From Promethearchaeota archaeon (GTDB taxonomy: Archaea > Asgardarchaeota > Lokiarchaeia > Sigyniarchaeales > SOKP01), in the NCBI GenBank assembly GCA_019058245.1, contig JAHPZJ010000024.1:1-64000 (forward strand): a stretch of 64,000 bases of DNA. Reading direction: 5' to 3'. This document shows, one piece after another, positions 1 through 64,000 of the stretch (position 1 is its first letter; the number at the start of each line of letters is the position of its first letter). The position numbers were made by a program, and so were the translations under genes. The notes beneath the pieces were generated by a model. It saw only the letters and a program-made list of their open reading frames with translations, had not been told where the DNA came from and made no database searches.

Positions 1-61
1 TTAGAATATGAATATTTATGTATTTTGGATTAATGCAATTTAAAGAAAAAAAAGAAGGAAA

Positions 62-592
62 TTGAATATGTCTGCTTTTAATCTAAAAATAATTTTACTA
101 AGATGGTTTGGTGTAGGAAAAATTATAGACAAGATAGTTAAAAATAGATATCGTGCCAGTTATAAATTAAGTGTTGGTGTAGATATTTTAACGAAAGATG
201 TTAATTTTAATAAGAACGAATTTGCTGCATTAAGTATTTGGGATATTCACCACCATCAACGTTTTGAATTCATAGAAAGTACTCTTTTTAAAGGTACAGC
301 GGGGGTTATCATTATTTTTGATTTAATAAATGAAAAGACATATAGAATTGCAATTGAAAAATATAAAGAAATTAAAAACATCGCAGGGGCAATTCCTTTT
401 CTATTAATTGGAGATAATTATCAGCGAATTGAAGATTTTGGACGTTATATTGATGAGGAGGAGACACGTTTATTTGCCCAGAAAGAAGGAGGGATATACA
501 TTGAAATATCTCCCCAAATAATTGATTTATTAGAAGAAGCAATCAAGAAAATGACTATTAAAATTATTGACAATCGTTTAAATATTAAATAA
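62..592 (+). CDS. Ras/Rab-like small GTPase family protein with degenerate G motifs (pseudo-GTPase)
   Basis: Same layout as the canonical GTPase at 60512-61030 (VGVDILTKDVNFN vs VGVDFFTKEINFN; SIWDIHHHQRFEF vs QLWDLGGQERFRY), but P-loop reads RWFGVGKII and the NKxD motif is absent (IGDNYQR). ATG at 68 is a likelier start than TTG at 62. Confidence 0.75.
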   Translation: MNMSAFNLKIILLRWFGVGKIIDKIVKNRYRASYKLSVGVDILTKDVNFNKNEFAALSIWDIHHHQRFEFIESTLFKGTAGVIIIFDLINEKTYRIAIEKYKEIKNIAGAIPFLLIGDNYQRIEDFGRYIDEEETRLFAQKEGGIYIEISPQIIDLLEEAIKKMTIKIIDNRLNIK

Positions 593-882
593 ATAATTAC
601 ACATTTCTCTCCATAATCTTCTATAGGATATTTCTATGATTGTATCTGGTAGTAAGATGTTTTTAATGCTAAGAAAAGAAAATTAACAGCTACCTTATAA
701 GAATATTAAACATAAAGTAGACGAAAAATGGTACTTGAGTTTGGGATCAAAATTAATGAATAAAATGCACGCAAATTACAGAAAAAGGCTACCGAGAAAA
801 CTTAGAAATTTCAAATTAAGGAGATATAAATTTTAATATCAGTTCAGAATTTTTATGAATAAGAAGACAATTTATAAATAGT

Positions 883-1059
883 ATGGGAAATGCAAATTTC
901 AAATATAGCCGAAATTTTTCAAGTGCGGTATTACACTATTGCGTATTTATGAGAAGAATGAAATATAGAAAGATCTCCTCAAGGCTATTAGAATCAAAAT
1001 CTTTTCTTAAAAAACTAAAAATAAAATCATTAGATAAATGGATAGAAATAAATAAATAG
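883..1059 (+). pseudogene. Short basic ORF (58 aa), possibly a decayed gene or transposase-like fragment
   Basis: MGNANFKYSRNFSSAVLHYCVFMRRMKYRKISSRLLESKSFLKKLKIKSLDKWIEINK; sits in an otherwise non-coding stretch with other short basic ORF pieces. Confidence 0.25.
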
Positions 1060-1107
1060 ACTAACTTTTAATTAGCAATATATAATTTTGGAATTATTAG
1101 TGATCTT

Positions 1108-2868
1108 ATGGCGACAAAATTAGAAGAAGAAGATTCACTTAGAAAAAAAGTCTGGAAAATCATTAATTTGATACAAGCAAATCAGTTATTCGTCCATTCC
1201 AAGAACTTGGAAATAAGATACTATAATGAAAAAAATAAGAAGATTGAACTAAAAAATTTGCCCGAAATTTTAACTTTAAATGTTTTAAATGCTCTAGTTC
1301 CTAATTCTGCGATGTTATTGATTGGTGGACATGGTGGGGGGAAGACCTCAATCTGTAAATATCTTGGTCGGATGTTTACTTCCAATTCCCTTAATGAAAT
1401 CGAGAACTCAATTATAAGAGGACATCCACAATTAACTGAAGAGAAACTTATAGGTACTTTAAAACTTGGGAAATTAATGAAGGAAGGAAAAGAAGAAGTA
1501 GTATGGCGTCAATTTGTTACTAACTTTTGGAAAATAATCGATGAAGTAAACCGTCTAACTCCATATGCTCAAGATATATTACTCTCTTTGCTTGCAGAAG
1601 GTACTGTTAAATATTATGACACAATTACTACTATAAATAAATACTGTCTGTTTGCCACAATAAATCCTCATGATGTTGGTACTTTTGAATTATCTCAACC
1701 ATTTTTAGACAGATTTGGAATCTCTGTGCCTATTTCAATGCCTGGAAGTCATGATTTGCGACTAATTTTAACTGGCAAAGATGAAAAATACAGTGGGTAT
1801 GATGAATTAATCCAAGTACCTAAAGTTTTAAATATAGATGAGTTAATGGAAATTCACTTCTATATTAATAGAATTTCTTTCCCATCTGAAGTTAATAACT
1901 ATATCCATGCTATAGTCAGAGAATTTACGTTATGTGATCGTATTGATAAAGGGAATACAGAAGACTTAAAACCCAGTACAGGGCTATGTTCAGGATGTCA
2001 TTTTAATACGGCTCAAAATGTTTGTAATAAAATTGATTCGATTTTAAGTGTGAGAGTTGCCAAGGATCTATTAAGATATTCCAAAGCCTTAACGTGGTTA
2101 TTAGGGTTTAATAAAGTTGACATTCATATTGTTAATACAATTGCTCCTTACGTAATATCGCATAGAACGATATATGTGAAAAGAGAGTTAGATAAAGCGC
2201 CATATTTTGGAAATAAATATGAATTTTCCAAGAATCTTTTGAATAAAATTTTAAAAAGATTTAAAAATCGTGAAACCTGTTATATCATTACAGAAAGATT
2301 TCGAGAGGGAAATCCTAAGGATAATGACTTAATAGAATTGAAAAAGTTCGAAAAGAATGATTTAATTGTAAAATATGATTTAATTCCATTTGTAAATTCA
2401 GTTAATAATAAAATATATCCTCTATTAGCTCAACAAATTCAAGAAGCCTCTAAAAAAGGTAATATTACAAAATTGGCTGAAATCAGAAATAACCTTATGG
2501 AAGAAATTGATTTCCCTAATAGAGGTGACTTAATAGAATGGATAAATCGTGAGTTATTTAAACAAACTGTTACTGATTATGTATTCAAATTTTCTTATTG
2601 GAAGGAATTATGGGCGGATATTGCAGCAGAGTTTTCTGAATTAGATCAACCAATAAAGGAAGCTTTCAGTCAAAGACAAACAAAACAAATCCGAACGGAA
2701 GATCTTTTAATAGAAATAAATGTAACTGGTACTAATGATGATTCATTAGTGAATATTCAGGTCTCAGGAGGTTCTGAAGCTTTAAAATTGAGAAATATAA
2801 TTAATAATTTAGGTTATATTCAGAAAGAAGAAAAAATAGTATTAGATCAAAATGGTACAATCAAGTAA
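1108..2868 (+). CDS. MoxR-type AAA+ ATPase with a cysteine cluster
   Basis: Walker A GGHGGGKTS, Walker B-like WKIIDEVNRL, sensor ATINPHD; C..CSGC..C cluster mid-protein; GTGAT SD-like motif 3 nt before ATG; overlaps the VWA gene downstream. Confidence 0.85.
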   Translation: MATKLEEEDSLRKKVWKIINLIQANQLFVHSKNLEIRYYNEKNKKIELKNLPEILTLNVLNALVPNSAMLLIGGHGGGKTSICKYLGRMFTSNSLNEIENSIIRGHPQLTEEKLIGTLKLGKLMKEGKEEVVWRQFVTNFWKIIDEVNRLTPYAQDILLSLLAEGTVKYYDTITTINKYCLFATINPHDVGTFELSQPFLDRFGISVPISMPGSHDLRLILTGKDEKYSGYDELIQVPKVLNIDELMEIHFYINRISFPSEVNNYIHAIVREFTLCDRIDKGNTEDLKPSTGLCSGCHFNTAQNVCNKIDSILSVRVAKDLLRYSKALTWLLGFNKVDIHIVNTIAPYVISHRTIYVKRELDKAPYFGNKYEFSKNLLNKILKRFKNRETCYIITERFREGNPKDNDLIELKKFEKNDLIVKYDLIPFVNSVNNKIYPLLAQQIQEASKKGNITKLAEIRNNLMEEIDFPNRGDLIEWINRELFKQTVTDYVFKFSYWKELWADIAAEFSELDQPIKEAFSQRQTKQIRTEDLLIEINVTGTNDDSLVNIQVSGGSEALKLRNIINNLGYIQKEEKIVLDQNGTIK

Positions 2869-4573
2869 AAGAGGAAAAAGTAAAACTAGTAAAAAAGAAA
2901 TTACAGAAAATGAATTAAAGATCATTGAATTAGCGAAGATCGCATTTGATAAAGCTCTTGCTGAATTTTATTTCCCTCCGTTAAATGAGCCTAATTATGT
3001 ATTTGATTATACACATTTAGAAGGTTTTTATATCGATCCTGAACATAGATGGCAGATTACAATGAACTTAGCCAATACTCCTTTATTCAAAGATAATAAT
3101 GAATATATAGACTATTTTCATATTATTTCACTTCATGAAATATCTCATTATCAGATAATACCTTATGATGGATTAATTAATGCAAAATTACTTAGAGCTG
3201 CTATGCTTCATGTAAACCAGAAATTTGCCCCTATAATTGTAAATATTTTTGCTGATCTTATAATAGACACAAAGTTATATCAAAAATATCCAAGTCTCAT
3301 CAAATGGGAGATGGAGGTAACCTATAAACATCTTAAAAGTAAGGGTTCAATTAGTAATTTGACAAAATTCCTGTTTCGAGCGTATGAAAAATTATGGAAG
3401 GAAGATGTATTACATGATGAAACATTAAAAGAAATGGATTCCTTAGCTGAAAAAGTTACTAAAACAATTCTAAAGGATTTCGAGGATGAGACTACCTGGG
3501 AAAAAAAAGTATCTCTAATTGCTAAATATTTAAATAATTTAATTCAAGATACTTTCACCTTAATAGGTACGGGAGGTATCTTGGATAAAAATAAAGAAAA
3601 GAGAAAAGGTCCAGGTGGAGTTTTTATAGAAGTTCCCAAAGATGTTTTAGAAGTAATGGATAATCCATTAGAGAATAAAAATGCTGATAAATTAAAACAA
3701 GGAAATGAAGATGATTTAAGACAAAAATCAGAAGATTTTGCAAAAGATATTCCATACTCCGAATTTGGTGGACCTGCTAGACAAGCAGGGATCTTGATTG
3801 ATGGAAATGCGTTAGCTACTTGGTATAGGGGATCCGCAAAAAATTTAATCGAAATAAAGATATTTGAGCAAAAGCCAGGAGGTCAGTTACCTGTTTATCC
3901 TGAAGTGTGGCGAATTGGAGATAGAATCGAACAATTGGACGTAGTTCAGAGTCTATTAAATAGCCCCATAATGATTCCGAATATTACAACAAGAAAATGG
4001 GCGTTTAGAGAGGGAACTGGGCACTTAGTAGAAAAGCAGATTCCTGATCTATTAATTGTTTTGGATTCTTCAGGTTCAATGGGTTGGAATTATATATCTA
4101 GATCTACCCGTGGTAAAGGACCTTATCATACCGCTTTAATAGCTGCATTTGCTTCTCTACACTTCGCTGCAAGTAAAGGAGCAAAATTTAGTATAATTAA
4201 TTTTTCAAATAGAGCAGATATTTGTCAATGGACTTCTGATTATAAAAAGGCTGAACACACTTTACTTAGATATCAAGGAGGTGGTACATTCCTGCCCATA
4301 AAACAAATTTCGAATCAATGTGGAAAAGCAGATAGAAATGTGCTTGTTTTTATTATTACGGATTTTGGCATTTATAATTGGAGTAAAGCTAAAAAAGTTA
4401 TGATAGATTTAGCTCAAAAAGGGCATAAAATTGTAGGTTTCTTTATTGGGTCAAAAAAAATTCCAATAAACAAATTTAAGAATTTACTTGATAAAGTTAC
4501 CTTCTATGGAATCGGAAATCCTAAAGATTTAATTAATCTAGTTATACAAGAAGTTAAAAAGAATTATTTATAG
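2852..4573 (+). CDS. VWA-domain protein with N-terminal HExxH metallopeptidase-like region (DUF2201-like)
   Basis: HEISH motif (ISLHEISHYQ) near the N-terminus; MIDAS DSSGSM and TDFG in the C-terminal VWA; 17-nt overlap with the MoxR ATPase gene. Confidence 0.8.
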   Translation: MVQSSKRGKSKTSKKEITENELKIIELAKIAFDKALAEFYFPPLNEPNYVFDYTHLEGFYIDPEHRWQITMNLANTPLFKDNNEYIDYFHIISLHEISHYQIIPYDGLINAKLLRAAMLHVNQKFAPIIVNIFADLIIDTKLYQKYPSLIKWEMEVTYKHLKSKGSISNLTKFLFRAYEKLWKEDVLHDETLKEMDSLAEKVTKTILKDFEDETTWEKKVSLIAKYLNNLIQDTFTLIGTGGILDKNKEKRKGPGGVFIEVPKDVLEVMDNPLENKNADKLKQGNEDDLRQKSEDFAKDIPYSEFGGPARQAGILIDGNALATWYRGSAKNLIEIKIFEQKPGGQLPVYPEVWRIGDRIEQLDVVQSLLNSPIMIPNITTRKWAFREGTGHLVEKQIPDLLIVLDSSGSMGWNYISRSTRGKGPYHTALIAAFASLHFAASKGAKFSIINFSNRADICQWTSDYKKAEHTLLRYQGGGTFLPIKQISNQCGKADRNVLVFIITDFGIYNWSKAKKVMIDLAQKGHKIVGFFIGSKKIPINKFKNLLDKVTFYGIGNPKDLINLVIQEVKKNYL

Positions 4574-4587
4574 TTACTTGTGAATTA

Positions 4588-4860
4588 TTATCGTTTGTTT
4601 ATTTCGCGTAGGTACTGCTTCATAAAATAACGTTGACTTTGGCAATAAAGAAGTTTATCTTTATCCGTTAAATGCCTACACTTCTGCAAAACATTTTGAA
4701 TATCAAAAAGTAATTTAAAATTATCATATTTTGCTTTTTGTGGAATTTCTTCTCTCTGCTCATTAATGGTTTTATTAGCAATTTTTATATCATAGAATAG
4801 ATCTCTAAGATTAAGAATAACTTCTGAGTCCTCAGTTTTTGAAATCATCATTTCTTTCAT
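4588..4860 (-). CDS. Small hypothetical helical protein
   Basis: 90-aa ORF with ATG start and coding-like composition, no overlap with a better ORF. Confidence 0.5.
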   Translation of the reverse strand: MKEMMISKTEDSEVILNLRDLFYDIKIANKTINEQREEIPQKAKYDNFKLLFDIQNVLQKCRHLTDKDKLLYCQSQRYFMKQYLREINKR

Positions 4861-5086
4861 CTGTTTTTAAAATTTATAAAATTCATTCAAGTCATAGTGA
4901 ATATCTCTATAATAGTGGAGAGATATCTACATATATATTAAAAACATATGATCAGATCTTTTGAAACTAAGTAATATATAGGTAATATGCTCAGGAATTT
5001 GATATTTGACATATCATTTGAAGTCATAAATAAAGAAAAAGAATTAATAAATAAATGAATAGTAGATTCAAAAGTAAATCTAAAAA

Positions 5087-5602
5087 TTAAAGTACAGAAA
5101 GAATGCTATCAATATCGAGCCACCCTTTCAAAGCATGTATTATTTTTCCTTGTTCATCGACAACAAATTGACCCGGTCCTTGTTTTTCCCATCCTTCATA
5201 TTCACCATGTTTAAAACCTAATTTCATAGCTTCTTTAAATTTTTCTTTAACTTGTTTAACCGCTTCCACATTCATTAATCCAAGGCCATATTCCTTATAT
5301 AATTCATCTTTAGAACTTGGTATAACAGGAAAATTAATATTTTCTTTCTTAATGTATTCTTTTGCTACTTTTTCACCAGATTGAGTAATGTATAAGATTT
5401 TTGCTCCCTTATTTTCAATCTCATTTTTCCGTTTCATTAATGTGGAGAAATCAAGTAAACAAATTGGACATCCAAAATATCTTGAAAATATCAAAACAAC
5501 TTTTTGCCCTTTAAATTCTTCTAAATTAATAGTTCCGGAGTTATAAGAATTTAATTTAAATTGAGGGGCATCATCTCCTTCTTTTAGATCGATATCTCCC
5601 AT
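5087..5602 (-). CDS. AhpC/TSA-family peroxiredoxin-like protein
   Basis: Thioredoxin-fold pattern: GDDAPQFKLNSYNSGTINLEEFKGQKVVLIFSRYFGCPICL..., GPGQFVVDEQGKI. Confidence 0.85.
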   Translation of the reverse strand: MGDIDLKEGDDAPQFKLNSYNSGTINLEEFKGQKVVLIFSRYFGCPICLLDFSTLMKRKNEIENKGAKILYITQSGEKVAKEYIKKENINFPVIPSSKDELYKEYGLGLMNVEAVKQVKEKFKEAMKLGFKHGEYEGWEKQGPGQFVVDEQGKIIHALKGWLDIDSILSVL

Positions 5603-5694
5603 AATCTTCCCTATATAATAATTTATATATTCTTTAGTTCTAGTTTTTATAAAAAATTTATTAGTATTAACTATAATAGATCTATTTACATATG

Positions 5695-6483
5695 TTAATC
5701 ATGGCTTTCCTCAAAAGACATTAAGACAAAACCTAATAGGATTGGAGTGAGAGAAAGTAAAAATAAAAAATACCAGAGATAATACAAATAATAAACTTCT
5801 TCAAAGTGCCATGGAGCCCATCCATGATAAGATATCATAAGAATAAAGAATCCTAAACCTACTAATTTTGGTCCAATTTCTTTAGCCTTATACCCATAAA
5901 AAGTAAAAATATATGCCATAGTAAAACAGACAGGAATCCAAATTGTATAAAGGAATAAATACATTGTGACTTCAATAGGATCTTCAGATGGTATTATGAA
6001 TAATCCTAATATTAACCATAAAAATCCAAGTATAAGCACAGAAATACTAGGAATTTGCTGTAATTTTTTATTGTCGGTTAAAATCTCTAAAATACCATAT
6101 AAAATTCCCGCCGAGAAACATGGCATTCCCCATCTCCAAAGAAAAAAATGAAATACAGATAAATTTTCATTAGCAATAGGAAACCCTATAGCTCTGAAGA
6201 TATGTGCAACAAAAGTTATACTATAGACAAGAAACGAAATACTCCAGATTAATAAAGATTTATTTTTTTTATTTGTTCTAATCCATCTTAATAATAAGTA
6301 TCCTGAAATCGTCCATAATAATATTGTACTATTTAATCCAAGACCAAGCAAATAGAAATGTTCTTGTAATTGAGGTACTGGTACTCCGTGTGGTAATACA
6401 ATCAGCACATAAACAGATATAATTGAAAGAATTATAAGTCCAGCAATATATAATAAATGACTCTTTTCCAAATTAATTACCAT
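5695..6483 (-). CDS. Multi-pass membrane protein (about 7 TM)
   Basis: Repeated hydrophobic 18-22 aa segments; overlaps the start region of the upstream ORF. Confidence 0.7.
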   Translation of the reverse strand: MVINLEKSHLLYIAGLIILSIISVYVLIVLPHGVPVPQLQEHFYLLGLGLNSTILLWTISGYLLLRWIRTNKKNKSLLIWSISFLVYSITFVAHIFRAIGFPIANENLSVFHFFLWRWGMPCFSAGILYGILEILTDNKKLQQIPSISVLILGFLWLILGLFIIPSEDPIEVTMYLFLYTIWIPVCFTMAYIFTFYGYKAKEIGPKLVGLGFFILMISYHGWAPWHFEEVYYLYYLWYFLFLLSLTPILLGFVLMSFEESHD

Positions 6484-6971
6484 TTAAATTGTTTAAACTT
6501 TTTAACGATTTTCTCATCTTTAATTTTTTCTGTCGACCTTTCTCTTAAGACATCGTAAAATTCTTGAAGTATTTCATGTAATTCTTTTACTTTTAACTCA
6601 ATTTCAGGATCATTTTTATTTAGATAACCTTTAGTGTAGAAAGCTTTATAGATATTCACAATAGATTTTATTTTCGTCGAGTAATTTTTCATTGTTTCAT
6701 AAAGTAATTCACCTTTGAAATCTCTATCAGTTATTATTGAAAACATTAACATTTCTTTATTACCACGAGCCCAACAAGAAGTAATTTCAAAATACATATT
6801 TGTTATCTTTAAATCTTCCTCAATTAATATAACTTCAAAGAATTCCTCTGACATATCTAAATCAAAAAAATTTAACATTTTTTTGCTAATTTTCTCTAAT
6901 ATTGAACCTGGATGAGAAAAAAAAATCTCTGGACCAACAACTGTATTAAAATATAACAAAGCTAGTTGCAT
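6477..6971 (-). CDS. Possible longin-like domain protein
   Basis: N-terminus MQLALLYFNTVVGPEIFFSHP resembles the opening of longin/roadblock-type signalling proteins; family call is inference. Confidence 0.45.
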   Translation of the reverse strand: MQLALLYFNTVVGPEIFFSHPGSILEKISKKMLNFFDLDMSEEFFEVILIEEDLKITNMYFEITSCWARGNKEMLMFSIITDRDFKGELLYETMKNYSTKIKSIVNIYKAFYTKGYLNKNDPEIELKVKELHEILQEFYDVLRERSTEKIKDEKIVKKFKQFKW

Positions 6972-7163
6972 TATTTCAACTTTAGTAATGATAATTTTAT
7001 CTTATTTTGATTTTTTATAGGTATAATTACTTTTTATTAATTTAGTTATTCGAATATATAATAATTATTGTTTCTAAATTACCAAAATTGATAAAATAAC
7101 CTATAATAATTATCATTCTAATTTTAAGAAAGAAAAGATTACCTACAATAATTATAGGTTTTC

Positions 7164-7817
7164 TTAAAAATTCTGCTTAATCCAATCTTTAAATTTTATC
7201 TTTCTAAGCTGTTCTGCCCATAAAGCTTTTATATTAGGTATATCAGGTAAAATATTTTCTTTTTTGAGATATTTATAAAGATTTTCTGTTGCTTTTTCAA
7301 TTAATATTTCATATAAAGGAGTTTCTTCATTTAAATCACCTATTTTTTCAACTTCTTCTCTTAATTGCATAATAATTTTTATCCAATTTTCTGAAAATTT
7401 CTCAATGTATTTTTCTAATTTCTTGGAATGTTCTATTGATAATATTGGGATAGTTAATTGATAATTTTTATCTACTAATTTAACTAAATTATACCATTCT
7501 AAAGTCATTAAATGATTTTCAACAGTTTCTTTTGTCCATTGATATGATATCTTACAATCATAATCTTCTTTTGTAATTAACAAAGGATCTGGAGAAAAAT
7601 TAACTCTTTCATGTATTTGTTGAAATGATTTTTCCCCATTAGCAAGCATTATTAAAATTTCACGTCTTACCTTATTATCTAAAATCCATGGAATTTCGGG
7701 ATCATCCCAAGGTTTCGCTGTAGTAAAATCAAACCAAGGTTCAATCTCATCTACATTTATTTTCCCTATAAAACGATAATTATGATATTTTGTATTTTCT
7801 CTCATAGTCATTCTCAC
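7164..7817 (-). CDS. ArsR-like winged-helix regulator
   Basis: LDNKVRREILIMLANGEKSFQQIHERVNFSPD... wHTH pattern; downstream of and co-directional with sufC-sufB. Confidence 0.65.
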   Translation of the reverse strand: MRMTMRENTKYHNYRFIGKINVDEIEPWFDFTTAKPWDDPEIPWILDNKVRREILIMLANGEKSFQQIHERVNFSPDPLLITKEDYDCKISYQWTKETVENHLMTLEWYNLVKLVDKNYQLTIPILSIEHSKKLEKYIEKFSENWIKIIMQLREEVEKIGDLNEETPLYEILIEKATENLYKYLKKENILPDIPNIKALWAEQLRKIKFKDWIKQNF

Positions 7818-7850
7818 TATTTTTTAATTTTTAATTTTTTCCTATTCTTT

Positions 7851-8813
7851 TTATTCTTCTTGAAGCATGGCTTCGATAAGAATTTGAGTAGCTTCTTCTT
7901 CAGTTAAGCCTTTAGCTTGAAGTTCATCCAACCATTTTTGTGGAAATCTTCCCAATGAAGCTTCATGTGAAACGCTTGATGTTGGATCTATAGCTCTGAT
8001 AAAGGGACGAGCTCTACAAATTGATCCTTTTCCTAACACAATTTCATTACATTCAACATGTCCGTTACATCGGGGAGCATTCCCTTCAGTAACTCCATAC
8101 ATCAATACTTCCCCTCCATCTTTAGCAGCAGCTTTCATTTTAATTATACTTCTTGCGTTTTCACCTTCAAGAAAAACAGAATCTCTAATTCTAATCGAAT
8201 CTTTTTTACATTTTCCAAAAGCTCTGATATTTGATTTAATAACACTATTTTTCATTGCATATATATCAATTAATATTTTTACCTTACCAGGTGTTCCTCT
8301 TGTAAGAGTAAAATTATTTTCGAAAATACTATTTTCACCAACATACATGTATCCCACTGGAGCAACTAATGCACCTGAATTCTCTCCATGATAATGGGTT
8401 TCACTATAAGTAAAATTACAATTTTTTCCAATATAAAAATGTCCAAACATTTTATGAATAAGTCCATTTGCTTTTGGAAAACTGCAGTGTGCCTGTACAG
8501 TAACATCTGTATTATCCTCAGCTATAATTCTTGGAAAGATTTCTTGAACACCCGTTTCTTTATTAACACCAAAACATAAATGAATAGGTTCTTCAATTTT
8601 TGTACCCTCTTTAATTATAATGTCCGCTACAATTCCATTTTCGATTTCTCTCCCCTTTAAAATAACTCCTTCAACTTGTTCGACACCACTTATCCGATTA
8701 AAATCTAATAAAAGTTTGGCTCCTTTCCCGTGTCCTGGTAAAAAATCTCTAATATCAATATTATAATCTTCAAGACTTTCTAATATTTCTTCTGGATATT
8801 CTACATTATTCAT
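7851..8813 (-). CDS. sufB: SufB/SufD-family Fe-S scaffold (SUF-like minimal system)
   Basis: SufB/D core: NSIFENNFTLTRGTPGKVKI, CNGHVECNEIVLGKGS, ISHEA-like SSVSHEASLGR; overlaps sufC stop. Confidence 0.88.
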   Translation of the reverse strand: MNNVEYPEEILESLEDYNIDIRDFLPGHGKGAKLLLDFNRISGVEQVEGVILKGREIENGIVADIIIKEGTKIEEPIHLCFGVNKETGVQEIFPRIIAEDNTDVTVQAHCSFPKANGLIHKMFGHFYIGKNCNFTYSETHYHGENSGALVAPVGYMYVGENSIFENNFTLTRGTPGKVKILIDIYAMKNSVIKSNIRAFGKCKKDSIRIRDSVFLEGENARSIIKMKAAAKDGGEVLMYGVTEGNAPRCNGHVECNEIVLGKGSICRARPFIRAIDPTSSVSHEASLGRFPQKWLDELQAKGLTEEEATQILIEAMLQEE

Positions 8814-9607
8814 TGTCCTTGCTCCTCTTTAAATATTTTATCAATATAATCCTCATCGAAACATTGTTGCTTCCCATTGAATAATTTTCTTTTGCAAAAT
8901 TCCTTTAAACCAGCTTTTGCACAATATCTTAGCATAACTTTTGGAAAAACATCAGTCATTAATGAATCTCCTCTCCAGATAAGGGTTCCATAATCTGCAA
9001 CCATCCCAATATCTTCTCTGTGGGTGATTAATAAAATAGTCATATTTAATTCCTTGATTTTTCCAAAAATATTAAGAAAATCTTCAATTACAATGAAATC
9101 TAATCCAGAATCAGGTTCATCCAATATAATCAATCGAGGTCTCATTGCTATAGCTGCAGCTAACTCTACTCTCTTTCTTTCTCCACCACTTAGAGATTCA
9201 TCAATATTTCGCTTCATATATCTTTCAGGCTCTAAATTTACAATATTTAAGGCTTCACTAATGATTTCTTTGGTATTAACTTTGTCCTTAATTCCAAGAG
9301 AAATATATTTTGGAATTGATAATCCATCAATTCTAGCGGGTTCTTGCCATGCTAAAGTTATCCCTAAATTTGCACGTTCAGATATACTCATATTTGTTAT
9401 GTCAATTCCATCAAAATAAATCTTTCCACTTGAAGGTTTATAGTTATTTAATCCCATTATAGTATATGCCAACGTTGATTTTCCAGAGCCATTCGGACCT
9501 ATAATAGCATGTATAGATCCCTCTTTAACACCAAAAGAGACCTTATTAATTATAACACATTTTTCATCTATTGTTGGTATTGTTAAATCATGAGTTTCTA
9601 AAATCAA
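8810..9607 (-). CDS. sufC: SufC-type ABC ATPase
   Basis: Walker A GPNGSGKST, signature LSGGERKRVELA, Walker B LIILDEPDSGLD. Confidence 0.93.
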   Translation of the reverse strand: MILETHDLTIPTIDEKCVIINKVSFGVKEGSIHAIIGPNGSGKSTLAYTIMGLNNYKPSSGKIYFDGIDITNMSISERANLGITLAWQEPARIDGLSIPKYISLGIKDKVNTKEIISEALNIVNLEPERYMKRNIDESLSGGERKRVELAAAIAMRPRLIILDEPDSGLDFIVIEDFLNIFGKIKELNMTILLITHREDIGMVADYGTLIWRGDSLMTDVFPKVMLRYCAKAGLKEFCKRKLFNGKQQCFDEDYIDKIFKEEQGQ

Positions 9608-9844
9608 TTTATTTCACTTATAGATCATAATTGCATATTTATCTAGAAAGCATAGTTAAGATATTAAATTATTTTTTTAATAAAAACTTAAATTTTCTTT
9701 AGTTTTCTAATATTTGAAAAACTTACTGATCTAACTTATAAATAGAAAATAGTACATAAATTAAAATAGACCTTTAATATTATAATCTTAGGTTCCATAA
9801 TAAAATTTAACAACAACCATACACAGTTTTTATTTATTTTATAG

Positions 9845-10648
9845 GTGAAAAGAATGGTTAAAAAAGAATATATTTGCGAGAAGGGGAAAAGAAGTTCAAT
9901 CGTCATAGATGATTTATCTGTTGAAATTAAAGAAGGAGCTACTTTTATTTTAGGATTTGCGGGAATTGGTCTTATAGGACCCATAGTTGCTAATACTCTA
10001 ATAGAACAATTACCAGATGTCAAGGAAATTGGTTTTATTACCTCTGAGTATCTTCCACCTATTTCAGTATTTTATGCAGGTGTGTTAAAACATCCGTTCA
10101 GAATTCTTTATTCTCCTCAAAATAACTTGATTATAGGGATTTGTGAGGTTCCTTTTCAGATACCGACTGCTTACAACGATCTAAGTAAAACAATATGTAA
10201 TTGGGCTCTTTCAGAGGATGTTAGAGCAAAGGAAATTGTAATCTTTCAAGGAATCCCTCAGAGAGGTATTATTGATGAATATCCCGTATATTATGCTGCT
10301 GAAGAAATAATGATGGAACATCTTGAAAAATTTGGAATTAGTAAAGTTGAGAAAGGGATCATTGTAGGACCAGAAGCGACTGTTTTGAATGAGGCGTTAA
10401 CAAATAGATTGCAAGCATTTGCGTTATTTACTCCTGTATTAGAAATTCCCACTCCAGAGGGTGCTGCTAGCATTTTAGAAGTATTAAATAAAATGTATAA
10501 TTTAACGATAGATACGGCACCTCTTATTGAACAAGGAAAAGAAATAAAAGCAAAAATGTTAGAATTAGCAGAAAAAGCTCAACAATATCAGAAGCAGCAA
10601 CAACAATTACCAGGTACCAAAGAAGGATATACCCAGTATTTTCAATAA
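9845..10648 (+). CDS. PAC2-family protein (proteasome assembly chaperone-like)
   Basis: GFAGIGLIGPIVANTLIEQL and EYLPPISVFYAGVLKHPFRIL; ATG at 9854 with AGGTG upstream may be the actual start. Confidence 0.85.
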   Translation: MKRMVKKEYICEKGKRSSIVIDDLSVEIKEGATFILGFAGIGLIGPIVANTLIEQLPDVKEIGFITSEYLPPISVFYAGVLKHPFRILYSPQNNLIIGICEVPFQIPTAYNDLSKTICNWALSEDVRAKEIVIFQGIPQRGIIDEYPVYYAAEEIMMEHLEKFGISKVEKGIIVGPEATVLNEALTNRLQAFALFTPVLEIPTPEGAASILEVLNKMYNLTIDTAPLIEQGKEIKAKMLELAEKAQQYQKQQQQLPGTKEGYTQYFQ

Positions 10649-10722
10649 AATATATTATTTATTTTTTCATTTTAAAATTATTTTATATGAATTATTAAAC
10701 TTAAAATTATTTAATTGTCATT

Positions 10723-11241
10723 ATGAAATATACTAAAAAACACGCAGCAGTGTGTGGTCTTTATTGCCCTGCTTGTACGATATTTATTGGTACCCAGGAG
10801 GACCCAAAACGTCTTGAAATGCTTGCTAATCAATTTGATATTTCACCTGAAGAAATGAAATGTTATGGGTGTCGGTCTGAAAAACGTACTCCTTATTGCG
10901 ACACTTGTAAACTATATTCTTGTGCCCAGAAAAAAGGAATTGATTTCTGTGGATTGTGTGAAGACTATCCATGTGATAATTTAAAAGAATTTCAAGCAGG
11001 AGCTCCTCATCGATTTGAACTATGGAATGCTCAAGATCAAATTGTAAAAGATGGATATGAAATTTGGATGGAAGATATGAAGAATTACTATTCATGCGTA
11101 AAATGTGGGACCATAAATTCTGCCTACGATGCTAAATGTAGATCATGCGGGCACCAACCAAGTAATCAGTATATAAAAAACCATAGTGATAAAATATTAG
11201 AATTCATTCAGAAACACCAAACTAGATTAAAAAAAGAATAA
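10723..11241 (+). CDS. DUF3795 cysteine-rich protein with C-terminal zinc ribbon
   Basis: AVCGLYCPACTIFI...KCYGCRS...CDTCKLYSCA...FCGLCEDYPC plus CVKCG...CRSCG. Confidence 0.85.
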   Translation: MKYTKKHAAVCGLYCPACTIFIGTQEDPKRLEMLANQFDISPEEMKCYGCRSEKRTPYCDTCKLYSCAQKKGIDFCGLCEDYPCDNLKEFQAGAPHRFELWNAQDQIVKDGYEIWMEDMKNYYSCVKCGTINSAYDAKCRSCGHQPSNQYIKNHSDKILEFIQKHQTRLKKE

Positions 11242-11371
11242 ACAACTCAATGCAAATCATTTTTTCTTAAAAGAAAGAATTCATTTTAATTGATAATTAA
11301 TAGAAATGAATTTTAAAAGATTCCAACTGTTATACTTTTTTAAGATTTAATATTTAAATTTGTGATAGAAT

Positions 11372-11821
11372 TTGGGAAGATTCAAAGAAAAATTTATTCC
11401 TGTTCAAATCGATCAAGAAATGTGTACTAGATGTGAACGTTGTTTTAAAGCATGCAAAGCTAAAGCTATTTATTTTGAACATGGAATTAGAAAAGTTGAT
11501 TATGCTAAATGTAAAGCGTGTTTGAACTGTGTTCAAGTCTGTCCTAGGAATGCTATAGAGGTAACTTCTATTACAAGTCCTGATCAAATAGTAAGTATTA
11601 AAATTGATCATGAGATATGCACTATGTGTGAAAAATGTCTTGAAGATAACGGAATATTCTGTCCAAAGGACCTTTTTTATAAAGATATTGTCAAAAAGAT
11701 GGGAAGAGAGGAAGAAGGAATTAGGTATAAATATAAAGAAATCGCAAAATGTCAAGGATGTTTAAAATGTGAGTTATCTTGTCCAGAAGGAGCAATAAAA
11801 CCTGTAAAGTTTAAAGCGTGA
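11372..11821 (+). CDS. Polyferredoxin-like 4Fe-4S protein
   Basis: CTRCERCFKAC, CKACLNCVQVCP, CTMCEKC, CQGCLKCELSCP motifs; TTG start. Confidence 0.88.
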   Translation: MGRFKEKFIPVQIDQEMCTRCERCFKACKAKAIYFEHGIRKVDYAKCKACLNCVQVCPRNAIEVTSITSPDQIVSIKIDHEICTMCEKCLEDNGIFCPKDLFYKDIVKKMGREEEGIRYKYKEIAKCQGCLKCELSCPEGAIKPVKFKA

Positions 11822-11824
11822 TGA

Positions 11825-12388
11825 TTATTTTATATTATCTGGTTTTATATTTAATTTTTCAAGAATAAGGTCTTTTATTTCTGAAAAATCAGAAATTACT
11901 ACAATTCCTTCCATTTCTTTTAGTTTTTTAATATTTTCAAGTTCAATATCTCTAATTTTTAAAACTAAAGGAGAACCATCCGGGCGTGTGGTAACTATAG
12001 GTTCAGTATCTTGATCTGATGGAAAAATATAAACTGTTTGTCCACCCTTTATAGCTTGAGCAATACAATTAGTAATTAAGGTATCTGCAATTCCATTAAC
12101 AATTTTAGCGACCGAATTTGCAGAAACAGGACAGACTAAGAAAAAATCGAATTTTCCTATCTGTAGTGGTCCCGCATAAAATGGAATATTTGGTGTTTTT
12201 TCTATTTTCACTTTTTCAACGGCTTCAGTTAACGCTAACCATTTTTTATACCATTTAACAACAGCAGCACCTTCTTTAGAAAGAATTACAGTTAAATTGA
12301 TATTATGTTTTATTTGCAATTCTTTCATTAAATCAATTGATTCTTGAAGGACATAGCCAGTTCCAGTTATTCCCCATATAAGCTTCAT
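11825..12388 (-). CDS. Archaeoflavoprotein AfpA-like flavoprotein
   Basis: MKLIWGITGTGYVLQESIDLM..., PVSANSVAKIVNGIADTLITNC; convergent with a ferredoxin gene. Confidence 0.8.
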   Translation of the reverse strand: MKLIWGITGTGYVLQESIDLMKELQIKHNINLTVILSKEGAAVVKWYKKWLALTEAVEKVKIEKTPNIPFYAGPLQIGKFDFFLVCPVSANSVAKIVNGIADTLITNCIAQAIKGGQTVYIFPSDQDTEPIVTTRPDGSPLVLKIRDIELENIKKLKEMEGIVVISDFSEIKDLILEKLNIKPDNIK

Positions 12389-12398
12389 TTTCTTCTAC

Positions 12399-12911
12399 TT
12401 ATTGTTCTTCTTCATATAATTTTGGTAAAAATTCAGTAAAAAATTCTATTTCTTCGATATTATGTTTTCTCAAATGTTCAATGAATGAATTTGGGGCTTG
12501 AGCAGATAAACGAAAAGTTGATCGTAAGACAGTTCCCTTTGGAATTGAATGGTATTCATGTAAAACCCAAGTAATTGGTTCATCTTTATCATTTATAACG
12601 CTTGCGGCATTTTTATGCTTAAACTCCGCTTTTATAGGTATTGAGTCAGAATTTTCCCATCGAATTCTTAATGATGTAGGTCTACCTTCAATTGTTTCAA
12701 CAACGCGTTGTATTGCTCCCACATGTCCCTTTATATTTTCAGGAGAGATTTCCCATTCAAATGATTTATGATCTTTAGGATGCCATAATTTGTAGCGTTC
12801 TGAATTATCAATATGATCCCACCACCAATCAATCATTTCAGGGGAAACTCCAGAGAGTTCTTGTTCTATGATTAGATCAACAGTTTCCTTATTTGATTTT
12901 TTATTATTCAT
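12399..12911 (-). CDS. DAPG hydrolase (PhlG)-like domain protein
   Basis: IDWWWDHIDNSERYKLWHPKDHKSFEW and HEYHSIPKGTVLRSTF pattern. Confidence 0.65.
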   Translation of the reverse strand: MNNKKSNKETVDLIIEQELSGVSPEMIDWWWDHIDNSERYKLWHPKDHKSFEWEISPENIKGHVGAIQRVVETIEGRPTSLRIRWENSDSIPIKAEFKHKNAASVINDKDEPITWVLHEYHSIPKGTVLRSTFRLSAQAPNSFIEHLRKHNIEEIEFFTEFLPKLYEEEQ

Positions 12912-13007
12912 TCTTATATTTCAATTAATAGTTTTAATAGCTTAAAAAATTCTTAATTTATAAAAAATTAGCTTTATATATAAAACCTAATGAAAAGAAT
13001 TAATACT

Positions 13008-13061
13008 TTAATTTAAAACATATCCTGTGCCAGTTATACCCCAGATTAATTTGTATGTCAT
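13008..13061 (-). pseudogene. 17-codon remnant of a second AfpA-like gene 5' end
   Basis: Minus strand reads MTYKLIWGITGTGYVLN*, matching the N-terminus of the adjacent flavoprotein (MKLIWGITGTGYVLQ) with mostly synonymous codon differences, then a stop. Confidence 0.7.
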
Positions 13062-13197
13062 CTTGACCAACTTATTAAATATAGGTGCAATTTTAACATA
13101 TAATATTTTAAGTTTTATATTTTCCAATATAAACAATTAAAAATATTTTTGCTTTAAATTTATACTAGATTATGAACTTATCTTAAATTGATTATAA

Positions 13198-14391
13198 ATG
13201 AGTAAATCTAAATATATTTATCTGGATAATGCTGCTACTACGCCAATAGATCCAAGGGTTATTGATGAGATTAATAAACATTTTTTAGAAACTTATGGAA
13301 ATTCTTCAAGTTTACATTCTATAGGACAAAAAGCAGGGCAGGTATTATTAAAATCACGTGAAATAATCGCATCATTTATTAATGCAAATAGAGATGATAT
13401 TTTATTTACCTCTTCGGGAACAGAAGCAGATAATCTCGCTATTTTTGGTGTAGCATCTAAAAATAAAGAAAGAGGTAATCACATTATTACTTCCTCAATT
13501 GAACATCATGCTGTAGAAAATCCCTATAAAGAATTAGAGAAAAATGGATTTGAACTTACTTTTCTACCTGTTGATAAATATGGTTTAATTGATTTAAAAG
13601 ATTTAGAGGATGCAATTACAAGTAAAACATTACTGATAAGTATCATGTTTGCGAATAATGAAATTGGTACTATTGAACCCATCAAAGAAATTGGTATAAT
13701 AGCGAAAAAATATAATGTTATTTTTCATACTGATGCTGTTCAAGCATTTGGAAAAGTTCAAATTGATGTTAATGACATGAATATAGACTTATTATCTGCT
13801 TCTGCTCATAAGCTCTATGGACCTAAAGGTGTCGGTCTTTTATATATTCGCAATAAAGGGATAAGAGAAGGATGGGGGAAATTTATTGATCCTATCATGT
13901 ATGGTGGAGGTCATGAGAGGAATATGAGACCAAGTACGGTAAATGTTCCTGGTATTGCAGGTTTTGCTAAAGCTGTTGAAATTGCTAAAGAAGAAATGGA
14001 AGGGGAATCTAAAAGACAGATAAAATTGAGAGATAAAATCATTAAATGGGTTACAGAAAATATTGAAGATACATATTTGAATGGACACCCCACTCAAAGA
14101 CTCCCAAATAATGTGAATTTAATTTTTAAATATATTGAGGGAGAATCAATTGTATTAGATCTTGATATGGAAGGGATTGCCACATCTACTGGTTCTGCTT
14201 GCTCTTCTGATTCCTTAGAGCCTAGTCATGTACTTTTAGCAATAGGAATAAAAACAGAGGATGCTCATGGATCATTAAGAATTTCCTTAGGCAGATTTAC
14301 ATCTGAGGGAGATATCGATTATTTTCTCAAAAAATTGCCTCCAATAATAGAACGACTTAGAAAGATATCTCCCTTAAAAAAAAAAAATTAA
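13198..14391 (+). CDS. NifS/IscS-type cysteine desulfurase
   Basis: YLDNAATTPIDPRV, SSGTEADNLAIFG, SASAHKLYGPKGVG, TSTGSACSSDS. Confidence 0.95.
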   Translation: MSKSKYIYLDNAATTPIDPRVIDEINKHFLETYGNSSSLHSIGQKAGQVLLKSREIIASFINANRDDILFTSSGTEADNLAIFGVASKNKERGNHIITSSIEHHAVENPYKELEKNGFELTFLPVDKYGLIDLKDLEDAITSKTLLISIMFANNEIGTIEPIKEIGIIAKKYNVIFHTDAVQAFGKVQIDVNDMNIDLLSASAHKLYGPKGVGLLYIRNKGIREGWGKFIDPIMYGGGHERNMRPSTVNVPGIAGFAKAVEIAKEEMEGESKRQIKLRDKIIKWVTENIEDTYLNGHPTQRLPNNVNLIFKYIEGESIVLDLDMEGIATSTGSACSSDSLEPSHVLLAIGIKTEDAHGSLRISLGRFTSEGDIDYFLKKLPPIIERLRKISPLKKKN

Positions 14392-14875
14392 CAAAATTCT
14401 TTTTAATTATAAAATTAAAAACCATCAATATTAGAAGCTAAGCATATTTTTATTCTGTTCTTTATCCAAAAAATAATGATAAAATTTTCTCTTTAATGCA
14501 ATTTTGAAAGAATAAATATTTTCGATTATTCCATATATATTTATTTTGAATGCATTATAATCAAAAATTCATTCCAAATTATTAAAGGATTTATTAATAT
14601 AATGAATTATAAGATTTTCATTTAAAATTCAACCCAATTGTCAATTAAAGTAAAAAAAAGTTTACTTATTAATCAATCAAGGTTAATCAATAAAAAGTAT
14701 TATCAATTTAAATGCTACATTCAAATATTTTTTGCGTTCCATAATTGTCTTAAACCCTAATTATTATTTTTAATATTAGGAATATTTAAATATAGGTGTA
14801 GTTTTTTTTCGTAATTGACAATAATAAAAATTTATAGTGTATATAAAAAAAATAAAAAATTGGAGATAGAAAAAA

Positions 14876-14989
14876 ATGGTACCAAAAAAGAAAGACACAG
14901 AAGATGATGATGAAGATTGGGATGATGATGATGATGATGAAGAATGGGATGACGACGATGAAGAATGGGACGAAGACGATGAATATTGA
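14876..14989 (+). CDS. Acidic Asp/Glu/Trp microprotein (37 aa)
   Basis: MVPKKKDTEDDDEDWDDDDDDEEWDDDDEEWDEDDEY*; GGAGA about 9 nt upstream; TAAATATAGG promoter-like element about 90 nt upstream. Below the ORF-track length cutoff. Confidence 0.6.
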   Translation: MVPKKKDTEDDDEDWDDDDDDEEWDDDDEEWDEDDEY

Positions 14990-15689
14990 TGATTGAATAA
15001 TTCAAATTCTAAACTTAATCATTATCTATTATTAGAAATAAGATTAAATCGAAAAAATGATTTTTTTTGAACTTAATATTTTGAATTTTTTTTTAAAGAC
15101 TAAGATTAAGCTTGCTAAAAAAATTAAGAAATACAAATCTCTATTAATAAATTCTATTAATTTGAAATTTACCTTCATCAATTTTTCTCATAAGATAAAG
15201 CCTTTACTCTGAATTGGAAATATTCAGAGAGAGATAATTTTCTATTCCTTTTTTAGATTTTATGAAAAAATAATGATCTTTCAAAAAAAATTATAGACTT
15301 TAAAATTTGATTTAAATTTACATTAAAATTACGTATATTTCAGTTGAAAAATATATTTGACTATAAAATAAACATTAAGAGCATTAGTCTAATATGAATT
15401 AGCCTATTTATATTATTAAGATTGTTAAAATTTTTAACTTTAATTGCTGATATTTTCTTTAGATATTGCTTTAGATTAATCCATTTGATTTAATCCTAAA
15501 TTCCTTTATAAAATCTTAGTTTCATTAATATATTTAGAAGTTGATAAATTAGATGAATTTAATATTAGTTTTACTATTACTTTGAAATGTTGATAATAGA
15601 TAAATTTATTAAGATTAAATTCTATTATCAGAACTCAAGATAAAAATATATTTTTTTGTTATTATATTCCTTAGAACGTGATTATATAA

Positions 15690-16607
15690 TTGAATAATAA
15701 TGCTAAATATTTGAAAAAAGAAGAACAATTCGAAGAAAAATGTTGCAAAAGACCTTGTATTGAAATTAAGGCAGGTAATAAAGTTTGCATAAATTGTGGA
15801 ATGGTATTAGATATTCATTTAGTAGATCAAGAAAGAAGAGCATACAGTACTGAGGAAGTTAATGAAAGAAAACAAACAGAACCAAGATGGAGAGAATTTG
15901 GCTCAAGAACCATGCTTTCTGATAGTAAAATTGATTATAAAGGGCATTATTTGTCAGCAGAAAAAAAAACTTTATTTTCAAGATTGTCAAAAATTCAAAA
16001 TTCTCTAATTTCAGGTATAGAAAGAAATTTCTGGGAAGCTAAACCAAAAATAAAACAACTTGCCTTGAAATTAAATCTTCCAGATCACATACAGGAAACA
16101 GCATGGAAGGTCTATGCTTTAGCAGCAAAAAAAAAGTTAACAATGGGACGATCAATAGAGGGATTTATAACTGCTTCTTTATATGTTGCTATTAGAATAC
16201 ATGAATTTCCAAAATTACTAGAAGAAATTAGCGATACGGCTATGATCCCTCGAAGATTAATTATACATTCTTTAGCATTACTACTTAGAGAAGTTTTGCC
16301 TGAATTAAATTTTAGTTATAAGCCAATTAATGTTAAACAGCTAATTTTTAAATTTGGATCTGATCTAAATCTACCTATGGACGTTCAAAAACTTGCTCTA
16401 AATATGGTAACAATATCCGCTAAGAAGGGGCTTTCATTAATAGGTAAAGACCCAAAAGGATTTGCTGCTTCTGCACTTTACTTAGCTACAAAAGAATCAA
16501 ATCAAAAGAAGACTCAAAGTCAAATTGCCAAAGCTGCAAAAATAACAGAAGTTACTTTAAGAACTCGAATAAAAGAAATGAAAAAAAAGATATCTTTAGC
16601 GATTTAA
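15690..16607 (+). CDS. tfb: Transcription initiation factor TFB
   Basis: N-terminal zinc ribbon (CKRPC...CINCGMVL), B-reader-like segment, two cyclin-fold repeats; TTG start. Confidence 0.9.
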   Translation: MNNNAKYLKKEEQFEEKCCKRPCIEIKAGNKVCINCGMVLDIHLVDQERRAYSTEEVNERKQTEPRWREFGSRTMLSDSKIDYKGHYLSAEKKTLFSRLSKIQNSLISGIERNFWEAKPKIKQLALKLNLPDHIQETAWKVYALAAKKKLTMGRSIEGFITASLYVAIRIHEFPKLLEEISDTAMIPRRLIIHSLALLLREVLPELNFSYKPINVKQLIFKFGSDLNLPMDVQKLALNMVTISAKKGLSLIGKDPKGFAASALYLATKESNQKKTQSQIAKAAKITEVTLRTRIKEMKKKISLAI

Positions 16608-16709
16608 ATTTAAACAAAATAATTTACAAAATATATAATATTAGCTTTTTTTGATAAAAGGAAAAGAATTTTTTGGTTGTACAAAAATTAAAAATAATTC
16701 AAGACCTTT

Positions 16710-17306
16710 ATGATAAAATTGACTTTATTTAATGTAATCTTGGAAAATCCATTCTTTTCTCTCATTATTTTACCATTATTAATATTTATTGCCCGAGTTT
16801 TAGATGTAACACTTGGAACACTGAGAATTGTTTTTATTTCTCAAGGCAGGCAAAAATTAGCACCAGTTGTAGGTTTTTTTGAAATTTTTATTTGGTTATT
16901 AGCCGTTGGACAAATTTTTAGTAATTTAACTAATATTATTTATTATTTTGCTTATGCTGGAGGATTCGCAACAGGCAATTATGTAGGATTATTAGTTGAA
17001 AATAAAATATCTTTAGGATTATTAAGTTTGCAGTTAATTATTCGTGAGAATCCGGAAAAATTAATTAATTTATTAAAAGATAATGGATATAGCCTTACTA
17101 TTCTATCCGCTGAAGGGCTTCAAGGAATAGTTAAATTAGTTATATTGATTATAAAGCGTAAAGATTTGCCAAAAATTCTTGAAATAATAAGATCTAATAA
17201 TCCTAAGGCATTTATTTCAGTAGAACAGGTAAAATCTGTGCGTGGTGGTAATTTTCCAACTCGTCCAAAAACGAGATGGGAGTTATTATTAAGAAAAAAA
17301 GTTTAA
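16710..17306 (+). CDS. DUF2179/UPF0316 membrane protein
   Basis: ARVLDVTLGTLRIVFISQGRQKLAPVVGFFEIFIWLLAVGQIF. Confidence 0.85.
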   Translation: MIKLTLFNVILENPFFSLIILPLLIFIARVLDVTLGTLRIVFISQGRQKLAPVVGFFEIFIWLLAVGQIFSNLTNIIYYFAYAGGFATGNYVGLLVENKISLGLLSLQLIIRENPEKLINLLKDNGYSLTILSAEGLQGIVKLVILIIKRKDLPKILEIIRSNNPKAFISVEQVKSVRGGNFPTRPKTRWELLLRKKV

Positions 17307-17570
17307 AAAACTTTAATTAGAATTGATTAATAAAATCTTATTTTATTAAAAAGCAGAATTTTTTATAATTTTATCATAGAAAAAAAGAGATTTTTATCTA
17401 TATTTAAAGAGAAATTTAAAATTAAATTAAATTACTCTTTCTAAAATATCTTTTGAATCATTTAAGAGAAGATATTCATTTTAACTTAATTTTATTTATG
17501 AATTTGAACCTTTCTGATTAAAAAAAAAAAAGCGTAATGGTTTTTTTACTTGATGTATATCATTAAATAA

Positions 17571-19865
17571 ATGATAATTGAGGAATTTAAATTTTCAGAT
17601 AAGACTATAACCATTGAAAGAAAAGAAGAAGTGAATTCTTCCTATAAAATTAAATCGTATAATAGTAAATTAAAAATGATAGAAGAAAGAAAAATTCCTC
17701 AAAAGAGTATCGATGACGTTATAAATCATTTTTTTCATAAAAATAAAAATATCTCAAATAAAACAAAGAATTCTATTACTAAAATTATTTATTGTCAAAA
17801 AGATAGAATTATAATTTTAACCACTAGCCATGGTAAAGAAATTATTTTAAATCGAGATAGATTGATAAGAGATTATGGATGGTTCTTTTTCATAGAAAAG
17901 CCAGTAAAACAATCAAAAAAGAAAAAAAGTAAAAAAAAAGAAGAAAAAAAAGACGAAACTACCATAACTTCAGAAGAATTTCATTTTGAGGAAACAATAA
18001 TTCCTTTGAAACAAAAGGAAAATATGAGAGCATTATATAAAACAAAAGAATATAATTATTTCCTAAAAATAATTAATTCTAACGAAATAAGACAAATTCC
18101 AATAAAGGAGGTTCTTAATAATTTCTTTTTTAATGATAATCTCGTTCCGCTTGACGAAAAAAAAAGTATCAGAAAAATTATCTATTATTTTAAAGAAAAA
18201 GTTATAGTTATTAAATCTCTAGTGGGAGATGAGATGTATGAAAACTTAGAGAATTTAGTTAAAAATTATGGATGGTATTTTTATATTACTGGTGTTCCAG
18301 TAGGAAAGAGTGAATTGTGTATTGCCATCGATAAAATTGAAAAAAGATTTGATATTGATTATTTTTCAAATACAACTCTTATAAATGAGTCTAACAAAAA
18401 TAAAGATATTAGGGTGACTATCTATCCAATTGTACTCAAACCCAATCATAATTGTCATGTTTTGGGATTGGGAAATCTAAATATCTTATTGGATTGTGGT
18501 CTTTCAGAAAAAGATGAAGAAAATGAAATTGAAGGAGATTTAAGGCATATAGAAGATTATCTTCAGAATTTACCAAGAAATATCTTAGAAGAAGTAAAAA
18601 TTAGAAAGAATATAGAAACAGATGATCAGGATAATATACCTATAGAAGAAATTCAACAAGATCCTAAAATTGATGCCATTTTTATATCACATAGTCATTA
18701 TGATCATATTTCTGGGTTAAAGGAATTAATCAAGTTATATCCGGATGTTCCTATTTTAAGTTCTAGGATAACAATAGATTTATATCTTCTTAGAGATTCA
18801 AACTTCTTAAAACAAGAGAATCATAATGAAATTGAAGAAGAGGACTACCAAAGTATTGTCAGAAATGTAATTTATGTTGAAAATGGTACTAAAATCGAAT
18901 TTAAAGAAACAAATTGTTTTCTTTCCTTTTTTCATGCAGGTCATATGCCGGGTGCCTTGATGATGTTGGCAAAAGTAAATGATTTTAGATTTTTATATAC
19001 AGGAGATTATACATACATTGATATTACTCCATTTGCTGGCACAAAACGTTTTTTAGAACAAATATCTCGTCCTATAGATTATTTATTAATTGATGGTACT
19101 GCTGCTCAAGATGATTATGGGGATTTATCTGATCAATTTCATAGTTTAATCTTATTTTTAGAACAAAAAGCAGAGTATGGAGACAACTCTTTAATTGGGG
19201 CAGATCCATCAAGTTTAGCTATAAGTTTCATGTTAATTTTTTGGAGGTATTTTAGAAAACTTCAATTAAGGCGAAATTACAAAAAACGACCTAATATCTA
19301 TGTAGACATGATGGTAAGGAAAAATATCCAAGTTATCAACCATCGCTATGAATATATTTACGGTCCAATTTCAAGATTAATTCGAGATAAAGCAAATCCT
19401 TTCAATAGTATAAAATTTAGATGGTTTGATCATACTAATTTAGATTTTATCCGTAAGAAAAATAACATAATAATTTCGCATCCACCTGATCTTTCTTATG
19501 GATTAATAAGAAATATTATTAATATCGTAGGTCGAAATCCACATAATTTTATTTTTTTGGCAGGTTCGATTCATGAATCACCTGGAGCAGAATTAATTGA
19601 AGGAGCAGATGAAATAGAGTTCTCTGAAACATGGAAAATCCCATTTCGTGCATTTTTGCTTAATACTTTTGCGCCACATATTAAAATAAAACTGCATGCT
19701 GATAAAAATCAACTAAGAGAAATGATAAAAAATTTGGAACCAAAAGAAGTCTGTTTTTTCCATCAGTCTGCTAAAAAATTAACAGAAGTTGTAGAGTTTG
19801 TGAAAGAATTAGGTGTGGAAAAAGTTACTTTACCTATAAAGAGGAAACTCCTAATATTAAATTAA
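17571..19865 (+). CDS. Metallo-beta-lactamase/beta-CASP-like protein with duplicated N-terminal domain
   Basis: ISHSHYDHISGL, HAGHMPGALM, LYTGDYT motifs; C-terminal HADKNQLREMIKNLEPKEVCFFHQ; two tandem N-terminal repeats separated by a Lys-rich linker. Confidence 0.8.
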   Translation: MIIEEFKFSDKTITIERKEEVNSSYKIKSYNSKLKMIEERKIPQKSIDDVINHFFHKNKNISNKTKNSITKIIYCQKDRIIILTTSHGKEIILNRDRLIRDYGWFFFIEKPVKQSKKKKSKKKEEKKDETTITSEEFHFEETIIPLKQKENMRALYKTKEYNYFLKIINSNEIRQIPIKEVLNNFFFNDNLVPLDEKKSIRKIIYYFKEKVIVIKSLVGDEMYENLENLVKNYGWYFYITGVPVGKSELCIAIDKIEKRFDIDYFSNTTLINESNKNKDIRVTIYPIVLKPNHNCHVLGLGNLNILLDCGLSEKDEENEIEGDLRHIEDYLQNLPRNILEEVKIRKNIETDDQDNIPIEEIQQDPKIDAIFISHSHYDHISGLKELIKLYPDVPILSSRITIDLYLLRDSNFLKQENHNEIEEEDYQSIVRNVIYVENGTKIEFKETNCFLSFFHAGHMPGALMMLAKVNDFRFLYTGDYTYIDITPFAGTKRFLEQISRPIDYLLIDGTAAQDDYGDLSDQFHSLILFLEQKAEYGDNSLIGADPSSLAISFMLIFWRYFRKLQLRRNYKKRPNIYVDMMVRKNIQVINHRYEYIYGPISRLIRDKANPFNSIKFRWFDHTNLDFIRKKNNIIISHPPDLSYGLIRNIINIVGRNPHNFIFLAGSIHESPGAELIEGADEIEFSETWKIPFRAFLLNTFAPHIKIKLHADKNQLREMIKNLEPKEVCFFHQSAKKLTEVVEFVKELGVEKVTLPIKRKLLILN

Positions 19866-19974
19866 ATATGATAGTTTATAGAAAATTAACCAAAAATCTT
19901 TAACATAATAACTTCTTATTCTTCATCGAATTATAAATATAATAAGGTGATTAGACATATACTCTGAAAAAGTA

Positions 19975-20334
19975 ATGGATCACTTTAGAAATCCCAGAAA
20001 TATGGGTGAAATGAAAGATGCTGATGCGGTAGGTGAATATGGTAATCCTACATGTGGTGATTTAATGTATATATACATAAAAGTAAAAGAGATAAATGGA
20101 CAAAAAATAATTGATGATATATCTTTTCAGACATTTGGGTGTGCTGCAGCCATTGCCTCATCATCAATGATTACTGAGATAGCCAAAGGAAAAACGTTAG
20201 ATGATGCTATTAAAATTACTCGAGATGATGTTGCTGATGCATTAGATGGTCTTCCCCCTATTAAATTGCATTGTTCAAATCTTGCTGCAGATGCTTTACA
20301 CGTTGCTATAAAAAAATATAGGGAAAATGAATAA
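19975..20334 (+). CDS. iscU: IscU/NifU-type Fe-S scaffold
   Basis: DHFRNPRNMGEM, GNPTCGD, FGCAAAIASSS, KLHCSNLAADAL. Conserved YSEKV lies in frame upstream of this ATG (likely start about 19957). Confidence 0.92.
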   Translation: MDHFRNPRNMGEMKDADAVGEYGNPTCGDLMYIYIKVKEINGQKIIDDISFQTFGCAAAIASSSMITEIAKGKTLDDAIKITRDDVADALDGLPPIKLHCSNLAADALHVAIKKYRENE

Positions 20335-20369
20335 TTTTTTTTTAACTGATAATTCATTAAAATTGTTTT

Positions 20370-21137
20370 CTAAATCTCAACTGAATTGCTTCCATCAATC
20401 ACTTTTACATTTGAAATGTAAGATATTTTCTGAACTTCTGATAATAAACCCGCTTTTGAGTCCAATTCATTTGAAAGTTCACTTTTCTTATTGAAAGACA
20501 ACATTTTTGATTTTTTTTTAAAAGTAACTATGAAACTAATGTGATTTGTCTCCTCATCTATTGAATCAATTCCAAGGATCGTAAAATATTTCAAATACCT
20601 TCTAAAAATTGGACTTAAAGTTTGCGCGTAATCTTTAGAAACAGGAAAATCAAGTTCTAGAATGTCTTGTGCTAAGCTTTTTTGCCCAAATTTAGTATAT
20701 GTCATGAAATACATTAAGCTACAACCCACAGTAGTGAGCATTATTCCTACTAAATAAAATCGAGTACCACAAGCCATTCCTACAGCCATAACAAAAAAGA
20801 TAAAGCCAACATCTCTAGTTTCTTTTAGAGCATTTCTAAATCTAACAATGGAAAGGGCTCCTACTAATGTAAAAGCTCGAGCAATATCTGTTCCTATAAT
20901 TATCATAATCATCCCTACAATCATCCCCAATAGAATTAAAGTCTGAGTAAAATTTTGTGAATAGGATATGCTTCGATGTGTTCCTCGATAGGTAATTCCA
21001 ATGAGGATTGATAAAACAATACTCCAAAAGAAAACAATAATTACATCGGATACTTCTATTGGTGAAATATTAGTACCTAAAGTGAAAAATGAATCTTCGA
21101 TAAATTTTATGAAAAAGTCATCTAACCACATATGCAT
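20370..21137 (-). CDS. DUF4956 membrane protein
   Basis: GTDIARAFTLVGALSIVRFRNALKETRDVGFIFFVMAVGMACG. Confidence 0.85.
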   Translation of the reverse strand: MHMWLDDFFIKFIEDSFFTLGTNISPIEVSDVIIVFFWSIVLSILIGITYRGTHRSISYSQNFTQTLILLGMIVGMIMIIIGTDIARAFTLVGALSIVRFRNALKETRDVGFIFFVMAVGMACGTRFYLVGIMLTTVGCSLMYFMTYTKFGQKSLAQDILELDFPVSKDYAQTLSPIFRRYLKYFTILGIDSIDEETNHISFIVTFKKKSKMLSFNKKSELSNELDSKAGLLSEVQKISYISNVKVIDGSNSVEI

Positions 21138-21221
21138 GAATAATTTTCTTCATAAAATAAATTTTACATAAAAGAAAAAAATCTAATTAACATAAACAAA
21201 TGATAAAAAAGAATAGTATTA

Positions 21222-21866
21222 TTAGACTAAAGCAAAGTTTTTGTTTTTTTTTATTCCAGTTGCGAATTTCGAGATTTTGTATTGTATGCAATCGTTTTTT
21301 TGAATAATTTTTATGGCCCAATTTGGAATGAAATTATTAAATTTAACTTCCATTATACAAATCCTTTGTGGAACAATAAATTTCGAACCACCACCTATCT
21401 TAAGGTTAAGATTATGATTCCGCACCTTTACATTTGTATCAAATGTAATCCTAAAAGTTTTTTCAAACCTTGATAGGTAAGGTCGCCTTTTATAGGAAAC
21501 AATACATACTGGTTTTAAATTGTATTTCTTATAAAGAAACCAGATTTCTTTCAAAGTTCCCTTATCTTGTGTCGATGCGTTTTCATAGAAACTTTTAGCT
21601 ACTTTATGATTACTATTTAAAATATTTAAGGAATTTTCAAGAGGTACATAAATCCTCCTCTTTGCAACATTCTCATTAAATTTTTTCTTGATTTCAATAA
21701 AAGCAAAATCTTGATTATCTCTAGTAAAATTCGGGTAAAATCTTATCCTTAATTTTTTCCGAATACCAATTCCATTTTCTTTCTCGAGAAATGAGTGTTT
21801 GAAATTAGAATCAAAATATAAGCTCCTTACCTCATAATCATAACTATTTTGAACATAAGGATCCAA
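21222..21866 (-). CDS. VTC-domain (polyphosphate polymerase-like) protein
   Basis: YDYEVRSLYFDS, RKKLRIRFY, FIEIKKK, YKRRPYLSRFEKTFRITFDTNV, IMEVKF. Conserved RFEIKYQISL N-terminus lies in frame upstream to about 21974. Confidence 0.82.
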   Translation of the reverse strand: MDPYVQNSYDYEVRSLYFDSNFKHSFLEKENGIGIRKKLRIRFYPNFTRDNQDFAFIEIKKKFNENVAKRRIYVPLENSLNILNSNHKVAKSFYENASTQDKGTLKEIWFLYKKYNLKPVCIVSYKRRPYLSRFEKTFRITFDTNVKVRNHNLNLKIGGGSKFIVPQRICIMEVKFNNFIPNWAIKIIQKNDCIQYKISKFATGIKKNKNFALV

Positions 21867-22006
21867 TCTTATAAATGGTTGAATATACCTAAGTAAATTA
21901 TCTCTTTCCTTTAATGAGATTTGATATTTTATCTCAAATCGGTTGAAATACTTCTGATATTTCTGATAGTTTATGACTTTTTACACCATTTTTTTTTTAA
22001 TATTTT

Positions 22007-24661
22007 TTATAGTAATTGTGACCTAACAAATTCTGCTCGGGTTTCTATAAAGTTTAGAACTCGGGTCTTATCAAAATAAAATGCTATATAGGGGATTTGA
22101 TTTGGATACTCTATAGAAGAATTTGGATCTGTAAAATGATATGGTGTGATAACTGTTGACTGAATAAGATCAAACCATTCTTCAAGTTGTATAATTAATG
22201 ATTCCGTATTATTTACAATTTTCTCATGTTCATTTAGATATTCTTCTACAAAATCTGTATCATTAATTAAATTATCCCAAAGAGGCCTTGCAACAGGATC
22301 AATTCCAAATTTTAAACTAGCCTCATCATACCATCCTTTATATCCTGAAAGTAAGGGAGCATTCCGATAATCAGGAGCTCCAAACGGGATTACTGATTGA
22401 TTACTACCACTATTGAAGCTATGTTCAATATCCCATGGTAAAAGCACAAAACCAAAATTAGGATCAGAATACAACCAAAAGTTATGAGGGATAAAAATAT
22501 AATCATCCCAATTACCTATAAATACACTTGCGGCAAAATATTTTGCGAGTAGGGTTATATTTGCAACTTCATGAATATTGCTCCAGTTATAATTAATATA
22601 TCGTATAAATTTTTCCAAATCAGAATAATCATCAAGATCTTGGTTAGTCCTCAGTTCATAAACTCTATGTCCATCTATAGTTAAATACTCTTTTAAGTTT
22701 GAGATGTATTCAAGAGTAGCTACACCAGCATTAACCTTATAGAGGTTTGCTTCTGGATTTTTAAAATTACAGCGAAGAAATGTTTTATCAATGTCTTCTG
22801 TAAGTAAATATAATCCTTTGTATTCCTTTTGCTTAATAATCTTTCCGTCTTCATTTGTTTCAGTAATATAAAGTTTGGCCCAAGTTATTCTAGGACAAGG
22901 AATTCCAAGAATTTTAAAAACTTCATAACCCGCAACTTCATTCATTAATGAGAAATCTAATGGAGCTGCTCTTAAATTTAAACGTCTTAATCCAAGAAAT
23001 CGTCGATTTTCATTTTCAGGGACATATTTATATAATCCATCTCCTATATACAATTCTGTTTCACTAAATTTTAATTTAAAAGAGTCTTTAGGAAATCTCC
23101 TATTAAAATTACCACGGATTCGAAATCCTGTATTATCCATTGAATAATTATCAATTGAAACATCAGAAGGCATATATAATTGGTCTGACCATTTATTATT
23201 ATCATGTTTTCGCTCCATCATATCATAAAAGTAATCACTCTGAATTACAATGCTAACTTCATGAATTTTTTGGGTTGAAAATAGTGATGATGATTTGTAA
23301 TAATATCTTCTTGCAGTAGGACTAGAGAATCCAAATATTGCGTCATCCTCTTGATAAGGGGAAATAAAATTATTATAGAAAACGTTTTTTTGCGCAATTA
23401 TTATATTATTAAGTAAATCACATCGAGTTCTTATCCAATTTTCAATGGTTTCGACCAGTCTATCAAAGAAATCTTCATTTTTCGTGTTTCGTATAAGTGT
23501 ATTTTTAATAGGAATATAAAGTTCATTAAAATATGACACTAAGCTATTAGTATTCCAAAAATTAGTACTAATATAAGTCCATCTATTAATAATCTCTGTT
23601 ATAAACTCATTATTTTTAGAAGAATTTTCAGGAAAAAGCAACCGATAATATAATTTACTCCATACAACAGAATCGATAACATTTTCATCTTTATTTAACC
23701 ACAGTTCAATCGGAATCGTGCCAAATTCACTATACCCCCAACTTTGAGCAAAATTCCAAGGTAGAAAAAAGAAACCTGATTCAGATTCTTGGTTTAAAAC
23801 TAAATAATATGAAGAACCCTCAATAATTTCATGTCCTACAAGTAAACCAAATAAAAGATTATCTATTAACGAATTCTTATCCAAGATGGTAAAAATACCC
23901 TTTTCTTCATCGAAAAACTCTATTTCTGAAGTATTATAAATGAATTCTGTGAGATTTTTGAGTACATTAGAGCAATCTATTATATTTGGGTATAATTGTT
24001 CCCATAGTGAATCTATACTATTTGGATAAGTGTAAAAATCTCCATCCCAATTAGTGGACTGAAAAATCATATCATTTTCTTCAGGATTTTGAATATTTTC
24101 TTGTTCTAAATTCATCATTTTTCGATCAATTCTTTCAGAAAGCAAATATAAACCTTGATAATCACCATTTACATATACATCTACTAATTTAGAATATGGG
24201 AGTCTATAATTTGAATTGTCATCTATAACCATATTATAAACATCAAACGCCATCTTTGTTCTAACAGCATCAAAGTTTTTTGCAGGTGGTAAAAGAATCC
24301 AATCATCATCATTACGAATTTCAAAGAGATTTTCATTTTGAGATAACTCAAAAGAAAAACCACCATCAGAATTTCGTTTTCTAAGATTAGCAGATAGAAA
24401 ATGATTTGCCCAAGGGGCTGCTACAAATTCACTTGATATAGGAGAAAATTTCAAAAAACATTGTTGAGAGGAATTGGTTATTTCACCTGCTATTTCAATA
24501 TTAATTATTGGTACTTCTGGAGAATAACTTATTGAGCCTATGCTATCTTGATATATAAAATAGGAAAGTGATGAAATTGTAATAACTGAAATAAGAATTA
24601 GAGGAATTAATTCTTGTTTAATTCTCGAAGGTCGTAATTTTTCAAACGAATCTGATATCAT
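22007..24661 (-). CDS. CotH kinase-family protein with two CotH-like regions
   Basis: Two YxGLYLLxExID blocks (YQGLYLLSERIDRK; YKGLYLLTEDIDKT) and FVLLPWDIEHSF vs FFFLPWNFAQSW; N-terminal signal/TM. Confidence 0.85.
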   Translation of the reverse strand: MISDSFEKLRPSRIKQELIPLILISVITISSLSYFIYQDSIGSISYSPEVPIINIEIAGEITNSSQQCFLKFSPISSEFVAAPWANHFLSANLRKRNSDGGFSFELSQNENLFEIRNDDDWILLPPAKNFDAVRTKMAFDVYNMVIDDNSNYRLPYSKLVDVYVNGDYQGLYLLSERIDRKMMNLEQENIQNPEENDMIFQSTNWDGDFYTYPNSIDSLWEQLYPNIIDCSNVLKNLTEFIYNTSEIEFFDEEKGIFTILDKNSLIDNLLFGLLVGHEIIEGSSYYLVLNQESESGFFFLPWNFAQSWGYSEFGTIPIELWLNKDENVIDSVVWSKLYYRLLFPENSSKNNEFITEIINRWTYISTNFWNTNSLVSYFNELYIPIKNTLIRNTKNEDFFDRLVETIENWIRTRCDLLNNIIIAQKNVFYNNFISPYQEDDAIFGFSSPTARRYYYKSSSLFSTQKIHEVSIVIQSDYFYDMMERKHDNNKWSDQLYMPSDVSIDNYSMDNTGFRIRGNFNRRFPKDSFKLKFSETELYIGDGLYKYVPENENRRFLGLRRLNLRAAPLDFSLMNEVAGYEVFKILGIPCPRITWAKLYITETNEDGKIIKQKEYKGLYLLTEDIDKTFLRCNFKNPEANLYKVNAGVATLEYISNLKEYLTIDGHRVYELRTNQDLDDYSDLEKFIRYINYNWSNIHEVANITLLAKYFAASVFIGNWDDYIFIPHNFWLYSDPNFGFVLLPWDIEHSFNSGSNQSVIPFGAPDYRNAPLLSGYKGWYDEASLKFGIDPVARPLWDNLINDTDFVEEYLNEHEKIVNNTESLIIQLEEWFDLIQSTVITPYHFTDPNSSIEYPNQIPYIAFYFDKTRVLNFIETRAEFVRSQLL

Positions 24662-24907
24662 AATCGCCTTAATATTATTATATTACTAAAATAAAAAAAA
24701 TTGTGTAATTTGTATAGGGCACCATATTTTCTTGTTTTTATAGCCTACATGTGAATAGACTCTATGATGCTATAGCTTTATTTCGGGAAAAGAAGATTAA
24801 GTACGGATAATTACTTTTTATTTTTACAATAATAAAATCTAAGGTATTTATGTAAAAAACATTTATTTTAAATATACATATTTTTATGTCTACTTTCAAA
24901 TATCATC

Positions 24908-25756
24908 ATGAATTTTACTAAACCAATTCTTGAGATAATTCGAGAGCGAACTTCTAGTAGGACATATTCTGGAGTTTCACTTGATGAAAATATAAAGGAA
25001 AAAATAAAAGAATTATTGGAAAGTCTTGAATTAAAAAGTCCCTTTAACAGCCAAGAAGGAAATATTAGATTTGAGCTTATTAATGTTCCAGAATTTAATC
25101 CCAACGAAAAAAAGAAGCTAGGAACATATGGAATAATTAAAGGAGCCCAAAATTTTATAGTTGGAGCGGTAAAGAAATTTCAGTTTAATCGTGAACATTT
25201 TGGGTTTCTGATGGAAAAAATTATCTTACATGCCACTGATATGGGATTAGGTACTTGTTGGTTAGGTGGAACCTTTAATAGAAGTCTATTTTCAACGAAA
25301 ATTCATAAAAAAGAAGATGAAATTGTTCCCGCAATTACTCCTATTGGTTTTTCAGTCAAAAGGACAATTAAAGAGAAGGTGATTCGAAGATTTATAAAAG
25401 CAAACAACAGATTATTGTGGAACCAATTATTTTTCAAACATGATTTTAACACTCCGGTTCATCCTGAAGAAATACCAGATTATAAAGAACTACTTGAAAT
25501 GGTTAGAATCGGACCATCTGCAGGAAATAAGCAACCTTGGAGAATTATCAGGGATACTGAAAGAAAGAATTTTAATTTTTATATAGTTAAGGAAACAGGA
25601 TCATATAACCAATTTCCTCCTCTCGACATTGGAATAGCAGTTTGTCACTTTGATTTAACAGCAATGGATTTAGGTATCAATGGAAACTGGATTTTTAGCG
25701 AACCTCAAATACCAAGAACTGAGAATTATAAGTATATTATTTCTTGGTCTATATAA
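24908..25756 (+). CDS. Two-domain nitroreductase-family protein
   Basis: ERTSSRTYSG, HATDMGLGTCWLGGTFN, VRIGPSAGNKQPWRII. Confidence 0.88.
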   Translation: MNFTKPILEIIRERTSSRTYSGVSLDENIKEKIKELLESLELKSPFNSQEGNIRFELINVPEFNPNEKKKLGTYGIIKGAQNFIVGAVKKFQFNREHFGFLMEKIILHATDMGLGTCWLGGTFNRSLFSTKIHKKEDEIVPAITPIGFSVKRTIKEKVIRRFIKANNRLLWNQLFFKHDFNTPVHPEEIPDYKELLEMVRIGPSAGNKQPWRIIRDTERKNFNFYIVKETGSYNQFPPLDIGIAVCHFDLTAMDLGINGNWIFSEPQIPRTENYKYIISWSI

Positions 25757-25785
25757 ATTAATGTAGAATACTTAAATTTCTTCTC

Positions 25786-26220
25786 TTATAGAGAAGTTTT
25801 ATAAGCTTTTGCGTAATGCTTACAGCAAAAATTTAGTTTCTTTCCATTAATCATTTCTGTATAGTAATCTTTATAAAGCCTCACGCCACAACTAGAGCAA
25901 ATCTCTAGTCTCGATTGAATAGCTACATCAATTAGATTATCAAATCTTGAAAAAATTCTATCTGTAAATTCGGAACCTAAGGAAGTTAATCTATAACCTT
26001 TTGACCGTTCATTCTTTTTTGTAGTTATTTCCTCAATATATCCTTTTTCTTTTAGTTTTTTTAAAAAATCATAAATATATGTTGGGCTTGAGGTTTTTCC
26101 TAAGTCAGAACCTAATCTTTTTAAAATATAATAACCCGTAACAGAATCTTTTGACCTAAGTAATACCAATGTATATAATTTAGTTAAATTTTGGACTTTT
26201 AGGTCAGTATTAATACCCAT
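25786..26220 (-). CDS. PadR-like HTH regulator with C-terminal Cys-rich metal-binding (TRASH-like) tail
   Basis: SVTGYYILKRLG...YIYDFLKKLKEKGYIEE HTH; CSSCG...FCCKHYAKAY tail; divergent from copper genes. Confidence 0.7.
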   Translation of the reverse strand: MGINTDLKVQNLTKLYTLVLLRSKDSVTGYYILKRLGSDLGKTSSPTYIYDFLKKLKEKGYIEEITTKKNERSKGYRLTSLGSEFTDRIFSRFDNLIDVAIQSRLEICSSCGVRLYKDYYTEMINGKKLNFCCKHYAKAYKTSL

Positions 26221-26342
26221 TAATATCTCACATAGAAATATATTATAATATTATAAATAAAAATCATAATATTTAAATATATATCTTTTTGTATATATAC
26301 TCAAAAGTAATATATTTTAGTTTATAATATAAAAGTGATTTT

Positions 26343-26657
26343 ATGTTGTTGGATGGATATGATCATCAAATGATGGATTGGCAGTTTTGGGGCGCTTTTA
26401 CTTGGTTATTTATAATAGGTGGAATAATTATTCTATTCATATTGATAACAATAATACTTTTCTATACTTTAAATAGAGGAAAACATCAAATTTCCAAAGA
26501 TCTTCAATCAAGAGTTAAGATAAATCAAAATATGAAACTTAATAACAAAATTGATAGTATTAATCGTGACATGCTAAATTTCTGTCCAAATTGCGGAGAA
26601 AAAGTATATATTTCTGATATAAAATATTGTCCTAATTGTGGATGGGAATTGAAATGA
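26343..26657 (+). CDS. Membrane-anchored zinc-ribbon protein
   Basis: One TM segment (FTWLFIIGGIIILFILITIILF) and FCPNCGEK...YCPNCGW. Confidence 0.75.
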   Translation: MLLDGYDHQMMDWQFWGAFTWLFIIGGIIILFILITIILFYTLNRGKHQISKDLQSRVKINQNMKLNNKIDSINRDMLNFCPNCGEKVYISDIKYCPNCGWELK

Positions 26658-26842
26658 AAATATCGATAATTCATAGACTACTCTACATTTTTCAAAATCT
26701 CTAAAAAATAAATATTTTGTAAATCTCTCAAATATTTGGATAAAAGGAGACATAAATCATTTTCAAATTATAATCAAAACATATAACTAGTAAATTTAGT
26801 GTATTAGTATAATAATCATAGAAAAAAAATAGTTGATTAAGT

Positions 26843-29722
26843 ATGCAAACAGAAGAAATTCAGAAGATTAAAATAAAACTTGGAGGAATGACGTGTGCTT
26901 CTTGTGCACTTAAAATAGAAAATAAACTAGGAAGTCTTTTAGGTGTAAATAGTTCAATAGTGAATTTTGCTAATGAGGAGGCAAATGTAGAATATGATCC
27001 TAAGACTTTAAACTATTATGATTTTAATAAGGCTATTAGAGATTTAGGATATAAAGCGTCTTTATCAAAGATAGATTTAATTGTCAAAGATACGTTAAGT
27101 GAAAAAGATTTTGGCGATTTTGTTGAAAAAGTAAAAGATATTAAAGGAATTTATGAAGTACGAGGTAATTTTACTGCATCTAAAATTTTTATTGAATTTA
27201 ATGAAGCAGAAATCGGAGAAGCTAGAGTCTATTCTAATATAAAGAAGTTAGGTTATAATATAGAGAAATCTGCTGGTGTAATAGATAAGGATATAGAACA
27301 GCATAAAAAGGAAATGCGTTATCGTTTGATTATTTTAACGATTTCATTAATTTTTTCTGCTTTTATAGCTCCTATAAATTGGATTGTTCCCGCTTCTTTT
27401 ACACGTAACCTTATTTTAACGATTTTAGCTACTGGGAATTATGGTGTAGCAGGTTCATTCTTCTTAGGAGGAGCCTATAAATCATTAAGGAACAAATCTG
27501 CAAATATGGATGTTTTAATTGTTCTTGGAACAACCACAGCATATATATATTCATTCTTAACAACTTTTTTCATTTCTGGAGAAGTGTTTTATGAAGCTAT
27601 GAGTTTAATTTTTTCCTTTATTTTAATTGGAAAATATCTTGAACATAAAACAAAAGGACAAGCATCCGAAGCAATTAAAAAATTAATTGGGCTACAACCA
27701 AAAACGGCAACTTTATTAAAGGATGGTAAAGAAATAGAAATCCCAATTGAAGAAATTGAAAAAGGCGATATCTTAATTGTACGTCCTGGTGAAAAAATAC
27801 CAGTTGACGGAAAAGTGTTAAAAGGTAAATCAAAAGTTGATGAATCAATGATTACAGGTGAGAGTAAATATATTAAAAAAGAAGTGGAAGACGCAGTAAT
27901 CGGAGCAACTGTTAATCAAACGGGTTTACTTCAAATTATAACAGAGAAGGTAGGTAAAGAAACCATGTTATTCCAAATAATTGGATTTGTAAAGGAAGCT
28001 CAATCACGAAAAGGTTCAAAACAACGTTTAGCAGATAGAGTAAGTAATTATTTTGTTCCCATAGTTGTAATCATCGCTTCAATTGCTTTTGTTTATTGGT
28101 ATTTCATAGCAGGAAGTGGTATTGAAGTAGCTTTACTTGTCTTCACATCAGTAGTTGTAATCTCATGTCCTTGTGCACTTGGTTTAGCGATCCCAACAGC
28201 AATAATGGTGGGTACAGGAAAGGGTGCTGAAAATGGGTTATTGATTAAAGGAGGAGATTCTTTGGAAACAATCAATACTATAAATAGCATAGTTTTTGAT
28301 AAAACGGGGACTTTAACAATTGGGAAACCAAAAGTTTCTGGGATTTTTGCAGATAATAATCTGAAAGATTCTGGACTTTCTGAGAATGATCTATTATTTT
28401 ATGCTGCAAGTGCTGAAATGGGTTCTGAACACCCTCTTGGTCTAGCAATAATTGAAGAAGCAAATCAAAGGGGTTTATCTCTTGAAGCACCAAGTGAATT
28501 TGATGCTATCCCTGGTAAAGGTCTCATTGCTACTGTTAAAAACCAGAAGGTTATACTGGGAAGTCCTAAATTATTTGTTGAAAATAATATTAAAACAGAT
28601 GATTATATTGAGGAATTTAAAAAATATCAACTATTAGGAAGAACAACTATATTTGTAAGTGTTGATAACCAAGTAAAAGGAATAATTGGCATATCGGATA
28701 AAATTAAAGACCAAGCTCCATACGCTCTTGAACTCTTAAGAAGTATAGGATTAGAAATTTATATGCTCACAGGAGATAATAAACAAACAGCATTAATCAT
28801 AGGTGACGAGTTAAATATTGATGAAACGCATATTTTAGCAGAGGTTTTACCTAATGAGAAAGCTTTAACAATTAAGAAACTTCAAGAATCTTCAAAAGAT
28901 AGAATAGTAGGGATGGTTGGAGATGGAATCAATGATGCTCCAGCATTAGCACAAGCGGATGTTGGAATTGCTGTAGGATCCGGTACGGATGTTGCTATTG
29001 AAACTGCAGACATAGTGTTAATGAGAGGAGATCTAAGAAATGTTGTTTCTGCAATTAAATTGTCAAAGAAGACATATAAAAAAATGATTACAAATCTATT
29101 TTGGGCATTAATATACAACTTAATTGGCATACCTCTTGCTGCGGGATTGTTATATTATATTACAGGTTTCTTTTTGCCCCCTTATCTGGCAGCAATTTTT
29201 ATGGCTTCTAGTTCAGTTTCAGTTGTAACAAATGCTTTGTTTTTAAAAAGATATGAACCTAAAACACCTCAACAAATTGAAGAAGAAAAATTATTAATGA
29301 CTCAAGGAAAAGAAGTTGTAGATCCAGTATGTGGAATGAAACTTGACTCTAGAAAGGCAATTGAATATGAGTATAAAAACAAAATCTATTACTTTTGTAA
29401 TCCAAATTGCGAAGCACACTTTAAATTAGATCCTGAAAGATATAAAAATTATGATGCAATGGATCCAAAATTAATGCAAATTAAAAGTCCTGAAGTAAGT
29501 AAAAATAAAGAAAAATCAATAAAAATTAAACAAAAAAAAGAGGATGATAAAAAAATGGGAAAATTAAGATGTACAGAATGTGGATTAGAACAAGATCTTC
29601 CAATGCATTGTGGAAAACCAATGCATAAAGAAAATGATCAATTAGTATGTTGGATGGGTGCTTCATGTGGTGTTCAAGAAATCCCTAAACATCATGATAA
29701 ACCTATGGAAGTAATTGAATAA
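26843..29722 (+). CDS. copA: Copper-translocating P1B-type ATPase with YHS and extra Cys-rich C-terminal modules
   Basis: [37 protein letters not shown]-terminal VDPVCGMKL...YFCNPNC YHS and [18 protein letters not shown] module. Confidence 0.95.
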
Positions 29723-29748
29723 AATTATTAAAAAGGAGGATATAAAAA

Positions 29749-29919
29749 ATGACCTTATATAAGTGTGGAAAATGTGGAAAATCTATAGACACAATTCCTA
29801 AGCACTGTTCAGAAGATATGATATTTAATGAAGAAGAAAATCGATTTGAATGTTATATGGGACCAAATTGTGGCTATCTTCCATTAGATGATTTGAGATG
29901 TGAAGAATGTTGTAAATAG
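29749..29919 (+). CDS. 56-aa Cys-rich protein paralogous to the CopA C-terminal module
   Basis: MTLYKCGKCGKSIDTIPKHCSEDMIFNEEENRFECYMGPNCGYLPLDDLRCEECCK*; AAGGAGGA SD about 9 nt upstream. Not in ORF track. Confidence 0.8.
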   Translation: MTLYKCGKCGKSIDTIPKHCSEDMIFNEEENRFECYMGPNCGYLPLDDLRCEECCK

Positions 29920-30030
29920 TAATCAATCTTAACTACCTTTTTTCTCTTTATATTTATGTATTTGAAAAAAAGGATTGTCTTTATAAATGTTCCAGATAAT
30001 ATCATATCTAACATATATAATCTTAGAATA

Positions 30031-32484
30031 TTAGTTAGAATCTGTTAAAATTTGTTTCTGTTCAATGATTTTTTTCCATTTTTCTAACTGTTTTAACAAC
30101 TTTTGAGTATCTGGAACTTGGGTAATTTGTTCTTTGTATATTGGATAGTATTTATACAAATTATTAAGTAGCTCTATCCAAGATTTTTGATTTTCTGTTT
30201 GACTTGGTATATCTTTTTTTAATTGGAAAATTATTCTTTTTTCTCTTTTCGTTTTGATAATTCTCAAGAAGTTTTTCATCACTAGATTTTTAAATTCTGA
30301 ATATTCTACTGGTCTAAAACTAGCTAATGAGTAGCTCATATTATCATCAGCAAATGGGAAGAATTTTATTAATTTATCTTCTGGAACTTCAGGATTATCA
30401 AGTAATTCCAGTTCGATATCAGATTTATTAAGACTCTCTAGAATAAGATATAGTTCTCCAGGATTTGTTTTTGTTTTTCGCTCAATTTGGTTCGAGATTT
30501 CAAAAATTGGGATAAAGAATTTAGGAAATTTCTCAGGATTCTCGATTCTATATATATATTCTTCTTTTATTATATTGATAATTTGAGTTTCTGTATCGAT
30601 AGCCAATTCATCAGCTGTAAAAGTTAACTGAGTATCTTTCATTTTTTCTTTATGCAATGCTTTAGCTTCTTGTTTTTTACTATAACCCGTAGAAAGAGAA
30701 GTTATAAAACCATTTGCGGCTTCACCTTCTTCTTCTCTTTTAACTAACCTGCTAGTCCTACTTTCACCTTCTAATGCTCTTTGATATATTCTTTCACTTA
30801 GATATTTTCGAGCTTTTTGTTCAGCAACACCTTTCTTTTCAAATACTTCAGTAACTGACATGAAGTCAATAATCTTTACTGACCTTCCTGATTTCTGTTT
30901 TTTTTCTGTTATCATAATATCCATATCTCTTTTTGCCAATTGATTAAGAAGATCATATACTTTTCCTTTAGATAATTGAGTAGCTTTAATTAATTCTCGT
31001 TCAATTATTTCAATAGGATAAGCTTCGCCTCTTCTTATATATTCGCTTCTAATAATTTTATATACTTTATCGAGACTTTTTTCTACTTCACTAACAGTTT
31101 CTTTCTGTAATCTCATAAACATTGAAGTTTCATGAGGTTTTATATAGTAGATTAATAGTGTAGTACCCAAGAAGAAGATCATAAGTATTGAGATGATGAA
31201 TTTATCCCACATTAAGAAAACTCCAATCCCCTCTACTTTTTGAAGTGTTATATTAGTTGCAAGAGCGAAACGTGTTAGAGTTTGAGCAAAAACGCAACCT
31301 AAACACAACAGAATTAATCCATCCTTTTTAAAGATAAATATACGCCATCCAAGGGACTTACCGAGTTTCTTTACTATACGATAAAGAAAATACATTGATA
31401 TAATAAACTCGAAAATGAAAACAAAAGACACAACAGAGCCAGTTGTACCTATTGTGGATTTAAATGCAGCTATAGTTTCATTTCGGAGCAATAAAAAGAT
31501 ACTGATTTGTAGAATTTGAAAGAAAAAAATAAAAAAAATAATCAATGAAAAAGTAAAATTATCAAAAGTGCCAGCTCTTTTAGTTTCAGCTCGTCGTCTA
31601 GTAGATACATATTCAAATATTATAAAAACTAGTGTTAAAACTAAACTAAAATAAATTAATGGCATAATCCGTGTCATTTCCATTTCATAAACAGCAACAG
31701 CATTACTAGGTTCTGGATCATTTAACCCAAAAAAATCTAAAGATAAAAAAACCAAGAAACTTCTATAAAACAATGAAATCACAACAAGCAGAGTTAAAAT
31801 AAAAAATGGAAGTATAACAGCAAAAATATATCTTGGAACTGAATACCTTTTGATGAATCTTGCTTCGATTTTTGTTGAAAATTTTCTAGAATATATATAG
31901 AATCTACTGCTTAATAGAATTAGCCAAATCATCGATAATGCTAATAAATATGTCATATAGTTAATTCCTGTTCCAATATACAGAAATATGATATATAATA
32001 TTGTAAATAAACCGCTATATGCTATTATTTGCTTAATAACAGTATGTTCTTCGAAAATATAGATTCTTATTTTATCAACACTAAAAATAAATGATAAAAC
32101 CAGAAAAAGGGCCAAAATTGTATTTGAAAACACAAAGGGACGCCCAAACATTAAGATATCAATCCATTCTGCACCTGGGAAATTAATTTTTAAAATTAAA
32201 ACCAGAGAGTAAAAAATAAATAAAATATAAAGACCAAAAAACTTTTTTTCATAAGAATATGATTTGGGTTCTTTACCCTCAATATATACTTCTTGATGAA
32301 TTATTTTATCATATATATGAGTTTTGAGTTTTGATTTAAAAGCAAAAAATTTCAATCTTAACTTAGAAGAAAATTTGTTACTCTTACTTTTTGCTCTCGG
32401 TTTATCCATTATTAAAGTTTTTGATTGGCTTTTCGCTTCAGAACCCCTTGACTTCTTTGAAGAATTAGATTGTTTATCGGACAT
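30031..32484 (-). CDS. Multi-pass membrane protein with C-terminal winged-helix-like segments
   Basis: Roughly ten hydrophobic segments followed by soluble VYKIIRSEYIRRGEAYPIEIIERELIKATQLSKGKVYDLLNQLAKRD and a second similar segment. Confidence 0.6.
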   Translation of the reverse strand: MSDKQSNSSKKSRGSEAKSQSKTLIMDKPRAKSKSNKFSSKLRLKFFAFKSKLKTHIYDKIIHQEVYIEGKEPKSYSYEKKFFGLYILFIFYSLVLILKINFPGAEWIDILMFGRPFVFSNTILALFLVLSFIFSVDKIRIYIFEEHTVIKQIIAYSGLFTILYIIFLYIGTGINYMTYLLALSMIWLILLSSRFYIYSRKFSTKIEARFIKRYSVPRYIFAVILPFFILTLLVVISLFYRSFLVFLSLDFFGLNDPEPSNAVAVYEMEMTRIMPLIYFSLVLTLVFIIFEYVSTRRRAETKRAGTFDNFTFSLIIFFIFFFQILQISIFLLLRNETIAAFKSTIGTTGSVVSFVFIFEFIISMYFLYRIVKKLGKSLGWRIFIFKKDGLILLCLGCVFAQTLTRFALATNITLQKVEGIGVFLMWDKFIISILMIFFLGTTLLIYYIKPHETSMFMRLQKETVSEVEKSLDKVYKIIRSEYIRRGEAYPIEIIERELIKATQLSKGKVYDLLNQLAKRDMDIMITEKKQKSGRSVKIIDFMSVTEVFEKKGVAEQKARKYLSERIYQRALEGESRTSRLVKREEEGEAANGFITSLSTGYSKKQEAKALHKEKMKDTQLTFTADELAIDTETQIINIIKEEYIYRIENPEKFPKFFIPIFEISNQIERKTKTNPGELYLILESLNKSDIELELLDNPEVPEDKLIKFFPFADDNMSYSLASFRPVEYSEFKNLVMKNFLRIIKTKREKRIIFQLKKDIPSQTENQKSWIELLNNLYKYYPIYKEQITQVPDTQKLLKQLEKWKKIIEQKQILTDSN

Positions 32485-32906
32485 TTTTTAAACAAAAAAT
32501 GTTTTTATTATAATTAGTTGTATACGAGAACTTTTAAAATTTCATAAAACAAGAATTTAAATTAAAAATAATAATTTAGTTTAAAATTATTTATCTTTTT
32601 TTAAAGATTCAAAAACATAAAATTTCGAAAATCTTAATATATTTTAAGCAATTGGTTAATCTTTAATATATACCTTGAAGTATTTAGTATTAAAATATCA
32701 ATATAAGGATTATTATGAAAATCTTTTATGATATTTTGGTACCAGCTTATATTATTTATGAGATATCTCTTAAGTGATATAATAATAGAATTATTATGTA
32801 ATAAATTAGTATCCGTATATTAAAAAACATGCAGTGTTTGAATGTAAATTTTAAAAATCTTCGGATATAAATTTAAATATAAACAATGTAATATGAAAAA
32901 TTAAAA

Positions 32907-33185
32907 ATGAAAGCAAAAGATCCTGAGAGTAAAGAAAGCTTAATCAAATTAGTTAAAAAAGCAATCGAATTACTTGCTGAAAGAAATATATCTAAAACGG
33001 TAATTTTATCTTCCTATAAGATTAATTCTGTTTTAAAAGAAAATTATGGAGTAAACATTAAGGTTGATAAAATTGGTAGAATTCTAAGTAAGATAGCGAC
33101 GTTGAATGAACTAAAGAGGCTTAATACTAATATTCCAAAGTATAAATTGCAGATAACGAAGGTTTCAAGTTTACGGTTCTTTTAA
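32907..33185 (+). CDS. Small winged-helix-like hypothetical protein
   Basis: 92 aa, helical pattern KINSVLKENYGVNIKVDKIGRILSKIATLNELKRL. Confidence 0.5.
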   Translation: MKAKDPESKESLIKLVKKAIELLAERNISKTVILSSYKINSVLKENYGVNIKVDKIGRILSKIATLNELKRLNTNIPKYKLQITKVSSLRFF

Positions 33186-33192
33186 ATTTTCT

Positions 33193-34560
33193 TTAGTTTA
33201 AGTTTCGAAAGCTAGTAATTATTTTTTGAAGTTTTTCAAGCAAATTCTTTATTTCGGAATTATTTTCTTTGAAAGGAGTTAATTCTGTATTTAATTTTTC
33301 AATTTTTTCGTCTATATTTTTCTGTAATGGTAATAGTGAATTGTTTATTTTTCGTTCAATATTTCCAGATAATTTATTTATCTGTTCGTTAGTATCTGTT
33401 AATAATCTTTTATAAATATTGATTAATTCATCAATTTGCACAATTGTTTTCTTTCTTTCCTCTGCGTTTTCAGATATAGAATTTCTTAGAGTCTTAAGTT
33501 CCTCTTCAATACTAACTAAATTTTTTTCAATTGAGATCTTTAGCTCTTTAATTAGTTTTTCCTTGAATTTACTAATATGTTCTTTTAATTCTTTATTAGC
33601 TTCAATTCGAGTATCAACATATTTAGAGACATTTTTCTTGAATTGGTATACTGTTTCATCTAGAGTTCTTTTAAACCAATTGTCTACTTTTCCAAGTCCT
33701 GAAGATATTGCTTCTTTCATTTTACTCAAAACCTTGACAATATATTCAGTTCCTTTAGAAGTTCCTTGATTCAGTCCTTCAATCCAATCTCTCATTTGAG
33801 TATTTAGCATCTCTGTAATCTCCTGAGAGAAATTTTCAGTCCCCTGTTGAAAACTTGAAATAATTGTTTTTATTTGTGAGTCACTTCTTAATTCTTTATC
33901 GATCTCTGATGGTTCTTCTGTGATAGGTATTTCTTGCAAATCTCTTGGAGGAGCTTTAACAAATTCATTTACTTCTTTGATAAGAATAGGATCTTTTTTC
34001 TGAACATCTTCTGAAAATTTTTGAACCCATTTATAATACTCTAATGAGGTTGGTTTTTCAATTCCATATTGTATCTTATGATATTTCTCAGCTTTCGAAA
34101 AATCATCTAATCGGTAGATTTCGAATCCAAGTTCTTCATTTTTGCCCATAAGAGTATGATCAAAAACAATAGCAAATCCATAAGGAAATTTTTCACCCTG
34201 AAAATATTGTAAATTCTTTGTATCACTTTCAGATAAATATAAACCCCAAGAAGGGTGAGAATGATAGTATCCTATTAAATCCGAGGAATATTTCTTTCCA
34301 ATTTCAATAAATAAATCATAAATATCTTTATCAAAACCTATTTCTACTTTATCTCCATGAGATAATGGAACTGCATTTTCCACGATAACAATATCTTCAG
34401 TAGAGTCATATTTTCCTATACAAATTCCCATTACTTCTATACTTTGTTCTAATGCTTCATTACCAAACCGTAATACATGAGTGAGCATATTTCTAAAAGC
34501 TTCCTTTTTAATGAATATCTTTCCTTTTTCACTTTTTCCCTTTGATTCCATATTCTCCAT
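33193..34560 (-). CDS. JAMM/MPN+ metalloprotease-like protein with long coiled-coil C-terminus
   Basis: EVMGICIGK and YYHSHPSWGLYLSESD (HxHx10D complete); heptad-rich C-terminus. Confidence 0.88.
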   Translation of the reverse strand: MENMESKGKSEKGKIFIKKEAFRNMLTHVLRFGNEALEQSIEVMGICIGKYDSTEDIVIVENAVPLSHGDKVEIGFDKDIYDLFIEIGKKYSSDLIGYYHSHPSWGLYLSESDTKNLQYFQGEKFPYGFAIVFDHTLMGKNEELGFEIYRLDDFSKAEKYHKIQYGIEKPTSLEYYKWVQKFSEDVQKKDPILIKEVNEFVKAPPRDLQEIPITEEPSEIDKELRSDSQIKTIISSFQQGTENFSQEITEMLNTQMRDWIEGLNQGTSKGTEYIVKVLSKMKEAISSGLGKVDNWFKRTLDETVYQFKKNVSKYVDTRIEANKELKEHISKFKEKLIKELKISIEKNLVSIEEELKTLRNSISENAEERKKTIVQIDELINIYKRLLTDTNEQINKLSGNIERKINNSLLPLQKNIDEKIEKLNTELTPFKENNSEIKNLLEKLQKIITSFRNLN

Positions 34561-34566
34561 TTTTTC

Positions 34567-36033
34567 TTATTCCTCTTTTTTGTTTAATTTTTCGATTTTT
34601 GTTATTAGATCTTTATTTTTCTTTTCCAATTCAATTACATTTTTTTGGAGAGTTTTGATTTCAATTTCTTGTGATTCTAATTTATTCTGGAGTGGTGTTT
34701 TTAAACTCTCCAATAAGATAATAGCCGCTTTTAAATTGGAAAGGAAACTTTTAGTGTCTTTATTTGAATTTATAAAATTACCAACAATTTTATTACAACT
34801 CCTAACAAAATTTTCGGATATCTCTTTAATATTTGTATCTAATTTGTCTGCAATTAACTCCTCTATAGAATTTATATTATTAGATACACTTTCTAACATA
34901 GAGTTTTGTTGATTTAAAGAGTCAGAAGATTTTAATTCCTTTATATTGATATCAGTTAGATCATCTATTTGTTTATTAAATTGATTTAGTATTGCGTGAA
35001 AACTTTCTTCTAATCTTTTTTCTATCAATAAAGAAAATTCATTATCTAGTTCTGATTTAATATTTTCAAATGATCCCTTAAAAAATTCTTGGTATGAGTC
35101 AAATTCTTCGAATTTATCATCAATATACATATCTAATTCATTTAGTTTCTCCTTAATTGAGAATTTAAAATCTTTCTGAAGTGTTGAAATGCTTTCACTA
35201 AGAGTATTTTTTATTATAATTACATCTTTCCTCATCTGTAAGTTCTTCTCAACAGTTTTTTTTATGATATCTTCACTCCAAGAATTTAAAACTGAAATTA
35301 ATGGGTCAATAGATGCTTCTACGAATTTTGTCAAACCTGCTTTTAGGGAGGATAAGATCATTAGAGAATTCAATTCTGGTTTTTTTGTTAGAATTTGACT
35401 TTCACTAGGGAATGTTATATCCCCAAATAAATCAGGCATTTCGTTAATTTCTAGTATAGGTGGTTCTTTTGAATGAACAGAATTAATTAATTCAATTAAT
35501 TTTATATAATATTGCAGACTATCAGGAGGTTCGACAGTAGTTACAACTTCATGATAACCAGACATCTGACCTTTTGCTGGATTATCTAATCTAAATGCAC
35601 GATATCCCATATCTCCAGGTTTTTCTAAATATACATGATCGAAAACAATCCCAATAGCACTTGGATTTGGGGTTTGCCACCCTAATTGGTTTCTAATATC
35701 AGTAGAAGAAAAGAATATATCTAATCCGGGATGAGAATGATACCAACCACAACTGAACCAATTTTTTTCAGCATATGCAGCATCGACCATAGAAAATGTT
35801 ATATAATCTTCTGGGGCAAAAGCAACTTCTATTGCTCCACCATGTGAGATGGGGACTGCATCTTCAATAATAAGCTCTCTTATTCCTTTTTTATCAGGCT
35901 CACCCTCTAACCTACCAATTAATATCCCCATAACTTCTTTAAACTGTCTACGGTCTCTTGCCTTATTCCCAAATCTAAGGACATGCACCAGCATTTTATA
36001 ATAAGCATCTGGTTTAATAATAACAGACGGCAT
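34567..36033 (-). CDS. JAMM/MPN+ metalloprotease-like protein with coiled-coil C-terminus
   Basis: EVMGILIGR and WYHSHPGLDIFFSSTD; adjacent paralog of 33193-34560; GTGAT 5 nt before ATG. Confidence 0.9.
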   Translation of the reverse strand: MPSVIIKPDAYYKMLVHVLRFGNKARDRRQFKEVMGILIGRLEGEPDKKGIRELIIEDAVPISHGGAIEVAFAPEDYITFSMVDAAYAEKNWFSCGWYHSHPGLDIFFSSTDIRNQLGWQTPNPSAIGIVFDHVYLEKPGDMGYRAFRLDNPAKGQMSGYHEVVTTVEPPDSLQYYIKLIELINSVHSKEPPILEINEMPDLFGDITFPSESQILTKKPELNSLMILSSLKAGLTKFVEASIDPLISVLNSWSEDIIKKTVEKNLQMRKDVIIIKNTLSESISTLQKDFKFSIKEKLNELDMYIDDKFEEFDSYQEFFKGSFENIKSELDNEFSLLIEKRLEESFHAILNQFNKQIDDLTDINIKELKSSDSLNQQNSMLESVSNNINSIEELIADKLDTNIKEISENFVRSCNKIVGNFINSNKDTKSFLSNLKAAIILLESLKTPLQNKLESQEIEIKTLQKNVIELEKKNKDLITKIEKLNKKEE

Positions 36034-36209
36034 TTGTTATCACGATTTATGTTTTAGATTTAGTTTGTTAATGATATATATATAATTTAATTGGTTTTAA
36101 ATATTTGAATAAAAGAATATAATTTAAATCTGATTTTATTGTCATTTCTCTCAATATATTTATAGTTAAGAAAAAATAAAATCAAAAATAGAAAATATAT
36201 GTTTAATTA

Positions 36210-36857
36210 CTAATCGTGAGGTAAGGGTTTACCACAGAAGGGACAGAATCTAAATCCCAAATCTTTTCCACAAAAAGGGCAAAATTCACTAGCTTTACTT
36301 TCAGAATCTTCTATTTCAGCCCCTTCCTTAGGTATTGAAGGTAATTGCCTTGTTGTTCTAACAGTTGGGGCTGATGATTGAGCCTCTGCCTTCCTTGCAG
36401 CTACTGTTGCTTTAAAGGCTTGTCTTCTCTCCTCCTCAAGTTCTTGTTGGCTTTTTATCTCTTCAGTTTTTACCCAACCCTGAACTTTAGGCCTTTTCAA
36501 TTCACTTTCAGGAACACTCTCTAATTCAACTTCTTTTGTTTCTGAAATAGGAGCCATAACTTTTCTCTCTTCTTTTCTCTGCAGAGATTGTTTAACAAGA
36601 GCTTGAGTAGTTTTCATAACTTGATGTGGATTAATATTAGGTATGGCTACAGTTCTAAGAACCCATCCTACAATAATATTTTGATTTGGAAAATCTCCTT
36701 CAACATCCTCATCTTTAAAAACATAGGAGTCAATAATATCCTGTCCTTTAAGCATCCGTACAGCCCATTTTTCATTAATCAGTCCTAATTGAAGTCGGTA
36801 GCTCGTTCCTGGCACACCAAGCTGACCAGATAGGGGAATAAAACCAATTTCAGTCAA
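36210..36857 (-). CDS. Protein with C-terminal double zinc ribbon, unknown N-terminal domain
   Basis: EFCPFCGKDLGFRFCPFCGKPLPHD; TTG start with GTGAT upstream. Confidence 0.7.
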   Translation of the reverse strand: MTEIGFIPLSGQLGVPGTSYRLQLGLINEKWAVRMLKGQDIIDSYVFKDEDVEGDFPNQNIIVGWVLRTVAIPNINPHQVMKTTQALVKQSLQRKEERKVMAPISETKEVELESVPESELKRPKVQGWVKTEEIKSQQELEEERRQAFKATVAARKAEAQSSAPTVRTTRQLPSIPKEGAEIEDSESKASEFCPFCGKDLGFRFCPFCGKPLPHD

Positions 36858-37069
36858 TATAAATCACATTTTATCTCTAAATTATATGTTTTCTGTAATA
36901 TTATAATGATAAATTCGGAATTTAAATTATTTTTTATTTACAGTAAAAATTTATCTTATAATTAAAAATTTTTATCATCACTTTAGCTATCAAAAGGCAT
37001 AAATACAAAAATTTGTATTAAATTTGCATATATTTTCCTCAGAAAAAAAAATTTAAAGAAGATTTTACT

Positions 37070-38020
37070 ATGGTTGTTATTATTCCTAAACAATGTTATC
37101 TGGCAGTGGTAGCTGCTGCGGTTAGATTTGCAAATACACGTATTCCTAAAAATGATTGGTTAGAAGTGAGCGGAATTTTCATAGGAAAGAATCAGGGCGA
37201 TGATGTAATAATTACACAAACATATCCAATAATGCATCAAGAACTGGATAAAGATGCTGTAATCGATCAATATAAATGGTCTGATGAGGATTATATTGCT
37301 TTTAGTATTATTGATGATGAAGCTTTTGAAAGAGGTGAATTTACAGTAGGATGGTGGCATTCTCATCCAGATTTTAAAGTAATGATGTCCCATATTGATA
37401 TACAGACTACTCTTTCCTATCAACAAAATAATCCAAAAGCAATTTCTTTAGTATTTAATCCTACGAGATTAATTCGACAGATTGAATTAGCTGATAAAAA
37501 AGGAGATCCGGATAAACAATTAAAAAATGATCCTGGCTTTAAAATATTCAGATTAGATGATGTAAATTCTGGTGTAGAGGCTTCATATCATACTGCAGAT
37601 TACAGAATTGAAGGATATGATAGCATGGAACAATTAATTGCGCAAACTCAGAAATTTATTATTGATATCACTAATTTTTTTCCTAAAGATAATGTACCAG
37701 ATACATATAGCAAATTCATTGATGAACGCATAGAAAAATTGGAGTCTCTCTTTCTTGGTACTGAAGAGTATTTGACCACCTTAACACATCGAGGAGAAAA
37801 ATCAAGAATTCCAGAAGTTTTAGAAAATCAAAGTCAAGAAATTCGCAAATTTGTAGCAGATACATCTGTAAAGATAGAAAATATCCGGGAATTTATGAAC
37901 TATTTAGAATATAAAGAAAGAGAAGTAATATTTCCTCAGATAGAAGAAATTATAAATAGATGGGATGAACATGTTTCTGGATTAGATAAAAGATTGAAGC
38001 AGCTTAAGAAGAGATTTTGA
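37070..38020 (+). CDS. JAMM/MPN+ metalloprotease-like protein with helical C-terminus
   Basis: EVSGIFIGK and WWHSHPDFKVMMSHID (HxHx10D complete). Confidence 0.88.
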   Translation: MVVIIPKQCYLAVVAAAVRFANTRIPKNDWLEVSGIFIGKNQGDDVIITQTYPIMHQELDKDAVIDQYKWSDEDYIAFSIIDDEAFERGEFTVGWWHSHPDFKVMMSHIDIQTTLSYQQNNPKAISLVFNPTRLIRQIELADKKGDPDKQLKNDPGFKIFRLDDVNSGVEASYHTADYRIEGYDSMEQLIAQTQKFIIDITNFFPKDNVPDTYSKFIDERIEKLESLFLGTEEYLTTLTHRGEKSRIPEVLENQSQEIRKFVADTSVKIENIREFMNYLEYKEREVIFPQIEEIINRWDEHVSGLDKRLKQLKKRF

Positions 38021-38144
38021 ATTAAATAATTTTCATCCTATTTTTAGTTTTGATAAATTTTTATTTGATTACGCTTTTTTTTTGATTAATTATTTGATTT
38101 TTTTAAATATATTTTCATAGAACTTATAGATCACATAAAGTATT

Positions 38145-40349
38145 ATGAAGAAAATAAATTTTCCTTTTACAGCGATTCTTGGTCAAGAGAAAATGAAAAT
38201 GGGGTTAGTATTGAATGTTATAGACCCTCAAATTGGTGGTATTCTTCTAACAGGACAACAAGGTACAGGGAAAAGTACAGCTGTCAGGTCTCTTGTAGAA
38301 TTGATGCCCCAAATCGAAGTTATAACGGGTTGTGAATTTTCATGTGATCCACATTCTGATATTGACATTTTATGTCAAAATTGTATAGAAAAGCGGGAAA
38401 ATGGTAAAATTCGAACGGAATATAGAGATATGTGGTTAGTAAATTTACCTTTAGGAGTAACAGAAGATATGGTATGTGGGTCGTTATCTATAGACAAAGT
38501 CCTTACAGAAGGGATAAGAGCCCTACATCCTGGTTTATTGGCAAAAGCGAATCGAGGAATACTTTATGTAGACGAAATTAATCTCCTTCAAGATCATATA
38601 GTTGATGTTCTTTTAGATTCAGCGGCTTCTGGTGTTAATATTATAGAAAGAGAAGGTATTTCTGTATCACATCCCTCTAGATTTGTGTTAGTTGGATCGA
38701 TGAACCCAGAAGAAGGCGATTTAAGACCTCAAATAGCGGATCGTCTTGGTTTAGAAGTAAGAATAGAAGCACCTAGAGATCCAGAATTACGTGCTGAAAT
38801 AACTAAAAGAGTAATAGAATTTGATGATCATCCAAAAGAATTTATTCAAGCTTTTGAAAATGAACAGGAAAAACTGAGAAAGGAAATTATAAATGCTCGT
38901 CAAATTTTAAAAGAAGTTCAAATACCAAGCTCAGTTTATGAATTTGTTTCGAAAATTGTAAACGAGTTGGAGATTTTTTCTCAACGAGCTGATATCACAT
39001 TTATAAGATGTGCTCGTGCTCATGCTGCATTAAACAATAGAAAAACTATAACCGAAGATGATCTTAATGTTGCAATGGATTTGGTATTTAAACACAGAAT
39101 TCAATCACTCCATTATGAAATGACACCTGAAGAAATAAAGGCTAAGATTGCTGAAGTTTATGGAAAAATAAGAGAAGCATATGAAAATACTGATATTCTT
39201 CAACCAAATAGGGAAACTGAGGGGCCTTTAAAACATGATGACAGTTCTCAAAAAGAGTTTAAACGTCAATCTGTTGATCCTGAAAAAGTCGATATCCCCG
39301 AGACAAAAGAAGAGAAATTACCCCCTCCAAAATATCCTGATAACAGAAAACGAAATCCAAAACCTGCTGGAGGTTGGAAAGTGAAAAATATTCCTCTTAA
39401 TGAGGATCTACGATTCTTTGAAGCAAAAAATGGTTCTCTTCCCTTTATTTATAAAATGGAAAAAAAAATGACGTCTATCTTAGATAATATTAGGAAAGAA
39501 CGAAAAATTTCTGATTATGGAGGAAGAGGAATAGGTAGAAGAATTAAAATATCTTCATCACAAAAGGGAAGATATGTCTCATACAGGACTTCCATAAGAG
39601 AACAACCAAAATCTATTGCGTTAGACGCTACTATTAGGAATTATCTTAAAAATATAGTATATAATGAAACTGAAATCGATTTTCCTATCCATTTTAACAA
39701 ATATGATCTAATGGATAAGATTTATGAATATCGTGCTCCGCTAGCATTATTCTTTGTATTAGATAGTTCAGCATCTATGTTTTATGTAATAAAACAAATG
39801 ACCGATGTAATTCTGTCTTTACACAGAGAGGGATATAGAAAAAGAGATAAAATTGCCTTAATTATTTTTCGTGGGAAGGAAGCAGTTGTTCTTCAAAAAC
39901 CTACTGTTAATTTTAAAATGGCAGTTAATAAGTTGAAAAAGCTCGAGGGGAAATCATATACACCAATGGCAGCAGCATTAAAAAAAGTATCTGAATTAAT
40001 AAAAATTGAGAAGCTGAAGGATAGAAATATTATTCCAGTTGTTTTTATATGTAGTGATTGCGGAGCAAATATTTCTGTAAAATATCCTGATTTAATAGCT
40101 CAGATTGAAACAGATTATACTTTAATTACAAGGGAATTAGAAGAATTGACAAAAAAATTATCAAAACAAAATATCCATATGGTTGTTCTCGAACCAAAAA
40201 AATCTTATGCAACTCACGCTTTAGGAGTACATACGTATTCAGCAGAACTTATTAAAAAAAACTTTAAAAAATATGCTAATGCTCAGATTTATAAATTTAA
40301 CAAATATAATCCTAATTCATTAATATTAGAATTGAAGAAAATCCTTTAG
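38145..40349 (+). CDS. Mg-chelatase-type AAA+ ATPase fused to VWA (BchI/BchD-like)
   Basis: TGQQGTGKST, LYVDEINLL, VGSMNPEEGDLRPQIADR; C-terminal VWA FVLDSSASM. Confidence 0.88.
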   Translation: MKKINFPFTAILGQEKMKMGLVLNVIDPQIGGILLTGQQGTGKSTAVRSLVELMPQIEVITGCEFSCDPHSDIDILCQNCIEKRENGKIRTEYRDMWLVNLPLGVTEDMVCGSLSIDKVLTEGIRALHPGLLAKANRGILYVDEINLLQDHIVDVLLDSAASGVNIIEREGISVSHPSRFVLVGSMNPEEGDLRPQIADRLGLEVRIEAPRDPELRAEITKRVIEFDDHPKEFIQAFENEQEKLRKEIINARQILKEVQIPSSVYEFVSKIVNELEIFSQRADITFIRCARAHAALNNRKTITEDDLNVAMDLVFKHRIQSLHYEMTPEEIKAKIAEVYGKIREAYENTDILQPNRETEGPLKHDDSSQKEFKRQSVDPEKVDIPETKEEKLPPPKYPDNRKRNPKPAGGWKVKNIPLNEDLRFFEAKNGSLPFIYKMEKKMTSILDNIRKERKISDYGGRGIGRRIKISSSQKGRYVSYRTSIREQPKSIALDATIRNYLKNIVYNETEIDFPIHFNKYDLMDKIYEYRAPLALFFVLDSSASMFYVIKQMTDVILSLHREGYRKRDKIALIIFRGKEAVVLQKPTVNFKMAVNKLKKLEGKSYTPMAAALKKVSELIKIEKLKDRNIIPVVFICSDCGANISVKYPDLIAQIETDYTLITRELEELTKKLSKQNIHMVVLEPKKSYATHALGVHTYSAELIKKNFKKYANAQIYKFNKYNPNSLILELKKIL

Positions 40350-40392
40350 ATTACAATTTTAATTAATAAAAAGAATTTTTTGAGATATTAAT

Positions 40393-41718
40393 TTAAGGAA
40401 CATTATCAAGGGGTATTCCAAATTTTAAAGAGTAACCAATTTTTTTAAGATCATCAGTGAAGTAGTTAGGATGCGTATACATGCTTATATGAATCCAATT
40501 ATTATTTTTTAAGACTGAAATATGATGAGAAAACATCCTCACAATACCTTGATTTAGAAATTCTATTTCTCCTTCCCTAGCAATATTTCCATCACTTAAT
40601 GTTATTTGTTTATCAGAAATAATCTTGATATTTTTCGCTGATTTCTTTAAAACACTAACAATCGCCTTTGTGGTATCTTCCAACCTTATGGATGGATCAA
40701 TTTCAGAAACACTTATATGCAGATTTTTGAAATTATCTTTAGAAGCTGCAAACATTTGAGACGTATTGGGTATAGGATTTACTTGGACTAAGTAGTCAGG
40801 GTAAGAAATTGAAAATGCAAGCGATTCGGAATTGTACTCATAAAAATTATCTTTTATTTCTCTTACAGGTGTAGGAAATTTTTCACTAATCTTTACTGCA
40901 TCATTTTTTATCCGATCAAATCTATCTTTTATTAAGTCTATATACTCTGGATGAGTCATAATATAAAATACATCATTTTGAATAGCATAAATTACCATTT
41001 CTGCCACAACCTCTGGATCCATCCCTAATCCTGACATTTTTACAAGATTTTCTATAAGTGGTCGATTTATTTCTGCTTCTTTTGGTGATGGTCGATAAAA
41101 ATCCTTAAGATCAGTCCTCAAACGAATTGTATTTTTTAAAATATTTGTATTTATTAAGCCCGGGCAAAGAACAGAAGCCCCAACATTAGTATTAAAACAT
41201 TGATGTGCAATCATTTCACTTATAGAAACAACTGCGAACTTTGACGCAGTATAAGGGCCACCTCTCCCCGTAAGATGTCCTCCTACTGATGCAGTATTTA
41301 CTATATGACATGGTTCTCCACTTTTCAACATACGTTTTAAAAAAGAAATAATTCCATGGATCACTCCAAAAAGATTAATTTTTAGAGTGTGATTCCAATT
41401 TCCTATTTCTAAAAGATGAGCAGGACCAGTACCTCCTACTCCAGCATTATTACATAGTATATTCACTTTCCCAAATTGCTCATAAGAAGCATTAGCGAGT
41501 TCTCTAACCTGATTTAGGTCGCTCACATCAGTAACAAAGGATAAAACTTCAGCACCCATCTTATTAAGACTTATTAATGCATCGTTTAAAGATCTTTTAT
41601 TAATATCTGCTATAACAATTTTCATACCTCGTTTAGCAAATGCATGAGCCAATGATAATCCAATCCCACTTCCCCCACCTGTAACTACAGCAACCTTTCC
41701 TTCAAAATTCTTTATCAT
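40393..41718 (-). CDS. SDR oxidoreductase with extra C-terminal domain
   Basis: MIKNFEGKVAVVTGGGSGIGLSLA, NNAG, YTASK; about 150 aa C-terminal extension. Start set at internal ATG 41718 rather than 41841. Confidence 0.82.
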   Translation of the reverse strand: MIKNFEGKVAVVTGGGSGIGLSLAHAFAKRGMKIVIADINKRSLNDALISLNKMGAEVLSFVTDVSDLNQVRELANASYEQFGKVNILCNNAGVGGTGPAHLLEIGNWNHTLKINLFGVIHGIISFLKRMLKSGEPCHIVNTASVGGHLTGRGGPYTASKFAVVSISEMIAHQCFNTNVGASVLCPGLINTNILKNTIRLRTDLKDFYRPSPKEAEINRPLIENLVKMSGLGMDPEVVAEMVIYAIQNDVFYIMTHPEYIDLIKDRFDRIKNDAVKISEKFPTPVREIKDNFYEYNSESLAFSISYPDYLVQVNPIPNTSQMFAASKDNFKNLHISVSEIDPSIRLEDTTKAIVSVLKKSAKNIKIISDKQITLSDGNIAREGEIEFLNQGIVRMFSHHISVLKNNNWIHISMYTHPNYFTDDLKKIGYSLKFGIPLDNVP

Positions 41719-41896
41719 AATTATCTTACTAGATATTTTTTTTGATTTCTTAATACGTAGAAAATATGTAAGATTATTTAAAAAGTAATTCTTCAAAACA
41801 GTAATTTGATGTATTTTCAAGCAAGTTTTAGAAGAAAGCAAATAGTAACTTGATTTTCAAAAAACTTCTTTAGTCTTTTCTTCTATTTGTTTATTA

Positions 41897-43138
41897 ATGG
41901 CTGATAAATCAATTTCATGTCTAGTTGTTGGATTTAATACTCGTCCTTTAGCTTACTCCTTAAACAGAGCAGGATATGATGTTTATGCTGTAGATTTCTT
42001 TGGTGATTTGGATTTATTTCCATATGTAAATGATTCTATTGTTATATTGCAGGTTTTAAATAGTAATTATAATTCATTGAAGGATAAATATAGCCAATAT
42101 TTAGTACAATATGCAATAAAATTATATTATAAACATCAAGATACACATTTTTTCTTAATAGGGAGTGGTTTAGATGATGATTATGAAGGAAGAAAACTTA
42201 TTTTAGATGAACTTAAAACATCTAATATTAAAAGTGTCAATAATGATTTAGAGATTATTGAAAGAGCTAGAAATATTGAATCAATTTTTGAATTTTTAAA
42301 ATCTTACGGTTATAAAATACCAAGATCTTTTTCTTTTGAAGATTTGAACATACATAAATTAAACGTAGAATATCCTTTCATATTAAAAAAAAAGAGAAGT
42401 GCTGGAGGGATTAATGTATTTAAAATTAGAAATGAAAAGGAATTATTCTCTCACATAAAATCCTTCGAAGAAAAATTTTTTAATCCAAATGAATGGCTAA
42501 TTCAGGAATATATTGAGGGAATTCCTGTAAGTTGTACAGTAATTTCGAATGGTGAGGAATCTGAAGTTATTTCTATTAACCGTCAAATTATTGGTATGAA
42601 ATGTCTAAATTCACCAAAATCTTTTATGTATTGTGGAAATATAGTCCCTGCAGGAATTTCGAAAGATCAAGAAAAAATAATATCAGAAATATCTGTTCTT
42701 TTAACCAAAAAATTAGGTTTAAAAGGGATTAATGGTTTTGATTTTGTATTAAAAGATAATTATCCATATCTTATGGAATGTAATCCTAGAATCCCTGGTT
42801 CAATTAGAGCTTCTGAAATTGCTTTAGATTTAAATCTTTTAGACCTTCATATAAAAAGTTTTATCCCAAATCAATGGAACGAACTTAAAAAACTGATAAA
42901 GAATGCTGAAATTAAGTATATTGCCACAAAATTAATATATTTTGCCCCCAAAAAAATTGATAAAAAAATAATACCAAAAATCAATAATCTAAAGTATATT
43001 CATGATAAATCTGAATCAGATAGAGATATTATAAAAGGGGATCCTTTATGTTCTATATTATATAAAGCAAAAAACCATTTAGAGTCTTATAATGGAGCAT
43101 TAAAGATTGTAGAGAAAATAAATAATATAATTAAATGA
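41897..43138 (+). CDS. ATP-grasp ligase
   Basis: YPFILKKKRSAGGINVFKI, WLIQEYIEGIPVSCTVI, GFDFVLKDNYPYLMECNPRIPGS. Confidence 0.8.
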   Translation: MADKSISCLVVGFNTRPLAYSLNRAGYDVYAVDFFGDLDLFPYVNDSIVILQVLNSNYNSLKDKYSQYLVQYAIKLYYKHQDTHFFLIGSGLDDDYEGRKLILDELKTSNIKSVNNDLEIIERARNIESIFEFLKSYGYKIPRSFSFEDLNIHKLNVEYPFILKKKRSAGGINVFKIRNEKELFSHIKSFEEKFFNPNEWLIQEYIEGIPVSCTVISNGEESEVISINRQIIGMKCLNSPKSFMYCGNIVPAGISKDQEKIISEISVLLTKKLGLKGINGFDFVLKDNYPYLMECNPRIPGSIRASEIALDLNLLDLHIKSFIPNQWNELKKLIKNAEIKYIATKLIYFAPKKIDKKIIPKINNLKYIHDKSESDRDIIKGDPLCSILYKAKNHLESYNGALKIVEKINNIIK

Positions 43139-43157
43139 CATCTTTTATTGAATTCTT

Positions 43158-43895
43158 CTATTGAATGATTGTTTTAATCTTTGCGATGTAACCGCCTAAT
43201 TTTCTACCATCTGATTCAGGAACCGCGAGTGCTAAAAGGCGATTCTCATCTAAATCATGCAATATTACTGAACCATTTTCTCCACCAATTATGGAATATT
43301 CCATATGACTTTCTAGTAATACTCCAGATAAGTTATATAAAGCTGCCACCATAGCTGAAAGAATTGGTTCAGGCATTGTAGACTGTATTTTTATTGGTAA
43401 TCCATCTTTTGTAATTATTGCTAAAACAAGAGTATTTGGTATTGCTCTTTTAAGACCTTTAAATATTTCTTCCTTAAGAATATCAGAAGTTTCAATAATA
43501 GCAGATATTTGCAGACTTAATTTTTGTAATTTATTTATATATGAATCTAATCCTTCAAGTTCAGCTAATTCTCTATTGAGATAACAAATCATAGTTAGAT
43601 TTTCTACTAAAATTGAAAGAATAATCTGATCTTTACCAGTAATTAAATTATAAGATACTTCTTGATTAAGCGAATCCCTTAACATTTTAGATGATAGATA
43701 TACAAGGCTGCTATTTGCGGCAGTGACTTCTCCAGTCGTCATCTTCATATCTTTTTTGAAAATACTCGAAATTTGTGTTCCTTCTGGAGTTCCTACATTA
43801 ATACCAATTATTGCTGATGAGGATTCCATTTCTTTTTCAACTAATTCTAAAACATCAGCTTTTAATTCCTCTAGAATCTTTTCTTGTCTTTCCAT
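43158..43895 (-). CDS. Tandem roadblock/LC7-like domain protein
   Basis: Two alpha/beta repeats of roadblock type (SSAIIGINVGTPEGTQI...; TLVLAIITKDGLPIKIQ...). Confidence 0.6.
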   Translation of the reverse strand: MERQEKILEELKADVLELVEKEMESSSAIIGINVGTPEGTQISSIFKKDMKMTTGEVTAANSSLVYLSSKMLRDSLNQEVSYNLITGKDQIILSILVENLTMICYLNRELAELEGLDSYINKLQKLSLQISAIIETSDILKEEIFKGLKRAIPNTLVLAIITKDGLPIKIQSTMPEPILSAMVAALYNLSGVLLESHMEYSIIGGENGSVILHDLDENRLLALAVPESDGRKLGGYIAKIKTIIQ

Positions 43896-44100
43896 GAATG
43901 AATATTAATATATATGAACATAAAAAGATATTCTAATAATTGAGTAATAATTTTAGGAATATTGATATAGAAATATGTTCAACTTATAATATAGTAGATT
44001 ACTATTTTACAAAAATTAGTAAAAAGAAATTGCAAAATAAACTTATAAAATGTAATCATTATAATAAAAAATATAAATAAAGACTATTGTGATCTTGTTA

Positions 44101-44907
44101 ATGGATAATTCATACGAAATAAAAAAACGTCTGGAAGCTAAAGACAGCTTAATAAAATTAAAGGATGAACAAATCAAAGCTCTTGAAGAAGCTCTAAAAG
44201 TAAAAGATGAACAAATCGAAACACTTGAGAAAACGATAAAAACTAAAGACGATGGAACCAAAACTTTAGAAAAAACCTTAAAATTAAAGGATGAAGAAAT
44301 AAAAAAGTTAAGCTCTGCAGCTATAGATCCAGATATTGTAAAAGAAAAGGAAGAAGCAATAAGTCAACTCAAGAAAGAACTTGAGATACTAAACGAAGAA
44401 TTAACAAAGGCAGATGAAGAATTAGAAAGCTTAGAATTAGAAAATGAAAAATTGAGACAGGATAAATCTAGCTCTACTGATTCAGCAATAGTGGATTTTA
44501 CAAAAATACAAATACCTAAATCTGAAATTCTTAAGAAAATGAGAGAAATATTAGAGAATTCAATTTCCAATGTTACTATTGTTGTTCCTACTATAGAAGA
44601 TTTACAGGAACTTTATTTATATGAACTTAGATCTTCTGTAAGCATGAAGATTGCTTGTTCAATTAATCCTGGTATTAGTGAACACTCAGAACTATTAGAG
44701 GAGTTTGAAAGTTTAGATAATATTTCAATAAGAAATTATGAAAGAGGAGATAGATTTGTACTGACTAGAGACGGAGAAGAACTCTTAATAGCAGTTAGAG
44801 GTAACTCTGAAAACAATAATTTAGTAGTCCATACAAAAGATCCGAAACATTTTAAATTATTAAATTCTATTGCCACAGAAGGCTGGATACAAAGTAGAAA
44901 AATATAA
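44101..44907 (+). CDS. Coiled-coil repeat protein with C-terminal PLD/TrmB-like alpha/beta domain
   Basis: N-terminal 14-aa repeats (KDEQIKALEEALKV etc.); C-terminal NVTIVVPTIEDLQEL...FVLTRDGEELLIAVRG. Start at ATG 44101 preferred over GTG 44089. Confidence 0.6.
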   Translation: MDNSYEIKKRLEAKDSLIKLKDEQIKALEEALKVKDEQIETLEKTIKTKDDGTKTLEKTLKLKDEEIKKLSSAAIDPDIVKEKEEAISQLKKELEILNEELTKADEELESLELENEKLRQDKSSSTDSAIVDFTKIQIPKSEILKKMREILENSISNVTIVVPTIEDLQELYLYELRSSVSMKIACSINPGISEHSELLEEFESLDNISIRNYERGDRFVLTRDGEELLIAVRGNSENNNLVVHTKDPKHFKLLNSIATEGWIQSRKI

Positions 44908-44919
44908 ATTATCTAATTT

Positions 44920-45648
44920 TTAGAAAATAGGGCATTTTTCCTTTTCACATCTATCATTCTTATCAGAAAAAATACAATTCTTATAATTGTAATCTAATTC
45001 AATCTGAAAAGTTTCCTTTAAAAACTTCAAGGTTTCAAAAATAGAAAGTCTTACTGATCTTTTACAACAATGTTCTAAATTATCAGCAATTTTGTTAAGA
45101 GATCTTGATGTAATTTGATTTGCTAAGGTTCTAGGATAATTTTTTGAAGGGGTTGCTCCCGTAAATATACTTATTGCCACTCCAGATCCCATCCCTGCAC
45201 CACAAGAACCATAAAATCCACACCAGCCACCAGGAATTTTAGATGCTCTTCTAATTGCTTCTTTTATATCAAATAAAGTAATTTCAGTTCCATCAGGTTT
45301 TTTTATATCATTATTCTTAAGTGCTGTAATAATAACAGCTGGCGTCAAAACATGATGTTCTGGACCATAAACTTTGAAATTTGGATGTTTCATTATGGTA
45401 TCAGCTAATTCAAATGGATCCTTAATTTTGGTCTCACTACAAATTTTTTCAATGATTTCAATTGGACCTTTAGAATGACATGCATCACAAATATAATGTC
45501 CATCCTCACAGTAAACATTAGAATTAAATATTTTCCCACAAAATTCGCAGTTCAGTTCCTTATACTCTTCTTGTTTTATCGTATAAATTAAATTTCTACC
45601 GCAAATTTCACATTTATCGCTTTTTTTTTCCCCCATTATCACTTTCAT
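44920..45648 (-). CDS. DUF5714-family protein
   Basis: CEICGRNL, CEFCGK, HYICDACHSKGP, GGWCGFYGSCGAGMGSGVA. Confidence 0.8.
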   Translation of the reverse strand: MKVIMGEKKSDKCEICGRNLIYTIKQEEYKELNCEFCGKIFNSNVYCEDGHYICDACHSKGPIEIIEKICSETKIKDPFELADTIMKHPNFKVYGPEHHVLTPAVIITALKNNDIKKPDGTEITLFDIKEAIRRASKIPGGWCGFYGSCGAGMGSGVAISIFTGATPSKNYPRTLANQITSRSLNKIADNLEHCCKRSVRLSIFETLKFLKETFQIELDYNYKNCIFSDKNDRCEKEKCPIF

Positions 45649-45656
45649 CCTCTTAA

Positions 45657-46568
45657 TTAACTAATTTCTATATATTTTCTTTTTCTTTTATTAAAATGAG
45701 CTAATTCAGAAAAACCTATCTTTTTCAACAATTTTATCATTTTTTTAAATTTATAACCAAGATCTTTAGGACGATGAGCATCTGAACCTAAGAGAACTGG
45801 GATTCCCAATTCATAAATTTTTTCAATAATTTCAAAACTAGGATATTGTTCTTTTATTTCTTTTCTTAGACCTCCAGTATTAATTTCCATTGTTAAATCT
45901 CTCTTTTTAATAAGCTCTAGAGTTGCAATAACTTCATCCATAACCAAATCATTGTTAATTGCTCTTTTATTGTATTTTTTTGGTAAATCAAAATGACTAA
46001 CAACATCAAAATCAAATTCTTTTGATTTTATCATATCCTGTAATTTACGATAATATTCCAGATAGATTTTATCTATACTCTCAAATTCTTTATACATACT
46101 TAAGAATCTTCTATCATCAATAGCAAAAAGCTTTGATTTTCCATGTAATATATGAACAGAACCTAAGATGTAATCTAAATCATTCAACTTATTTTTAAGC
46201 TGTAAATTTAGAAAACTCTCATAGCTTTTGAAATAATCAACCTCAAATGCAGTTCTTACCTGTATTTTATTTTTATATTTATCCTTTAATTCTTTTATCG
46301 TTGAGAGATATATATCTACTTCATTTAAACGCATAGAATATTCTTGATAAGGAACTTCCTCAATTAAGATAGGGCTACTCTTAAGATATTCATACGGAAA
46401 ATGATCACTAATTCCAATAAGATTCAATTTCTTTTCAATAGCTTTTTTAATATAATCCTCAATTGAGCCAACTGCGTGATTACACATTTGATTATGAGTG
46501 TGATAATCTTCTAAAACCATATTGTATTTTAAAAGTATTTTAAAAAAGATAAAATTAATTATAACCAA
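45657..46568 (-). CDS. PHP-family phosphoesterase (histidinol-phosphatase-like)
   Basis: YHTHNQMCNHAVGS, GISDHFP, DVVSHFDLPKK, LLGSDAHRPKDLG. Start probably ATG at 46520 (MVLEDYHTH). Confidence 0.88.
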   Translation of the reverse strand: MVIINFIFFKILLKYNMVLEDYHTHNQMCNHAVGSIEDYIKKAIEKKLNLIGISDHFPYEYLKSSPILIEEVPYQEYSMRLNEVDIYLSTIKELKDKYKNKIQVRTAFEVDYFKSYESFLNLQLKNKLNDLDYILGSVHILHGKSKLFAIDDRRFLSMYKEFESIDKIYLEYYRKLQDMIKSKEFDFDVVSHFDLPKKYNKRAINNDLVMDEVIATLELIKKRDLTMEINTGGLRKEIKEQYPSFEIIEKIYELGIPVLLGSDAHRPKDLGYKFKKMIKLLKKIGFSELAHFNKRKRKYIEIS

Positions 46569-46675
46569 TTATAAGCTGATTTTTTAGAATTTAAGAATAA
46601 AATATTTGATGATGAATGTGAAGTATTTACTTGCATTTTTGGTAAAGACGTAAAAGAAGAGTCTTAAAAATTGAT

Positions 46676-47461
46676 TTAATTATTTACACACTTAAAAACT
46701 ATCTGCCAACAATACTGCTTTAAATAATTTATACCATATAATGGGGATTCAATCTTATTTAGAATCTTATATAATAACCTAAAAAGAATGGGTTTTCTCA
46801 AAAAATTCCTGAAGAACATAGCTAATGGAGATAAAAGATAATATTCATAATGAACTAAATTTCCAAAAATTCTTTGTGATCTTAAAACATCTTTCATGAA
46901 TAAGGGATGTTCGTATTTAGTTCTGCTTTTTGGGGCAAAATACTTTCTATTTAATTCTACTATTGGATTTTTTTTTAATGGTTCTATAAAGGAAATAAAA
47001 CCTTTTTTCTTAAGCAATCGTTTACATTCTCGATAAAATAGATTTATGTCAGGTAAATGATGAATGATCCTTGATCCAACAATTATATCAAATGCATTAT
47101 CTTCAAAGTCAGGAACTTGTGCATTCATAACTATAAAATCTATTTTAAGATGATTTTCCTTGCTCCTTATATTACATAAATCAATGTAATTTTTTGAAAG
47201 ATCGATACCTGTTACAATAGCTCCTTTTTGAGCAAGATATAAAGAAAGATCACCTTTTCCGCATCCAACATCTAAAATTTTCTTATTTTTAACTTTTCCA
47301 ATTAGATTTTTAAATTTTAAATGAGCTAATCTAAAAAAACTCTCATCTTCTAAGTCCTGAATTTTTCCTGATTGTAGTTTATTTTTACTATAATAAGATA
47401 CTTCATTCTTGAAAATATGATTATATTTAGAAAGGGTTTTGGTTCTATCTATATCATTCAT
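46676..47461 (-). CDS. Class I SAM-dependent methyltransferase
   Basis: ILDVGCGKGDLSLYLAQKGA, FDIIVGSRIIHHLPD. Confidence 0.85.
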   Translation of the reverse strand: MNDIDRTKTLSKYNHIFKNEVSYYSKNKLQSGKIQDLEDESFFRLAHLKFKNLIGKVKNKKILDVGCGKGDLSLYLAQKGAIVTGIDLSKNYIDLCNIRSKENHLKIDFIVMNAQVPDFEDNAFDIIVGSRIIHHLPDINLFYRECKRLLKKKGFISFIEPLKKNPIVELNRKYFAPKSRTKYEHPLFMKDVLRSQRIFGNLVHYEYYLLSPLAMFFRNFLRKPILFRLLYKILNKIESPLYGINYLKQYCWQIVFKCVNN

Positions 47462-47586
47462 AAATATCGAATCTAAAAATATCAGTTATTTTAGATAATT
47501 ATTTCTGAGTTTTTTATATTATTATCTTATTAATTGTTTTTATTTGAAGGTAATTTAAAGAATTAAAATACAAGGAAAAGAATTCC

Positions 47587-48243
47587 CTAATTTTTAATAT
47601 ACTGTTTGATATATCTTTGAACTTCGCTTGCAGGTTGAAATATTCCAAAATGCCCCTCACACAAAATATCTGCCTTCAAATCTAATAACTTTTTTAAGGA
47701 ATTTTGATAATCTTGGAAATCACTCACACCAGGAATTATAGGGCCATGCAAATCTTGACCAAATAATATTTTTTTTTTCTTATCTTCTGTTTCAAGTAAA
47801 ATAGAGATAGATCCGGGAGTATGACCAGGAGTATGGAAACATTGAAAATCATAAATTCCAAATTTCAATAGTTCAAAATCTCCTTTCAATCTTTTTTCAA
47901 GCTTAACAGGTTTATAGTATATTCCATACCATCCTGCAACAGTTTCATTGTCGTGCCCTTCTTCTTCTATTGCATAAGCATCTAATTCATGAGCATAAAA
48001 CTTTACTTTTTTATTATATTTTTTAAGATCTGAACAAGCTCCTATATGATCGATATGAAAATGCGTAATAATACAATGTTTTATATCCATAGTATTTAAT
48101 CCAAGTATACTAATTCTTTTTAATAAATCTAAACTCATCCCACAATCAATTAGGATAAGACCATCCTCACTCTGAGAATTAACTAGATATACAGAACAAC
48201 CAACGTCTCCAACATGATATACATCTTTATAAACTTCTTTCAT
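47587..48243 (-). CDS. Metallo-beta-lactamase fold hydrolase
   Basis: ITHFHIDHIGA, HTPGHTPGSISI, LFGQDLHG. Confidence 0.9.
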   Translation of the reverse strand: MKEVYKDVYHVGDVGCSVYLVNSQSEDGLILIDCGMSLDLLKRISILGLNTMDIKHCIITHFHIDHIGACSDLKKYNKKVKFYAHELDAYAIEEEGHDNETVAGWYGIYYKPVKLEKRLKGDFELLKFGIYDFQCFHTPGHTPGSISILLETEDKKKKILFGQDLHGPIIPGVSDFQDYQNSLKKLLDLKADILCEGHFGIFQPASEVQRYIKQYIKN

Positions 48244-48309
48244 AATACAATCATTTTTTTTTAATGATATTAAGCCTTTTTTATATAAAACTCGTTATTT
48301 TTATATTAA

Positions 48310-49035
48310 TTATTCTTCCATAATTAAATTAAAAAGTTTGTCAGGATAGTCCGTATAAATGGCAGCTACTTTTTTATTATAATTATTTAATTTTAGAACT
48401 TTCTTCATACCCAATTTCGTATTTACACCCCATACATAACAATTAAAGTCATTTTCAACTACAATTTTAAATAAATCTTCAATATGTCTTGAAAATTTTA
48501 GATTAATTATATTTATATCTAATTTTTTTAATTTTTTAAAGCTCTGAGCTTCATATTTAATATTACTAATATTTGATGTTAATGTGTATATAAGCTTAAC
48601 TTTTTTGTTTATATTTCTAAGGTGAGATAATACTTTCAATCTACGGTCAGTTATTACTATTTTATTTAGGAGCGCGTATTTTTCTGCGATAGTTAAAAGT
48701 TTAACCCCTACTTCTTTATTTTCAATATCAAAACTAAATCTTATATTATTTAAGTTATTTTTAAATACTTGAAAAACTTCATGAACCAATGGAATTACTC
48801 TTTCATCTGCAAATTTGATTTTTTTTATCTCTTCAAAAGTAAATTTTCTAACAGGATGGTATTTATTGTCTATTTTGAAATATCTATCATGAAAACAAAT
48901 TAATTTTTTATCTTTTGTTGCTCTAATATCTGTTTCTATTCCTGCTCCCATACTTATTGCCTTTTTGAAAGAAATCATTGTATTTTCAATCTCATAACCT
49001 GAAGCTCCTCGATGAGCAAAAATATAGGGTTTCAT
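48310..49035 (-). CDS. Glycerophosphodiester phosphodiesterase family
   Basis: IFAHRGASGYEIENTMISFKKAISMGAGIETDIRATKDKKLICFHD. Confidence 0.9.
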   Translation of the reverse strand: MKPYIFAHRGASGYEIENTMISFKKAISMGAGIETDIRATKDKKLICFHDRYFKIDNKYHPVRKFTFEEIKKIKFADERVIPLVHEVFQVFKNNLNNIRFSFDIENKEVGVKLLTIAEKYALLNKIVITDRRLKVLSHLRNINKKVKLIYTLTSNISNIKYEAQSFKKLKKLDINIINLKFSRHIEDLFKIVVENDFNCYVWGVNTKLGMKKVLKLNNYNKKVAAIYTDYPDKLFNLIMEE

Positions 49036-49134
49036 TTTTAAATTAAATATCTGATCAATTTGTTAAGAATTGTTGAAAATAATAGTTTTTATAGAAATCA
49101 AAATTACTAATATTACTTAATATTTACCAAGATT

Positions 49135-49956
49135 TTGATTATTATGGAACAAGAGGATAATAATAAACAACAAAATGAGAATCTCTCCTTTTCAACAAGA
49201 CTGAAAAATTATTTCAAGAATTTATTAGATTTTTCGCATTATGAAACAAAAACTCTAATATTCATTATTATATTTTTAATTTTAGTCATTCTCTCATTAT
49301 TATTAGTAATTTACAACTATTTCATTGATCCCACCTTTTTATATTCAATTGTAGTCAATTTTTTTGTCAACCCAGTTCAAGCCCTAGGATTTTTTGGAAT
49401 TCTATTTTTCATTGCTATAATGGCGCTTCAAGGCTTAATTATACCTATCCCTAGCGAAATCGTTCTTTTAGCTGCTGGAATGATTTGGGATGTTTTATAT
49501 GGAGGAATAATGGGGATTATTGGATCATTAGCAGCAGGATTATTATGTTTTTATCTTAGCAGAAAAGGAGGTCGTCCCCTCGCAGAAAAACTTGTTGGAA
49601 AAAAAGCTATAAATATGGCGGATGATTTTATTGAAAAATACGGTATTTGGGCAATTCTAATCTCAAGAACACTTCCATTTATCGCTTTTGATCCAATCAG
49701 TTATGCATCTGGGATTGTTGATATGGATGCAAAAAAATATACATTAGGAACTCTAATAGGTGCAATTCCTCGTGCATTCTTCTTTGCTTGGCTAGGCTCT
49801 CTCTTTGGAATTGATCCTTCGAACACTAATATTAAAGCTCAATCTACTTTATTTAATTTGATCTTTTTAATCATAGTGGCTGTTTTAGGTGGAATATTCG
49901 TTATATATTACCTTTTGGGAAGATATTATGAAAAGAAGAAACAACAAAAAAATTGA
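49135..49956 (+). CDS. DedA/VTT-family membrane protein
   Basis: IPSEIVLLAAGM, ISRTLPFIAFDPISYASG. Confidence 0.85.
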   Translation: MIIMEQEDNNKQQNENLSFSTRLKNYFKNLLDFSHYETKTLIFIIIFLILVILSLLLVIYNYFIDPTFLYSIVVNFFVNPVQALGFFGILFFIAIMALQGLIIPIPSEIVLLAAGMIWDVLYGGIMGIIGSLAAGLLCFYLSRKGGRPLAEKLVGKKAINMADDFIEKYGIWAILISRTLPFIAFDPISYASGIVDMDAKKYTLGTLIGAIPRAFFFAWLGSLFGIDPSNTNIKAQSTLFNLIFLIIVAVLGGIFVIYYLLGRYYEKKKQQKN

Positions 49957-50078
49957 TTACCTAAATTCTAAATTACTATTTGCATTTTTTTCTGTAATAA
50001 ATTTTGTTTAGGATAAATGTGAAAAATAATACTGTGATATTATTCCCCTTTTTAATTTAAGCCAATTTAAAATAGCGT

Positions 50079-50252
50079 ATGAATGAAAATGAAAAATATT
50101 TCAAAAAAATTGATTTTGACAGTAATTTTGAATTGAACTTGACAGAATTTTATAAAGAACTCAATAAAGCAATAAGTACAAGTAATCTCCAATCGATTTA
50201 TGAGCTTTCAAAGATTTTCACGAGATATTTCTTTAAAAAAATGGATAATTAA
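50079..50252 (+). CDS. Small hypothetical helical protein (57 aa)
   Basis: MNENEKYFKKIDFDSNFELNLTEFYKELNKAISTSNLQSIYELSKIFTRYFFKKMDN*; in a gap between annotated genes. Confidence 0.45.
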   Translation: MNENEKYFKKIDFDSNFELNLTEFYKELNKAISTSNLQSIYELSKIFTRYFFKKMDN

Positions 50253-50526
50253 AAATTTTCTAACTCAAATCTAAAAATACTGAGTTTACTCCTTTTTCTT
50301 GAATAGTTTATATTAGGATCTGATATATTGATAACTATAGACTTTTATTTATTTAAAAATATTTTATAGTTTTTGTAAAAAAAAAATCTTTTTTGTGTAC
50401 AAATATGGATTGTCCGTACTACTGTTATAAAAATTTTTCGATTTGCGTTCATTTAAAAATTCAAATTTTTATTATCAAAACATAGGTATAATAGATTAAT
50501 AAACTACTAAAAAAAGAGGAAATAAT

Positions 50527-50784
50527 ATGACAGTTAGCCCACAAGACTATGAAAAAATAATAGAAGATAACCTAAAAGATGAATTAGATTGGTTAGTCGA
50601 AGAATTTGACCAACTTTTTAAAGAAAAAAATAGAAAATATACTCAAGAAGATATCAATATTGCTAATCGAATTCTAGATCAAATAATCGACGGTATTAAG
50701 ACCAATAATAGTGAAGAGCTTCTAAATCTATTAGCCATTACATTAAACAGACTTGAGACTAGATTCCCAGAATTTTTTAGATAG
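50527..50784 (+). CDS. Small hypothetical helical protein
   Basis: 85 aa; AAAGAGGAAA SD-like sequence upstream of ATG. Confidence 0.6.
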   Translation: MTVSPQDYEKIIEDNLKDELDWLVEEFDQLFKEKNRKYTQEDINIANRILDQIIDGIKTNNSEELLNLLAITLNRLETRFPEFFR

Positions 50785-50988
50785 GTTATAAAGTTAGATT
50801 TACTCCTATACCTAAATTATAAAATCCAAAGGATAGAAAATCCAAAAAAAATCAAAGTCCTAACACTTTTCTAATAATATTTTCTTCTTTAGGAAACAAA
50901 ATCCCTAAAAATTGTGGAATAAATATATAAATAATTTAAATAATAGATTTACTAATCATCAATATATAATTATAAATATCTTACCAAT

Positions 50989-52072
50989 GGAAAGAATAAT
51001 TTTAACACATTGGTCCACCTCAACAGGTCCAGAGCCTATATTGCAGTTTCCTCCTGAGAAATCTTTCCCTCCAAAAGATCTCTTCTTAAAGATATGGGCA
51101 AAACATGAACTAAACAAAGAAAACTCCGTAATTGAATTCACTCCCGAGGATAATGATAATAGTTATGTATCTGTTATACAGCAATTTGAAGGAGAAGTTT
51201 ACTTCCTTATTTTGGAGTATAATAAAGAAGATATCCATGATGATATTGTTAAAGAATCCCCAGAAATTTTAGCTCTTATAAGTAAAAATTTAGTTGAGTT
51301 GATCAATACAAATAAGATCACTCGAACAATATCAGAAGCTTATAATACTATAAGAAATTATTCTAAATTAGATGAAGAGGAAAATTTGATAAATTTTTTT
51401 CAAGATAGAATCAAATATACAATATTACAGATACTTCGGAATGGGGCAATAACTAAATTAGAACTTACCAATATTTTAAGGCATGATTACGGATTTTCTA
51501 CTATAAATATTGATTTAATATTAATTTCATTTTTTCATGAAAATTTATTAAAAAAAAAAAGTGTTCCTGGAAGTAAAGAATGTTTTTTTCTGATAAGAGA
51601 TCTTTCCTGTACTAGAATCCCTCCTATTAATTTGCCTAAAAATCAAATTAAAGAAAGTTTGTTAAAAAAACTTAAAAACTCTTTAACAAATTATTACCAA
51701 GATTCCAATATGATTTCAGATTTTGAAAACAAAACGTTGCTTCAAACGGTTCTCTTTAATAAAGAGGTATTTTCTTTAATTAAAACTCTAAGAGATCAAT
51801 ATCTAACCGTAAATGAAAGTTTAATTGTGTTAAATAATAATGAAGAACTTTTCAATGAGCTTATTGACAAGAAATTTATTTATGAAGCAGAGGGTTTTGT
51901 TTTTCTTTTTTCAGACGTTCGGTTTATTAAATTTAGTCCAAATTATATCATAGAGAAGTTAGTAGAAAGATATCAAAATCAAGATATATCTTTAAATGAA
52001 TATATAGCACATTTGAAGCTATTAACAGAACAATTTGAGGACCCTTTAGTACTAGATTATGAAATTGTCTAA
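50989..52072 (+). CDS. Longin-like N-terminus plus winged-helix-like region
   Basis: MERIILTHWSTSTGPEPILQFPPE opening; ILQILRNGAITKLELTNILRHDYGFSTINIDLILISFFHENLLKK. Start set to ATG 50989 rather than TTG 50912. Confidence 0.5.
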
Positions 52073-52102
52073 TAAATAATTTTCTAATACCTTTTATATA
52101 TT

Positions 52103-52819
52103 TTAATGAATCAAAATCGAGGATTTTGAGGATTTTTCACTTTTAGGAGCTCTCCCATCTCCATATAAATGATATAATCCAGCTCTTCGAGCAGTTTCAT
52201 AAAAACTACGATATATATTTTTCTCTTTATTAAACAAAGCACAAGTCTTATAAATTAAAGGATTCCATATATATAATTCGTGTCCAGGATCATACCATAG
52301 TCTTTCCTGTTTTAAAATCTGAATGAAATCTTTATCATCGATTATTTCCCTAAGATCTTGTTTATTAAGCATGAGTATTAACGGAATTTCTTGTATTAAT
52401 CTGTTGTTCGTTAAATTTTTTAATTCTAATAAGAATTCTATATTATCCTCAAAGAATTTTGTTTGAGAATCAATAACAAAAATTACAGAATCAGTTTCAG
52501 CATCAAGTTTATTAAAAACCTTAAATCTTAAAGAATGTAAATTTCTTTGCCCTGCTACTGTATATACTCTATAATATACTTTTTTCGTTTTTGTTGATTG
52601 AAAAATTCCTCTATCAAAATAAAGCGTAGCACCACTAGTTCTATCTATTTTTTGCAGATCGCTAACAGGAATTATTTCTCTATTACCATCCTTAGTTAAC
52701 TTATAGAGAGTCTCCAATATTGTAGTTTTTCCACATCCCGCCATCCCATAATAAACAATTTTAAGAAAGATGTTGCCATCAATTATTTGAACCATTAAAA
52801 TCTTTGTCTTTAGAAACAA
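52103..52819 (-). CDS. MglA-like small GTPase
   Basis: KIVYYGMAGCGKTTILETL, PVSDLQKIDRTSGATLYFD, YTVAGQRNLHSLR, LMLNKQD. Start likely at MVQIIDG (52792). Confidence 0.85.
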   Translation of the reverse strand: MFLKTKILMVQIIDGNIFLKIVYYGMAGCGKTTILETLYKLTKDGNREIIPVSDLQKIDRTSGATLYFDRGIFQSTKTKKVYYRVYTVAGQRNLHSLRFKVFNKLDAETDSVIFVIDSQTKFFEDNIEFLLELKNLTNNRLIQEIPLILMLNKQDLREIIDDKDFIQILKQERLWYDPGHELYIWNPLIYKTCALFNKEKNIYRSFYETARRAGLYHLYGDGRAPKSEKSSKSSILIH

Positions 52820-52973
52820 TATATTTATTTAAGATATTATATGGAAATTTATAGATTTAAAGATATTGTCTAGTTTATATTAATTTTAGAAATCCAATAA
52901 TTTTTTTACAATGAATAATGATTCTCCCATAGAAAAAGGACTTATGAAATTAAAAGCTGTAAAATAAGAAATC

Positions 52974-53489
52974 ATGGATAAATATACTGATGCAGACTGG
53001 AATTGGGATTTTTTTAAGGAGCTTGTAGATGATGTAGATGAAAATAAAAATATTATTGCCTGTATCAGCTGTGGAAAATGTGTAGGAGATTGTCCAGCAT
53101 CTAAGATATCTAATTTTAATATCCGGAAAATTATTCAAAAGATCCTTAGAGGAGATAGGAGTGTTTTAAAAGACTCTGATATATGGTTCTGTTTTCTTTG
53201 TGAGCGCTGCAAGCGTGTGTGTCCCAAAGAAAATATTAATATACCACTACTCATTTTAAATTTACGGAATGAATCATTTAAGAAAGGTTATGGCCCTAAA
53301 TATAATGACCTTACTAAATATGTAGAAATGTCGGAAAGGTTTCTAACAAATGGAACTGTTTTGGACAATCCTTTAGGTAAAGAACTTCCGCAAGATCGAG
53401 TTGATGAGTTAAATGAAATTTGTAATTTTGCACGTATTAAATATGTCTTTAAGGCAAGTAAAAACAAAAAACAAAAAAAGAAAAAATAA
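52974..53489 (+). CDS. HdrC-like 4Fe-4S protein
   Basis: CISCGKCVGDCP and CFLCERCKRVCP. Confidence 0.88.
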   Translation: MDKYTDADWNWDFFKELVDDVDENKNIIACISCGKCVGDCPASKISNFNIRKIIQKILRGDRSVLKDSDIWFCFLCERCKRVCPKENINIPLLILNLRNESFKKGYGPKYNDLTKYVEMSERFLTNGTVLDNPLGKELPQDRVDELNEICNFARIKYVFKASKNKKQKKKK

Positions 53490-53521
53490 ATAACTAAAAA
53501 TTTAAGATTAAAAAAAAAATA

Positions 53522-54535
53522 ATGGAATCTCAAAATTTAGTATTAGATCTTGAAAAAATTGAGAAAGCTTATCCAGAAAATCCTATAGAATTCTTTAAAG
53601 GAAAAAAATTATGTCTTTTTAAAGCGTGTCTTGAAGCCTATTTCCCAGGCGTAAGGTGGGGTATCCAAGATTTATTAGAAGCGTTAGATATTGAAGTTGT
53701 CACATGTTCTCAGCAATCATGTTGTAGTGGAACATTTTTCCAGCGGAATTTAATCACAAGATCACAGTTTTCAGCAATAAATGAAAGAAATCTAAATGAG
53801 ATGAATCATCAGGCAGATATTGTCTTGTTTAGTTGTAATGGATGCTACAATTCGGTGTTAAGAGGTCGAGATTTTCTAAAAGTCCCAGAAGTTAAAAAAA
53901 AGACTCAAGATATTTTAGAGAGCCTTAAAAAGAAAGATTTAGGCGAGAATTATCCGGGAAAATATGATATTTTAGATAATACAGAATTAAGACTTGTGCA
54001 TGATTTGGATTTTTTATATTTATTAAAAAGTAATGTTCTTGATTCCCTAAAGTTTGATTTAAAAGGTCTTAAAGTGGCAGTACATTATGGATGCCATTAT
54101 TTAAATTTGGAAAGAGATAAAGATACTGTTGAAAGCTATTTAAAAGATAAAAAAAAATTAGATGAATTTGTATCTTTATTTGGTGGTGTTCCTGTTGATT
54201 ACCAAGAAAAAGAATCATGTTGTGGATGGGGGGCATCTCAGATAGTCTTAAATCCTAAAGATGCATTAAAAGTTACTTTTAATAAATTAAAGAGTGCTGA
54301 AGATGTTGGTGCTGATTTTATATTAATGCCCTGCCCAACTTGTTTATATACTCTAAGTAAACCCGAATACCGAGAAAAAATGTTTAAGTGGTTTGGAGAA
54401 ATGTTAGATATTCCCACTATCCATCTAAATGAATTAATAGCGATATTACGTGGATGTGAAGAAGAACGCTGTATTACACTTAGACGAAAAACTCCACGTC
54501 TTGAAGAAATTTTTAATATTATTACAAAAGAGTGA
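53522..54535 (+). CDS. HdrB-like CCG-domain protein
   Basis: QQSCCSG...SCNGCYNS; HYGCHYL...SCCGWGASQ...MPCPTCLY. Confidence 0.9.
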   Translation: MESQNLVLDLEKIEKAYPENPIEFFKGKKLCLFKACLEAYFPGVRWGIQDLLEALDIEVVTCSQQSCCSGTFFQRNLITRSQFSAINERNLNEMNHQADIVLFSCNGCYNSVLRGRDFLKVPEVKKKTQDILESLKKKDLGENYPGKYDILDNTELRLVHDLDFLYLLKSNVLDSLKFDLKGLKVAVHYGCHYLNLERDKDTVESYLKDKKKLDEFVSLFGGVPVDYQEKESCCGWGASQIVLNPKDALKVTFNKLKSAEDVGADFILMPCPTCLYTLSKPEYREKMFKWFGEMLDIPTIHLNELIAILRGCEEERCITLRRKTPRLEEIFNIITKE

Positions 54536-54712
54536 TCTGTAAGAAAAAAGGCTTTTTTTAAATAGCAATGCAAAATAAAAGATTATTTATTAGTTTTACT
54601 CAGTAAATCTTATTTAAACTTTTGCTGACCTGATAATTTAAAATAAATTTCTTTTTTTAAATTAATAATATTAAAAAGAATATTATTAAATTCATTAAAA
54701 TTCTTAGATTTA

Positions 54713-55858
54713 ATGAAAAAGAAATTAGATACCCACTTTGCCCCTGCAGAACGGAAGAGTTTAGAAGAAATTAGGGAAGAAGTAAAAGAATTTTTTAAAT
54801 CTTATTTTGAGGAAGTTCTTAATTCAATTCCAAATATGGCGCTTATAGTTAATAAAGAGCGCCAAGTAGTTTTTTTAAACCAGACTGTTATTGAACTATT
54901 AGGTCTTAAAAATATAGAAGATGTCATGGGTTCGAGACCAGGAGAAATATTAAAGTGCATTCATTCACAAGATTATATTCATGGTTGTGGTACTAGTCAA
55001 AATTGTCGTTATTGTGGTGCTGTTAATGCGGTAATTGAGAGCTTGAAAACCAATAAAAAAGCATCATGCGAAACACGTATTACATCTAATTTTGATGGAA
55101 ATATAATTTCATTTGATCTGAATATAACAGCACAACCATTCAATTTAAAGGGAAAAAAATTTGTTATTGTTTTTCTATCGGATATTAGCAATCAGAAACG
55201 TCGAGAATTATTAGAGACAACATTTTTACATGATTTACTAAATTTATTAACAGTTATAAAAGGCTTTATGGACATTTTTCCACTTGAAGGCTTAAATTCA
55301 ACACAAAAAGATTATTTAAGTAGAATAAAGAATTCTCAGCAAATTTTAGTTGAAGAATTCATAGCTCAAAGGGATCTTATAGCCGCCGAAAAGAATGAAC
55401 TTGTTATTCATTTCAATAATTATAATTCCTAAGAAATTATAAATTCAAGTCTAGACCTCATAAAATGTCAGAACATAGCTAAAGGAAAAGAAGTTAAACT
55501 TGATAATAATTCTGCATCAGTCACGATCCAAACAGATTTTAGATTATTATCTCGTGTATTGTTAAATCTTCTCAAAAATGCATTAGAGGCTAGTACTACT
55601 GGAGAAACTATAGACATTGGGTGCTCTCTCTCAAATCAAACTATAGTTTTTTGGGTCAAAAATTCGGGTGCTATGACAGAAAGTGTAAAGAGTCAACTCT
55701 TTCAGAGATCTTTTTCAACAAAAGGATCCGGAAGAGGAGTAGGTACATATAGTGTGAAATTACTTACAGAGCGATATTTAGGGGGAAAAGTCGATTTTCA
55801 ATCCTCAATACAAGAAGGGACTATTTTTTATATATACCTCCCATTAAAAAAAAAATAA
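54713..55858 (+). pseudogene. PAS sensor histidine kinase with one in-frame TAA (55430-55432)
   Basis: PAS with C..C..C..C (LKCIHSQDYIHGCGTSQNCRYCG), H-box-like FLHDLLN, then TAA, then same-frame EIINSSLDLIKCQ...LLNLLKNALEAS...FSTKGSGRGVGTYSVKLLTERYLGG (HATPase). Confidence 0.8.
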
Positions 55859-55903
55859 CTTTATAGAGATATTCCTCTATTGTTTAATTTATATTTAAAG
55901 ATT

Positions 55904-56299
55904 TTACATTTCTTCTATTGCATATCTAGGACAGGAATCTAGACATAATAAACATCCGATACATCGCTCATAATAAAATTTTAATCTTTTTTCACTGTCA
56001 AAATTCAAAGCATCAGTAGGACATAATGAAATACAGGCACCGCAATCAATACACTTCTCCGTATCAATAATTATTCTACCTTTTTTATTTACAATAATAT
56101 TATTTTTCTTCAATGATTCTGTTATAGATTTTATTTTATCATCTGGAATATCAATTAAAAGATTAATTCCACTAGTACCAGTGGAAAACTTAAGAATATT
56201 TAGAGTAATATCAAATTTTAAAATTTCATTTATAAATCTAGAATAATCACTAATATCTTTTATTACACCAAAAGGTAGGGTAATGTTCATTACAGTCAT
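55904..56299 (-). CDS. NIL-domain ferredoxin
   Basis: NIL-like N-terminus then CIDCGACISLCP and CIGCLLCLDSCP; directly follows the COG1900-type gene. Confidence 0.88.
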   Translation of the reverse strand: MTVMNITLPFGVIKDISDYSRFINEILKFDITLNILKFSTGTSGINLLIDIPDDKIKSITESLKKNNIIVNKKGRIIIDTEKCIDCGACISLCPTDALNFDSEKRLKFYYERCIGCLLCLDSCPRYAIEEM

Positions 56300-56304
56300 T
56301 TTTT

Positions 56305-57777
56305 TTAGATCAACTCCTCTGAAGTTATGATACCTACTACTTTTTTATTTTCATCAATAACAGGCAACGCGGAGATATAATTTTGCTTCATTCTTCTTGC
56401 TGCGACATCAATTGGGTCATTATCAGATGTAGTAATTACCTTTTTTGTTATGATTTCCTTAATATCCGTTTTTTCTTCAGCAATAGCTTTTGTGATATCA
56501 AAACTCGTGACTATTCCTTTAAGGGTATTTTCTCTGTCTGTAATAACGATGTGATTCATATTATGGTTGATTATTCTTTTTGCGATTGTTTTTAATTCAC
56601 AATCATCATAACAGATTATTGCCTTTCGTTTTAAATCTTTTACAAATTTTATTTCCAAGATTTGCTTCATTGGTTTAAAAATGGTATCAGTAGGCAATGT
56701 TTCTGCTGGTTGATTTAAAAAGAATTTTCCTTCTTGAATCCATTTTTTAAGGGTTTCAGCGATTTTTCTAGCATAATATTGTGAGGACATTGATGAGCAT
56801 TTTACTTTTTTGCCATTCAATTCAATATATTCATTTCTCAATTCTTCATAGGTAATTTGTCTGAGTTTTGGTCTATCTCTTCTCGGTATACCATAATCCA
56901 CGATATCAGTTAAGAGTTCAGAATCACTAATAGCTGTTTTTTTAGCTAATCCTTCATTTAAAATCGGGATTGGTATTCCAAGACCTACAAATAAAGATGT
57001 ACCATACTTCTCAAAAGATACTCCTCTTAAATATTCGGAGTTCATTTGTTTCAAATCACCCTTAACAAATAGAGTTCCAAATTGGTTTGTAGGGCTATGT
57101 TGTGTACCTTCTCCAATAATATACCCACTTCCACCGCCTAAGAATATCTTCGTTCCAATTCCTATTGTTTCGTAGTCAGGATCATTGCTTAATGGACTTA
57201 AACACCCAGCTCCCGCATAATGAGCATTTCCATAATGAGGTAACAACTTCCCCATGTAAGTATATAAAGACCTATCAGAACTATTTACAGCACATACATA
57301 CCTCTGATATGCATTTCTGGGATTTAGTAAGATCGCTTGGTTTATTTCATCCAATGTAAATTCAGTATCTATTTCTGCTAAAGGATAACAATCTGTAGTA
57401 TAGGAATTTCCTCGTAACCTTATAGATTTTCCAGAAACAAGATCTTCAATTACGTGACCTCCACCATATTCAAACCGTCTTACATCTGACATTCTAGTAC
57501 AACCGATATAACAATCTACCGCAGCATTTCCATGATATGCTTTAACATCATTTAGCCATAAATGTTCAAATTTAATGGGAGGATCTGAATGTCCAAAATT
57601 TAAAAAAGCGCCACTAGAACACATAGGTCCAAAAGTACCGGTAGTAACTACATCGATATCTTCAGCAGCTACCTTAATTCCATCTTCTTCTACTATTTTT
57701 ATCATCTCTTCAGCTGTAACAACAACAACTTCACCACTTTTTATTTTTTGATTAATTTCATTATAAGTTTTTGTCAA
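56305..57777 (-). CDS. COG1900-type homocysteine biosynthesis protein (aspartate-semialdehyde sulfurtransferase) with CBS domains
   Basis: VVVTAEEM, VTTGTFGPMCSSGAFLNFGHSDPPIK, AAVDCYIGCTRMS; C-terminal CBS pair; GGTGAT 3 nt before TTG start. Confidence 0.9.
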   Translation of the reverse strand: MTKTYNEINQKIKSGEVVVVTAEEMIKIVEEDGIKVAAEDIDVVTTGTFGPMCSSGAFLNFGHSDPPIKFEHLWLNDVKAYHGNAAVDCYIGCTRMSDVRRFEYGGGHVIEDLVSGKSIRLRGNSYTTDCYPLAEIDTEFTLDEINQAILLNPRNAYQRYVCAVNSSDRSLYTYMGKLLPHYGNAHYAGAGCLSPLSNDPDYETIGIGTKIFLGGGSGYIIGEGTQHSPTNQFGTLFVKGDLKQMNSEYLRGVSFEKYGTSLFVGLGIPIPILNEGLAKKTAISDSELLTDIVDYGIPRRDRPKLRQITYEELRNEYIELNGKKVKCSSMSSQYYARKIAETLKKWIQEGKFFLNQPAETLPTDTIFKPMKQILEIKFVKDLKRKAIICYDDCELKTIAKRIINHNMNHIVITDRENTLKGIVTSFDITKAIAEEKTDIKEIITKKVITTSDNDPIDVAARRMKQNYISALPVIDENKKVVGIITSEELI

Positions 57778-57839
57778 ATAATCACCAGAATTTTTCTATT
57801 ATCATATTATTGATTTTTATTTTTATGAGAAGAATAATA

Positions 57840-57889
57840 TTATGCATCTTAATAAATAGAGAGTATAATAATATTCCCTAGATGCATAA
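57840..57889. promoter_or_regulatory. 10-bp perfect inverted repeat TTATGCATCT...AGATGCATAA in divergent promoter region
   Basis: Read directly; 30-nt spacer; third half-like CTATGCACG follows at about 57891. Confidence 0.5.
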
Positions 57890-58002
57890 ACTATGCACGA
57901 GATGACTATTTGTTTCTATAATAAAGAAAAAATAATTGTGAAGAATTATTTATATTCTTATTAAATTTTCCATATTTACATCGTAGATAAAATGAGTTTA
58001 CT

Positions 58003-58920
58003 ATGACAAAAGAAAATGTTAATAATATCTCTTCGAAACGGAAGATAATTGCTATATTCTTATTGATTCTTACTACTGTACTTTGGGGAACTTCATTTAT
58101 TATTACAAAAAATATAACAGAAGATGTCCCGATTTTTCTCTATCTAGGTATTAGATTTCTAATTGGATTTATTGGATTCATTCCTTTCTTTCCACGTTTA
58201 AAAAATCTTAATAAAAAAATTATTCTAATGGGATCTATCACAGGATTATTATATTTTTTTGGAATGGTTTTTCAAACTTATGGACTTCAATCAACTACTG
58301 CAGGTAAAACAGGTTTTATCACAGGTTTAAGTACCGTGATTGTTCCTTTTATCACATGGATCGGATTTAAAAAACCAATTAGAATAAGAGTATGGTTTGC
58401 AGTTATACTTTCAATCATTGGAATGGCCTTTTTATTATTAGAAGGTGCCTCTAAATTTATTATTGGAGATCTTTTAGTATTAGTGTGTGCAATTATTTTT
58501 GCTTTTTATATCGTGCTAAATGATAAATATGTTAATCTCAGTGATGTTTATCTTTATTCAATTGTCCAGGTTTTAATAATTTTCATATCCAGTTTTATTT
58601 GTTCTCTATCCCTCCAAGAATCTTATAATTTAGCATCTGCTCACCCCTCATTTTGGTTTGTTATGCTTTATATGGGTATTGCTGTTATGACACTTACAAT
58701 TCTCTTTCAAAATTGGAGTCAGCAATATCAAGGACCAACGACAACTGCAATCATTTTCACGCTTGAACCTGTATTTGCAGCTTTATTTGGATATATAATA
58801 GGAAATGAGATGTTATCAACATTCGGTTGGATAGGTTGTATACTAATTTTTATAGCAATTCTTATTACAGTTATTAAAAATAAAAATAGTAATTATAAAA
58901 ACAATAAATTCACCCTTTAA
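58003..58920 (+). CDS. EamA/DMT-family transporter
   Basis: TTVLWGTSFIITKNI, two repeats of TM helices, TTAIIFTLEPVFAALFGYIIGNE. Confidence 0.92.
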   Translation: MTKENVNNISSKRKIIAIFLLILTTVLWGTSFIITKNITEDVPIFLYLGIRFLIGFIGFIPFFPRLKNLNKKIILMGSITGLLYFFGMVFQTYGLQSTTAGKTGFITGLSTVIVPFITWIGFKKPIRIRVWFAVILSIIGMAFLLLEGASKFIIGDLLVLVCAIIFAFYIVLNDKYVNLSDVYLYSIVQVLIIFISSFICSLSLQESYNLASAHPSFWFVMLYMGIAVMTLTILFQNWSQQYQGPTTTAIIFTLEPVFAALFGYIIGNEMLSTFGWIGCILIFIAILITVIKNKNSNYKNNKFTL

Positions 58921-59138
58921 TAGACTCTGGACTTTTTAATTTCGTATCTTCTTTCATTTTGATATATTGAATTATTAGTACGTGAGGAAATCCAAAAGAA
59001 TTTACTTAACGATTTATTTAAATAAATATATCTTTATATAATAAATAAGGGTCGGTTTATCGGTAAATTAATATAATGTCGGTATTATTTACTGATCAGA
59101 CTTTTTGATAGAAAACCTAAATATTCGTGATATCTCCT

Positions 59139-59297
59139 ATGACCGCACCTAAATTAAAAGCAAAAGATTTATCTATATGTACAAAGTGCGGTAATGTAAT
59201 GGTAAATAGAGTAATACGGACTACCAATTCGGATGAAGTAGTATTCCAAAAAGTATTACAATGCATCGTTTGTAGATATTGGATCGCTCAAGATTAA
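59139..59297 (+). CDS. 52-aa zinc-ribbon protein
   Basis: MTAPKLKAKDLSICTKCGNVMVNRVIRTTNSDEVVFQKVLQCIVCRYWIAQD*; GTGAT 7 nt upstream of ATG. Not in ORF track. Confidence 0.7.
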   Translation: MTAPKLKAKDLSICTKCGNVMVNRVIRTTNSDEVVFQKVLQCIVCRYWIAQD

Positions 59298-59462
59298 CTT
59301 CTTTAGCAGATCTTTTAAAAATTCTTAAATTAATTGGAATCTAATAATCTATAATTTGGATTAATAATATTGTTCAAAATACATAGTCATTATTCCGTAT
59401 CATTGACACATAATAAAATATAATAGGATAATTTTTATATTAATAAAACTAATATTTAGTAA

Positions 59463-59609
59463 GTAAGGGAATCTATCAGACAATTTGCGTAAACATTGGA
59501 TAGATTATCTCATGTCGGGAGATCGCCAAAATTCGCCCTCTATTAAACTCGAATGAGTTTAATTCTCTCCCTAATTTTAAAAAATTGGCGCAAATTTCTT
59601 TTCCCTTAC
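59463..59609. ncRNA. Candidate structured RNA with closing helix and possible pseudoknot
   Basis: Perfect complementarities: GTAAGGGA/TCCCTTAC (59463-70/59602-09), ATCTATC/GATAGAT (59471-77/59499-505), AATTTGCG/CGCAAATT (59482-89/59589-96), GGGAGA/TCTCCC (59517-22/59566-71), ATTAAACTC/GAGTTTAAT (59542-50/59555-63). Family unknown. Confidence 0.5.
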
Positions 59610-59692
59610 CTTTTCTTAAATATATCAGAAAAAAAAACTAATTTTTAGAGTTTTCTCTCTCTAAGAAATAATTTTTGAGAAGCGGATTAATT

Positions 59693-60499
59693 TCATTTTA
59701 AAAGTTCTCTAATAGTTATTTTTAATCCATCTTCAGCAGCAATAACATTTTTTATATTAGTATTATCTTGAAGTTTTTTTACTTGGCTAGGGACATAATT
59801 TTTTGTCGATCGAGGGCTATCCATATAGGATCCAAAGTGATTAATGATAAGAGTATCAAGAGGAGGGTCAATATTATTTAAATATGGGATAACTTCATCA
59901 GTACATAAATGTCTTTTACAGACAATTGAGTCTGGTCGTAAAAGATTAAGGACTAATACATTTACTCCTGAAAACTCTTCCGAAAATCCATCATATACCA
60001 TTGTATCACTTGAAAATGCTAACGTATAATTTTTAAGCTTAAATATCACTCCAAAGCCTTCAGTTGTAGGAGAATGAACAACCTTAGTTGCTTTAATTTC
60101 CACTCCATTATAAGTAAATATATCTCCTTGTTTGAATCTAATAATTTCTTCAAGCATGTTAAGATGATAATCAGAAATATATTGCAGCATTTCATTTGTG
60201 GTAATTAGAGTGCCTTTCTTATAGTAATTATATTTTTTATCATGCAACATTTCTCTTGAACTTTCTATTATAGCACTTAAATCGTTATAATGATCAACAT
60301 GGGCATGAGTAACTATGAAAAGTTCAGTTTTAGTAGGATCCTCTTGATATTGATTTATTCTTACTATAGCTCCGGGTCCAGGATCTATATGAGACTGAAT
60401 CTTATTGAATTTATATAAAATTCCTCCAGTGGCTCTATATTGGGTCCTAATATGATGTCGACCACCTCCAGAACCAAGAAAAACTAACTCATCATTCAT
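59693..60499 (-). CDS. Metallo-beta-lactamase fold protein (RNase Z/PhnP-like)
   Basis: LGSGGGRHHIRTQYRATGGI, VTHAHVDHYNDL, FSSDTMVYDG, NHFG. Confidence 0.85.
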   Translation of the reverse strand: MNDELVFLGSGGGRHHIRTQYRATGGILYKFNKIQSHIDPGPGAIVRINQYQEDPTKTELFIVTHAHVDHYNDLSAIIESSREMLHDKKYNYYKKGTLITTNEMLQYISDYHLNMLEEIIRFKQGDIFTYNGVEIKATKVVHSPTTEGFGVIFKLKNYTLAFSSDTMVYDGFSEEFSGVNVLVLNLLRPDSIVCKRHLCTDEVIPYLNNIDPPLDTLIINHFGSYMDSPRSTKNYVPSQVKKLQDNTNIKNVIAAEDGLKITIRELLK

Positions 60500-60511
60500 G
60501 ATATAAAATAT

Positions 60512-61030
60512 CTAATATCTGCTAATGTTAATTAATTGTTTTATAATTCTTTCAAATACTAATTCAACATTGTAACCCGTTTTCGCTGAAGTTTTGATAT
60601 AATCTATCATATTAAAGGTGTTTTTTAGATTTATAGCACTTTCATCATCAACAGCAATTACATCGTCTAAATCTAATTTTGTTCCTACAAGAATAATTGG
60701 TAAATTAATATCATGCAATCGAGCAATATTTACCCATTTTAAAATATCATTTATAACAGGCATTCGGGTTAAATCAAATAAAAGAAGTGCGGCTCGAGCG
60801 CCCATTACAAAATTTTCAAGAAGATATCTAAAGCGTTCTTGACCTCCTAAATCCCATAATTGAAGTAAGCAATGTGAATTATTAAAATTAATTTCTTTGG
60901 TAAAAAAGTCAACACCCACCGTCATAATTGAACTTTGATCGAACATTCCGTCGACATATCGTCTTAACAAAGATGTCTTTCCTACTGAGGCATTTCCTGC
61001 TACTAAAATTTTAAAAATATAGTTCTTCAT
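60512..61030 (-). CDS. Rab-like small GTPase
   Basis: GNASVGKTSLL, WDLGGQERF, GTKLD, TSAKTG all intact. Confidence 0.92.
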   Translation of the reverse strand: MKNYIFKILVAGNASVGKTSLLRRYVDGMFDQSSIMTVGVDFFTKEINFNNSHCLLQLWDLGGQERFRYLLENFVMGARAALLLFDLTRMPVINDILKWVNIARLHDINLPIILVGTKLDLDDVIAVDDESAINLKNTFNMIDYIKTSAKTGYNVELVFERIIKQLINISRY

Positions 61031-61105
61031 GTTTAAATGGGTATATAATATGAATGTAAACTCACATATTTATTTTAATACTTAAAATTATATTGAATTC
61101 AAATC

Positions 61106-63370
61106 TTAATTAATCTGTAATTCTTGCATCAATATTTCATCAATTTCTTGTAAATGGGGTTTTAATATTTGATTTAATTGATTTTGGATTTTAAATTTAG
61201 TATAATTCATATTGTTTTTCTTGATAAAAGTATTAGTTGAATTTTTCGCAACTAATTGAATACTTTTGCCTAATTCTGCTAATCTATTATGAGATGGAGT
61301 CCTCCTATCAAATTTTTTAATTGGAAAATTTAGTGGAAGTTTAAAGATATGTCTTGAACTTTTTAAAATTTTTATTTGTTCTGTCATTAGATTAGAATTT
61401 AAGATAGCGGACAAATAATGAGCTTCTTCTATACTATTTGTATCGAAGAAACTCAAGTCTCCTGTGACTAAGAAATTTCCTTTTATTACTGCCGCACTTA
61501 ATATAGAACCTGAATTATTATAAACCACTTTTATTTTAGATTTCTGTCTTTCATTTATCAGTTTTGACCATCGATTCAAGTTATCCATTAAAGTTCTATG
61601 TTTGGTCGTGGCTTTTTTATTTTCTTTGTATACTTGGTTGATTTTATCATAGAAGAGTTTTGCATGGTATTTTAAATCATTATATATAAATTTTAAATCA
61701 GATTTTCTAAGTGGTAAAAAAACATTATAGAAGTTGTAAACATGGAACTTTACTAACTCAGTACTTTTAATGACTTTAAATAAATATTCTTTTTCTAGAA
61801 TTACATCTTTAAATTCGTTTTTATTCCAAGGTGCTTTAGCTCTCTTAAAAATTCTCATATCGGGATTAATTTTTATTAAACCATCAGATAGATTCTCAAC
61901 TTTAACAAATATTAGATTTCGTGGGTTTAAATCTGCTCCCTTATGAAAAAGTGTTTTATAATGACTTTCTTTTATGGTTAATAAATTCTTAATTTCTTTT
62001 TCTGAGAGAATTTTTGATACATAGGCTTTCCCACCTTTTTTTTCAATTGAATATGGCAATAGAGGAATTTTCTTGTCCAGTTTTAATTTTAGCGGCATAA
62101 AATAGTCTACAAATTTAAAATCTTTATTTATTATGTAATGATATGACATAATTTTATTATCCCCATTTTCAAAATTCTCTTCTGTTTTTACTCCAAATAA
62201 ACAAATAAAGTCAATTTTAAACACATTTTCTATTTTTTTATCAAATGTCCAAATTTTTATATTTGAAAATCCTTTAAAATTACGGAATCTAGAAGCATGA
62301 GAACCAGTAATAACTCCTTTCGTTATGACAAAAAAAATTTTAGCACCATCTTTCATAAATAATTTTCGAGCATTTGCAAAAAATAAGGTTGATATTTCTA
62401 GATTTAGAAGATTTTTAGGTAAGGGTTTTATTTCTAATTCTTCTGCTAGCCTTTTAACTTTCTCTTGAGATGAAGTAGAATCAATATCTCGATATGTATA
62501 CCAAGGTGGATTTCCTATTACTAGATCAAATGTGTCTTTCAGATTATTTTTCATTTGAAAAAGTGAATCCGCGACTTTTAAATTTAACTTAATATGCGGA
62601 ATCGTATCTTTTAATAAATACAAGAAGTTAATTTTAGTTAAGAAAATAGAAATTGGATTTATATCATAACCAAAAATTCTATTTATTGCATTAATTTTAT
62701 TTTCCTTTGATTCATTTCGAGATTTAATATTTTTTATAATAGCAATTAGAAAATTACCAGTACCACAACATGGATCAATAACAAATTCACCAAAAGAATA
62801 AGATTCTCTAACCATTTGTTCAGCCAAAAAAGGAGGGGTATAATATTCTCCAGAATTATGTCTTGTAAGCGGAGAAATTATTTTTTGAATTAAATAATCA
62901 AATATATATTCGGGTTTTAAACTTAATTGAAGGATATATTCAAATACACTCTGAACTAGTTCATAAAAAACAGTTAAATCTTGTTGTTCTGATTCTGATA
63001 ATAATATAAGCGGATTAAAATATCTAAAAGAAAAAACTGAATAGTTATTGCAACTTAAATTAACCTTATCTTCAATTTTTCTAAAAGATTCTCTATTAAT
63101 TTTGCGATTATTGAATAGATTTTGATTTTTTAGGATAAACCAATAAATAAAAATATAACCTATAAGATAGATTAAAGCTGAAATTATATATAGCTGAAGT
63201 GTAGTTTGTTTTTTACCGTATATCTTTATAAAATCTTTCCTCCATAGCTTAAATTCTTCTTTCTCGAATATTTCATTTTCTCTTAAAATATCTTCAATTT
63301 TTTTCAGATTTTCAGTTATAAAATTGAAATCTAAGCCATTATTTTCTTTTGGACTCAGTATAAACGCCAA
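61106..63370 (-). CDS. Eco57I-like N6-adenine DNA methyltransferase
   Basis: FVIDPCCGTGNFLIAII (motif I), VIGNPPWYTY (motif IV), GEYYTPPFLAEQMV; target-recognition-like C-terminal half. Confidence 0.85.
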   Translation of the reverse strand: MAFILSPKENNGLDFNFITENLKKIEDILRENEIFEKEEFKLWRKDFIKIYGKKQTTLQLYIISALIYLIGYIFIYWFILKNQNLFNNRKINRESFRKIEDKVNLSCNNYSVFSFRYFNPLILLSESEQQDLTVFYELVQSVFEYILQLSLKPEYIFDYLIQKIISPLTRHNSGEYYTPPFLAEQMVRESYSFGEFVIDPCCGTGNFLIAIIKNIKSRNESKENKINAINRIFGYDINPISIFLTKINFLYLLKDTIPHIKLNLKVADSLFQMKNNLKDTFDLVIGNPPWYTYRDIDSTSSQEKVKRLAEELEIKPLPKNLLNLEISTLFFANARKLFMKDGAKIFFVITKGVITGSHASRFRNFKGFSNIKIWTFDKKIENVFKIDFICLFGVKTEENFENGDNKIMSYHYIINKDFKFVDYFMPLKLKLDKKIPLLPYSIEKKGGKAYVSKILSEKEIKNLLTIKESHYKTLFHKGADLNPRNLIFVKVENLSDGLIKINPDMRIFKRAKAPWNKNEFKDVILEKEYLFKVIKSTELVKFHVYNFYNVFLPLRKSDLKFIYNDLKYHAKLFYDKINQVYKENKKATTKHRTLMDNLNRWSKLINERQKSKIKVVYNNSGSILSAAVIKGNFLVTGDLSFFDTNSIEEAHYLSAILNSNLMTEQIKILKSSRHIFKLPLNFPIKKFDRRTPSHNRLAELGKSIQLVAKNSTNTFIKKNNMNYTKFKIQNQLNQILKPHLQEIDEILMQELQIN

Positions 63371-63485
63371 AAATTCATACTCCTTTTTCTTTTTTGCCTA
63401 ACATAATCAATGAATTAATATTTAAATATTAATTAAATATTTGTATATTAATTATTAAACCTAAAAATATACGAATAATTACACC

Positions 63486-64000
63486 TTGACATCAATAGAT
63501 ATAAAAATTTCAAAAAAACTTGAGAATGGAATTGAATTTACGTGTCAAATGTGCGGTAAATGTTGTCGAGGCTTCAATGAAGGAGAAGTTTATTTGTATA
63601 AAGATGATATTCTCAGATTAACTAAATTCTTTAGAATTAAGGGGAAAAAAGGTTTAAGTGATTTTGCTGATAAATATTTTAAACTTGTTGATGATTCTTT
63701 TTTCTGGAAAGAACCAGGTGCACAGAGAGGAAAAACTTATCACTACAAAACAATTGGATATAAGTTTACAGGAGAAGATGAAAATTGTCATTTTCTTGTA
63801 AATAATAAATGTAGTGTTCACAAAGCTCGACCTTTCCAGTGTAGATCATTTCCATTTTGGCAAATGATGGTATCAAGTAGAAAAAATTTTGAGGATTATA
63901 CCAGAAAATGTAAAGGTTTACAAACTCTAAAAGGAAAATTTTATACAAAAGAAGAAATCTTAGATTGGGCAAAAAAAGAATATGAAATTGAGAAGAAATA
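63486..64000 (+). CDS. YkgJ-type cysteine cluster protein (truncated by window end)
   Basis: FTCQMCGKCCRGFNEGEVYLYKDDI...CHFLVNNKCSVHKARPFQCRSFPFW; TTG start; absent from ORF track because no stop is reached. Confidence 0.8.
   Translation, partial: MTSIDIKISKKLENGIEFTCQMCGKCCRGFNEGEVYLYKDDILRLTKFFRIKGKKGLSDFADKYFKLVDDSFFWKEPGAQRGKTYHYKTIGYKFTGEDENCHFLVNNKCSVHKARPFQCRSFPFWQMMVSSRKNFEDYTRKCKGLQTLKGKFYTKEEILDWAKKEYEIEKK

Follow-up and report, generated by a model that had tools for sequence, protein, structure and literature searches.

In a genome of a Promethearchaeota archaeon (Lokiarchaeia), three genes for JAMM proteases, one for a zinc-ribbon protein (ZnR) and one for an AAA-VWA protein lie side by side, which raises the question whether they encode a single complex. 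In the proteasome lid, the COP9 signalosome, eIF3 and the BRCC36 complexes, the pairing of a working MPN subunit with a dead one plays a central part. To our knowledge, examples of a working JAMM enzyme with a dead partner have so far come from eukaryotic machines, among them the proteasome lid and the BRCC36 complexes. According to a study of archaeal Rpn11 from 2018, an MPN+/MPN- organization was not known in archaea (PMC6043591). The present analysis suggests that JAMM2 and JAMM1 probably constitute an archaeal MPN+/MPN- isopeptidase pair resembling BRCC36-KIAA0157 or Rpn11-Rpn8, that JAMM3 with ZnR is separate from it, and that a role of the AAA-VWA protein with the JAMMs is unproven.

Gene content of the locus

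The window comprises the first 64,000 nucleotides of contig JAHPZJ010000024.1, and the island of five genes occupies positions 33193-40349 of it. JAMM1, JAMM2 and JAMM3 exceed the curated Pfam JAB cut-off of 22.5 bits and carry the glutamate and the HxHx7Sx2D residues of JAMM/MPN+ proteins (Table 1), which confirms the three complete motifs named in a preliminary description of this DNA. The fused AAA-VWA gene was likewise recovered. The protein described as a double zinc ribbon has a single one: its two CPxCG knuckles amount to four cysteines (C193, C196, C205 and C208), and its Pfam DZR score of 19.8 lies under the cut-off of 27.3. The 92-aa protein may be a mere neighbour of JAMM1.

Table 1 Features of the JAMM locus and their positions in the window
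Feature	Position	Strand	Properties	Score or basis
92-aa protein	32907..33185	+	convergent with JAMM1	syntenic across family f1
JAMM1	33193..34560	-	455 aa; E42, H100, H102, S110, D113	Pfam JAB 37.6 bits
JAMM1 motif	34222..34263	-	HSHPSWGLYLSESD	alignment of orthologues
JAMM2	34567..36033	-	488 aa; E33, H99, H101, S109, D112	Pfam JAB 43.3 bits
JAMM2 motif	35698..35739	-	HSHPGLDIFFSSTD	alignment, motif table
ZnR protein	36210..36857	-	~95-aa N-terminal domain, linker, one C-terminal zinc ribbon	
JAMM3	37070..38020	+	316 aa; E32, H97, H99, S107, D110	Pfam JAB 50.8 bits
JAMM3 motif	37358..37399	+	HSHPDFKVMMSHID	
AAA-VWA protein	38145..40349	+	734 aa; ChlI-ChlD/cobaltochelatase type	
Walker A of AAA-VWA	38253-38276			
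VWA of AAA-VWA	about 39750-40058			

Ubiquitin, E1 and E2 genes are absent from the island, as had been reported for the window, and none of its genes lies beside such a gene in the manner of an archaeal ubiquitin-operon Rpn11. A search for an E2 gene found none in the genome of the window, which is 76% complete; relatives have an E1-E2-JAMM cluster at another genomic location. In the phylogenetic reconstruction, ubiquitin-operon JAMMs formed a clade separate from JAMM1, JAMM2 and JAMM3.

The AAA-VWA protein

The AAA-VWA protein combines fused AAA and VWA domains with Walker A/B motifs and a DxSxS MIDAS, and matches TIGR02442 with 596.8 bits over residues 6-689, short of the curated cut-off of 779.45. 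This long match, together with a weak linkage to JAMM genes outside family f1 (the window's own family), could mark it as an ordinary cobalt or magnesium chelatase subunit that lies beside the JAMMs by accident. As a whole this reading is doubtful, although its second half, the accidental neighbourhood, is possible. The 734-aa type is present in almost every one of the order's 79 genomes, among them some of 97-99% completeness that lack a CobN match, whereas CobN is found in 6 of 19 genomes of the genus and, where checked, adjoins a distinct and shorter ChlID paralogue (656-657 aa; L139, L140, L255). The genome that contains the window, at 76% completeness, yielded no CobN/ChlH partner. Adjacency of AAA-VWA to JAMM3 is confined to family f1, several members of which have other genes in between. 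A split AAA-VWA reading frame in L033 reflects an assembly gap of Ns.

Some relatives carry short inserts in two genes of the island: 30-31 nt in JAMM3, at the site equivalent to 37375/37376 within the catalytic motif, and 30-32 nt in AAA-VWA, at the site equivalent to 38712/38713. Bulge-helix-bulge (BHB) geometry was defined as two 3-nt bulges flanking a 4-bp helix, with junctions that restore the reading frame. Ten inserts at the two sites form all four helix pairs; in L251 and in L250/L252 three of four pairs are formed. By this geometry the inserts are candidate BHB introns. A BHB intron within a protein-coding gene is known from the crenarchaeal cbf5 pre-mRNA (PMC2738675), from which the Lokiarchaeal inserts differ in that they measure 30-32 nt and are known from sequence alone.

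Origin and divergence of JAMM1 and JAMM2

JAMM1 and JAMM2 formed sister clades (support 98/97 and 98/88, and 97/92 for both together), and their tandem is kept in families f2 and f3, where the flanking genes differ. On tree and gene order, the two are an ancient tandem pair common to several Lokiarchaeia families. The tree included eukaryotic references only as PDB-aligned segments of CsRpn11 and CSN5, and the JAMMs are accordingly not placed with respect to Rpn8. JAMM3 grouped in a clade of its own (100/97).

The long tails noted earlier on the minus-strand JAMMs are real. In the predicted structure of JAMM2, a model of moderate confidence (mean pLDDT 74, pTM 0.42), helices 232-300 and 308-486 make up a C-terminal tail of ~255 residues; the JAMM1 tail aligns over ~240 residues and was judged a coiled coil from its sequence. 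Foldseek searches with the JAMM2 model returned BRCC36 chains first, followed by Rpn11 and CSN5, and the best PDB matches by sequence were Rpn11-type proteins for JAMM2 and CSN5 for JAMM3.

The fate of the catalytic motif was followed in the orthologues from 50 genomes of family f1 (43 for JAMM3). It is intact in all 50 JAMM2 and all 43 JAMM3 sequences, and in 16 of 50 for JAMM1, the window genome among them. The remaining JAMM1 proteins have lost a zinc ligand (23/50) or the catalytic glutamate (11/50, one also the serine); the difference in ligand loss between JAMM1 and JAMM2 is significant (Fisher p=8.7e-9). JAMM1 motifs of decayed relatives read ISRPGWGLDFTEVT, LSHP... or HSRL..., and one JAMM2 subclade has three additional residues within the motif (H-x-H-x10-S). 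Thus, 34 of 50 genomes combine a lost JAMM1 motif with a kept JAMM2 motif, while the window has both, and the label "intact" given to JAMM1 applies to the window genome and not to its family. By its motif residues, JAMM1 is a predicted MPN- pseudoenzyme in most relatives. Parsimony on the JAMM1 tree requires only 4-5 changes of motif state, a small number that weighs against the pair reading.

A redundant copy drifting neutrally to loss after the duplication, with JAMM1 and JAMM2 acting as independent enzymes outside any complex, would also account for the disappearance of the motif in many lineages, for the longer JAMM1 branches and for the species in which the motif persists. We consider this unlikely, since JAMM1 is a full-length reading frame (438-471 aa) beside JAMM2 in all 50 genomes and its non-catalytic positions H28, R31 and F32 and an LQEIP segment are invariant among 20 aligned sequences. 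In addition, after AAA-VWA and ATP-grasp divergence had been regressed out, JAMM1 and JAMM2 diverged in a correlated manner (partial r=0.61, Mantel p=0.0005), their tails even more so (r=0.73, p=0.0005), whereas the JAMM2 tail hardly follows its own MPN domain (r=0.12). Part of this correlation is common to linked genes, as the flanking 817-aa membrane protein (r=0.43-0.45) and the 92-aa protein (r=0.42-0.53) also track JAMM1 and JAMM2.

Sister clades, a tandem kept across families, correlated divergence and a repeatedly arising MPN- partner support the Rpn11/CSN5-like fold and the MPN-pair logic proposed earlier for the minus-strand genes.

JAMM3, ZnR and the coherence of the island

JAMM3 has a shorter helical tail than JAMM1 and JAMM2. 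It is paired divergently with ZnR in families f1 and f2; since the two do not diverge in correlation (r=0.03), the case for this pairing lies solely in their cross-family adjacency. The bulk of ZnR is its N-terminal domain, which is common across Asgard genomes. Its AF2 model (~90 pLDDT) has the order bbbb-a-a; a ubiquitin-like fold was rejected on this topology of four strands and two helices, and as there was no PDB match at E<=0.001, no fold was assigned. A supposed ZnR orthologue (L060:9356-9976) was excluded because its sequence reads as a TATA-binding protein. A CDC48 gene lies near a protein with the ZnR N-terminal domain in one distant family only (f28) and was given no weight.

A single complex of three JAMMs and ZnR with an AAA-VWA remodeller, analogous to a lid with its ATPase, as first proposed, is quite improbable: the five genes adjoin one another in most f1 genomes and ZnR divergence tracks both JAMM tails (r 0.46-0.49, p 0.006-0.02), but f1 synteny is weak evidence since it also covers unrelated neighbours, JAMM3 belongs to another clade and does not covary with JAMM1 and JAMM2 (partial r 0.06-0.08; 0.06 with JAMM1), JAMM1-JAMM2 lie 1.65 Mb from JAMM3-AAA-VWA in the one-contig genome G004, and AAA-VWA, unlinked in families f2-f4 and genus g9, is order-wide, occurs without CobN and is JAMM3-linked within one family, which leaves a five-part complex unsupported. 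Conservation of the neighbourhood extends to families f2 and f3 for the JAMM2-JAMM1 tandem and ends with f1 for AAA-VWA. Genome G002 did not qualify as an example of natural co-loss of the island genes; it also lacks the flanking 817-aa gene, and its roadblock gene had no convincing match.

Proposed JAMM2-JAMM1 pair and comparison with known systems

The pair reading of JAMM2-JAMM1 builds on folds recognized from sequence, motif status, clades, synteny and correlated divergence, and from these we infer a physical heterodimer, catalytic activity and a ubiquitin-like substrate. An ancient tandem duplication within Lokiarchaeia would have produced both genes. JAMM2 would be the zinc-dependent catalytic subunit, acting on ubiquitin-like modifiers or their precursors, and JAMM1 its structural or regulatory MPN partner, the two being joined by a conserved helix at the N-terminal end (HVLRFG) and by their very long coiled-coil tails. 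JAMM1 may have decayed repeatedly because its own catalysis was dispensable. In the window genome and 15 others the JAMM1 motif is intact, which makes homodimers or a set of two active enzymes possible in these genomes. JAMM3 would be another active-type isopeptidase, distinct from the pair and functionally linked to ZnR, and AAA-VWA presumably a chelatase-family ATPase next to the JAMMs, a joint role being unproven. It would be a long shot to propose that Lokiarchaea either evolved the MPN+/MPN- deubiquitinase core of eukaryotes independently or still have its precursor, with a coiled-coil JAMM2-JAMM1 dimer, a repeatedly born pseudoenzyme, and an extension by a ZnR adaptor and possibly JAMM3 and AAA-VWA into a lid-like regulatory particle.

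Should JAMM2-JAMM1 prove to be an MPN+/MPN- pair, the arrangement would not be confined to eukaryotes and would occur in their nearest archaeal relatives. The species would then cover the transition between two intact enzymes and an enzyme with a pseudoenzyme, and the question why MPN dimers evolve dead partners would become directly testable.

Among known systems, the AAA-VWA protein resembles the small subunits of ChlI-ChlD and cobaltochelatases in its domain architecture; it differs in its score below the curated cut-off, its location away from CobN and its occurrence without CobN. CsRpn11 and the Asgard ubiquitin-operon JAMMs share the MPN+ domain with an intact HxHx7Sx2D motif, but the ubiquitin-operon JAMM (~275 aa, beside E1 and E2) is a different gene in a different clade in these genomes, and CsRpn11 is monomeric in solution (PMC6043591). 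Rpn11-Rpn8 and CSN5-CSN6 of the PCI complexes offer the same pairing of MPN+ and MPN- paralogues, although no PCI or lid subunits are seen in the island; the loss in JAMM1 is recent and recurrent and therefore convergent with Rpn8 and CSN6 rather than one shared event. The BRISC and BRCA1-A complexes, with BRCC36 and KIAA0157 or Abraxas, likewise join an MPN+ enzyme to an MPN- partner, both with helical or coiled-coil tails, and KIAA0157 activates BRCC36 through an MPN dimer and a coiled-coil bundle (PMC4579573). Compared with BRCC36-KIAA0157, the putative JAMM2-JAMM1 heterodimer is archaeal, has much longer tails and is encoded in tandem by genes from one lineage-specific duplication, with a JAMM1 motif that is still intact in some species.

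Gene content and conservation of the island

All five open reading frames of the preliminary description were confirmed at their places, and its three intact JAMM proteins score above the Pfam JAB cut-off, each with the full E...HxHx7Sx2D motif. The zinc-ribbon protein ZnR, described there as a double ribbon, contains a single four-cysteine ribbon (DZR score below cut-off). The window is of Lokiarchaeal origin: in the GTDB set, JAMM2 has named relatives from Candidatus Lokiarchaeota/Lokiarchaeia and otherwise only two weak Methanomassiliicoccaceae matches. A second AAA plus VWA pair is located at window positions 1108-4573, where a MoxR-like AAA protein overlaps a VWA protein bearing an HExxH-like stretch (HEISH).

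Coordinates of island genes (window) and of related features in other genomes (L, loci in related genomes; G004, a one-contig relative genome)
Feature	Position	Strand	Remark
JAMM1	33193-34560	-	ORF
JAMM2	34567-36033	-	ORF
ZnR	36210-36857	-	ORF
JAMM3	37070-38020	+	ORF, divergent from ZnR side
AAA-VWA	38145-40349	+	ORF, downstream of JAMM3
ZnR break in G004	L064:8373-8753; G004:C1:2468601-2468891		by rearrangement
JAMM3 inserts	L034:11224-12210; L036:10399-11376; L042:8042-9026; L044:11042-12029		in motif; orthologues of window JAMM3
AAA-VWA inserts	L109/L253; L158; L165; L171; L248; L249; L251		L251 weaker; orthologues of window AAA-VWA

Neighbourhoods were compared in ~60 genomes of f1, the window's own family, and ~20 from other families. 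The usual f1 order (92-aa protein / JAMM1 / JAMM2 / ZnR | JAMM3 / AAA-VWA / ATP-grasp) is little proof of a functional unit, because unrelated neighbours are conserved there as well. Outside f1, two units are retained with different flanks. One is the JAMM2-JAMM1 tandem (families f2 and f3: L046, L047, L048); the other is JAMM3|ZnR in divergent orientation (f2: L061, L063, L117, L118, L178). The AAA-VWA gene is unlinked outside f1 and in genus g9, and other genes separate it from JAMM3 in several f1 genomes (L109, L152, L158, L160). In G004 the island is split within the ZnR gene itself: near 0.81 Mb the N-domain accompanies JAMM3-AAA-VWA, and near 2.47 Mb the ribbon half adjoins JAMM2-JAMM1.

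Phylogeny and catalytic motifs of the JAMM proteins

In an MPN-domain tree of 60 rows, JAMM1 grouped with its f2/f3 counterparts (support 98/97) and JAMM2 with most of its own (98/88), the f3 copy L047 being unresolved at the base. Both form a joint clade (97/92), while JAMM3 constitutes a separate one (100/97) and the ubiquitin-operon JAMM also falls apart from the island proteins. JAMM1 and JAMM2 are therefore products of one duplication predating the families, and JAMM3 stands outside this pair.

Five catalytic residues were scored per orthologue in f1. The motif is intact in 50/50 JAMM2 and 43/43 scored JAMM3 proteins. JAMM1 retains it (EHHSD or EHHTD) in 16 genomes, lacks one or more zinc ligands in 23 (e.g. 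HSH to ISR, D to T) and the glutamate in 11 (E to Q, one of these also Ser to Ala). Ligand loss in JAMM1 versus JAMM2 gave a Fisher p=8.7e-9, but these genomes are related and hence non-independent, so that more weight falls on the JAMM1 tree (motif columns masked), which requires at least 4-5 changes, and more if regain is disallowed. Replacement residues vary from clade to clade; within f2, the motif is gone in L048 (SSRNN) and kept in L046. Despite these losses JAMM1 is a full-length ORF adjoining JAMM2, with invariant H28, R31 and F32 and a conserved LQEIP segment C-terminal of the MPN domain. This combination gives JAMM1 the look of a non-catalytic partner. Spacing variants were observed in JAMM3 (S-x3-D, SGFGD; L110, L114, L160, L161, L170) and in JAMM2 (three additional residues between HSHP and Ser; L158, L162, L165).

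Across 20 genomes, with distances regressed on AAA-VWA and ATP-grasp, divergence was correlated between JAMM1 and JAMM2 (r=0.61, Mantel p=0.0005) and between their tails (r=0.73, p=0.0005). These values carry less weight in view of linkage: for the nearby 817-aa protein, a correlation with JAMM1/2 was likewise seen (0.45, 0.43; baseline AAA-VWA only). JAMM3 showed no correlation with JAMM1 or JAMM2 in these genomes (0.06, 0.08), and ZnR correlated moderately with the JAMM1 and JAMM2 tails (0.46 and 0.49).

ZnR and AAA-VWA proteins

The ZnR N-domain (~95 aa; modelled as four strands and two helices, without a PDB match) is spread across Asgard families. It occurs stand-alone (92-101 aa; L137:7389-7694, L138:6779-7057) or attached to varied C-termini, including an apparent NYN-type nuclease domain (L141:7197-8072). 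In a distant Asgard family its gene lies in conserved order near CDC48, verified by domain content in L128, and near a TPR/SNAP-like gene (L128-L130, L132-L134, L146, L147). In class-level relatives (L121, L122, L123, L144) it adjoins the gene of a membrane protein, apparently an AN1-type zinc finger fused to a site-2-protease-like domain.

The AAA-VWA protein resembles a fused ChlI-ChlD (TIGR02442, 597 bits, below cut-off). It is probably not a CobN partner, because CobN was found in only 6/19 genus genomes and, where checked, adjoins a different ChlID paralogue of 656-657 aa, while almost every one of the 79 order genomes has the island type. By analogy, a remodelling role may be considered.

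Candidate bulge-helix-bulge introns

Four genus genomes carry a JAMM3 insert of 30-31 nt with stops or a frameshift at one shared site (HSHPGF^K), and at least six other genomes an AAA-VWA insert of 30-32 nt at a sensor-1-like site (MNPE^EGELRPQ). For the ten inserts at these two sites, one protein-restoring junction forms a central helix of 4 bp flanked by bulges of 3 nt, i.e. bulge-helix-bulge geometry; their remaining coding-consistent junctions form 0-2 pairs, and 4/4 pairs are expected by chance in 2-3% of registers. The helices differ on both sides among species (GGCU/AGCU versus GGUU/AACU). Three of four pairs form in L251, and at best in a third AAA-VWA site (L250, L252; around residue 345, 30 nt, in-frame and containing a stop codon). 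No other gene in the fetched loci carried this signature. Given their canonical geometry and the two-sided helix change, the JAMM3 inserts are probable introns in a protein-coding gene. A protein-gene case is known from crenarchaeal cbf5 (PMC2738675); no Asgard case of this type was found in the open-access literature.

Proposed pairing and comparison with known systems

The JAMM2 model (mean pLDDT 74) consists of an MPN domain followed by helices 232-300 and 308-486. Foldseek placed BRCC36 first, then Rpn11 and CSN5; the top sequence matches were CsRpn11/Rpn11 for JAMM2 and CSN5 for JAMM3. Most likely, JAMM2 acts as the zinc isopeptidase, with JAMM1 as an MPN partner attached to it via the N-terminal helix and the tails; the site of JAMM1 would then be dispensable and decay. 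As this site is still complete in the window species, the pair may there be two active subunits. JAMM3 would be a separate isopeptidase coupled to ZnR. We infer a ubiquitin-like modifier as substrate, since an E1-E2-JAMM cluster is present elsewhere in relatives; an E2 was not found in the window's own genome, possibly reflecting its completeness of ~76%. Within the open-access literature, a study of archaeal Rpn11 describes heterodimer organisation as unknown in archaea (PMC6043591). The proposed pairing would resemble BRCC36-KIAA0157, an enzyme switched on by an MPN- partner (a pseudoenzyme) and a coiled-coil bundle (PMC4579573).
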